From contig CANMBE010000020.1 of NCBI GenBank assembly GCA_947495975.1, positions 1 to 37,249 on the forward strand: DNA of 37,249 nucleotides, given 5' to 3'. This DNA is from Ignavibacteria bacterium. Its GTDB lineage: Bacteria; Bacteroidota; Ignavibacteria; Kapaibacteriales; Kapaibacteriaceae. Every line of letters begins with the position of its first letter. Position 1 is the stretch's first letter. Position numbers and translations under genes: made by a program. Shown here in pieces: positions 1 to 37,249 of this stretch. The notes below the pieces were generated by a model, which was given only the letters and a program-made list of their open reading frames with translations, was not told where the DNA came from and did no database searches.

Positions 1-677
1 ATGCTGATGTCTGACGGACTAACAACAAAATCTTCGGTGTTATCGAGAAGTCCGTTCCTGTTCTCATCGCGCACAACAATCACACGGTAGAGGCCATCAG
101 GAAGTCCCTTAAGAACAAAAGTACCTGAGGAACCAACGGGCAATCTAAACTTTGGAACAGTGGTTCGCGGCGAGAACAAGGCCGGTAACGTATCGGCGCG
201 TTGATAACAGAAGAGCACAACGTTGGTAAGAGATGCCCCATGCACTGCACCCTCAATACTGCCTGTATCAATGCGTTCGCCAGTAGAGAACACCGTTGTG
301 AAAGCTTGAGTTGGCTTGTTGCCCCGTATGTCTGTCCACTCCGTTCCGATGGTGACTGTATACGTTGTGTTTGTGTCAAGGGGCTCTTCAAACCCTACCT
401 CTAGCTCATCACCACCATAGCTTGTAGAGAACCGTGCATTTGGTAACACTGTGATTGCGTTACGGATTGAGCGGTCTACATAGTCGTCAAACTCAAACGT
501 GATGATCCGCCCCTTGATTGATGTTGTGCCACTAACCGGATCCACAGAGGTAACAACAGCTGGGGTAATATCCTTGGGTCCGCCACCGGGTGCCACCTTC
601 ATCGCACAGCCACCTAGCAGGATGCACAGGGCAATGACAAAAGAGGGTAGGTAATGGCTTCGCTGAATCACGTACAT
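1..677 (-). CDS. Ig-like domain lipoprotein, 3' end cut by the window edge
   Basis: The frame is open from an ATG at 677 to base 1, giving 225 codons with no stop, so the C-terminus lies outside the window. An in-frame stop lies just upstream of the ATG, which fixes the start. The N-terminus is a lipoprotein signal with lipobox L-G-G-C (Cys about residue 24), followed by a GGGPKD motif and an Ig-like beta-sandwich (ITFEFDDYVD, about residues 57-66). This order is typical of the Bacteroidota 'Ig-like domain' (Big_5/SbsA-type) surface or periplasmic lipoproteins. A later stretch (GLPDGLYRVIVVRDENRNG) resembles carboxypeptidase-regulatory-like beta-folds. It lies 178 bp after the exonuclease gene on the same strand. 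Its function is unknown; lipidation would need Lgt, which is encoded elsewhere in the window. Confidence 0.82.
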   Translation of the reverse strand, partial: MYVIQRSHYLPSFVIALCILLGGCAMKVAPGGGPKDITPAVVTSVDPVSGTTSIKGRIITFEFDDYVDRSIRNAITVLPNARFSTSYGGDELEVGFEEPLDTNTTYTVTIGTEWTDIRGNKPTQAFTTVFSTGERIDTGSIEGAVHGASLTNVVLFCYQRADTLPALFSPRTTVPKFRLPVGSSGTFVLKGLPDGLYRVIVVRDENRNGLLDNTEDFVVSPSDIS

Positions 678-855
678 GTCACAAAACTAGCTCGTACCGC
701 CGTAGCTTTGGCACCACGATACCATTTGCGACCCGCATGCTCGTACATTTCCGAAGAATTTGGGCGCGTGTCATGGAGTTTTCTGAGATCACAGAGCTTG
801 GGGCGGTTTTCAACTACGGCACACTTGCTGGGTGGATTGCTGGCGCGCCAGCGGT

Positions 856-1587
856 TTAAAAGCGTAAGAGATTGTCCCAGGCAACAAATAGGTCCCACGT
901 TGCACCAACATCACGCAGACAATATTCAGCGATTACGTCATGTTTGTTCTCTTCAAAGAGCACTCCAACCTTTGAGCCGTCTACACCCTCTGACTTTGGT
1001 GAGGTTACACCAAAAGACTTTGCGTAGAAATCAAAATTAAACCGACGTGTTGCGCCGCTTCCCGACCCTTGAAAAAACGTGAGCCGGTCAAGTAGGTCAA
1101 TGTGTCCGCTGTAGTTAAATCGTGTTCCATCCATCAAATTCTTTGACGGACGAATACCCAGCGCCGCGCTGCGTAGCATAAGCCACGGAGCATCAAAATT
1201 CCGACCATTGAATGATACAAGCGTAACGCCGCGATGGTGGTTGATCAGCTTCCAAAAATTCGCGAGCATTGTGCGCTCACTACTGAGATACCAGGTAGCT
1301 CCTGAGGGCAATGTTTCTTGGCGCGATGGGAGCTCATCATCCATCAATGGATCAATAGAGTACACCACACGTTTTGCCTGCCACTCATTGCCAATACGCG
1401 TCATCATTTGCATACCGATGCACACTACTCTACCGGTTAACGGACAAAGCGCAAATTCACCAATCTTCTTGTCTCGGTCTTCATCAGTTGTAGCACCGCG
1501 CAAGAGATATTCAATTTGAACACTATCAAACATTTCGGTTGAGTGTCCGATTGTTTCGAGATCAAAAACGAGGTATGAGGGTTCCAT
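856..1587 (-). CDS. PolB-like 3'-5' exonuclease domain protein (DnaQ fold)
   Basis: This 243-residue stand-alone protein has the three DEDD exonuclease motifs: Exo I FDLET (residues 8-12, D9 and E11), Exo II FNGRNFDAP (126-134, D132) and Exo III YCLRD (222-226, D226). The spacing and the HIDLLD segment (162-167) fit the 'predicted 3'-5' exonuclease related to the exonuclease domain of PolB' family. It should be a two-metal-ion nuclease acting on DNA or RNA 3' ends; the physiological substrate is not known. It is downstream of the DUF2723 gene (39-bp gap) on the same strand. Just past its stop lies a 14-bp perfect palindrome at 839-852, which has no T-run and is not called as a terminator. Confidence 0.85.
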   Translation of the reverse strand: MEPSYLVFDLETIGHSTEMFDSVQIEYLLRGATTDEDRDKKIGEFALCPLTGRVVCIGMQMMTRIGNEWQAKRVVYSIDPLMDDELPSRQETLPSGATWYLSSERTMLANFWKLINHHRGVTLVSFNGRNFDAPWLMLRSAALGIRPSKNLMDGTRFNYSGHIDLLDRLTFFQGSGSGATRRFNFDFYAKSFGVTSPKSEGVDGSKVGVLFEENKHDVIAEYCLRDVGATWDLFVAWDNLLRF

Positions 1588-1626
1588 AAGTGTTAGCGTG
1601 TAAGTAGGATGAACTCAGTGCGACGC

Positions 1627-3492
1627 CTATTGCATCACGCCGTCAAGTTGACGTGTGATGCGATCCTTCCTATCGAGACGGCGCGCAAGATCACGATAAC
1701 TGCGGAAACCAGCAGTATCGGAAAATGCGTCAAGTCTGTACATGGCCATTGTGCCAAGACTTGAGAGAGTTGTTTGACGCAAGGACACATCAAGCCTCTC
1801 TGTACGGCCAGCTAAGGCAGCTACAAGGGCTGAAGTACCACCTAACCCATTTCTCTGGGTTGCGCTTGCGTTAGGCCGCACAAGTCTCACTAAGGGTCCC
1901 GCTGGACGCCTCTCATACCCTTGAGCAAACCCAGGTTCTTCATTGAGTAGCTCAGGTGTGATATATACCGGCCTATCTAGGTTTTTCTCTAAGAACGCAT
2001 TCAATAGATCAACAAACCGCTGTTGTATGTTTCGCACATTTGTTTGGTTCAGGTTAAAAGTTTTAGAATTTGATTCAAACAATTCGAGGTAGGGCATATA
2101 AGCGTTAACCTCATCCTGTATGCGTCCCATCACCGTTGGATACCGCTGCAATAGCCATGGAGCATACCATGTACGCCGGAGTAACTCCTTATCGATAAGA
2201 GTAACGTCTGCCCTAACATCCTCTGCCGTTTGCAGGTACCATGCGGCAGAGCAGAAGTAGTCCCACTGACGAGTGAGAATGATTGCATTTGGCTCAGCAT
2301 TATCGAGTATCCATTCCGTATAGTTTGTAACAGCTGTGTGTGCTGACTTATCCTGCTGCTTCCACTGCATAATGAGCACAATGCAAGGCACAACAAGCAA
2401 CGCCCATTGCGCATTGCGTGGAAGCTTGCCGAGAAGAGACACAAGTCCGCACGCAAAGAGAATTATGAAAATCAGAAGCGATGGCAAGAAGTACGGTTCA
2501 AGATCTTGAATAGCATAACCGAATGAGATGCCAAGGTTGCCCACAATCAAAACGAGGAATCCCACACCAAATCGTTTCTTCGCACCCAATGTTCGCCACA
2601 ATCCTACAGCCGCCGGAATAAGGCCAACCCAGAGGAGCATGGTTGTAAGAATCTGCATGAATAACGCCACATTCACAGAGAATGCCTTTTTATCGCTGAA
2701 CAACCACACGCCAAACTGTGTGCCTTTTACGTGATAGAGAAAGGCATCTATACCTCGTGATACCATACCCCAATTGATAGGGGGCTCTTGGGCACTCCGA
2801 ATTGGAAGCACGGCGTACAATGCGAGGCCCACAAGAGCGGGCACAACAATAAAGGGCCATCGCTTTAGCCGCACGCGTGGCGCATCAGAACCAGAAAGCC
2901 ATAAAACAATAAACCCTGGCGCAAGAAATGCTGAAGACAGATGATTCGATAACATCAAGCCATACAACAGTCCAGCGAGAATACTCCAACGCTGCGCATT
3001 GGCGTTGTTGCGAATACTCTTGATAATGAACAGTAGCGTAATGGCAGTCAACAGCAGATGCAGCGAATACACTTCTATAGAGGTTGCTTGTGCCCAGACT
3101 GTAGCGCTCAATCCAAACATCAAGGCGGATGTTGCTGCTACAATCGGATAAAGATGATCACTTCGTTCTGCGCCTATCCAAACAATTGTTTCTCGGATAA
3201 CGAGATAGCACACACTAACTGCCGCAGCTACCCATAAGGCGGCCAAAACATTGAGTGCTGCAACAGGAGAGCCCCCTAACATCAACGTCCATACGTGTCC
3301 GAGCAGAGTGAAAAGCGGATACCCAGTTGGGTGGGCCACGCCGAATGTTGTACAGGCGGCGGACAGCTCTCCACTGTCTGTGTACATCAGACCAGGTGCC
3401 CGTGTAAGGAGATAAATCACAAAAACAAGAAGGCCAAGGACGGTTGCCTGTATTGCAGGGTTGACCAGTCCTCGGCCGATGATTTTTTTCAT
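1627..3492 (-). CDS. DUF2723 family membrane protein (TMEM260-like glycosyltransferase)
   Basis: This is a 621-residue polytopic membrane protein. The N-terminal DUF2723 region carries the family hallmarks in the first loop: DSGE at 39-42 and HPTGYP at 54-59. About ten hydrophobic segments follow up to roughly residue 375, and then a soluble C-terminal domain. DUF2723 proteins are GT-C-fold enzymes related to human TMEM260, an O-mannosyltransferase; the bacterial members are presumed to transfer a sugar from a lipid carrier to exported proteins. The gene starts 23 bp after the stop of the T9SS cargo gene on the same strand, so the two are probably co-transcribed. That makes the cargo a possible substrate, which is an inference. 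The family assignment is firm, but the sugar and acceptor are unknown. Confidence 0.85.
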   Translation of the reverse strand: MKKIIGRGLVNPAIQATVLGLLVFVIYLLTRAPGLMYTDSGELSAACTTFGVAHPTGYPLFTLLGHVWTLMLGGSPVAALNVLAALWVAAAVSVCYLVIRETIVWIGAERSDHLYPIVAATSALMFGLSATVWAQATSIEVYSLHLLLTAITLLFIIKSIRNNANAQRWSILAGLLYGLMLSNHLSSAFLAPGFIVLWLSGSDAPRVRLKRWPFIVVPALVGLALYAVLPIRSAQEPPINWGMVSRGIDAFLYHVKGTQFGVWLFSDKKAFSVNVALFMQILTTMLLWVGLIPAAVGLWRTLGAKKRFGVGFLVLIVGNLGISFGYAIQDLEPYFLPSLLIFIILFACGLVSLLGKLPRNAQWALLVVPCIVLIMQWKQQDKSAHTAVTNYTEWILDNAEPNAIILTRQWDYFCSAAWYLQTAEDVRADVTLIDKELLRRTWYAPWLLQRYPTVMGRIQDEVNAYMPYLELFESNSKTFNLNQTNVRNIQQRFVDLLNAFLEKNLDRPVYITPELLNEEPGFAQGYERRPAGPLVRLVRPNASATQRNGLGGTSALVAALAGRTERLDVSLRQTTLSSLGTMAMYRLDAFSDTAGFRSYRDLARRLDRKDRITRQLDGVMQ

Positions 3493-3515
3493 AAGTCGAA
3501 CGAAAGTATGAGAGA

Positions 3516-4223
3516 TCAGCGGGTAATCACAATTGGTGCTGCCACCATCTCGCCACCGGCAAGCGTTACGATGAGACGATACGTTCCGGAGGAGAGGCCA
3601 CTGAGTGGAAGAGTGCTAAGGGGCAATCCAGAGCAACCAAATGAGCGGACGAGATTGCCAGCGGCATTGTAAAGCCCAATTGATTCGGAGGTTGCAAGTG
3701 CTGTTCCACGCACGGTCACATTATCAGAGGCGGGTAGTGGCCCAACGCTCACTCCCATTTCTGACGCTTCGCGCACAGAAGCTGTGGGACTGAACACGAA
3801 TGTTGAGCTGAAACTGATCTTGTCGTTCACGTCTGTCTTATCGAACAGCGACACCTTAATCGTGCTTGTGGCCGAAACGTTGTTTGGCGTAATATCAACA
3901 TAGATTGGAATGGTACCCGTAGGGTTCAGAATCTGGCCAAGGCGCTCATATGGATCATCGCCTGGTCCTGGATACAACGCCCAACACATATTCATGCAGA
4001 GCTGCGCCGAGTGTTCAAAGGAAACATCTCGCAAGTCGTAGGAGAAGTACAGCTCTTTCGCCATTCCATTGAGATTGCGAATTGTGCCGTCACGCTTTAG
4101 AACTCCACCATCAGGAGTGCCATGAATAGTATCTGATACGGCCCAGTCAATAACAAAGGTTTGAGCACCAACTGTTACGGAAATCAGTAGGCCAGCGATA
4201 AGTGTAAGTACATGAGTTTTCAT
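3516..4223 (-). CDS. Secreted protein with T9SS type A sorting domain
   Basis: This is a 235-residue exported protein. The start at 4223 gives a clean signal peptide (MKTHVLTLIAGLLISVTVGA, then Q) with AAGGGA nine nt upstream; a longer in-frame start at 4286 would place 21 unlikely residues before it. The last 80 or so residues match a Por-secretion type A domain: LPASDNVTV, then IGLYNAAGNLV, then LSSGTYRLIV and a terminal VITR. The protein should therefore cross the outer membrane by the type IX system and be anchored or released at the surface. The central domain contains a C-x3-C pair (CMNMC, followed by ALYPGPGDDP), the only close cysteine pair, which could form a disulfide. The divergent operon encodes two thioredoxin-fold proteins. 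The function of the central domain is not recognised. Confidence 0.8.
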   Translation of the reverse strand: MKTHVLTLIAGLLISVTVGAQTFVIDWAVSDTIHGTPDGGVLKRDGTIRNLNGMAKELYFSYDLRDVSFEHSAQLCMNMCWALYPGPGDDPYERLGQILNPTGTIPIYVDITPNNVSATSTIKVSLFDKTDVNDKISFSSTFVFSPTASVREASEMGVSVGPLPASDNVTVRGTALATSESIGLYNAAGNLVRSFGCSGLPLSTLPLSGLSSGTYRLIVTLAGGEMVAAPIVITR

Positions 4224-4255
4224 AATTTGACGTCCCTTAGTTTCAGTTGAGCCTA

Positions 4256-4263
4256 CAAACGTA
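4256..4263 (-). promoter_or_regulatory. Candidate -7 promoter box for the T9SS cargo operon
   Basis: The minus strand reads TACGTTTG, an exact match to the Bacteroidota -7 consensus TAnnTTTG, ending 32 nt before the ATG at 4223. No clear -33 TTG is present at the usual distance, so the call rests on the -7 box and its position only. Confidence 0.4.
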
Positions 4264-4303
4264 CTCATGACGCAGTTAAGACCCATTTGTGACAGGAGAA
4301 TTT

Positions 4304-4816
4304 GTGAAAATGTACCTGATTATTGCGTTGTTGTCGGTTTTTGCACTGCCAAGCGGCATTAAGGCCCAAGACTCGTCTGGTTCACGCGTACCGTCGGTCA
4401 AAATCCGAAGCGTAGCTGGTGTGATAGTCAACACGGCAGACCTCAGTACTGACAACACGCCGGTGATCGTCAGTTTTTGGGCAACGTGGTGCAAACCGTG
4501 CATTCAAGAGCTCCAGACCTATCATGGACTCTATGAGAGTTGGCAACAAAAGTATGGCGCAACACTCATTGCCGTCTCCATCGATGATTCTCGGAATGCG
4601 TCCAAAGTAGCCCCTTTTGTGAGATCTCGTAATTGGACATTTCCGGTATTGCTAGACGTTAATCAAGAGTTTAAACGAGCAATGAATGTGAACAATGTTC
4701 CTCATACATTCGTAATAATGAATGGTAAGGTTGTGTTTTCGCACAGCGCATATTCTCCTGGTGACGAAGACGAGCTAGAAGAACTTCTCAAAAAGCTAAC
4801 TGGCAAAGAAGGATAA
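4304..4816 (+). CDS. TlpA/ResA-like periplasmic thiol-disulfide oxidoreductase
   Basis: This is a 170-residue secreted or membrane-tethered thioredoxin. The start chosen is GTG 4304, five nt after AGGAG (4294-4298); ATG 4310 (11 nt from the same site) or GTG 4289 are alternatives. A signal peptide (to about Q22) leads into a TlpA-like domain with WCKPC at residues 62-66 and a cis-proline loop (NNVPHTFVI) near residue 135. Enzymes of this type reduce or exchange disulfides in exported proteins. It is the first gene of a three-gene operon; the next gene starts 3 bp after its stop. The redox partner is not identifiable here, since no DsbD/CcdA homologue is in the window. Confidence 0.88.
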   Translation: MKMYLIIALLSVFALPSGIKAQDSSGSRVPSVKIRSVAGVIVNTADLSTDNTPVIVSFWATWCKPCIQELQTYHGLYESWQQKYGATLIAVSIDDSRNASKVAPFVRSRNWTFPVLLDVNQEFKRAMNVNNVPHTFVIMNGKVVFSHSAYSPGDEDELEELLKKLTGKEG

Positions 4817-4819
4817 TTC

Positions 4820-6502
4820 GTGAAGGTTCTCATTGTTGGATTTGTATTGATCATTGCAGTCTTCACGCTGCCAGGATTTGGTCAAGGTGTTGACATCCAA
4901 GATGTGGGCACAATCAGCGGCTCGCTGCAGTCAGACATACAAACGTATACGCAGGATACCCTTATCGGAGCGCCTGAAGTTCCTGAACGCATCCTATCGA
5001 ATACGTTTTTCAATCTTCTTTTTACACGCGGTAAATTCACGGCTGGTATCAGATTTGAATCTTACCAGGGCCCACTTCTTGGAATCGATCCTCGATATGG
5101 TACGTCCGGCAATGGCACGGGGCTCGGCATTCCGTATCGGTTTGCGAAATATGCAGACGACAACTTTGAAGTAACTGCCGGAAACTTCTACGAGCAGTTT
5201 GGTAGTGGCATGATCCTCCGAACATATGAAGAACGCAATCTCGGTTTTGATAATTCAATCGATGGATTGCGCCTTCGCTTTATGCCCGTTGATGGAATGA
5301 AGATTACCGGATTCATCGGCCGTCAACGCTCCTTCTGGGAGTTGAGTAATGGACTGATGCGCGGCGGAGATCTCAGCATCGATCTAAAAGAAATGTGCGA
5401 TTCGCTCTTACCAGAGCTCATGCAGTTGTCTCTTGGTGCAAGCGTTGTGAGCAGATTCCAAGCCGACGATCAAGATCTACTGAAGATTCCTACGAATGTA
5501 CTAGCGTGGTCAACAAGAGCAAGCTTCATGTATGCAGACTTCTCTCTTGAACTTGAATATGCATACAAGGTGAACGATCCTTCGGCCACAAACGCACTAA
5601 GCTATAACAACGGAAATGCTCTCTACGTAAATGCATCGTTTTCTGGCACGGGCTATGGTATAAACTTCGCTGCAAAACGAATTGACAACATGGACTTTAG
5701 AAGTGACCGCACAGCAACGGGCTTTGCACAGCAAGTGAACTATTTGCCGTCGCTTACAAAGCAGCACACGTGGAGACTCATTACACTCTACCCGTATGCT
5801 ACGCAGCCAATAGGTGAATTCGGTATGCAGGGTGATGTTACGGTTACTCTTCCAAAGGGGGCTGGCCTTGGTAATGACGAGACGCTCATCTCGCTCAATG
5901 CCTCTGTCATTCATGCGATGGATACAACGCGTACAGGCACCTACACATACGATGTTGCTTTCTGGTGGGCCGATCGCACGTATTACCGCGATGTGAATGT
6001 TGAAATCACTCGGAAGTTTGGTAAAGACTTCAAGATGACTTTAGCATACATTAACGTTCAGTATGATCAGGATGTGATTGAACGCCGGGCATCTCCAAAC
6101 GAATCGGTGTTTGGTGTAATCACCGCAAATTTTGCCTGCCTCGAATTGTGGTTTAAGACTGCAAAGAATCAAAGCCTTCGAACAGAATTTCAGTTTATGT
6201 CTGCCGCTTCTCAGCCTGGCGCAAAGCTTGCACTCCAAAATGGTGATTGGGTGCTTGCACTCGCAGAATATTCAATTTCGCCTCACTGGTACTTTACTGT
6301 GTTCGATGAATACAACTATGGCAACCATGATGAGAAACTTCAAGCGCATTATCCCAATGTAGCGGTGGCGTACAATGCTGGCGCATTGCGAGTCCAAGGC
6401 GGTTACGGTCGAGTTCGTGGGGGTATTCTGTGTGTTGGTGGCATTTGCCGCCCAGTTCCAGCATCGAATGGTGCTAGCTTAAATGTCACATATACTTTCT
6501 GA
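4820..6502 (+). CDS. DUF6029-type outer-membrane protein
   Basis: This is a 560-residue protein with a signal peptide (MKVLIVGFVLIIAVFTLPGFG, cleavage near residue 22) and alternating beta-strand segments throughout, ending in an aromatic residue (NVTYTF), as expected of an outer-membrane beta-barrel. It resembles the uncharacterised DUF6029 family of Bacteroidota, including the early RYGTSGNGTGLGIPYRFAKY and YEERNLGFDNSIDGLRL regions. The start is GTG 4820, preceded by AAGGAT; the gene begins 3 bp after the thioredoxin gene and is followed 7 bp later by the Omp28 gene, so all three are very likely co-transcribed. The molecular function is unknown. The context suggests a channel or scaffold for the flanking thiol proteins (inference). 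Confidence 0.75.
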   Translation: MKVLIVGFVLIIAVFTLPGFGQGVDIQDVGTISGSLQSDIQTYTQDTLIGAPEVPERILSNTFFNLLFTRGKFTAGIRFESYQGPLLGIDPRYGTSGNGTGLGIPYRFAKYADDNFEVTAGNFYEQFGSGMILRTYEERNLGFDNSIDGLRLRFMPVDGMKITGFIGRQRSFWELSNGLMRGGDLSIDLKEMCDSLLPELMQLSLGASVVSRFQADDQDLLKIPTNVLAWSTRASFMYADFSLELEYAYKVNDPSATNALSYNNGNALYVNASFSGTGYGINFAAKRIDNMDFRSDRTATGFAQQVNYLPSLTKQHTWRLITLYPYATQPIGEFGMQGDVTVTLPKGAGLGNDETLISLNASVIHAMDTTRTGTYTYDVAFWWADRTYYRDVNVEITRKFGKDFKMTLAYINVQYDQDVIERRASPNESVFGVITANFACLELWFKTAKNQSLRTEFQFMSAASQPGAKLALQNGDWVLALAEYSISPHWYFTVFDEYNYGNHDEKLQAHYPNVAVAYNAGALRVQGGYGRVRGGILCVGGICRPVPASNGASLNVTYTF

Positions 6503-6509
6503 TGTTCGC

Positions 6510-7397
6510 ATGAAATCAATCTTTCTAGCACTCGCAGTTACGTTGGCTCTCATCACATCTTCATGCGATGTAATTGAAGCCCCTTATCTGAAGAATCCAA
6601 TTGATCCAGCAGATACCTTGTTGAAGGATACATCAGATGTATTCGTCTCAACCTCTGATGCAAAGAATGTTTTGTTAGAAGACTATACGGGACATACGTG
6701 TGGTAACTGTCCTGAAGCTGCAGACGTTGCTACGCTCATCGTGGAGAAGAATCCAGGCAGGATAGTCATGTTATCCGTACACGTGGGCCCATTTGCCACT
6801 CCAGAGTTACCAGACTACCCATATGACTTTCAGACAACGATTGGCGACACGTATGATCAGTTGTTTCGTAATAGCAGAGCAGGTCTTCCTAACGGACTTG
6901 TGAACCGTATGAAGTTTGGCGGCCGGCTTACGCTTGGTCAAAACAACTGGGAGGCGGCTACGAACGCGCAACTGGCTCTGAGCCCAGCGTTAAATATGAC
7001 ACTTAGCCACACATATTATGATTCCAGTAGGACGATTGTAGCAACAGTTGAAACCGAATATCTTACTCCGGGTGAGCCAGACTATTCACTCGTGGTGCTA
7101 TTGACTGAAGACGGAATTATTGAAGATCAAAAGGACTACAGGTTTACACCGTCACATAGAGAAGACTATGAGTTTGATCATGTACTTCGTGTCTCTATGA
7201 ATGGGGCGTGGGGCGATTCGTTGAGTAACGTTGCCCAGCCAATAGGAAAGAAAATCAAGAAGATAATTAGGTTTACTATTCCAGCAGGCGTGGACTGGAA
7301 GCTAGAGAACTCTGATCTTGTTGCATTTGTCTACCGGAGAGAAGACGATCAAACAAGAGAAGTTCTGCAAGTAGTGAAACAGGCCTTCCGACCTTAA
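6510..7397 (+). CDS. Omp28-related lipoprotein with CxxC thioredoxin-like motif
   Basis: This is a 295-residue lipoprotein: the signal ends in the lipobox I-T-S-S-C (Cys19), so the mature protein should be lipid-anchored. The sequence from about residue 50 matches the Omp28-related family: VLLEDYTGHTCGNCPEAA carries a CGNC active-site-like motif (C64, C67) in the place where thioredoxins carry theirs. The distal half is beta-rich and is probably an Ig-like domain. Omp28 was first described as an outer-membrane adhesin-like protein of Porphyromonas gingivalis; its redox role is not established. ATG 6510 is preferred over an in-frame start at 6483 because it gives the signal peptide directly and does not overlap the preceding gene. 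Its stop codon overlaps the convergent Wzi-type gene by 4 bp. Confidence 0.85.
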   Translation: MKSIFLALAVTLALITSSCDVIEAPYLKNPIDPADTLLKDTSDVFVSTSDAKNVLLEDYTGHTCGNCPEAADVATLIVEKNPGRIVMLSVHVGPFATPELPDYPYDFQTTIGDTYDQLFRNSRAGLPNGLVNRMKFGGRLTLGQNNWEAATNAQLALSPALNMTLSHTYYDSSRTIVATVETEYLTPGEPDYSLVVLLTEDGIIEDQKDYRFTPSHREDYEFDHVLRVSMNGAWGDSLSNVAQPIGKKIKKIIRFTIPAGVDWKLENSDLVAFVYRREDDQTREVLQVVKQAFRP

Positions 7398-9049
7398 TAG
7401 CCAATGCGAATCTCAAAGGAAGCAAAGAAGAATTCTTCAGGATTGTTTCCACCATTTCGGTTAGCATAACCAATGCGCACGTCAGAAAATACGTTGGACC
7501 ACCACTCGGCGGAGAACCAAAGACGTACCCTACGCTGATGACTCGCATTACCGCGTAGAAAACTATTGCCGTAAAGGAAGTCTCCATCTCCGCGAAGCAC
7601 ATCACCTCCGGTATTACCAACAGGTACCATTATGCCGGAGCCAGGAAACCGTGGATCTTCTCCTTTAGCAATCGCACCATTGCTATCAAGGATGTTCTCA
7701 CCGTGTCTTGTATAGTCCACGTCTAGCCGGATAAATGTACGTGGCGAAAACCAATGTCGTGCCTGCAATGCAACACGATCTGCGTTAGGAGATAGCTCAT
7801 ACCCAACAGGGGTGCCAAGGGTGGTATACGAAGCGTTGTTGGTCCGATGGGTGAACGTGAACGGATCAACGCGCGCGTACTCAACTGACAGCAGAGATCG
7901 TTGTGCAGCACCGGGAGAACCCAATGCCTGCGAGAAGCCAATCTGATACGCAAACTTGTTGTTGTTGCCCGCAATGGATGTATCGCCAAGAGATCCAAAA
8001 CTCAGGTCATCAATAATGAATGCGCCATAAAACATTGAACCTGGAAATGGACGAACAGCAACATCAAAGCCCATCATTGAATTATCGTTTGCATTTCGCT
8101 CCTGCGTACCCAATCCTGCTGACACAAAAAAGGCGAGCGGATTGAGATACGAAAAATCTAGCCCCCTACCCCAATACACGATCATATCATTCACGGCAAT
8201 ACTTAGCCAGTCTACGGGATCAAATGCTAGTCTGTGAGTTGCAATATATTTGCCAGGAACCGCAATGCCGGCAGTGTCTATGCCATTTGCAGCAGAGTGT
8301 GTCATGGTAAAACGAAGACTCTTGTACGGTACATCAATGAGTAAGCCATCCATTAAGGGAGCGTCAATGGAGTGCACAAAGTTGTCAATTGGACTAAATC
8401 CAAACTGCAGTGCTTCTCTACCAAACCGTACACGAAGCCACTCGTTCTGATATTGAATGTATCCAACATACCTATCGAAGAAGGCACTGTCCTCGATGTT
8501 GAATTTTAGCGTGCGGCTTAGCGTTGGATCTGTTCGTGCAATGAGCGCTGGGTTACCCTTGAGACGCATACCATTGGAGAGATCTAGAAAAAATCCAAGG
8601 TTGTTGCCAAGTGATCCCATAAGCCGAACGGCAGGTCTAAGCAATGCGAATGAGCTTGATGTAGTGCCGTTGTTATAGTATCCTGTACGAAGCATCAGTG
8701 AGATGTCGCCTTGCAATCGTGCAATGCTATCGGCATACGAGATTCCACGAAACCTACCATCAGTTGTTTGCGCAAACTCTAGATCTCGATTAACTGGTGC
8801 GCTTAGTAGAGTAGCACCATAGTACGATTTGATGTATCTGCTGAATGCATCGTTTGTGGCGCGCGTTAGATCTGTGAGTGCATACACAGACTGTGGCCAC
8901 ACGGCAGCTGATCCAAGGGACGCCGTTCCATCAATGGCGCGCAACATCTTTGCATCCATGGACACACGCTCGGCGCTTACGTCGGCATCCTGCGAGCGCA
9001 CATGCTGCGCTGCAATGAAAAGGACAATGAGTGTTACGAGTAGACGCAT
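7394..9049 (-). CDS. Wzi-family outer-membrane beta-barrel (capsule assembly type)
   Basis: This is a 551-residue protein with a signal peptide (MRLLVTLIVLFIAAQHVRSQ) and a long series of amphipathic strands ending in SFEIRIGY, a typical C-terminal barrel strand with a terminal aromatic residue. Segments such as RVRFGREALQFGFSP and IVYWGRGLDFSYLNPLAFF resemble the capsule-assembly Wzi family (a surface-polysaccharide lectin in E. coli). In Bacteroidota this family is widespread and often not linked to capsule genes; no polysaccharide export genes are present here. Its ATG shares one base with the stop of the upstream TPR-SPOR gene (TAATG arrangement), so translation of the two is probably coupled. 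Confidence 0.72.
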   Translation of the reverse strand: MRLLVTLIVLFIAAQHVRSQDADVSAERVSMDAKMLRAIDGTASLGSAAVWPQSVYALTDLTRATNDAFSRYIKSYYGATLLSAPVNRDLEFAQTTDGRFRGISYADSIARLQGDISLMLRTGYYNNGTTSSSFALLRPAVRLMGSLGNNLGFFLDLSNGMRLKGNPALIARTDPTLSRTLKFNIEDSAFFDRYVGYIQYQNEWLRVRFGREALQFGFSPIDNFVHSIDAPLMDGLLIDVPYKSLRFTMTHSAANGIDTAGIAVPGKYIATHRLAFDPVDWLSIAVNDMIVYWGRGLDFSYLNPLAFFVSAGLGTQERNANDNSMMGFDVAVRPFPGSMFYGAFIIDDLSFGSLGDTSIAGNNNKFAYQIGFSQALGSPGAAQRSLLSVEYARVDPFTFTHRTNNASYTTLGTPVGYELSPNADRVALQARHWFSPRTFIRLDVDYTRHGENILDSNGAIAKGEDPRFPGSGIMVPVGNTGGDVLRGDGDFLYGNSFLRGNASHQRRVRLWFSAEWWSNVFSDVRIGYANRNGGNNPEEFFFASFEIRIGY

Positions 9050-9777
9050 TAACGCTTTGTAACAACTGGTTTACACTTGCAAACCGCTCTTACCGCGTCG
9101 ATGTCTTTCTGCGCGTCTGCCTCGGTGTTATACTCTCCCACACTTACTATGTATCGTGTTTTTGGCTTTGACGTTTCTGACGTGACTCTAACTCGCATGT
9201 GTTTCTTCTTAAACTGCTCTACCAATAAATCGGCTTCCGTTTTGCTGAATGTACTGCGAGTGACAAGGGTGTAGAGCTTCGCAGTTTTTGGTACTGACTC
9301 AACAACGGGTTCTGTTTTTTTTGCAACAGCCGCCAATGTTGACGAGCGGTCTGTTGGTGGCGGCGCTCCAACTGTTGTTCGCATAACGTCATACAGGATG
9401 GGGAGAAGCTCGCTCTGAGAATATTGCTCCCTCATCGTAATAAAGGTCTTCTTCGCTTTCTCTGCATCATTCTTTGTGGCGGAGAATATCACAAGACGAG
9501 CAAGGGCATCATCGGCCCACTCGCTCTTGGGGAAGGCGTCCACAATGCGCTCTAGCAAAGGCGCTGCCTTCTTTGGGTCTTCTACGAGTGACGCGTGGAG
9601 AAACAGCACCGCTGGATCGTCAGGAGCATCAATCAACAAATCTGGGAGTGCCTTCTTTGCGTCGGATGTCCACCCGGAGGCAACCTGCTGAATGTAGGCC
9701 TTCACGCTCACTGTTTGAGCGCTCGAAAGCGATTGAAGAATCAGTAACGAAAGAAGGAAGAAAGTGCTTCGCTGCAT
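9049..9777 (-). CDS. Secreted TPR-like protein with C-terminal SPOR domain
   Basis: This 242-residue exported protein starts at ATG 9777, where a signal peptide begins (MQRSTFFLLSLLILQSLSSA); a 74-residue upstream extension is open but not signal-like. The middle is helical with TPR-like repeats (DPAVLFLHASLVEDP, SEWADDALARLVIFS). The last 75 or so residues form a SPOR domain (LYTLVTRSTFSKTEADLLVEQF, then YIVSVGEYNTEADAQKDI), which in characterised proteins binds peptidoglycan strands stripped of stem peptides. It should sit in the periplasm at sites of wall turnover. It is divergent from murG and coupled to the Wzi-type gene, so it may tether that outer-membrane protein to peptidoglycan (inference). 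Confidence 0.78.
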   Translation of the reverse strand: MQRSTFFLLSLLILQSLSSAQTVSVKAYIQQVASGWTSDAKKALPDLLIDAPDDPAVLFLHASLVEDPKKAAPLLERIVDAFPKSEWADDALARLVIFSATKNDAEKAKKTFITMREQYSQSELLPILYDVMRTTVGAPPPTDRSSTLAAVAKKTEPVVESVPKTAKLYTLVTRSTFSKTEADLLVEQFKKKHMRVRVTSETSKPKTRYIVSVGEYNTEADAQKDIDAVRAVCKCKPVVTKR

Positions 9778-9893
9778 AGTGCTACGGCCAGATGAATTGA
9801 AGAGAACATCTGAAATTACGGAAGGTGGCCTATTTTGGTGGTGATTCATCTCATGAGTGTTCTCCAGTGACTGCAATTGTAGCCCCTCCACAT

Positions 9894-10994
9894 ATGTTTC
9901 GCGTTGTTGTCGCCGCTGGGGGCACGGGAGGTCACATCTTTCCTGCCGTAGCGGTAGTGGAACAGTTAGAGCTGCTAACCAACGGTGCATGTTCGACAAT
10001 TTTCCTTGGTAGCACCGGTCGTATGGAGGCTTCTCTCATTCCAAAGCTTGGATATCAGTACGTCCCGATGCCCATAAATGGTTTTAAGGGGCTCTCGCTA
10101 TCTACACTGTCCCTGCCCTTCAATGTGCTTGCGTCAATAAGAATTGCGCACAACGTGATACGCAAGCAGAAGCCCCATGCGGTGATCTGTACTGGTGCCT
10201 ATGTTAGCTATCCTGTAGGTATAGCGGCCATGCTGCAACGCATTCCTCTCATTGTCCTCGAGAGCAATCTCAACCCAGGCAAAACAAATGCTCGCCTTGC
10301 ACCTCGTGCTCGTGCTGTTGTTCTTGCCTTTGAAGAGAGTCTGGATTTCTACCCAAAGAAGATGGAGAGTAAGCTGCACATCCTGGGTAACCCAGTTCGG
10401 ATGCAGATCAAAACAGAGACCTCGCAAGGTTGCGCTCGGCTGTTGTTTGGTTTGAAGGAAGATGTGCCAACAGTGCTAGTGTTTGGAGGAAGTCTTGGTT
10501 CTCGCACAATAAATGCGGAGATCGAGCGATTGCTTCCTGTCATTGCTGGCCGTCCATGGCAGGTGCTGTGGCAGACGGGCAAGGGATATATTCCCGCGGT
10601 GGCGCTGCCCGATAACGTGCGTGTTGTGCCATTTCTCGATGACATGGGGAGTGCCTATGCGGCTGCAGACGTGGTTGTCTCTCGAAGTGGTGCAACTACA
10701 ATTGCGGAGCTTGGGATTGTTGGCAAGCCTGCCATATTGATCCCACTGCCATCTGCTTCTACAAATGAGCAGCAACACAACGCCTCGGTTGTAGCAAAAA
10801 ATGGTGGCGCCCGTGTTGTTGCAGATGCGAGTCTACCGGAGTCACTTCTTACCACAATCGACGGCATTATGAATAGTCCCGCTCAACGTACGTTCATGTC
10901 AATGTCAATGATCGCACTCGGCAAGCCAAACGCTGCAGCCGATTGTGCCAAACTCGTTTTGCAATGCGGCGGATGGCAAGGGGGCGTAACATGA
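9894..10994 (+). CDS. murG: UDP-GlcNAc:lipid I N-acetylglucosaminyltransferase MurG
   Basis: MurG adds GlcNAc from UDP-GlcNAc to lipid I to form lipid II at the inner face of the cytoplasmic membrane. The 366-residue protein starts at ATG 9894 (MFRVVVAAGGTGGH); an upstream in-frame start at 9825 would add 23 residues before the conserved first strand. The family signature GGTGGH is at residues 9-14, GGSLGSRTIN lies mid-protein, and the C-terminal UDP-binding region reads SRSGATTIAELGIVGKPAILIPLP. The length is normal. It is not in a dcw cluster: no other mur or fts gene is nearby. Its TGA overlaps the ATG of the next gene (ATGA), indicating translational coupling. Confidence 0.95.
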   Translation: MFRVVVAAGGTGGHIFPAVAVVEQLELLTNGACSTIFLGSTGRMEASLIPKLGYQYVPMPINGFKGLSLSTLSLPFNVLASIRIAHNVIRKQKPHAVICTGAYVSYPVGIAAMLQRIPLIVLESNLNPGKTNARLAPRARAVVLAFEESLDFYPKKMESKLHILGNPVRMQIKTETSQGCARLLFGLKEDVPTVLVFGGSLGSRTINAEIERLLPVIAGRPWQVLWQTGKGYIPAVALPDNVRVVPFLDDMGSAYAAADVVVSRSGATTIAELGIVGKPAILIPLPSASTNEQQHNASVVAKNGGARVVADASLPESLLTTIDGIMNSPAQRTFMSMSMIALGKPNAAADCAKLVLQCGGWQGGVT

Positions 10995-11488
10995 CAAACA
11001 CACTTCAAAAGGTTCAACTCCCTGCTGAGTTTCATGTGCGGCTTGACTTTTACTGGCAGTCGATTGCAATGTATGCGATTACACTTATCATATATGTTGT
11101 GATAAAAGCAGTGTGGGATAGCACGTTGCAGTTTGGACTGGTTAGTGTAGTTCTTACAGATCCAGTTGTTGTGTTGCTTGGCTCGTTTGTTGTGATCTCT
11201 ACCACGTGGCTCATTTTGAATAGTGTGAGCCGACGTTCAATCATTGTCAGCGATGATGCAATTACATACATCAGCCGCTTTCATGAACGCTCTTTTCATC
11301 TCGATGAGATTGAGAAGATTGTATTAGGTAACGAGCGTCGCACAAACGTGCGCGGCGTGCTAGCACTTGTGCGTATCTACATTCGTGGAAGACGCAGACC
11401 AATACGTGTTCGTCCTGGACTCTACGATAACGAGCATGGTCTGATAAGTGCATTGCTTACACTTCGTCATCATTCGTTACGTACCTAA
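10991..11488 (+). CDS. Membrane protein with two N-terminal TM helices, PH-like C-terminus
   Basis: This is a 165-residue protein of unknown function. Two hydrophobic helices (about residues 25-45 and 58-75) are followed by a compact beta-rich domain (SIIVSDDAITYISRFHERSFHLDEIEKIVL, Arg-rich RIYIRGRRRPIRVRPG) that resembles the bacterial PH-like fold of small membrane proteins. That assignment is a structural guess. It starts at the ATG overlapping the murG stop by 4 bp, so it is probably made together with MurG, and the following gene starts 1 bp after its stop. The basic cytoplasmic domain could contact lipid head groups, but no sequence motif proves this. Confidence 0.72.
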   Translation: MTNTLQKVQLPAEFHVRLDFYWQSIAMYAITLIIYVVIKAVWDSTLQFGLVSVVLTDPVVVLLGSFVVISTTWLILNSVSRRSIIVSDDAITYISRFHERSFHLDEIEKIVLGNERRTNVRGVLALVRIYIRGRRRPIRVRPGLYDNEHGLISALLTLRHHSLRT

Positions 11489-11489
11489 C

Positions 11490-12074
11490 GTGCGAGTATT
11501 CCTCGCGATCATAACGTTATGTCTTCTTCCATTGGCTTCTGTTGCGCAATCTCCAATGGCAATAGATGCAATCGATAGCATGGTAACGTCCTTAGCCGAT
11601 ACGATGCTGGCAAGTAGCGGCGGTACTTCATTGTCTTTTTCTATTTCGGCACACCCCGATGCAGAGTGGACCGCAGGAATTATACGAAGGCGCATTCAAC
11701 AGCGTGGTGGAACAGTTCATAGGACCAATGAGTCTCAACACCCCGATATACACATTACCATTTCTGATGTCTCAACGCGATACAGCATTGTTGAAGGTGG
11801 TGACAGTATTATCCGCGAGATCATCGTCCGTCTTGATGCATACAAGAGTACACCTACACAATCGGGAAGTGTTGTTGTATTACCATCACTGCGAAGAAAA
11901 GACGTGATGACTCGTAGCGAAGCGCTATCGGCTGATTCCCGTCAACACTCAGGAAGTCACGGCCAGATTCCTCCTGTTCCTACATCGTTCTGGGAAGATA
12001 TTGCACAGCCCGTTGTATTTATAGCCGCCGCCGCAACAACCATACTGCTCCTTTTCACTGTCAGATCTCAATAA
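11490..12074 (+). CDS. Secreted, C-terminally membrane-anchored protein of unknown function
   Basis: This is a 194-residue protein starting at GTG 11490, one base after the preceding stop. The N-terminal signal peptide reads VRVFLAIITLCLLPLASVAQ. The mature part begins with an amphipathic helix (DAIDSMVTSLADTML) and a mixed alpha/beta domain (LSFSISAHPDAEWTAGIIRRR, then HITISDVSTRYSI), and ends with one hydrophobic helix near the C-terminus (VVFIAAAATTILLLFTV). The likely topology is a periplasmic domain held by a C-terminal anchor. I do not recognise the family. Its position between the murG operon and sixA suggests an envelope role, with no direct evidence. Confidence 0.7.
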   Translation: MRVFLAIITLCLLPLASVAQSPMAIDAIDSMVTSLADTMLASSGGTSLSFSISAHPDAEWTAGIIRRRIQQRGGTVHRTNESQHPDIHITISDVSTRYSIVEGGDSIIREIIVRLDAYKSTPTQSGSVVVLPSLRRKDVMTRSEALSADSRQHSGSHGQIPPVPTSFWEDIAQPVVFIAAAATTILLLFTVRSQ

Positions 12075-12082
12075 CTCTGTTT

Positions 12083-12583
12083 ATGAAAATACTTGTTGTA
12101 GTGCGGCACGCTAAATCAGATTGGGGCAATTCAGATCTTCACGATAAAGACCGAAAACTCAATGAACGAGGCAAACGCGACGCACCTGTTATTGCTAAAC
12201 ATTTTGCCGAGCGTCACATCCACCCTCAACTACTGATCTCAAGCACGGCAGCTAGAGCATGGGCCACTGCAGTGCACTTCATTGAGGCATGCGCCATACC
12301 ACCGCAGTCCGTACAGAAGATAGATGAGGTGTACGAAGCGTCTGTTCGCCAGCTTTTGCACATCGTAAATACGATAGACGATAAACTGGATGTGGCAATG
12401 CTTGTTGGGCATAACCCTGGGGTAACGGACCTTGTCCGCTACGTAACTGACGATAGTTTTTCGCACATGCCAACGTGTGGCGTTGCGATCATTACATTTA
12501 CAAATGTATCAGCGTGGCAAGAAGTGTCTAAGGGCACGGGGCTTCTTAGCGCATTCCTCTATCCAAAGCAGAATAGCGCCTAG
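12083..12583 (+). CDS. sixA: SixA-like phosphohistidine phosphatase
   Basis: This 166-residue protein of the histidine phosphatase superfamily has the catalytic RHAKSDWG motif at residues 8-15 (R8, H9) at the extreme N-terminus. Conserved SSTAARAWATA, E (in KIDEVYEAS) and VGHNPGVTDL segments complete the active site. The small size and RHAKSDW spelling match the SixA subfamily, whose E. coli member dephosphorylates phosphohistidine on ArcB and on a PTS component. No partner kinase lies in this window, so the substrate here is unknown. It starts 8 bp after the previous gene on the same strand and ends 14 bp from the convergent mdh. Confidence 0.88.
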   Translation: MKILVVVRHAKSDWGNSDLHDKDRKLNERGKRDAPVIAKHFAERHIHPQLLISSTAARAWATAVHFIEACAIPPQSVQKIDEVYEASVRQLLHIVNTIDDKLDVAMLVGHNPGVTDLVRYVTDDSFSHMPTCGVAIITFTNVSAWQEVSKGTGLLSAFLYPKQNSA

Positions 12584-12597
12584 CTCTAGAAAAACTA

Positions 12598-13578
12598 TTA
12601 CCAAAGATGTTTGACTGCCTCGCGCTCTTCTACGAGCTCGGCAAGTGTGGCAGACATCCGCTCGCGCGAGAAGTCGCTTACATCTAATCCCTGAACGATT
12701 TGATATTTGCCGTCTGCGCACGTAACAGGGTAACCGTAGATCACGTCTTCGCTTAGTCCGTACGAGCCGTCAGTAGGAATTCCCATGGTTGTCCAGTCAC
12801 CAGATGGCGTTCCCAGTGCCCAATCGCGCATGTGCTCCACAGCTGCATTGGCAGCCGAGGCTGCGGATGAAAAACCACGTGCTTCGATAATTGCAGCACC
12901 ACGCTTAGCAACGGTAGGGATAAAGCTGTCTACAAGCCACGGCTCGTCGTTTATCGTTGGCCACACGAGCGAGCCATTAGCTGTGAGATTCGTAATGTCT
13001 GGATATTGCGTAACAGAGTGATTGCCCCACACAGTGATCTTTGAAAGCCCAGAGGTGTGAATGCCCGTCTTCGCAGCGATTTGTGCAAGCGCACGATTGT
13101 GATCGAGGCGCATAAGAGCAGTGATGTTTTGTGGATTGAGATCCGGTGCGCTCATGCGTGTAATGAGGGCATTCGTATTAGCCGGATTGCCCACAACAAC
13201 AACCTTGACGTTACGGTTTGCAACGGCGTTGAGTGCCTTGCCCTGAACAGTAAAGATTTGTGCATTGGCTTCTAGAAGGTCCTTACGTTCCATGCCTTTT
13301 GAGCGTGGACGTGCACCAACAAGCAGAGCGTAGTCAACATCTTTGAAAGCAACCATTGGATCATCTGACTGCACGATGCCATGAAGTAATGGGAATGCGC
13401 AGTCATCAAGCTCCATCGATACACCGCGGAGCGCCTGCAATGCAGGTGTAAGCTCAAGCAGTTGAAGGATCACAGGCTGATCTTTGCCCAGCATCTCGCC
13501 ACTAGCGATGCGGAAAAGAAGGCTATATCCGATTTGGCCTGCGGCACCAGTTACAGCAACACGAACGGGTTGTTTCAT
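12598..13578 (-). CDS. mdh: Malate dehydrogenase (NAD-dependent)
   Basis: Interconverts malate and oxaloacetate in the TCA cycle. The 326-residue protein is of the long, cytosolic-type MDH group rather than the LDH-like type: the nucleotide-binding loop is [11 protein letters not shown] (10-20), the substrate-binding segment reads [16 protein letters not shown], and the catalytic histidine lies in [11 protein letters not shown]. The start at ATG 13578 has AAGG six nt upstream; a TTG at 13584 would add two residues. It begins 8 bp downstream of the rpmA stop, so it should be transcribed with the two ribosomal protein genes. Confidence 0.95.
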
Positions 13579-13586
13579 CACCAACC

Positions 13587-13850
13587 TTAGTTGGTCACTA
13601 CTGGGTAGACCGAAACCTTGAGGCGAACTTTGCTCTTACGCTCAAACTTTACAACTCCTTCAACTAGTGAAAAGAGTGTATAGTCCTTGCCAAGACCAAC
13701 GTTGTTACCCGGATGAACATTTGTACCGTTCTGACGGATGATGATGTTGCCAGCCAATACGTGCTGTCCACCAAACTTCTTCACGCCGAGACGTTGTGCA
13801 TTGGAGTCGCGACCGTTCTTGGTAGAACCGCCACCTTTTTTGTGTGCCAT
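13587..13850 (-). CDS. rpmA: 50S ribosomal protein L27
   Basis: This 87-residue protein opens with [20 protein letters not shown], the characteristic L27 N-terminus that reaches the peptidyl transferase centre, followed by [19 protein letters not shown]. The N-terminus starts directly with MAHKK, so there is no Firmicutes-style cleavable extension. Spacing to rplU is 12 bp upstream and to mdh 8 bp downstream. Confidence 0.98.
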
Positions 13851-13862
13851 GACGAGACCTAG

Positions 13863-14171
13863 TTAGATTTTAATGTCAGTGATGGTGATGCTCGTGAACA
13901 ACTGACGGTGACCGTTCAGTTTTTGATAGCCCTTGCGGCGCTTCTTGTGGAACACGAGAACTTTTTCGCCCTTGCCATGCTCAATAACAGTTGCCGTAAC
14001 AGAACCCTTGATAAAGGGTGTGCCTACAGAAACATTGCCGTTGTCGCTCGCGAGGAGGATGTTCTTAAATTCTACGATGTCGCCAACGTTTTTGTCCATC
14101 AGTGGAACCTTCACGGTTTGGTCCGGAGCCACTGCGTACTGTTGACCTGATATCTCTACTACTGCGTACAT
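13863..14171 (-). CDS. rplU: 50S ribosomal protein L21
   Basis: This 102-residue L21 starts at ATG 14171 ([20 protein letters not shown]), the canonical N-terminus; a 21-residue in-frame extension upstream is not part of the family. The C-terminal basic region [18 protein letters not shown] is the 23S rRNA-binding hallmark. It is the first gene of the rplU-rpmA-mdh unit, with a promoter-like sequence about 40 bp upstream. Confidence 0.97.
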
Positions 14172-14209
14172 GTGTTTCTTGCTTGGCGTTGTACGAAAAA
14201 AGGACGCGC

Positions 14210-14238
14210 AATATACAGGGTAGGCCTCAGACAAACAA
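14210..14238 (-). promoter_or_regulatory. Candidate promoter of rplU-rpmA-mdh
   Basis: On the minus strand TTGTTT (14238-14233) and TATATT (14215-14210) are separated by 17 bp, with the -10/-7 box 38 bp before the rplU ATG. It fits a standard housekeeping promoter and approximates the Bacteroidota TAnnTTTG box. Confidence 0.5.
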
Positions 14239-14351
14239 GTGGGTTAGGGAGATTTCCACAGTAACCTTTCCAATTTTCATCCGTTAGAGCCCCCTTTCTG
14301 AGAAACTACCTAACAAATATCCCCCGTGAAGCGTGGCTTTGGACCGCCGGT

Positions 14352-14585
14352 TTGGTGAGTGTGGCCGTGTTGGCTCCGGCCCTGGATGGCTCCATAACCC
14401 TATGTATACCAACGCTCTTGGGGTTTGACGGCTGTTTGGGCTGTGGGCTTGGACGGTCTATCGGCCACCTGGCTCGCGGACAGCTGGGCGAGTCATGGGC
14501 AGCCAACCCATTGGGTATCCCGGCAGTTTTGATTATTATCGCTCGCATTGTTCAACTGGTCCGGCTACGCCAATCAATTTCTTGA
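14352..14585 (+). CDS. DUF2752 family small membrane protein
   Basis: The core of this small protein matches DUF2752: an LCIPTLLGFDGC segment, then GCGLGRSIGHLARGQ, then SWAANPLGIPAVLIIIARI, with two hydrophobic segments. DUF2752 proteins are common in Bacteroidota, have no established function, and often neighbour TM2-domain genes, as here. The start is uncertain. TTG 14352 is the first usual start codon, but the reading frame stays open back to 14265, and the upstream residues (IPREAWLWTAG, from 14319) look like part of the family. Translation may therefore begin at a non-standard codon such as CTG 14298. The 3' end is 7 bp before the TM2 gene. Confidence 0.7.
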   Translation: MVSVAVLAPALDGSITLCIPTLLGFDGCLGCGLGRSIGHLARGQLGESWAANPLGIPAVLIIIARIVQLVRLRQSIS

Positions 14586-14592
14586 GGGTTCC

Positions 14593-14952
14593 ATGGCAAA
14601 TGTCCTACAATACATTCCGGACGCAGACGGAGGAGAGATCTCGTATCTAAACATGATCGTATCTCCGATGAGCGAGGAACAAGCAATGCAGTTTGCAATG
14701 ATGTATCGCTCCAGACGCAAGGAGCCGCAGATGATCCTCATCCTTGCCTTAGTAGGATTTGTATTCGCTGCAGGCATTCACCGTTTTGTTCTTGGACATA
14801 TCGGCTTGGGAATCCTTTATCTCTTGACTGGTGGTCTGTGCTTCATTGGTACGATCATCGATATTGTTAACTACCGTAAGCTTGCGGCAGAATACAATCA
14901 GCAACAGGCATATGAAGTAGCGAACACTATGCGGTCCATGGGCCAACTGTAA
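14593..14952 (+). CDS. TM2 domain-containing membrane protein
   Basis: This 119-residue protein starts at ATG 14593, with GAGGG five nt upstream. After a soluble N-terminus of about 50 residues, two hydrophobic helices form a TM2 domain: ILILALVGFVFAAGIHRFVLG, where the usual G-x-H-RFYLG-type turn is present as GIHRFVLGHIGLGI, then LYLLTGGLCFIGTIIDIVNY. TM2 proteins are small membrane proteins of unknown bacterial function. It pairs with the DUF2752 gene directly upstream. Confidence 0.85.
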   Translation: MANVLQYIPDADGGEISYLNMIVSPMSEEQAMQFAMMYRSRRKEPQMILILALVGFVFAAGIHRFVLGHIGLGILYLLTGGLCFIGTIIDIVNYRKLAAEYNQQQAYEVANTMRSMGQL

Positions 14953-14973
14953 CCTACACTTCACGTTGAATAT

Positions 14974-15006
14974 GAAGGTCATGAGGTATGTTGCTTCATG
15001 ACCTTC
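14974..15006 (+). promoter_or_regulatory. Perfect 11-bp stem-loop over the phosphatase start codon
   Basis: GAAGGTCATGA (14974-14984) and TCATGACCTTC (14996-15006) are exact reverse complements separated by an 11-nt loop. The right arm contains the ATG (14998-15000) of the next gene, and the left arm overlaps the purine-rich GAGGT (14983-14987). No T-run follows, so it does not look like a terminator. In RNA it would hide the start codon. Confidence 0.55.
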
Positions 15007-16599
15007 CTTCGTTTTGGACTTTTGATTGTCTGCCTGCTTACGATTGTAGCACGCGGAGCGGCTGCGCAAAAGCCGCCGCGGCTAGTTGTGATTGTTTCAT
15101 TTGATCAATATCGCGGAGATTATCCAACGTTGTTTTCACGATTCGTTGGCAAGCGCGGATTTGCTCGAATGCAGAAACAGGGTGCTTCGTTCACAAAGTG
15201 TTATTACGAACACGCTAACAACATCACTGGACCTGGACACGCATCGCTACTCACGGGTTGTTATCCCGCCCGCACGGGAATTGTAGGAAACGACTTTTGC
15301 GACCTACGCACAGGTTCTTGCACGTATTGTGCAGATGATGACAAGGGGCTCAAGAGTGCCGAGCAATTAGAAGTGCCAACCATTGGCGATTTACTCAGAC
15401 AGAAGAATACGGCATCGAGGGTTGTTGGCATATCATTGAAAGACCGCGCCGGCATTCTTATGTCGGGTAAAAGTGCAACTACCTGTGTGTGGTATGACAT
15501 GAATACACATCGCTGGACGACAAGCTCGTATTACCCAACGCCGCAGTGGCTACCCACGCTTAACCGAACAATCCGTTCTTCGAAATACGCAGGTCGTTCC
15601 TGGACGACTCGCATCCCTCAATCCCTCAACCCGGCGTATGACAGCGTTGATGCCGAAGGTGCGTACCCCGGTGGCAACACTACGTTCCCGCATCAGGTGC
15701 TCGATGCCGGGCACCCAAAGTTTGAAGCGAGTGTGGTGCTTAGCCCCTTTGGCATAGACATGGTATTTGACGCAGCATCCATAGCGCTCACAAAGGAAGA
15801 ACTTGGCAAAGACAAGTGGCCTGATGTGTTGTGTATTGGAGTATCGTCATCCGATTACGTGGGACACGTATTTGGTCCAGATAGTAGGGAAGTGCAAGAG
15901 CTGTACGCGCATGCAGATAAACGAATCGAAAAACTCATTGACCAACTCGATGCAGGTATTGGACGTGCCAATTACATCCTTGTGATCACATCGGATCATG
16001 GAGTAGCTCCAGTACCAGAAGTAATCAGAAATATTTCTCAGCAGCAAGGGGCCTTCATTGACGCCGGAAGAATTCGCGAGTCAGAGATCAAAGCAATTGT
16101 TGATTCTGTACTTGGGGCGAAGTTCGGTAAGCCACCAACGGCATCCTACGTTCGCGAGATCAGCGAGCCGTCCATCTACCTGCAGGACTCAGCAATTGCG
16201 CATCTCAACAGAGCCGCCGTATTAGAAGTAGTTGTTGCTGCCCTAAAACGTCATCCGGGCCTTGGGATAGTTGCCACTCGAGACACACTTGCACTTGGAG
16301 ATTGTCCAGAGGGTGCAGACGAAGCAACGTGCCGATATGTGCTCAACAGCTTCCATGCATCGCGCAGTGGAGACATCGTGATATATCCAAAGCGCTACTG
16401 GATCATTGGTGGTAACACTGCAACACATGGAACGCCGCATGACTATGACCGTTACGTTCCTCTGATGATGCTCGGAGGTGGCATGAGACAACAGAACTCT
16501 GATGCGCCTGTTGCACCTGTTGATATTGCACCCACCCTAGCACTGCGACTAGGATTGGTCATAGGGCCAATAGATGGAAAGCCCCTTCCGATGAAATAG
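14998..16599 (+). CDS. Secreted alkaline-phosphatase-superfamily enzyme (PafA/PhoV-like)
   Basis: This 533-residue protein has a signal peptide (MTFLRFGLLIVCLLTIVARGAAA) and an alkaline-phosphatase-superfamily fold: metal-binding D in VIVSFDQYRGDY, nucleophile region HANNITGPGHASLLTGCYP (the N-x-T-GPGHA form, with Thr rather than Ser, typical of PafA-type phosphate-irrepressible alkaline phosphatases), then SSSDYVGHVFGPDS and TSDHGVAP for the metal ligands, and a late H in THGTPHDYDRYVPL. It should hydrolyse phosphate monoesters in the periplasm or outside the cell. The start lies in a perfect hairpin (14974-15006). It is convergent with the acyl-CoA dehydrogenase gene. Confidence 0.9.
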   Translation: MTFLRFGLLIVCLLTIVARGAAAQKPPRLVVIVSFDQYRGDYPTLFSRFVGKRGFARMQKQGASFTKCYYEHANNITGPGHASLLTGCYPARTGIVGNDFCDLRTGSCTYCADDDKGLKSAEQLEVPTIGDLLRQKNTASRVVGISLKDRAGILMSGKSATTCVWYDMNTHRWTTSSYYPTPQWLPTLNRTIRSSKYAGRSWTTRIPQSLNPAYDSVDAEGAYPGGNTTFPHQVLDAGHPKFEASVVLSPFGIDMVFDAASIALTKEELGKDKWPDVLCIGVSSSDYVGHVFGPDSREVQELYAHADKRIEKLIDQLDAGIGRANYILVITSDHGVAPVPEVIRNISQQQGAFIDAGRIRESEIKAIVDSVLGAKFGKPPTASYVREISEPSIYLQDSAIAHLNRAAVLEVVVAALKRHPGLGIVATRDTLALGDCPEGADEATCRYVLNSFHASRSGDIVIYPKRYWIIGGNTATHGTPHDYDRYVPLMMLGGGMRQQNSDAPVAPVDIAPTLALRLGLVIGPIDGKPLPMK

Positions 16600-16623
16600 A
16601 CGAGGCGTAGATACTCTGGAGTC

Positions 16624-17805
16624 CTACTGCAGTTCCGCCAACAACTTCCGTGTGATCACGATTTTCTGAACCTCACTTGTGCCTTCGCCAATCGTGAGGA
16701 GTTTAGAGTCGCGCCAATATTTCTCAACCGGGTAATCCTTTACGTAGCCATAGCCGCCATGAATTTGGATGGCTTCTTCTGCAGTGCGGACGGCAACTTC
16801 TGACGAATAGAGTTTTGCGATGGAGGCAGCCACACCGAATGTCATATTCTGATCTCTCATCCATGCTGCTTTGTAGGTAAGTAGGCGCGCAGCTTCAATC
16901 TCCATGGACATGCGTGCAAGTTTGAATTGAATTGCCTGCATATCGGCTAGACGCTTACCAAACTGCACACGTTCTGTGCTGTATTTCACTGCGGCCTCAA
17001 AAGCCCCCTGAGCAAGACCAACACTTAGTGCAGCGATTGAAATCCGTCCACCATCTAAGATTTGTAAGGCCTGGATGAAACCTTCGCCCTCATTGCCGAT
17101 AAGGTGGGATACCGGCACGCGTACATTGTCGAACACAAGTCCAGCAGTATCAGAACATCGCATTCCGAGTTTGTTCTCTTTCTTGTTGCCATAGAAGCCA
17201 GTCATCGATTTATCAATAGCAAATGCAGAAATACCACGTTTGCCAGCAGTCTTGTCCGTTACGGCCATCACCACGCAGATATCGCCAACGTTGCCATGTG
17301 TGATAAAATTCTTTGAGCCATTGAGAATGTAATGATCACCATCGCGAACGGCTGTTGTGCGTGTACCGCCAGCGTCAGAGCCCGCGCTTGGCTCCGTTAA
17401 GCCCCATGCGCCCATCGTCTCGCCTTTTGCTAGGCGCGGTATGTATTTGGCACGTAGTTCATCTGACCCAAAGCGATTGATATGACCAGAGCAGAGTCCA
17501 TTGTGGGCGGCAACACCAAGAGCAATTGAAGGACAGCCACGGGCAACTTCTTCCACTACAATTGCATATTCCATGAAATCCATTCCAGAGCCACCGAGCT
17601 CAGGTGGCATTACAATCCCCAGATACCCAAGGTCGCCAAGCTTACGAAATACCTCGTGCGGAAACTCTTGCGATTCGTCGTATTGCAGTGCAATGGGTTT
17701 GACCTCTTCTTCTACAAAGGCGCGGATATGCGAACGAAGTGCCTCTTGATCTTCGCTGAGGTCAAAGCTTATGCCCGAGCTCTCGTGGTCCATTTGGTCT
17801 GTCAT
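16624..17805 (-). CDS. Acyl-CoA dehydrogenase
   Basis: This 393-residue flavoenzyme oxidises acyl-CoA to the trans-2-enoyl-CoA, passing electrons to ETF. The domains are in the usual order: helical N-terminus (LSEDQEALRSHIRAFVEEEV), middle beta domain with GAWGLTEPSAGSDAGGTRT, and C-terminal helical domain with STERVQFGKRLADMQAIQFK. The C-terminal IGEGTSEVQ carries the Glu at the catalytic-base position of short/medium-chain enzymes. The exact chain length or branched-chain substrate cannot be set from sequence. No other beta-oxidation gene adjoins it; a 3-hydroxyacyl-CoA dehydrogenase is about 15 kb away. Confidence 0.93.
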   Translation of the reverse strand: MTDQMDHESSGISFDLSEDQEALRSHIRAFVEEEVKPIALQYDESQEFPHEVFRKLGDLGYLGIVMPPELGGSGMDFMEYAIVVEEVARGCPSIALGVAAHNGLCSGHINRFGSDELRAKYIPRLAKGETMGAWGLTEPSAGSDAGGTRTTAVRDGDHYILNGSKNFITHGNVGDICVVMAVTDKTAGKRGISAFAIDKSMTGFYGNKKENKLGMRCSDTAGLVFDNVRVPVSHLIGNEGEGFIQALQILDGGRISIAALSVGLAQGAFEAAVKYSTERVQFGKRLADMQAIQFKLARMSMEIEAARLLTYKAAWMRDQNMTFGVAASIAKLYSSEVAVRTAEEAIQIHGGYGYVKDYPVEKYWRDSKLLTIGEGTSEVQKIVITRKLLAELQ

Positions 17806-17842
17806 GAATGCGCTTTAGATGAGTGCCGCCAAAATTGAGCTA

Positions 17843-17869
17843 CAAACCTACGAAGGTCCAGTTGAGCAA
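17843..17869 (-). promoter_or_regulatory. Candidate promoter of the acyl-CoA dehydrogenase gene
   Basis: The minus strand carries TAGGTTTG (17850-17843), an exact TAnnTTTG -7 box, with TTG (17869-17867) 16 bp upstream. The surrounding 16 bp (plus-strand gctacaaacctacgaa, 17839-17854) recur exactly upstream of ymdB (24564-24579). Confidence 0.5.
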
Positions 17870-17905
17870 GTATCAACACGAGAGTGCTGAAACCAATTTC
17901 GTATC

Positions 17906-19075
17906 ATGCATGGTTCCTCCACGTCTACCCAAAAACCAGTGACTCGTGCCATAATCATCGTAGCGGTGTGCCTGTGCATTTGGCCCGCAAAACAAACCTG
18001 GGGTCAGGGCTCAGAGGTTGTGCGCGTTATGCAACGGGTAGATACTGCCCACCCTCACGTGCGACAAGTGCTGCACCAGTGGGCTGATAGCCTCATGAGT
18101 TGGCGCCGCGACGGAATCGGCAATGATCGCTCTGGGGGGTTCTTTGTTAATACAGGATCCATCGTCCAAGATTGGTTTGCCCAAGATGATGAAGTAGTAA
18201 AGCAGTTCCCTGCCACCGTCATGAGTGTGGAGTTTCGTGAAGGGGGCTGGGAGGTGCGCACCATTTTCGCTCGGCTTGATACCGCCTCTCGCACTGTTGT
18301 ACCGCTTGGCATCCTCAACGCACGTTTCCGCGGAATAGTTGACTCCAATGGAAGCAGCAATTGGGTCTTGCAGGACGCTATGCTTCACGCTACAAGCAGT
18401 TGGGACACAACGCGTGTTGAGAATGTGATGTACGTGCACCACCGAAACGAGCGTGTAGATCTCAATCGGGCCAAGGAAGCCCCTTTATTCTGTAAAGCGG
18501 TTGCAGAAAGATTTGGTCAACCAATTCCCAAGAACATCACTGTTTGCCTCGCAGATGGTAGGGACGAGCTCTGCCTCGTGCTTGGCGTAGAATATTATGC
18601 TTTTCCACCGCAGTCTATTTCTTTTCCGCAAGCGCTCCTCATTGTGGAATCAACGCCGGAGACATTTCACCCGCACGAACTTGTGCATGTTGTTTTCCGA
18701 GAATACGACCGCGCACATCCGATTCTTCGAGAAGGTCTGGCAACCTTGCTTGGGGGCAATGGGGTCATGGATTTTCAGGGGGCTCTGAGTGAATACCTCG
18801 AAGCGAGATCAAAACGCTACATACCATCATTTGTAGAGCTTTTCACTGGCGTTCAGTCTGACCAATCCGATGAGTATGTACTAGGCGCCGTTATCTGTGA
18901 TTTAGTGCTACGCCTTCACGGCAGAGCAGCACTTTTGGAGCTACTGAGGACAGAACGCTCCTCAGATGCAATGTTGGCGCTGAGCAGGCTTCTGAGCTTT
19001 GATATTGCTGACCGTCAGGAGTCGTTGCGCTCTTTTGCAGAAGCGGCCCAAAAGAGAGATGCGCCTGAACGCTAA
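17906..19075 (+). CDS. Secreted protein with HExxH zinc-metallopeptidase motif
   Basis: This is a 389-residue exported protein whose family I do not recognise. An N-terminal hydrophobic signal (about residues 14-27) is followed by an NTF2-like or beta-rich domain (about 60-180) and then a gluzincin-like core: HPHELVH (255-261; H257, E258, H261) and 15 residues later REGLATLLGG, with E276 as the probable third zinc ligand. This H-E-x-x-H...E-G-x-A arrangement is that of many small peptidase-like domains. It should act outside the cytoplasm. It lies 102 bp before an M16 metallopeptidase gene on the same strand, so two secreted zinc peptidases are neighbours. Activity is inferred from the motif only. 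Confidence 0.72.
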   Translation: MHGSSTSTQKPVTRAIIIVAVCLCIWPAKQTWGQGSEVVRVMQRVDTAHPHVRQVLHQWADSLMSWRRDGIGNDRSGGFFVNTGSIVQDWFAQDDEVVKQFPATVMSVEFREGGWEVRTIFARLDTASRTVVPLGILNARFRGIVDSNGSSNWVLQDAMLHATSSWDTTRVENVMYVHHRNERVDLNRAKEAPLFCKAVAERFGQPIPKNITVCLADGRDELCLVLGVEYYAFPPQSISFPQALLIVESTPETFHPHELVHVVFREYDRAHPILREGLATLLGGNGVMDFQGALSEYLEARSKRYIPSFVELFTGVQSDQSDEYVLGAVICDLVLRLHGRAALLELLRTERSSDAMLALSRLLSFDIADRQESLRSFAEAAQKRDAPER

Positions 19076-19084
19076 GCCACGTTG

Positions 19085-19092
19085 TATTTTTG
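19085..19092 (+). promoter_or_regulatory. Possible -7 box upstream of the M16 peptidase gene
   Basis: TATTTTTG is an exact TAnnTTTG match in the 102-bp gap before the M16 gene, 85 nt from its ATG. No convincing -33 element; weak call. Confidence 0.22.
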
Positions 19093-19177
19093 CCGCCAGC
19101 CAGAATAGGGATTTGTAACAAAATGGGTGACGGGGCGTTGAGCTCCTCTAATCCAAACTTCTCAGACGGAGAAACGC

Positions 19178-22100
19178 ATGACCAGAATCATTGTCGTATT
19201 ATTTTGCCTTGTATTTGCGGCACTTACAGCCACATCGCAGACAACGTTCAACCTAACGGATACTGTCCGCTTTAACCCTAATGTCAAAAAGGGTCGGCTT
19301 TCCAGCGGTATCCCGTACTATTTTCTGCAGAATGCCCGTCCAGCACAACGCATGGAACTTATGCTTGTTGTGAATGCTGGTGCTGTTTTAGAAGACGATG
19401 ATCAGAACGGCCTTGCGCACTTCTGCGAACACATGGCGTTTAACGGAACACAGAACTTTCCGAAGCAGGAACTCGTCAACTTCCTCGAATCGATGGGCGT
19501 ACGCTTCGGTGCCGATCTCAATGCATACACTAACCTCGATGAGACGGTGTATATGCTTACGGTGCCCCTAGACAAGCCACAGAACCTTATCAAGGCAATA
19601 CAAATTTTGCGCGATTGGGCCGGATTTGTAACGTATGATGAAACGGGCATCAATGCAGAGCGTGGTGTTGTGATGGAAGAATGGCGACTTGGTAAAGGGG
19701 CAGATGACCGCGTACAAGAGAAACATCGCGGCATGATGTTTTACGGATCGAAGTACGCCCAACGTGATGTGATTGGAGATACAAACATTCTTCTTCGTGC
19801 TCCAGGCGACAACCTCCGCAGGTTCTACCGCACGTGGTACCGCCCAGAGAATCTTGCCATCATCGCCGTTGGTGATATGGATCCACTTACGCTCGAATCT
19901 TACGTTTTAAAATATTTTGGGTCACCAGCTTCATCAGGCGAGCGCGTCTCTGTCAGACCGCAAATACTTCTACCTCCGCATAAAGAGACACTCATATCAA
20001 TTGCTTCTGATCCTGAACTTCAGGGCGCTCGAGCAGAGATCGTGATTAAGCGTAGAGCCGATACTGTCCGTACGTATGCAGAATACAAGGCAAACATTGT
20101 ACGAGAGATGATGAACGGAATGTTGAATCAGCGTTTGGCAGAACTCACACGCAAAAACCCGCCGCCATACGCAAGTGCGGCAACTGGTGATTATAGACTC
20201 GCACGCGAAGCAATGGCCACGTATGGTATTGCCACTGCAGCCGACAAGAATGTTCTGCGAAGTCTCAACGCGCTGCTGACTGAGTTTGAGCGTGCAAAGA
20301 GATTTGGATTTACCTCTACGGAACTTGTTCGCGCAAAAGAAGCAACATTGTCGAGAATTGATACATACTATAACGAGCGCGACAAATCAGAGTCGCAACA
20401 ATTTGCAGGAGAACTCTCACGCCACGTATTACAAGTTGAATCTGTTCCGGGAATCATCCACGAATGGGAGATTTATCAAGGTATCGTTCCAACAGTAACC
20501 GTAGAAGATGTGAACGCAATCGTAAAGAGTCTGATTACGCAAGAGAATCGCGTGATTATGATCTCCGTTCCAGAAGGCAATGGTTTTACAAAGCCAACAG
20601 AACAACAAGTGCGCGATCTTCTGGCTGCAGTTGAAGAAAAGAAAATTGAAGCCTACGTTGATGCAGTTCCTACAAAGCCTCTTTTAGAAATAACACCTCA
20701 GCCAGGAAAGATTGTTGGCCTACGTACGATTTCAGATGTCGGTGCTACGGAGTTGACGTTGTCTAATGGCGCTCGAGTTATCTACAAGAAAACCGATTTT
20801 AAGAACGACGAAATTCTCTTCACTGCACATAGCTGGGGCGGCCAATCTTTGGCTCCCGAAGCAGACCACTTCACAAACATGGTTGCGGCGGACGTGATAC
20901 GCCAAGGAGGGGTGGGAATATTCGGTTGGAACGATCTCATGAAGCTACTCAATGGTAAAAACGTAGGAATGTCTGCGAGTGTTGCAATGGAGCAAGAATC
21001 CATAAATGGTGTGTCTACACCTAAAGATCTGCGTACATGTTTTGAACTGCTCCATCTGGTTTTTACGGCTCCGCGTAAAGATTCACAAGCATTTGATGCA
21101 TGGAAACTCAAAATGAAGACCGACCTTGCAAACAAGGAGAAGAGTCCAGAAGCTGCCTTCTTTGACACTCTCATGATGGTGAGCTCAAATAATCACCCTC
21201 GTGCTCGCACAATGACTGAAGCTGCGGTAGACCAAGTAGATCTCAATAAAGCATATGACTTCATAAAATCGCGATTCAAGTACGGTTCCGATTTCACCTT
21301 CTATTTTGTTGGCAACCTAGACGAAGAAGCACTGAAGAAGCATGCCGAGACGTACATTGGTTCACTTCCGGCAGCACCATCAATGGTTGGTTCCGAATCC
21401 GAAAAAGCTGCTCCGAAAAAGGCTGCTGCTGAAACAACAAGCGCAGTGCCACTTTCGAGAGGGGGAGACCCAATTCAAAATTCAGCAGAGCCTGGCTCAC
21501 AGCCAATGAAGGAGACATGGAAAGATGTTGGTCTCCGCACTAAGAAGGGTCAGTACAGTAAGACTGTGTACAAAGGCGTAGATCCTAAGAGCACCGTTTT
21601 GCTCACCGCATCTGGTTCAATGAAATACACTCCAGAGAACCGCTATGATATTGTAGCGCTTTGTGAAGTAATGGAGATTCAACTTCGAGAACAGATGCGC
21701 GAAGAAAAAGGTGGCGTGTACTTTGTATCTGTTCAGCCAAATTTCAGCAAGATCCCTATTGAAGACTATTCGATCAGCGTGTACTTTGGTTGTGCACCAG
21801 AGAGAGTTAACGAGCTTGTTGCGACCGTGAAGAATGAAATGGCATCACTCAAATCAGCGTTGGTTCCAGATACGCTTCTCGCTAAAGTGAGAGAGATGCA
21901 AACAAAAGAACGTGAAACAAATATCAAGACCAATAATTTTTGGCTACAAGTTATGTCGCAGTTTGACCGCGATGGTGAGCCGTACTCGAACGTCTATTTG
22001 CGTGATAACTTTATCAAGAATCTCGACGCTGCGCAGATCAAGAAAGCTGCAGAACGGTACCTCGACGGAAAGAACTTCTCTGAGTTCGTTCTAAAGCCAG

Positions 22101-22183
22101 AGTCATCATCTCCGTCTGATGCTAAACCATCATCACCTTCTCAGCACTCACCAACGCCAACAAAAAAGACAAAGAAAAAATAG
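19178..22183 (+). CDS. M16 (insulinase/pitrilysin) family zinc metallopeptidase
   Basis: This 1001-residue exported peptidase has a signal peptide (MTRIIVVLFCLVFAALTATS). The inverted zinc motif HFCEH lies at 81-85, with E161 about 75 residues later (NAERGVVMEEW) as third ligand, exactly the M16 spacing HxxEH-x(74-76)-E. Two M16 core/C-terminal pairs give a clamshell of four domains, matching the PqqL-like long form. A low-complexity Ala/Lys/Pro/Ser-rich stretch (about residues 733-778, 21374-21511) interrupts the C-terminal half, and the protein ends in a Ser/Pro/Lys-rich tail. It probably degrades peptides in the periplasm. A hairpin terminator follows. Confidence 0.93.
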   Translation: MTRIIVVLFCLVFAALTATSQTTFNLTDTVRFNPNVKKGRLSSGIPYYFLQNARPAQRMELMLVVNAGAVLEDDDQNGLAHFCEHMAFNGTQNFPKQELVNFLESMGVRFGADLNAYTNLDETVYMLTVPLDKPQNLIKAIQILRDWAGFVTYDETGINAERGVVMEEWRLGKGADDRVQEKHRGMMFYGSKYAQRDVIGDTNILLRAPGDNLRRFYRTWYRPENLAIIAVGDMDPLTLESYVLKYFGSPASSGERVSVRPQILLPPHKETLISIASDPELQGARAEIVIKRRADTVRTYAEYKANIVREMMNGMLNQRLAELTRKNPPPYASAATGDYRLAREAMATYGIATAADKNVLRSLNALLTEFERAKRFGFTSTELVRAKEATLSRIDTYYNERDKSESQQFAGELSRHVLQVESVPGIIHEWEIYQGIVPTVTVEDVNAIVKSLITQENRVIMISVPEGNGFTKPTEQQVRDLLAAVEEKKIEAYVDAVPTKPLLEITPQPGKIVGLRTISDVGATELTLSNGARVIYKKTDFKNDEILFTAHSWGGQSLAPEADHFTNMVAADVIRQGGVGIFGWNDLMKLLNGKNVGMSASVAMEQESINGVSTPKDLRTCFELLHLVFTAPRKDSQAFDAWKLKMKTDLANKEKSPEAAFFDTLMMVSSNNHPRARTMTEAAVDQVDLNKAYDFIKSRFKYGSDFTFYFVGNLDEEALKKHAETYIGSLPAAPSMVGSESEKAAPKKAAAETTSAVPLSRGGDPIQNSAEPGSQPMKETWKDVGLRTKKGQYSKTVYKGVDPKSTVLLTASGSMKYTPENRYDIVALCEVMEIQLREQMREEKGGVYFVSVQPNFSKIPIEDYSISVYFGCAPERVNELVATVKNEMASLKSALVPDTLLAKVREMQTKERETNIKTNNFWLQVMSQFDRDGEPYSNVYLRDNFIKNLDAAQIKKAAERYLDGKNFSEFVLKPESSSPSDAKPSSPSQHSPTPTKKTKKK

Positions 22184-22200
22184 CCCTGTGCAGAAGTAAC

Positions 22201-22233
22201 AACGGCGCATCAACTCAAAGTGGATGCGCCGTT
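22201..22233 (+). terminator. Rho-independent terminator after the M16 gene
   Basis: Arms AACGGCGCATC (22201-22211) and GATGCGCCGTT (22223-22233) are perfect reverse complements around an 11-nt loop, followed by a T-rich run (tcttttgtctt). It ends 24 bp before the pyk stop on the other strand and may serve both genes. Confidence 0.75.
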
Positions 22234-22257
22234 TCTTTTGTCTTGAATCCAACAGTC

Positions 22258-23733
22258 TTAGGGTTTTCCAAGTGTTTCAATTGAGAGCATATTCGTGCGA
22301 GCTCTGCCTACAAGTGGTCTCCCAATTGTAAAAACCACGGTTGAGCCTGGAGCAAATCGCTTCTCTTTCACAAGATCATTCTTAATGTGTTCGATCGTGT
22401 CGTCAGTTGTACTAAACGCGTCGAGCACCATTCCTGTCACACCCCACAGAAGCCCCATTCGCCGAGCGACTTCCTTCATTGTTGTGATCGCAAAAATCGG
22501 GGCACGTGGACGTCGGTTGGAAATAAGGCGCGCTGTTTCGCCACTATAGCTTAAGCTTACAATTGCAGAAACACGCTTCTCTTCCGCAATATGAGCTACT
22601 GCCATTGCTACTGATTCCGTGTTCGTTCGTTCAGCATCGCCAATGGGTTCATAGCCTGCGTGGATCTTACCATCATCCATCATTTCCGTTTCGGCTTCTT
22701 GGCAAATCATCCGCATGTAGTGCACCGCATCCACTGGATAGGCGCCCACGCTTGTCTCTGCGCTAAGCATCACTGCGTCTGTTCCATCAAGAACGGCGTT
22801 GGCAACATCGCTCGCTTCGGCCCTGGTGGGACGTGGGTTGCGGATCATGGACTCCAACATTTGCGTAGCTGTGATCACGGGTTTTGCTTTTGCATTACAC
22901 ATGCGAATGAGCTTCTTTTGAACGATAGGCACAGCAGCAGCTGCAATTTCTACACCTAGATCACCACGTGCAACCATTACGGCATCTGATGCATCAACGA
23001 TCGATTCAATATTCGTGAGAGCTTCAGGTTTTTCAATCTTAGCTATCACCCATTGTGTGCCACCGTACTTTGTGATGTAACGCCGCACATTTTCTATGTC
23101 TGACGCAGAGCGAACAAACGATAGTGCTATGTAGTCGCACTCCTGCTCAATTGCAAAGCGCACATCTGCACGATCCTTCGTTGTCATTGCTGGCTGGCTG
23201 ACAATCGTATGCGGAAGATTTATTCCCTTTCGAGGGAGCAACGTTCCACCGTGCACAACGATTGCACGGATAACACTCCCATCGGTTTCTTTTACCTGAA
23301 TCTTAAGAAGTCCATCATCAAACAATAACACATCGCCCTTCTTAACGTCATTGGCGATGGTTGGATAGTGGACGGGAATGACGTTGTCCTTTGGTCCAAG
23401 CTTCAGCCCACGCATGATTCCAACATCAGCAATGCGAATTTCACGGCCCGAGACAAGTGACATCGAATCGCGATCTGAGAAATCTGCAACACGAATTTTT
23501 GGACCTTGCAGGTCAGCGATGATCGGCAGAAGAACGTCCAATCTTTCTTCTGCTTCACGAATAAACTTCACGTAGGATTCGTGACTGCTATATGCACCGT
23601 GAGACATGTTAAGACGGAATGCATTTGCACCAGCCTTAACCAAGGCTACTACCTTATCTGTTGAGGCAACTGCAGGTCCCATTGTGCATAGGATCTTGGC
23701 CTTCTGATGCATCATGACTCGAGTGGATGCCAT
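22258..23733 (-). CDS. pyk: Pyruvate kinase
   Basis: Final step of glycolysis: transfers phosphate from PEP to ADP. The 491-residue protein has all expected segments: KAKILCTMGPAVAS near the N-terminus, FRLNMSHGAYSSHESY, the active-site lysine in VIAKIEKPEALTNIE, MVARGDLGVE, and the TATQMLESMI and DGTDAVMLSAETSVGAYPV segments; the C-terminal domain is complete. ATG 23733 is used; ATGs at 23715 and 23712 (MMHQKAK) are equally possible since there is no clear ribosome-binding site. It follows ymdB by 12 bp on the same strand. Confidence 0.95.
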   Translation of the reverse strand: MASTRVMMHQKAKILCTMGPAVASTDKVVALVKAGANAFRLNMSHGAYSSHESYVKFIREAEERLDVLLPIIADLQGPKIRVADFSDRDSMSLVSGREIRIADVGIMRGLKLGPKDNVIPVHYPTIANDVKKGDVLLFDDGLLKIQVKETDGSVIRAIVVHGGTLLPRKGINLPHTIVSQPAMTTKDRADVRFAIEQECDYIALSFVRSASDIENVRRYITKYGGTQWVIAKIEKPEALTNIESIVDASDAVMVARGDLGVEIAAAAVPIVQKKLIRMCNAKAKPVITATQMLESMIRNPRPTRAEASDVANAVLDGTDAVMLSAETSVGAYPVDAVHYMRMICQEAETEMMDDGKIHAGYEPIGDAERTNTESVAMAVAHIAEEKRVSAIVSLSYSGETARLISNRRPRAPIFAITTMKEVARRMGLLWGVTGMVLDAFSTTDDTIEHIKNDLVKEKRFAPGSTVVFTIGRPLVGRARTNMLSIETLGKP

Positions 23734-23745
23734 GATCGCTTTCTG

Positions 23746-24561
23746 TTAAGATTTCGTGATAGTTGTGGTGATGGGACGGGGCGACATGAACGGCTCAATA
23801 GAGACCGCCTTGCCTGTGTCTTCATCGATTTGAAGGTGAACGCCGCACACGCGCACGTCGTTCTCCGCGATCTCATACTTATGCGCCGTCTGCAGGATCA
23901 ATCGTTTGATCGCAATCTCTTTCTTCATGCCAAGCACGCTGTCATACGGGCCTGTCATACCTGTGTCCGTAAGATATCCTGTGCCTTGGGGTAGAATTCT
24001 TGCATCAGCGGTCTGGATGTGTGTGTGCGTGCCCAACACGGCACTCACTCGTCCATCACAATGCCATCCCATGGCAACTTTTTCAGCCGTGGCGTCTGCA
24101 TGGAAGTCAAGCAAAATGATCTTCGTGCGCGGTGCGATTTTGTTAATCGCCCCATCAACAGCTTTAAACGGACAGTCAATGGGCTGCATGTACACCCGCC
24201 CTTGGGCCTGAACAATACCCACCGTGCGTTTGTCTGGAAGTGTGATAACCGTCCAGCCACGCCCAGGATTTTCCGAAGGATAGTTCAGTGGCCTCAGCAC
24301 ATTTTGATTGGAGATGAGAAGGGGGCGAGCCTTCCAGTTCTCCCATATATGATTGCCTGTGGTGATGCAATGGACGCCGGCATCAAAGAGTTCGGCTGCT
24401 TCCTTTTCAGAAAGCCCCTTACCATCAACGATGTTTTCACCATTGACTACAAGACAATCAGGCTGATATTGTTCTTTAAGCGAAGGGAGCTGCCGAAGCA
24501 GCTCGCGAAGGCCAACATGGCCAACCACATCGCCAATAAAGAGGAGGCTAAAGACGCGCAT
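23746..24561 (-). CDS. ymdB: YmdB-family metallophosphoesterase (TIGR00282)
   Basis: This 271-residue calcineurin-like phosphoesterase has IGDVVGHVG at the N-terminus, VVNGENIVDG, TTGNHIWEN, FHADATAEK and GTHTHIQTADARIL as metal-ligand motifs. It matches the YmdB group; Bacillus subtilis YmdB is a phosphodiesterase active on 2',3'-cAMP and affects biofilm and motility decisions. It is likely cytosolic. ATG 24561 gives the canonical start (MRVFSLLFIGD). An exact -7 box ends six nt before this ATG, with no room for a ribosome-binding site between them, so the message may be leaderless. The downstream gene is pyk. Confidence 0.92.
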   Translation of the reverse strand: MRVFSLLFIGDVVGHVGLRELLRQLPSLKEQYQPDCLVVNGENIVDGKGLSEKEAAELFDAGVHCITTGNHIWENWKARPLLISNQNVLRPLNYPSENPGRGWTVITLPDKRTVGIVQAQGRVYMQPIDCPFKAVDGAINKIAPRTKIILLDFHADATAEKVAMGWHCDGRVSAVLGTHTHIQTADARILPQGTGYLTDTGMTGPYDSVLGMKKEIAIKRLILQTAHKYEIAENDVRVCGVHLQIDEDTGKAVSIEPFMSPRPITTTITKS

Positions 24562-24567
24562 AGGCTA

Positions 24568-24575
24568 CAAACCTA
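24568..24575 (-). promoter_or_regulatory. -7 promoter box of ymdB, six nt from the start codon
   Basis: The minus strand reads TAGGTTTG (TAnnTTTG consensus) and then six bases before ATG 24561. Transcription from this box would begin at or next to the ATG. It is part of a 16-bp sequence identical to that upstream of the acyl-CoA dehydrogenase gene. Confidence 0.45.
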
Positions 24576-24593
24576 CGAAACACCAGACTGCGG

Positions 24594-24601
24594 TATCTTT
24601 G
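24594..24601 (+). promoter_or_regulatory. -7 promoter box of the cobalamin adenosyltransferase gene
   Basis: TATCTTTG matches TAnnTTTG exactly and ends six nt before ATG 24608, mirroring the arrangement for the divergent ymdB. No Shine-Dalgarno sequence is visible. This suggests a leaderless transcript. Confidence 0.45.
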
Positions 24602-24607
24602 CGGTAT

Positions 24608-25165
24608 ATGTCAACACGCATCTATACCAAGACAGGGGACGATGGAACCACGGGGCTTTTTGGGGGCACTCGCGTCCGGAAGGATAACGTACGTATTGAC
24701 GCCTATGGAACAGTTGACGAGCTCAACAGCATCATTGGCGTTGTGCGAACATGTGCGCTTCCAGAAGAGATTGCTACACAGTTTGCCCTCATTTCATCGG
24801 CACTTTTCACACTCGGAGCGGACCTAGCAACTCCTCTTGATCCTCCTCCGGTCTACGATATTCCTCGTATAGGAATGGAACACATTGAGGAACTCGAAGG
24901 TTGGATTGATCGCTTCGACGGTATGCTGGAGCCGTTGAAGGTCTTTATTCTTCCTGGTGGTACCGTGGCCGCTGCACACCTGCATGTTGCCCGCACTGTC
25001 TGTAGAAGGGCCGAAAGGTGTGTTGTTACGCTCGCAACACATGAAGATATCGGGAGCTTTGTAGTACGATATTTGAATCGGTTATCTGACTACCTGTTTA
25101 TGGCAGCCCGAGCGGTGAATGCGTCAGCAGGTGTAGAAGATGTACCATGGAAACCGAAAACATAA
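24608..25165 (+). CDS. pduO: PduO-type cob(I)alamin adenosyltransferase
   Basis: This enzyme transfers the adenosyl group of ATP to cob(I)alamin to make coenzyme B12. The 185-residue protein has the ATP-binding N-terminus (IYTKTGDDGTTGLFGGTRVRKD), YGTVDELNS, and the C-terminal helix signature RTVCRRAERCVV followed by RYLNRLSDYLFMAARAVN. The start at ATG 24608 (MSTRIYTKTGDDG) is canonical; TTG 24599 would add three residues. No other cobalamin gene or B12 riboswitch is in the window, so it probably serves salvage for a B12 enzyme encoded elsewhere. Confidence 0.94.
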   Translation: MSTRIYTKTGDDGTTGLFGGTRVRKDNVRIDAYGTVDELNSIIGVVRTCALPEEIATQFALISSALFTLGADLATPLDPPPVYDIPRIGMEHIEELEGWIDRFDGMLEPLKVFILPGGTVAAAHLHVARTVCRRAERCVVTLATHEDIGSFVVRYLNRLSDYLFMAARAVNASAGVEDVPWKPKT

Positions 25166-25272
25166 TCACAGATTACTGATACATTTCTCATCTCACATCG
25201 AAGAATGTTATGATGAGCTTTTTTAGAATGAACATTGAGATGGCCGCAGAGATACGCGGGAAATGAGAAACG

Positions 25273-26682
25273 TTACGATGTGCGAATAAGTCTGGCTCCA
25301 AAGGCGCCGTCGGTTTTATGGCGATGTGGAAATGTTTGTAAAAACCCCTCTTCGCAAACATCGGACGGCAAATAATTCTCAGCTCGATCAAGGGCAAATT
25401 CTGGATGTTTTTCTAAGAACCACGTCACGACTGCTGAATTCTCTTCGGGCTCAATCGTACACGTACTGTAGACGATTGCTCCTCCTGGTTTGACGAGCGT
25501 TGCTGCATGACCGAGTATCTCTTTTTGCGTGATCGACATCTTGCGGATGTCATCGATTTCTCGACGCCACTTTATATCTGGTTTCTTAGACAACGTCCCC
25601 ATGCCTGAACAAGGAGCGTCAACAAGGACAAGGTCTGCCAAGTCCTTTGCTACATATTCCCTTGCGTCGCCGTGGACGGCAGTCACTATTGATGTCCCTG
25701 AACGCTGTGCGTTCTCCTCAATAAAGCGGAGTCTGGACTCATACTTCTCCAGTGCGATAACCGTTCCCTGATTTTTCATGAGTTCTGCCGCATGCACCGC
25801 TTTGCCCCCTGGAGCGGCGCAGAGGTCTATCACCAACATCCCTGGCTTTGGGCTGGCAAGTTGCACTGCAAGGCTTGCACTGGCATCCTGAACGGTCACA
25901 AGACCTTCTGTAAAGAGCGGAAGTGAGCGTACGTCTCGAAGCGACGTTATCATGATGCTTGAGGGGTGTACAGGAGAGACGTCGTACTTGGTTTCTGCAG
26001 CATTGAGCAATCGCTCGATCTCTTCCATCGTGGACCTCATCGTATTTACACGTAAGGTGAGCATGGGCCGATGGTTATTCGCCGATAGGATCATCTCTGC
26101 AACCTCGCCTCCGAATCTTTCTACGTAGCGCCGCACAATCCACTGTGGGTGAGCATAGTGAATGGAAAGATGGAGCACCTCATTCTCGTGGCGATCTGGA
26201 TATCGTATGGTCTGCACGTTGCGCAGTATGTTCCGCAGTACCCCATTCACAAGACCTGCATGCTTGTCACCCTTTATCCGCTTCACAAGCTCAACGGATT
26301 CGTTGATGGCAGCCGGTGCTGGGATCTTTGATAGAAACAGCATTTGGTATAAGGCAATGCGCATCGAGTTCTTAACAAGGGGCATACACTTCGCAAACTC
26401 GCCGTGATAGAATCCTGTAAGGACCCAGTCTAGACGTGATTGCCAACGGACAGTGCCGTTAACGAGTTCGGTGACAAGTGCCCTGTCAGCAGACTCAAGC
26501 TCTGATCTTCGTAACTCTCCATCGAGTAGTTTGTCTATGTACGAGTCGCTGTTCTCGTATCGAGTGAGCAGTTTTACCGCCGTGCCGCGGGCTGTTTGAA
26601 AAACCGCAGTGGAAGAGTCTTCAATGCGGGGTGCGGCCAGTTCATCTCTCGTGGCAGCATGAGGTGCTTGTTGTTCATTCAT
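25273..26682 (-). CDS. rsmB: 16S rRNA (cytosine-C5) methyltransferase RsmB
   Basis: This SAM-dependent enzyme methylates C967 of 16S rRNA in E. coli. The 469-residue protein has an N-terminal NusB-like helical domain (about 35-175) and a Rossmann methyltransferase domain: SAM-binding DLCAAPGGKAVHAAEL, catalytic-loop DAPCSGMGTLSKKPDIKW (PC motif IV) and YSTCTIEPEEN (TC motif VI, the nucleophile). ATG 26682 is chosen; a 32-residue in-frame extension upstream runs through a tandem repeat and is not family-like. It is convergent with the cobalamin adenosyltransferase gene (107-bp gap) and divergent from an outer-membrane protein gene. Confidence 0.93.
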   Translation of the reverse strand: MNEQQAPHAATRDELAAPRIEDSSTAVFQTARGTAVKLLTRYENSDSYIDKLLDGELRRSELESADRALVTELVNGTVRWQSRLDWVLTGFYHGEFAKCMPLVKNSMRIALYQMLFLSKIPAPAAINESVELVKRIKGDKHAGLVNGVLRNILRNVQTIRYPDRHENEVLHLSIHYAHPQWIVRRYVERFGGEVAEMILSANNHRPMLTLRVNTMRSTMEEIERLLNAAETKYDVSPVHPSSIMITSLRDVRSLPLFTEGLVTVQDASASLAVQLASPKPGMLVIDLCAAPGGKAVHAAELMKNQGTVIALEKYESRLRFIEENAQRSGTSIVTAVHGDAREYVAKDLADLVLVDAPCSGMGTLSKKPDIKWRREIDDIRKMSITQKEILGHAATLVKPGGAIVYSTCTIEPEENSAVVTWFLEKHPEFALDRAENYLPSDVCEEGFLQTFPHRHKTDGAFGARLIRTS

Positions 26683-26692
26683 AGGGACGCAA

Positions 26693-26732
26693 GTATACTG
26701 AAATGACAAGTTGTATGCTGAAATGACAAGTT
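26693..26732. repeat. 20-bp tandem repeat in the rsmB upstream region
   Basis: Two adjacent copies, gtatactgaaatgacaagtt (26693-26712) and gtatgctgaaatgacaagtt (26713-26732), differ at one base. They lie 11 bp upstream of the rsmB start codon and 60 bp before the divergent barrel gene. A duplicated operator or simple slippage duplication are both possible. Confidence 0.8.
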
Positions 26733-26791
26733 GCGAATGAGTTCTCCTCATGATAAGTTTCCCTGATTGCGTCTTCATGATTCACCTCCCA

Positions 26792-27601
26792 ATGCTCAAA
26801 CCGCGTCATTTGATCCTTTTCATTCTCGTTGTGCTTCTCGTTTGGTCAGAGGCCGCTCTGGCCCAGACAAATGTGTTGGATAGCGACCCCATTACCGCCC
26901 GCAAACGACTTGTATATAGCCAAGTGGGTGGATTTGTAGGATTTGGGCTTATGTCTCAAAGTGGAACTTTCAAAACCGCCTGCGATTGTGAGTTTAGCGG
27001 GGGCTCAGGCGTTGGAATGTTTGCTGGCTTCATGTTTGAGAGGCTCACACGCTCACAAATCACCTACGGAGTTACACTTGGATATGATGGTAGGGGGATT
27101 ACTGGCCGCTTCCGAGAGGTTGAAGGCGTTGTGCAGACTACGCCATCTGGAAGATCGTTCACCGTTCCAGTTACGTTTCTCAATGAGGCTCAGTTAGCAC
27201 TGAATGTGGTTTCTGCCATGCCGTATGTGAAGTACCATTTCTTTGATCTCTTCTACGGCAGACTGGGAGCCTCAGTTGGCTATGTCTTTTCATCGAGTCT
27301 GAGCCATACAAAGACACTCGAAACAGATTCAGTGACCTTCCCCAACGGTGAAGTGGCCGCAGTTTCGCTGCTGGGCACGTCAGAGCGGTCGGTCATTTTA
27401 GAGGAGGGCCCAGTTCCAGACCTGAGCGCTTTGCAGATTGGAATCATGTTAGGATTGGGAATGGAGCTAAGAATTTCAAAAAAGATGTTTTTGAGCCCCG
27501 TTATCGAATATGTACTGCCCATCAGCACTATCAGCGTTCAAGGGACAAGCTTTTCGATCCGATCCGTACACTTTTCTTTAGAAGCAAGACATATTCTATG
27601 A
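26792..27601 (+). CDS. Outer-membrane beta-barrel protein (porin-like)
   Basis: This 269-residue exported protein starts at ATG 26792 (MLKPRHLILFILVVLLVWSE, cleavage after ALA); ATGs at 26777 and 26750 are possible longer starts and no ribosome-binding site decides between them. The mature sequence has alternating hydrophobic strands with Gly-rich turns (QVGGFVGFGLMSQSG, ITYGVTLGYDGRGI, LGASVGYVFSSSL) and ends with an amphipathic strand. This is the pattern of small eight- to ten-strand barrels annotated as 'outer membrane beta-barrel' or PorT-like. A Cys pair (TACDCEF) lies in the first extracellular-type loop. No specific function is recognisable. It is followed 116 bp later by the PD40-OmpA gene on the same strand. 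Confidence 0.7.
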   Translation: MLKPRHLILFILVVLLVWSEAALAQTNVLDSDPITARKRLVYSQVGGFVGFGLMSQSGTFKTACDCEFSGGSGVGMFAGFMFERLTRSQITYGVTLGYDGRGITGRFREVEGVVQTTPSGRSFTVPVTFLNEAQLALNVVSAMPYVKYHFFDLFYGRLGASVGYVFSSSLSHTKTLETDSVTFPNGEVAAVSLLGTSERSVILEEGPVPDLSALQIGIMLGLGMELRISKKMFLSPVIEYVLPISTISVQGTSFSIRSVHFSLEARHIL

Positions 27602-27717
27602 AGAAGGGTTTTGGTGGTTATCCACATTTGCCTATTTTTTCATTCCGGTGCAGTCGGAACGATTGTCGGAAAAAGGGCACCCAAGTGGTTGGGGCAAAAT
27701 AATTTATCTAGGATGGG

Positions 27718-30378
27718 ATGTGTATGATGCAGCAATTGGTGACGGTCTGTGTCGGCGCTTTACTATTGTTCGCGCAAGGACAGGCTTCGGCATATAACTC
27801 AGAGCTATACCTTTTTGGTGCAACGATTGAGTCGAAAACTACTGCGGACGAAGATTCGCGTGGAGACATCCTAGAAGATCCAACGAAGATTCGAATTCTC
27901 AATCTTGGGAAAGTCATCAATCACAAGGGTCTTGACTACGGTCCAACGATCAGTGCGGATGGCAAAACACTCTACTACGTGTCCAATCGCCAAGGTAGCC
28001 GCGTAACAAGAGATGGCGACTTCTCACACGATTTCTGGTCGGCAAAGAAAGAGAACAACCTCGACACGATGTTTTCATCACCGGTAAACATCGACACTGT
28101 TGATGCTGGTGTGAATACGATCATGAACGAAGGTGTTGCTTCTATTGCAGCGGATCGACAGACACTGTACTTCACTGGTTGCAATCGTAGCGACGGTCTT
28201 GGTGACTGCGACATCTACATTGCAGAAGTAGATGGTGATCGTTGGGCAAAACCGCGCAACCTCGGCAGAGCAGTGAATTCCGAATATTGGGATTCTCAGC
28301 CAACGGTCTCCCCTGACAAATCGCGTCTTTACTTTTCGTCCAATCGTCCATCTCCATCAAACCCTGATGGAGAAGGTGATGATGACATCGACATCTGGTA
28401 CTCTGATTGGGACGAAGACCTCGGCGAATGGAAAGCTGCCAAAAACATGGGGCCTGACGTCAATACACCAAAACAAGAAGTATCGCCCTTCATCGGATCC
28501 GACGGTTACACGTTATTCTTTGCGTCTAACGGACTACTTCCAAACATGGGTGGTCTCGACTTCTACCGCACAAAGAAGACGGGCGAAAAGGAACGCGATG
28601 GTCGTGAAAAGTGGTCCAAGCCAGAACAGCTTCCTGCACCGATCAACACGAGTCAAGACGAGCAGTTTATTTCGTTACCAGCGTCTGGTGATGTGCTCTA
28701 CTTCTCTTCACGCAGAAAAGACATCAGTGGTTATCAAGGTGATCTCGACGTCTTCATGGCGTTTATCCCTTCATACTTCCGCGCTGTTAATGTTATCGTT
28801 AACGTTATCGATGAATGCACAGGTCAGAATGTACCTGCTGCACTTACCTTCCGTAATGGAAAGACAGCACGTCTCGTAAAGGACAGCGTAGATCAGCAGC
28901 GCATTGAGTCCAACATCATTATTGCCAACGCAGACTACGGCGAAGGCGCAATGCGCGAAGACAGTATATCAATTAGTGTTACGGCATACTCGCCAACGTA
29001 TGGTGAGCGCTCAATCGTATTCCCTGTCAGAGATCCAGGTAAAACAACAACTGCCTCCGAAGCAAATCAACAGACAGAGATCCGTAAAACCATCACGCTT
29101 GGACAACGGCCAACGCTTGGTGCGGAAATAGAGTTTTCTAAGTGGACCAAGAAGTTGAACAATTCGTTCAAAGGACTTGTGATGGAAGAGCGCGCAACAA
29201 TCCAGCTCTATCCGATGCTCCCATACGTGTTCTTTGATGTAAAAAGCAGCACTCTTAGCTCACGCTACAAAACACTTACAGCATCACAAACCGCTGGGTT
29301 CAATGACGAGCTCTTACCGGGTGGAACACTTGATAAGTATTACCATGTGATGAACATCTTTGGTTATCGCCTGAAGAAGTATTCGAACGTTAAAGTTGAG
29401 CTTGTAGGCTGTGTTGACGAAACAAACGAAGACAAGAACTCAGACCTTCCAAAGCTTCGCTCACAACTCGTGTTTGACTATCTTAAAAACGTATGGGGTA
29501 TTGACGAAAGCCGCATGAAAATGACGGCTCGTGGTTGGCCTGAATTGCGCTCCAACCCTAAGGACTCATTCGGTATTGTTGAAAACCGACGCACTGAACT
29601 CCGCTTTTCAGGTGGAACGCCAGATGACCTGTGGGAAGTTCAACGTCCGATCTTGGACAATGACCCTACGGTTTCACCTGACCCTGCTAACATGACCTGG
29701 ATGATGAAGAACGGTATTGATGAAGGCATCGTTGCTTCGCGCCGTATTGAAATCATCCGCAACGGCCAGCCATGGAATGTGTTAAAGGAAGTGGGAGTAA
29801 CAGATGCTACCAAGCAATGGGACTGGTACAACACAGACGTTGAGTATCCTCTAGAAAAGGGACCAGAAGGAACGCCGGAAATAAGCCTGAATCCATTTAA
29901 GGCCGTCTTGGTTGTGACTTCGAAGAATGGACAAGAGTGTAAGTCAGATACTGTGACAATTCCAGTGAAGCGCATCTCATCAAAGTCTATAGCGATAGAC
30001 AAGGGTTCTGAATCAACACTCGAAAAGTACAACCTCATCCTCTTCAAGTTTGACTCGCCTCAGGCGGGTGAACTCAATGAGCGTATCATGTCAACGTGGG
30101 TGTATCCTCGCGTTAAGTCTTCATCTGTCATCAAGGTAGAAGGTCACACAGACATTGTTGGTCTTGATACACGCAATAAGCAGCTCTCCGAAGATCGTGC
30201 GCGTACGGCAGAGAACTTCATCAAGAAGCGTACATCTGCTTTCAAAGAGCTGTCAACTCGCGGAACGGGCGAAGAAGAACCTTTGTACTCCAACGAACTT
30301 CCTGAAGGTCGCTTCTTCAATCGTACAGTTCAGGTTCGTATTGAAACGCCACTGAAAGATGCCGAGATAGAAGACTAA
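27718..30378 (+). CDS. PD40 beta-propeller protein with two OmpA-like domains
   Basis: This is an 886-residue exported protein. A signal peptide (about 1-25) is not of lipoprotein type. PD40/WD40-like propeller blades follow (about 75-345; for example ISADGKTLYYVSN, VSPDKSRLYFSSNRPS, GSDGYTLFFASNG), then a carboxypeptidase-regulatory-like segment (about 355-445). Next come an OmpA-like domain (about 495-625; LPYVFFDVKSSTL, ARGWPELRSNP, IVENRRTEL) and a second one at the C-terminus (about 770-875; ILFKFDSP, VEGHTDIVG, STRGTGEEEPLYSNE, NRTVQVRI). OmpA domains bind peptidoglycan, so the propeller is probably presented at the periplasmic face of the outer membrane. AGGATGGG precedes the start; ATG 27724 is an alternative. 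T9SS PorE has a related layout with TPR, which is absent here. Confidence 0.85.
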   Translation: MCMMQQLVTVCVGALLLFAQGQASAYNSELYLFGATIESKTTADEDSRGDILEDPTKIRILNLGKVINHKGLDYGPTISADGKTLYYVSNRQGSRVTRDGDFSHDFWSAKKENNLDTMFSSPVNIDTVDAGVNTIMNEGVASIAADRQTLYFTGCNRSDGLGDCDIYIAEVDGDRWAKPRNLGRAVNSEYWDSQPTVSPDKSRLYFSSNRPSPSNPDGEGDDDIDIWYSDWDEDLGEWKAAKNMGPDVNTPKQEVSPFIGSDGYTLFFASNGLLPNMGGLDFYRTKKTGEKERDGREKWSKPEQLPAPINTSQDEQFISLPASGDVLYFSSRRKDISGYQGDLDVFMAFIPSYFRAVNVIVNVIDECTGQNVPAALTFRNGKTARLVKDSVDQQRIESNIIIANADYGEGAMREDSISISVTAYSPTYGERSIVFPVRDPGKTTTASEANQQTEIRKTITLGQRPTLGAEIEFSKWTKKLNNSFKGLVMEERATIQLYPMLPYVFFDVKSSTLSSRYKTLTASQTAGFNDELLPGGTLDKYYHVMNIFGYRLKKYSNVKVELVGCVDETNEDKNSDLPKLRSQLVFDYLKNVWGIDESRMKMTARGWPELRSNPKDSFGIVENRRTELRFSGGTPDDLWEVQRPILDNDPTVSPDPANMTWMMKNGIDEGIVASRRIEIIRNGQPWNVLKEVGVTDATKQWDWYNTDVEYPLEKGPEGTPEISLNPFKAVLVVTSKNGQECKSDTVTIPVKRISSKSIAIDKGSESTLEKYNLILFKFDSPQAGELNERIMSTWVYPRVKSSSVIKVEGHTDIVGLDTRNKQLSEDRARTAENFIKKRTSAFKELSTRGTGEEEPLYSNELPEGRFFNRTVQVRIETPLKDAEIED

Positions 30379-30419
30379 GGTTCACACCTCTTTTTCTCCT
30401 CACACATAGAATTTCTTAC

Positions 30420-30444
30420 AGCGCCCAACCTTTGGTTGGGCGCT
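30420..30444 (+). terminator. Rho-independent terminator after the PD40-OmpA gene
   Basis: A perfect 11-bp stem (AGCGCCCAACC, loop TTT, GGTTGGGCGCT) is followed by tctgttt. It sits 41 bp after the stop and 19 bp before the lgt start. Confidence 0.82.
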
Positions 30445-30463
30445 TCTGTTTATGTTCGTACCC

Positions 30464-31261
30464 ATGATAGAATGGAATGTAGACCCAACGATCTTTACAC
30501 TTGGCCCACTCTCGCCACGGTGGTACGGCATGCTCTTTGCCACAGCATTCCTACTGAGTTATCACGTGATGAAGAAGATGTTTCTCATAGAGAAGCTAGA
30601 GTTTAAAGACCTAGATGCACTTACGATCTACATGATTGTAGGTACCATTCTAGGAGCTCGATTAGGGCATGTGTTCTTCTATGAGCCGCAGATAATGCTC
30701 GATAATCCGTTTGAAGTTCTGGCGATTTGGCACGGCGGACTTGCAAGCCATGGTGCCGCTCTTGGAATAATTACTTGTCTGTGGCTATTTCACCGCAAGC
30801 GCCGCACATTTACCATGACGTGGCTTCTAGACCGCCTTGCTATCGTAGCTGCACTCTCTGGCATGTGTATTCGAATCGGCAATCTGTGTAACTCTGAGAT
30901 TCTTGGGCGAACAGCCGATGTGCCGTGGGCATTCTGGTTCAAGCTCGTAGATCCAATGCCAGTGTGGCGTCATCCAGCGCAGATCTATGAAGCACTACTG
31001 TGTCTTGCTCTGTTTCTCGTGCTATGGATGCTCTACAAGAAAGGCATGGCACAAACAAATCCGGGCAGAATATTTGGGCTGTTCCTCGTACTTCTATTTA
31101 CTGGACGATTCTTCATTGAATTTCTAAAAGAACATCAAGTACGTTTCGAAGCGGTTCTACCCATTGATATGGGTCAGATACTCAGTATCCCTTTTATCGT
31201 AGCCGGCGTATGGTATTTGGTACGATCACGGACTGAATCTTTGGCTTTGCGATCACGGTAA
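30464..31261 (+). CDS. lgt: Prolipoprotein diacylglyceryl transferase
   Basis: Lgt attaches diacylglycerol from phosphatidylglycerol to the lipobox cysteine of prolipoproteins in the inner membrane. The 265-residue polytopic protein has the family motifs: LSPRWYGMLFATAFL, GARLGHVFFYEP, WHGGLASHGAALG, the Lgt signature RIGNLCNSEILGR, and HPAQIYEALLCLALF, then GRFFIEFLKEHQ. Start ATG 30464 (MIEWNVDP) is preferred over 30452. The hairpin terminator just upstream means it needs its own promoter. The last 68 bp overlap the 3' end of the convergent gene. Confidence 0.94.
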   Translation: MIEWNVDPTIFTLGPLSPRWYGMLFATAFLLSYHVMKKMFLIEKLEFKDLDALTIYMIVGTILGARLGHVFFYEPQIMLDNPFEVLAIWHGGLASHGAALGIITCLWLFHRKRRTFTMTWLLDRLAIVAALSGMCIRIGNLCNSEILGRTADVPWAFWFKLVDPMPVWRHPAQIYEALLCLALFLVLWMLYKKGMAQTNPGRIFGLFLVLLFTGRFFIEFLKEHQVRFEAVLPIDMGQILSIPFIVAGVWYLVRSRTESLALRSR

Positions 31262-31982
31262 AGCCCGAAACACTTCTTACCAAGCTCTTCACGGACGACG
31301 GGTCCTTGGTGGTTGCTCTAGCAGTATAAATCTGCCCGTTTGCCTGGATAAACTTCTCGCAAACAGTTTCTTGTGTCTGTGGATCTCTGTACCAGAGTAA
31401 AACAGTTCGCTCCGTGGAGTCCATACTCGATGAGACCTTTATACTTCTGCGCCGTAAGGAGTCAAGAACACGATGTACAATCCGATCTAGATCCGACTTA
31501 TGGGCCCCTGATTGCGCGCCCATCGTGATTTCGCTTCCATCATTCGCGCTTAGTTGCTGAAGCCCGCCCCTCGTCTTTTCGAAGCTCCATGCAGACGGTC
31601 TGTCACTAGACAACACAAAGCCTAATGCTGTATCAACCAGGTTCTGACCAGAGAAAAATCCACTCTTCAGTTTGCCGGGTACTGTCTTGAGTGCGCTGTC
31701 AGAGATAGTTGTTGTTGTAAACGTTACGCTGTCACCAAAGGCCTTAATGTTCTCGGAGCTCGTGCCGAGCTGAGTAGTGATTGGTGTTTCCAAAGTGACC
31801 TCAACCCCCTTTTCTGTGATCTTTCGTGCACCGCCACGGTTGTCACCGTTGCGAAAAAACATAACTGTAGCCAAAACCCCAACGATTGTAATGGCAGACG
31901 CTACGATGAGCGTGCGCTTTGTCTTTTCGCGCTCAGCGTGCACTTCTTTTGCCAGTAAATGTTCTTGGTCTTCTGTTGGCAT
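31194..31982 (-). CDS. Single-pass membrane protein of unknown function
   Basis: This is a 262-residue protein. ATG 31982 is chosen because GGGAGAAGG (31995-31987) lies four nt upstream; ATG 31997 is a weaker alternative. A charged N-terminal cytoplasmic stretch of about 23 residues precedes one TM helix (LIVASAITIVGVLATVMFF), after which the protein is periplasmic. The outside part has a Ser/Thr-rich beta segment (SVTFTTTTISDSAL), a SGFFSGQNLVDTALGFVLSS helix, and a C-terminal alpha/beta unit ending in a run of basic residues. I do not recognise the family. The topology resembles an anti-sigma or polymer-linking protein, but no motif supports either. It is divergent from the 3-hydroxyacyl-CoA dehydrogenase gene. 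Confidence 0.7.
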   Translation of the reverse strand: MPTEDQEHLLAKEVHAEREKTKRTLIVASAITIVGVLATVMFFRNGDNRGGARKITEKGVEVTLETPITTQLGTSSENIKAFGDSVTFTTTTISDSALKTVPGKLKSGFFSGQNLVDTALGFVLSSDRPSAWSFEKTRGGLQQLSANDGSEITMGAQSGAHKSDLDRIVHRVLDSLRRRSIKVSSSMDSTERTVLLWYRDPQTQETVCEKFIQANGQIYTARATTKDPSSVKSLVRSVSGFTVIAKPKIQSVIVPNTIRRLR

Positions 31983-32039
31983 AGAGCCTTCTCCCATAAT
32001 TAGAATAACTCTGTGACATGAACATACGCCGAAGGGGGC

Positions 32040-32047
32040 TAATTTTG
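32040..32047 (+). promoter_or_regulatory. -7 box upstream of the 3-hydroxyacyl-CoA dehydrogenase gene
   Basis: TAATTTTG matches TAnnTTTG exactly, ending 25 nt before ATG 32073; AAGGG lies between. No clear -33 TTG at the expected distance. Confidence 0.4.
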
Positions 32048-32072
32048 GCAATCACATCATCAAGGGTAGATC

Positions 32073-32924
32073 ATGTCAGTCCAGAAAATCACGGTCATAG
32101 GCGGCGGCACAATGGGTAACGGCATTGCACACGTTGCAGCGCAACATGGGTTTTTCGTTACGGTTGTTGATGTAAACCAAGCCGCACTCGATCGTGCGAT
32201 GAAGACCATCACTTCGAACCTTGAACGTCAGGTGAAGAAGGAACTGATTTCTGCTAGTGACATGTCGGAAATACAGAGTCGCATCGGCACGAACACGTCT
32301 ATCGAGGAGGGTGCTGCGGATGCAGACCTTGTGATAGAAGCTGCAAGTGAGCGCCTAGAAATCAAGAGGCAGATATTTACTACACTTGATGGCGTGTGTA
32401 AGCCCAAAACTATTCTTGCATCCAACACCTCTTCAATTTCAATCACAGATCTGGCAGGGGGCACTACACGCCCTGATAGATTCATCGGCATGCATTTCTT
32501 TAATCCAGTGCCAGTGATGAAACTCTGCGAGATTATTCGTGGATTGGCTACCAGCGATGAGACCTATGCGTTGATAAAATCCCTTGCAGAGAAAATGGGA
32601 AAGGTGCCAGTTGAAGTAAAGGACTATCCAGGGTTTATTTCCAATCGTATTCTCATGCCGATGATCAACGAGGCGGTGTATTGCGTGATGGAAGGGATTG
32701 CCAGTGTAGAAGATATTGACACCGTGATGAAGCTTGGTATGGCGCATCCTATGGGCCCACTTACACTCGCAGATTTTATTGGACTGGATGTGTGCCTCTC
32801 TATCATGGAAGTGCTCCACAACGGACTGGGAGACTCTAAGTACCGTCCTTGTCCGCTCCTTCGCAAGATGGTGGCTGCGGGTCACCTAGGACGCAAGAGT
32901 GGCAAGGGATTCTATAGCTACTAA
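32073..32924 (+). CDS. 3-hydroxybutyryl-CoA dehydrogenase
   Basis: This NAD(P)-dependent enzyme interconverts 3-hydroxyacyl-CoA and 3-oxoacyl-CoA. The 283-residue stand-alone enzyme has the Rossmann motif [15 protein letters not shown] (residues 9-23), [13 protein letters not shown], and the active-site segment [17 protein letters not shown], whose His is the catalytic base in the family. The C-terminal dimer domain ([49 protein letters not shown]) is complete. The length matches the Hbd/PaaH type rather than the FadB fusion. Together with the acyl-CoA dehydrogenase in the window, it indicates fatty-acid, butyrate-type or amino-acid acyl-CoA metabolism. Confidence 0.94.
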
Positions 32925-33333
32925 GCCTGCAATCGTCCGCAGCGCCATATCCATTTTTCTTGCTTCTATAGCACGGGCTTTGGTTGGAGCGCAAGAATTA
33001 GTACGAATACAACAGTGGCACGAGAAATCAAGAGCTCAACATTGTATTGACTACACTGCGCCACAAACGATGTAACACGGTTGGCGCACGCAGTTCTCTC
33101 TGCAGAGTTTATCAGTGCATCATGAGTTCAATAATGAACCCGTGACGGTAGGATTGAACTGGATAGACCATACTCTTACAAGCGTCAACTTTTTATATCG
33201 TATCAATGACGACAAGGGTCCACGGTACGGCGGTGGTGCAGGAGGTTGATACTCGTGATAACACACTACGAGCGAATGCGTGTTGTGCGATGAGCATGAT
33301 GCCGGGGTTGGGCTACATAACGTGCATACCGGT
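32925..33333. other. Stretch without an intact gene, weak coding traces
   Basis: No complete gene is visible on either strand between the 3-hydroxyacyl-CoA dehydrogenase and the ABC ATPase genes. On the plus strand two frames read like protein in succession: about 32930-33048 (with STGFGWSARISTNTTVAREI) and then a frame ending at a TGA near 33243 (with EFNNEPVTVGLNWIDHTLTS and FLYRINDDKGPRYGGGAGG). Stops and frame changes separate them. This could be a decayed surface-protein gene or chance; the minus-strand frame over the same bases is also open. No tRNA or structured RNA is recognisable. Confidence 0.3.
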
Positions 33334-34302
33334 CTACTCAGAGAACCAGCGCGCTGCTGCTGCTGGTACATACCAACGCGTATTCTGACCTTCCTCATGT
33401 GCCCCCTGCCCCTGCGTGCGCATGATAATGGGCGTATTGTTTGTGGTTGCATGGATGAGCCACTCATGACCAACGAATTCCAGTGCGGTGACAACAATAG
33501 CAAGTTCAATTGCACCATCTGATGTGCTCGTCTCTAATCTTTCTGGTCGAACACCTAGCGTTCTTCCATTGAAAGGAATCAAATTCATGGATGGACTGCC
33601 AGTGAACGATGCAACGAATGGCGTTGCCGGATTGTCATAGATCTCTGCTGGCGTACCAACTTGTTGCAGAATGCCGTCATTCAGTATTGCCATGCGATCA
33701 CTCATCGTCATAGCTTCTACCTGATCATGTGTAACGTAGACAGTAGTAACGCCTAGCTTGCGCTGCAGTGCTCGTATCTCCGTACGCATGTGCGTGCGTA
33801 GTTGTGCATCGAGATTTGAAAGTGGCTCATCAAACAAAAAAACATTCGGCTGGCGAATAATTGCTCTGCCTACTGCAACGCGCTGGCGTTGTCCACCCGA
33901 AAGCTGTTTTGGTTTGCGTTCCAACATTGTTTCGAGATTTAAGAGAACAGCTACATCATGTACACGTTCAGCAATGATCTTCTTAGATTCTTTGCGAATC
34001 GCTAGCGGAAAGGCAAGGTTGTCTGCCACGGTGAGATGCGGATAGAGTGCATAGTTCTGAAACACCATACCAACGTCTCGCAGTCTCGGTTCGATATTGT
34101 TCATCACAGTATCATTAAAGAGAATCGATCCACCGGTTGCAGACTCTAGGCCAGCTATCATACGCAAGAGCGTGCTCTTACCACAACCAGACGGACCTAC
34201 AAGAACAAAGAATTCTCCAGGTTCGATGGTAAATGAAACATCGCGCAGTGGGTGAACTGCGTTGTATGATTTGCTGACATTGTTGAACGTAATGCGTGTC
34301 AT
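33334..34302 (-). CDS. MalK/UgpC-type ABC transporter ATP-binding protein
   Basis: This is a 322-residue ATPase of the carbohydrate-importer (CUT1) type. Walker A is GPSGCGKST (36-44), Q-loop Q82, signature LSGGQRQR (134-141), Walker B VFLFDEP (154-160) and H-loop H192 in VYVTHDQVEAM. The C-terminal part is a shortened TOBE/regulatory region (AEIYDNPATPFVASFTGSPS, then GVRPERLE), shorter than the roughly 370 residues usual for MalK. No permease or binding-protein gene adjoins it, so it may energise a transporter encoded elsewhere, as shared MsiK-type ATPases do. It follows the DnaJ-like gene by 11 bp on the same strand. Confidence 0.9.
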   Translation of the reverse strand: MTRITFNNVSKSYNAVHPLRDVSFTIEPGEFFVLVGPSGCGKSTLLRMIAGLESATGGSILFNDTVMNNIEPRLRDVGMVFQNYALYPHLTVADNLAFPLAIRKESKKIIAERVHDVAVLLNLETMLERKPKQLSGGQRQRVAVGRAIIRQPNVFLFDEPLSNLDAQLRTHMRTEIRALQRKLGVTTVYVTHDQVEAMTMSDRMAILNDGILQQVGTPAEIYDNPATPFVASFTGSPSMNLIPFNGRTLGVRPERLETSTSDGAIELAIVVTALEFVGHEWLIHATTNNTPIIMRTQGQGAHEEGQNTRWYVPAAAARWFSE

Positions 34303-34313
34303 GTGTTATTGGA

Positions 34314-35162
34314 TTACACGCCAAGGTCGCGTAGTTGTTCAACCAATACTCGCTGCTCATCAGTGAGTATGGTGGGAATATTCACGGTGAGTTCAACATA
34401 CAGGTCCCCGCGGGAATTCTCGTTGCCATAGACGGGCATTCCTTGACCCTTTATACGGAGCACTTTGCCACTGCATGTCCCAGGCGCAACTCTTATGGAG
34501 ATGGTTCCTCGCAATATTACTACATCATGTTTGCCGCCAAGCAGCGCCGTGGACAGCAAAATGGCCTCCTTCACGCGCAAGTCATTGCCTTCTCGCACAA
34601 AGCGAAGATGGGGCTCAATGGTTACTTCAATCTCGCCATCTGGTACACGGAGGCGTTGCCCGGTAGCTATGCCGGGCTTAAACGTAATATCGGCCGTGGT
34701 CTCTTCAATCGTAAACCGTTTCCCCACGCCCGTAAATGCTTCCAATAGTGAGAGCTGCACGCTAAAAACTTTCTTCGGAGGAGGCCTTCGTGTAGCGGTC
34801 TTCGTTCGTGAAGAGCGTTGAGATCCAAAGAGTTCAGTGAGCATATCACCGAAAGATGTACCACTGAACATGTCTCCCACATCATCCATTGGAACGTGTG
34901 AACCACCCGCCCCTTGCCTACCTCCACCGCGCTGATACGAATTGTATTGCGTAGAGAGTTGATCGTATTTGTTTCGTTTTGTTTTGTCTGACAGAACCTC
35001 ATACGCTTCACTAATCTTTTTGAAGCGTTCTTCTGCTTCTGGCTTATTGGGATTGGTGTCAGGATGGTATTGCCGAGCGAGTCTGCGGAAGGCCTTCTTA
35101 ATCTCAGCATCTGTGGCAGAGCGCTCAAGCTCAAGTTCTTTGTAATAATCATGAAAGTCCAT
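34314..35162 (-). CDS. DnaJ/CbpA-like co-chaperone
   Basis: This 282-residue Hsp40 protein has an N-terminal J-domain ([23 protein letters not shown] at 33-35, which stimulates the DnaK ATPase), then a Gly-rich linker (about 75-100) and two beta-rich C-terminal substrate-binding domains ([57 protein letters not shown]). It lacks the Cys-rich zinc-finger region, so it is a type II protein like CbpA rather than the principal DnaJ. Its ATG directly follows the stop (TAG ATG) of the small membrane protein gene upstream, indicating coupled translation. No dnaK or grpE is nearby. Confidence 0.9.
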
Positions 35163-35504
35163 CTAGAGTACATCTCCGATCGAGAGGCCAAACCACTTGT
35201 TGAGGTAGAGTGCATATAACACGGCAACAACAAGAACGATAAAAAAGAGGACGCCAAAGATGCGTCCAGATCCACTTTTTGTTTGTTGCAGACCCGTTTT
35301 TACAAAGGCCTCCGTTAGTCGCTCAGTGTATGCAAACACCGGTACAAAGATGAGCACAATGATGCCCATACCAAGCCAGGTAGCAGTGGCTGGTCTAAAT
35401 CTCTCCGTTTCACTCATGATGCGTTCTTCTACGAGACCCGTTAGTAGGTAGGATACTAAGACGGTAACAGTAAAGATCGCGGCCTTCGTAATGTATTTCA
35501 TCAT
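35163..35504 (-). CDS. Small membrane protein with three hydrophobic segments
   Basis: This is a 113-residue protein of unknown function with hydrophobic helices at about residues 5-23, 43-60 and 84-102, and a polar basic loop between the last two (TERLTEAFVKTGLQQTKSGS). It starts at ATG 35504 (or 35501) and its TAG is immediately followed by the ATG of the DnaJ-like gene. The three-gene order membrane protein, DnaJ, ABC ATPase suggests one transcript. No family recognised. Confidence 0.72.
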   Translation of the reverse strand: MMKYITKAAIFTVTVLVSYLLTGLVEERIMSETERFRPATATWLGMGIIVLIFVPVFAYTERLTEAFVKTGLQQTKSGSGRIFGVLFFIVLVVAVLYALYLNKWFGLSIGDVL

Positions 35505-35519
35505 ATATGTTATTGCGTC

Positions 35520-35910
35520 CTAGAGAAGGAGCACGTGGTAGAAGTCAGACGAATGGAATGAATCGCCCGCACGGTCAACGTTGATTGAACCATCGCGTTT
35601 AACGATGCACCCCGGGCAATGCGGATTACAGAATCACGTGCGCAAATATCGACTTTGCCTGTGCCATCAACAACGTATAGAATCGTAGGTTTCTGGAGTA
35701 GATGAAAAAATGAGTAACAGAATCGCATGCTTCATCCTGAGTGCCATTGTTCTCATTGTTATCTCATGCGGTAGTTCGTTGGTAGCTCCTACAAGTTTGT
35801 TGGTAAGTCGTGCGAGCTCTTCCTCCGTTATCTTGAACTCAATATTGAGACCAACGGCTCCTCTCGTCAATGCCATTCACACAAACATTGATGTTGGCAT
35901 TTCGCATCCA
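35520..35910 (-). pseudogene. Probable decayed gene spread over three frames
   Basis: Between radC and the small membrane protein the minus strand reads like protein in pieces, none of which is a complete gene: 35907 to about 35856 (MRNANINVCVNGIDERS), 35876-35667 (IEFKITEEELARLTNKLV, then ATNELPHEITMRTMALRM), about 35680-35625 (LYVVDGTGKVDICARDS) and 35633-35520 (FCNPHCPGCIVKRDGSINV, ending FYHVLLL and a stop). Each switch is a one-base frame change or a TGA. The simplest reading is one gene of about 130 codons broken by frameshifts. Its family is not recognised; the last piece has a Cys-rich CNPHCPGC motif. An opposite-strand frame (35710-35937) with a lipoprotein-like start is an alternative. 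Confidence 0.35.
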
Positions 35911-35953
35911 AGGCAGACCTTTCTCGTCTGGCGATAGCAGAGGAATGCATGAT

Positions 35954-36628
35954 TTACATCATGTGTCTCTCTGCGAGTGACGTATAGGCATCCCCGCCAA
36001 TGATGATGTGGTCTAGAACACGAATATCAACGATGCGTCCAGCATCAACGAGCTGGCGAGTGATCGCAATATCCTCTTTCGACGGCTCTGTATTTCCAGA
36101 GGGGTGATTATGGACAAGAATAACCGCAGCGGCATTCTCTGCAATGGCAAGTCGGAAAACCTCGCGAGGATGAATGAGGACAGCGTTAAGAGAGCCATCG
36201 CTTACAGCCACATCTCGTAATATCTGGTTCGCAGAATTGAGGAGGACAACATGAAAAGACTCCGTGCGCAGGTGTCGCATGCGAGGTGCCATGAGTCTTG
36301 CCAGCACAGTGGGGGAGGTTACCATCGTGCGGTCGGAAAACGGCTCAGCCTGAATGCGGTGAGCCAATTCGAATGCTGCGCACAGGGTTGCGGCTTTAGC
36401 CGTTCCCAGGCCGTGGACCGCGCGGAGTTCTGACACGTCTCGGCCTGCGAGGTCAGTAAGGGAGGGGAATCGCCTGAGCACGTCACCGGCAACCTCTGAG
36501 GCGGTTGTGCCTTGAGTACCTACATTGATCAGGAGTGCCAGCAATTCTTGAGTACTGAGAGCTTCAGACCCATGACGGACGAGACGTTCCCGAGGGCGGT
36601 CGGCATCGGCTGTTGACATTTGTTGCAT
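35954..36628 (-). CDS. radC: RadC-family JAMM domain protein
   Basis: This is a 224-residue protein of the RadC/UPF0758 family. An N-terminal helix-hairpin-helix region (LTDLAGRDVSELRAVHGLG) is followed by a JAMM/MPN+ domain with zinc ligands in LVHNHPSGNTEPSKEDI and the upstream Glu region. Despite the name, a role in recombination repair is not supported by later genetic work; the biochemical activity is unknown, though a metal-dependent hydrolase is expected. ATG 36628 is used; ATG 36619 (MSTADAD) would be four residues into the protein and is equally possible. Divergent from a small membrane protein gene. Confidence 0.92.
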   Translation of the reverse strand: MQQMSTADADRPRERLVRHGSEALSTQELLALLINVGTQGTTASEVAGDVLRRFPSLTDLAGRDVSELRAVHGLGTAKAATLCAAFELAHRIQAEPFSDRTMVTSPTVLARLMAPRMRHLRTESFHVVLLNSANQILRDVAVSDGSLNAVLIHPREVFRLAIAENAAAVILVHNHPSGNTEPSKEDIAITRQLVDAGRIVDIRVLDHIIIGGDAYTSLAERHMM

Positions 36629-36677
36629 TTTTGCGTCCCGCTTGGGCGTGTCTATCTATTCCGGTGAAGTTCACAGT

Positions 36678-37001
36678 ATGATCGATCTCTTCATTTACCA
36701 TCTCCACATCGTGGGCATTTTATATGCCTTCACCATGCGTTGGCAGCAAGAGGGACTCAAGGGAGGTTTCCTAGCTGTGGGCATGTGTGCATTGGTGTTT
36801 ACAATACTCTGGGCTATTACCGGGCCTATAGCCCGCATACTTATGCCGCAGCAGGTTTTTCCGGGAGATGTATTTACATCGGATACCTTGTCCTTGCTAT
36901 TGCTTCTGATACCTGAGGTAGTGTTTTTCCGCGTGTTCTTCCTCCGTGCTGCGAGTGCTGCTGAACGTGACACTGCGGCAACACTGCCACCCCTGAATTA
37001 A
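36678..37001 (+). CDS. Small hypothetical membrane protein
   Basis: This is a 107-residue protein with three hydrophobic segments (about residues 3-19, 29-50 and 71-93) and a polar C-terminus. The start at ATG 36678 (MIDLFIYHLHIVGILYAFTM) is chosen over a TTG at 36642. It begins with a helix that includes two His residues, and a WQQEGLKGG turn follows. No family recognised; it is divergent from radC with a 49-bp gap. Confidence 0.62.
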   Translation: MIDLFIYHLHIVGILYAFTMRWQQEGLKGGFLAVGMCALVFTILWAITGPIARILMPQQVFPGDVFTSDTLSLLLLLIPEVVFFRVFFLRAASAAERDTAATLPPLN

Positions 37002-37141
37002 ATAGCTGTTACCATTTGGACTGCATAGCTCCTTTGCCGTATGTTTGTCGTTCCCCCCGCCGCGAACAAAATCGGGCGTAAGGGGTAAAAAGTCGATGAT
37101 GGTGTTCTTTGACAACAGGAAGCAAGCAGTAACAAATAAAT

Positions 37142-37163
37142 GGGTAGGACATATGTTCTACCC
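37142..37163. repeat. 22-bp near-perfect palindrome
   Basis: GGGTAGGACAT / ATGTTCTACCC pair at 10 of 11 positions around a central CATATG. The 248 bp from 37002 to the window end contain no supported gene. A smaller inverted repeat (AGTGC / GCACT, 37172-37188) follows. It could be an operator, or the stem of a transcript ending from outside the window. Confidence 0.5.
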
Positions 37164-37249
37164 CCGTCATGGAGTGCATTGAGCGCACTAGAGATAGGGC
37201 CTCGATGTTCCATGCGATCAATTCGGAAACAACAACCAAATAGAACTAG

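Follow-up and report, generated by a model that had tools for sequence, protein, structure and literature searches.

Genes and features of the locus

The window, i.e. the whole 37,249-nucleotide stretch of DNA from an Ignavibacteria bacterium that was analysed, carries three genes on the + strand in the order TlpA-like, DUF6029 and Omp28 with gaps of 3 bp and then 7 bp, and the ORF coordinates, Pfam scores and cysteine positions confirm the same-strand set with the motifs and spacing described in the initial annotation. A Wzi-like gene adjoins the trio inside the window. The first gene (4304-4816; GTG start with an in-frame ATG at 4310) encodes a TlpA/ResA-like thioredoxin of 170 aa that scores 68.4 bits for AhpC-TSA (cut-off 26) and 56.4 bits for Redoxin (cut-off 26.6) in Pfam and has WCKPC at residues 62-66, the Cys codons lying within 4490-4501. 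The protein shares the Redoxin domain and WCxPC with the TlpA/ResA periplasmic thioredoxins and, unlike them, is tied to an outer-membrane barrel. It falls short of all curated NCBIfam cut-offs (74.5 of 170 with the ResA model), and the solved chain nearest to it in sequence, 2m72, is itself an uncharacterised thioredoxin-like protein.

The second gene (4820-6502, + strand, GTG start) encodes a DUF6029 protein of 560 aa (PF19494; 563.3 bits against a Pfam cut-off of 27, residues 3-560). As judged by eye rather than with a signal-peptide program, this protein and the TlpA-like protein have hydrophobic N-termini. Its AF2 model (pLDDT 89.3) is an outer-membrane β-barrel with 24 strands as counted from DSSP. 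Foldseek gave diffuse barrel matches to this model; VIA-align was clearer and, among the families that it listed, matched residues 31-560 to the translocation domain of FimD (372 residues aligned, Z 18.3, rmsd 4.5), with OccK porins and AlgE also aligning at Z up to 17.5 and 14.4, respectively. The 24-strand barrel is thus common to the model and the FimD/PapC ushers, whereas identity to the ushers is 11%, DUF6029 has a cysteine hairpin, and the periplasmic N- and C-terminal usher domains are absent, given that Pfam, at E up to 1, matches the protein to DUF6029 and nothing else and that the barrel fills residues 31-560 of the 560 aa.

The only cysteines of the DUF6029 protein are residues 193, 440, 538 and 543, and the conserved pair is 538/543, which forms a C538-x4-C543 hairpin (CVGGIC; 6431-6448, + strand) between strands 23 and 24. 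C-x4-C is present in 81 of 82 DUF6029 sequences, the remaining sequence being broken, and the hairpin is predicted from the model to lie on the outer side of the barrel or in its lumen. With strand and loop limits set by hand from the AF2 model and the hairpin counted as a loop, mean conservation is 0.64 in outer-side loops, 0.57 in strands and 0.48 in inner turns. The Cys loop is the most conserved loop (0.84); outer loops 15-16 (0.33), 17-18 (0.41) and 19-20 (0.27) are poorly conserved. The DUF6029 alignment comprised the window protein and 48 of 52 named loci, L074, L082, L089 and L105 being left out as near-duplicates or cut sequences.

The third gene (6510-7397, + strand, ATG start) encodes a lipoprotein of 295 aa with a thioredoxin-like and an Ig-like domain. 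It scores 96.6 bits for Omp28 in Pfam (cut-off 34.9), the Pfam domain covering residues 124-292 only, and its score for NF033782 (NCBIfam) is a near miss (138.6 against a cut-off of 150), so that we claim only the Pfam Omp28 family. The lipobox is LITSSC, and its C19 is invariant in 31 aligned proteins. In the AF2 model the N-terminal half is thioredoxin-like, the CxxC beginning helix 67-80 and P127 preceding strand 128-131. The initial annotation had placed the CGNC motif (C64, C67; 6699-6710, + strand) at the active-site position of thioredoxins, and both cysteines, as well as P127, proved invariant in 31 relatives, i.e. the window protein and 30 of the 32 single-domain proteins past size and score limits that are blind to cysteines (L082 and L089 left out). 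Moreover, a CxxC is present somewhere in each of the 61 Omp28-like ORFs that lie no more than 1.5 kb from DUF6029.

The structure closest to the Omp28 model is HBP35 of Porphyromonas gingivalis (PDB 5y1a), which aligns over 221 residues at Z 24.7 and rmsd 2.5 and has the same two-domain thioredoxin-like plus Ig-like fold and two active-site cysteines; the window protein models as an HBP35-type thioredoxin lipoprotein. Excerpts of the published work describe a cell-surface form of HBP35 and a thioredoxin activity that depends on its cysteines, and they mention no DUF6029 partner (PMC2907840). A T9SS C-terminal domain directs the export and anchoring of HBP35, whereas the window protein is a lipoprotein without match to Por_Secre_tail at E up to 1; because this sorting domain is absent, we do not class the protein as HBP35. 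Omp28 of P. gingivalis (2r2c; PF11551; NF033782) is alike in sequence and fold in the C-terminal domain, the solved chain being this domain only. The N-terminus, C-D-V-I-E, departs from the optimal export signal C-X-K-(D/E)2-X, which was published for C. canimorsus and may not be that of the host; Omp28 may be surface exposed or may face the periplasm. A selenocysteine form was rejected, the NCBIfam Omp28-related selenoprotein model scoring 22.5 of 200 bits, as was TGA read as Sec in the surveyed loci, where three pattern matches (L066, L088 and L097) were judged by eye to be chance.

Upstream and divergent, a minus-strand ORF is open to 4286, and its likely ATG gives a protein of 235 aa (3516-4223) with C76-x3-C80 and a weak T9SS tail (Por_Secre_tail, 21.1 of 27 bits in Pfam and 13.2 of 23 in NCBIfam); its relatives at L060, L061 and L118 exceed the Por_Secre_tail cut-off. 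One Asn and two Cys are invariant in all 37 aligned domain copies of this family, out of 40, those left out of the alignment being L060:7937-8329, L078 and L105 (cut piece, one Cys). Each of the four linked genes thus encodes a protein with a conserved Cys pair. None of the four proteins has a PADLOC match that would indicate an anti-phage role, and a promoter and terminator scan was uninformative, shuffled sequences yielding more sites on average.

Conservation of the neighbourhood

Among 72 DUF6029 loci for which 1.5 kb of sequence is available to either side, TlpA, DUF6029 and Omp28 occur in this order on one strand at 40, so that the trio, which the initial annotation had expected to recur, is far from rarely adjacent. 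Both partners are otherwise placed at 6 loci, a single partner is present at 18 (TlpA only at 15, Omp28 only at 3), and neither at 8, or 7 without L084, whose TlpA sits in an over-long ORF beyond the length limit. TlpA is near 61 of the 72 loci and Omp28 near 49. These counts use score and length limits against profile drift, and an Omp28-like ORF at L062 (99 bits) falls below the limit of 110. Weak Omp28-profile matches, e.g. to window gene 3516-4286, were not accepted as Omp28 relatives because the iterated TlpA and Omp28 profiles had drifted to T9SS tails. With CxxC counted anywhere in the ORF, one of 71 upstream "TlpA" ORFs lacks it (L044, 2932-3642), and this ORF is a misclassified Cys-pair cargo.

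DUF6029 has TlpA and Omp28 neighbours in excess of chance: ORFs that our profiles class as TlpA- or Omp28-like make up 135 of 377 ORFs of at least 150 aa within 1.5 kb of DUF6029 and 6 of 503 beyond 3 kb, counted as ORFs rather than curated genes and at loci that are not phylogenetically independent. Genome-wide, DUF6029 is present in 33 of 118 genomes, including all 23 with Omp28 above cut-off (Fisher 5e-17, kinship ignored). When the DUF6029 and Omp28 genes part, the partner remains in the genome, Omp28 being present in 16/16 genomes with bare or partial loci that were searched for it; 14/14 of these are informative because L092 and L094 already had Omp28 next door. Nine genomes without Omp28, which belong to the 15 TlpA-only loci, instead have TlpA-like proteins (CPHC or CTHC) downstream of DUF6029. 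In the one such pair scanned (L041), both are Redoxin proteins, of which one has a lipobox-like start and the other a T9SS tail.

The divergent T9SS-tailed Cys-pair gene is an accessory fourth part of the locus. In a genome-wide search its family was found in 17 of 118 genomes, of which 13 have DUF6029 (Fisher 8.9e-6, kinship ignored), with 11 of these within 3 kb of DUF6029, one at 6.3 kb and one elsewhere; the matches in the 4 DUF6029-negative genomes are weaker, and 20 of the 33 DUF6029 genomes gave no match. This search is fairer than the count near DUF6029 (38 of 85 loci, including truncated ones), which is biased because the profile itself derives from sequences in that neighbourhood.

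T9SS and redox context

The T9SS role suggested in the initial annotation, in the folding of T9SS cargo, gains no support here: SprA is present in 33/33 DUF6029 genomes and in 91/118 overall (Fisher 4.8e-5), but it does not discriminate because it occurs in 64 of 67 genera and because 19 of 20 listed SprA-negative genomes (7 more are negative) belong to one family. We therefore rejected SprA co-occurrence as an indication that DUF6029 depends on the T9SS. Conversely, DUF6029 is dispensable for the T9SS, given that 91 of the 118 genomes have SprA and 33 have DUF6029.

Profile searches of this genome found a single DsbD_TM match and no match to VKOR or DsbB, and for this reason the reducing direction is favoured. 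VKOR is present in 5/33 DUF6029 genomes and 21/85 others with no link seen, and the missing oxidising source is therefore not general; the DsbB search covered this genome only. DsbD and TlpA proteins serve further pathways too.

A candidate thiol-disulfide module of the outer membrane

Combining these data, we suggest, at a probability of just under one half (about 0.47), that this locus encodes a thiol-disulfide module of the outer membrane. The initial annotation had proposed a thiol-redox path across this membrane; gene linkage, the invariant Omp28 CxxC and the HBP35-like modelled fold speak for the thiol-redox part, whereas thiol transfer across the membrane, its direction and a barrel-Omp28 contact are steps that we infer. 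The further suggestions that the barrel carries or holds Omp28 and that Omp28 exchanges thiols directly with TlpA gain no support from these data. The barrel's own invariant C-x4-C and the linked T9SS-tailed Cys-pair protein go beyond that annotation. In this module, TlpA would be kept reduced by the one DsbD-like protein of the genome and exchange thiols with the other parts, the barrel hairpin would be redox-active and within reach of Omp28 and possibly of the T9SS-tailed protein, and Omp28 would reduce or reshuffle disulfides at the outer membrane or outside it. TlpA may act outward through the wide barrel, act on the barrel before its insertion, or not act outward at all. A dedicated relay, in which electrons from DsbD/TlpA would pass via the 24-strand barrel to the thioredoxin lipoprotein and to T9SS-exported Cys-pair surface proteins, is doubtful, and it needs an unseen step because the one conserved Cys pair of the barrel faces away from TlpA.

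Conservation of a disulfide may reflect structure alone. Alternatively to the module, TlpA, with or without Omp28, could make or correct a structural C-x4-C disulfide in the periplasm, with Omp28 as the lipoprotein partner of the barrel, much as DsbC and LptE serve LptD. This maturation of the barrel solves the topology problem, because the cysteines would meet TlpA before insertion, and it agrees with the hairpin being the most conserved loop and with TlpA being the more constant neighbour (61/72 against 49/72 for Omp28). We nevertheless consider it rather unlikely, as it leaves unexplained the invariant Omp28 CxxC and P127, the downstream TlpA-like proteins in the nine Omp28-less genomes and the linked T9SS-tailed Cys-pair family, and as a reducing DsbD-TlpA line makes no disulfides itself.

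It is less probable again that the C-x4-C is a strained donor that would form a lasting disulfide and anchor Omp28 or the T9SS-tailed protein, with its invariant Cys pair, at the surface. Excerpts of a published report describe how SprF and PorG, two outer-membrane proteins of T9SS bacteria, form functional intermolecular disulfides with GldK through twin cysteines in T9SS and gliding (PMC12635249), and DUF6029 likewise is an outer-membrane protein of such bacteria with a Cys pair. However, SprF/PorG have, according to these excerpts, a CxC in a periplasmic C-terminal tail, which is absent from DUF6029, where the C-x4-C lies in a loop on the predicted outer side; furthermore, Omp28 keeps thioredoxin-type residues beyond the needs of a tether. 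Least probable among these readings, and in our judgement improbable, is that DUF6029 is a porin or exporter for polysaccharide, heme or iron, with structural cysteines and with thioredoxin-fold neighbours that protect or load the barrel. Some Wzi-like barrels are HHpred-similar to DUF6029, with polysaccharide secretion suggested in the available text of an OPX study (PMC9603273), the Wzi-like gene adjoins the locus, HBP35 binds hemin according to the excerpts cited above (PMC2907840), and OccK porins and AlgE align to the barrel model; but these porin alignments are at ~6 Å rmsd and cover fewer residues than FimD, and transport does not predict a conserved Cys pair in each part.

Returning to the module, thiol-redox pathways cross the inner membrane via DsbD/CcdA, and to our knowledge no mechanism has been given for recharging a thioredoxin that sits at the outer membrane or outside it. 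The relay, if true, would explain the means by which the cell interior could recharge HBP35 and other surface thioredoxins. Given that the barrel has an invariant, predicted outer-side Cys hairpin and syntenic thioredoxin-fold partners, this question can now be approached by mutating specific genes and cysteines. T9SS bacteria, as far as the excerpts of PMC12635249 go, depend on functional disulfides at their outer membrane. In the literature searched, DUF6029 appears by name only in the context of polysaccharide export (PMC9603273, available text), and "Omp28-related" was not found together with "thioredoxin"; both families now gain a testable role. The cluster looks like a widely conserved and uncharacterised outer-membrane system for sulfur-sulfur bonds in Bacteroidota-type bacteria.

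The TlpA-DUF6029-Omp28 locus and its neighbours

In the 2.18-Mb genome of which the window is contig C20, three plus-strand genes encode a TlpA-like thioredoxin (WCKPC; 4304-4816), a DUF6029 outer-membrane barrel (4820-6502) and an Omp28 lipoprotein (6510-7397); this arrangement, in which the genes are 3 and 7 bp apart, was read correctly in the initial annotation, and Pfam confirms all three families. The DUF6029 protein is 82% identical to its nearest relatives in named records, from Candidatus Kapaibacterium and uncultured Ignavibacteria. Divergent from tlpA, a minus-strand gene (3516-4223, from the likely ATG) encodes a protein that carries a C-x3-C pair and ends in a weak T9SS tail (Pfam and sequence). 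It adjoins a minus-strand gene for a TMEM260-like membrane protein (1627-3492; 98.8 bits against a Pfam cut-off of 24.2), a family of predicted O-mannosyl-transferases. A minus-strand gene for a Wzi-like barrel (7394-9049; Caps_assemb_Wzi, 45.5 bits against a Pfam cut-off of 30.1) is convergent with the Omp28 gene and overlaps its end by 4 bp. Among the papers listed for DUF6029, Omp28, HBP35, T9SS with thioredoxin or disulfide, and outer-membrane thiol exchange, for several topics the top part of a much longer list and mostly without subscription papers, we recognised none that describes the trio.

Linkage, replacement and accessory parts

Among 118 genomes across the phylum, each at least 90% complete, DUF6029 was found in 33 and Omp28 in 26, and all 23 genomes with Omp28 above the cut-off also carry DUF6029. 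By E-value 24 genomes hold both families, and by the coordinates of the profile matches the two adjoin in 20; they lie apart in G009, G017, G023 and G039, and in G023 an Omp28-like ORF absent from the Pfam search matches stands beside DUF6029 in the wider stretch. Wider genome stretches and 52 loci from named records gave 84 distinct DUF6029 sequences, 72 with 1.5 kb on both sides. The adjacency described in the initial annotation recurs among these relatives: the order TlpA-DUF6029-Omp28 on one strand is found at 40 of the 72 loci, both partners are otherwise placed at 6, TlpA alone is near at 15, Omp28 alone at 3, and 8 count as having neither (one of these, L084, does have TlpA), the loci being related and partly redundant so that these counts, which ignore kinship, are not independent events. 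A whole-genome search of 16 genomes whose locus is bare or incomplete detected Omp28 in all 16; setting aside L092 and L094, where it is already next door, leaves 14 of 14 informative cases of retention. In the L106 genome the sole above-cut-off match to the family is a long ORF of 694 aa. At 18 of 20 loci from this search the Omp28-like ORF shows a CxxC; at the other two, L136 and L137, none was found.

In nine DUF6029-bearing genomes of one family, f21, the profile search of the 118-genome survey gave no Omp28 match. In all nine, a CKPC TlpA precedes DUF6029 and a TlpA-like protein bearing CPHC or CTHC follows it, and eight have a second downstream TlpA-like protein (265-275 aa; CPHC or CSHC). 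One downstream pair, that of L041, was scanned: its first member, a Redoxin protein, has a lipobox-like start, and its second joins a T9SS tail to a Redoxin domain. Across these lineages, what stays constant is the presence of a thioredoxin-type protein next to the barrel rather than of Omp28 itself.

The T9SS-tailed Cys-pair family occurs in 17 of the 118 genomes, 13 of them DUF6029-positive. Among these 13, its gene sits no more than 3 kb from DUF6029 in 11, 6.3 kb away in another and elsewhere in the remaining one. Because a genome-wide search gave no match in 20 of the 33 DUF6029 genomes, this protein is an accessory fourth part of the module. The sole invariant residues across 37 domain copies (mean column identity 26%) are one Asn and two Cys; the spacing of the cysteines is C-x3-C or C-x4-C in 36 copies, and L049 has a wider one. 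No family-specific Pfam domain was found in four scanned members, namely the window protein, L060, L118 and L061; one repeat of L060 matches DUF1573 (27.9 bits against a cut-off of 26.1). At many loci a long protein that combines a thioredoxin or Omp28 domain with a T9SS tail lies upstream of TlpA. In the three scanned, the tail is above its cut-off; L096 and L107 also pass the Omp28 cut-off, and the thioredoxin match of L116 is below its own.

Local peculiarities were also seen. At L060, L061 and L062 (genomes G062, G113 and G027) several Omp28-like proteins and T9SS-tailed Cys-pair proteins are grouped next to DUF6029, and one L060 protein (6863-8350) has three consecutive Cys-pair domains. 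L070 has two module copies on one contig, with identical DUF6029 sequences (8001-9680 and 14012-15691, 6,011 bp between) and neighbours equal in length, gap and score, reflecting either an assembly duplication or a recent tandem duplication. On contig C26 of G045, SprA_N matches (38553-43121) lie about 6.6 kb from DUF6029 (49717-51366).

Conserved cysteines and predicted structures

Among 82 DUF6029 sequences, cysteine reaches 15% of rows at just two columns, C538 and C543. The sole exception to the pair is L056 (6214-7934, in G023), broken before it and split over two frames, the second piece containing undetermined residues, which may reflect an assembly fault; a separate downstream piece has CVGGVC. 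Loci that lack a thioredoxin neighbour still keep the barrel's pair. CxxC is present in 70 of 71 TlpA-like ORFs upstream of DUF6029, the remaining one being misclassified, and in every one of the 61 Omp28-like ORFs found up to 1.5 kb from it. The Omp28 pair C64/C67, on whose conservation the initial annotation had staked its proposal, is invariant in 31 single-domain proteins, as are C19 (lipobox), E57, T60, P68, H91, P127, E200, Q207 and R227. In the Omp28 model (pLDDT 92.3) P127 immediately precedes a strand, the position at which thioredoxins keep their cis-proline. This model is closest to HBP35 (Z 24.7, rmsd 2.5 Å over 221 residues), a P. gingivalis protein that occurs in a cell-surface form and whose thioredoxin activity in vitro depends on its cysteines (PMC2907840).

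The AF2 model of DUF6029 (pLDDT 89.3, pTM 0.82) has 24 strands. Long odd-to-even loops (median 14.5 residues) and short even-to-odd turns (median 3) fit the outer and inner sides of a barrel, respectively; exceptions include the 2-residue outer loop 7-8 and the 12-residue inner loop 8-9. Structurally the barrel is matched best by the translocation domain of FimD (Z 18.3; rmsd 4.5 Å over 372 residues, pairing model 31-560 with FimD 139-656), and matches no more than 1 Z apart, which include OccK3 (Z 17.5, rmsd 6.2 Å), count as tied. The C-x4-C lies in the hairpin joining strands 23 and 24 and is therefore predicted, from this one model, to lie on the outer side or in the lumen. A cross-strand disulfide next to a tight turn is often under strain and readily reduced. 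The Cys loop is the most conserved loop (mean 0.84), and mean conservation falls from outer-side loops (0.64) through strands (0.57) to inner turns (0.48), with outer loops 15-16, 17-18 and 19-20 poorly conserved. Since outer loops are usually the most variable part of surface proteins, the modelled outer side looks like a working face.

Probable thiol-disulfide chemistry and its alternatives

TlpA, DUF6029, Omp28 and the T9SS-tailed protein are linked and each has a conserved Cys pair, which makes thiol-disulfide chemistry at the outer membrane their most likely role. Alternatively, TlpA and Omp28 may help to make or correct a structural disulfide in the DUF6029 barrel as it folds. By analogy with SprF and PorG, which are covalently linked to GldK (PMC12635249), the hairpin might itself make lasting links of this kind. 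DUF6029 could also be a transporter (PMC9603273).

Under the preferred thiol-disulfide reading, we favor a reducing line from DsbD to TlpA, because a profile search of the genome gave one DsbD-type match and no match for DsbB or VKOR. Related exported proteins are reported elsewhere: a 2026 preprint ties T9SS-exported and lipoprotein thioredoxins of Muribaculaceae to a high-fat diet (PMC13404670), and a T9SS-dependent Omp28-related protein of Paraprevotella is reported to recruit trypsin (PMC9477747). Beyond TlpA, the barrel's Cys hairpin and Omp28 would be candidates for the next steps, and T9SS-exported Cys-pair proteins may be the end users.
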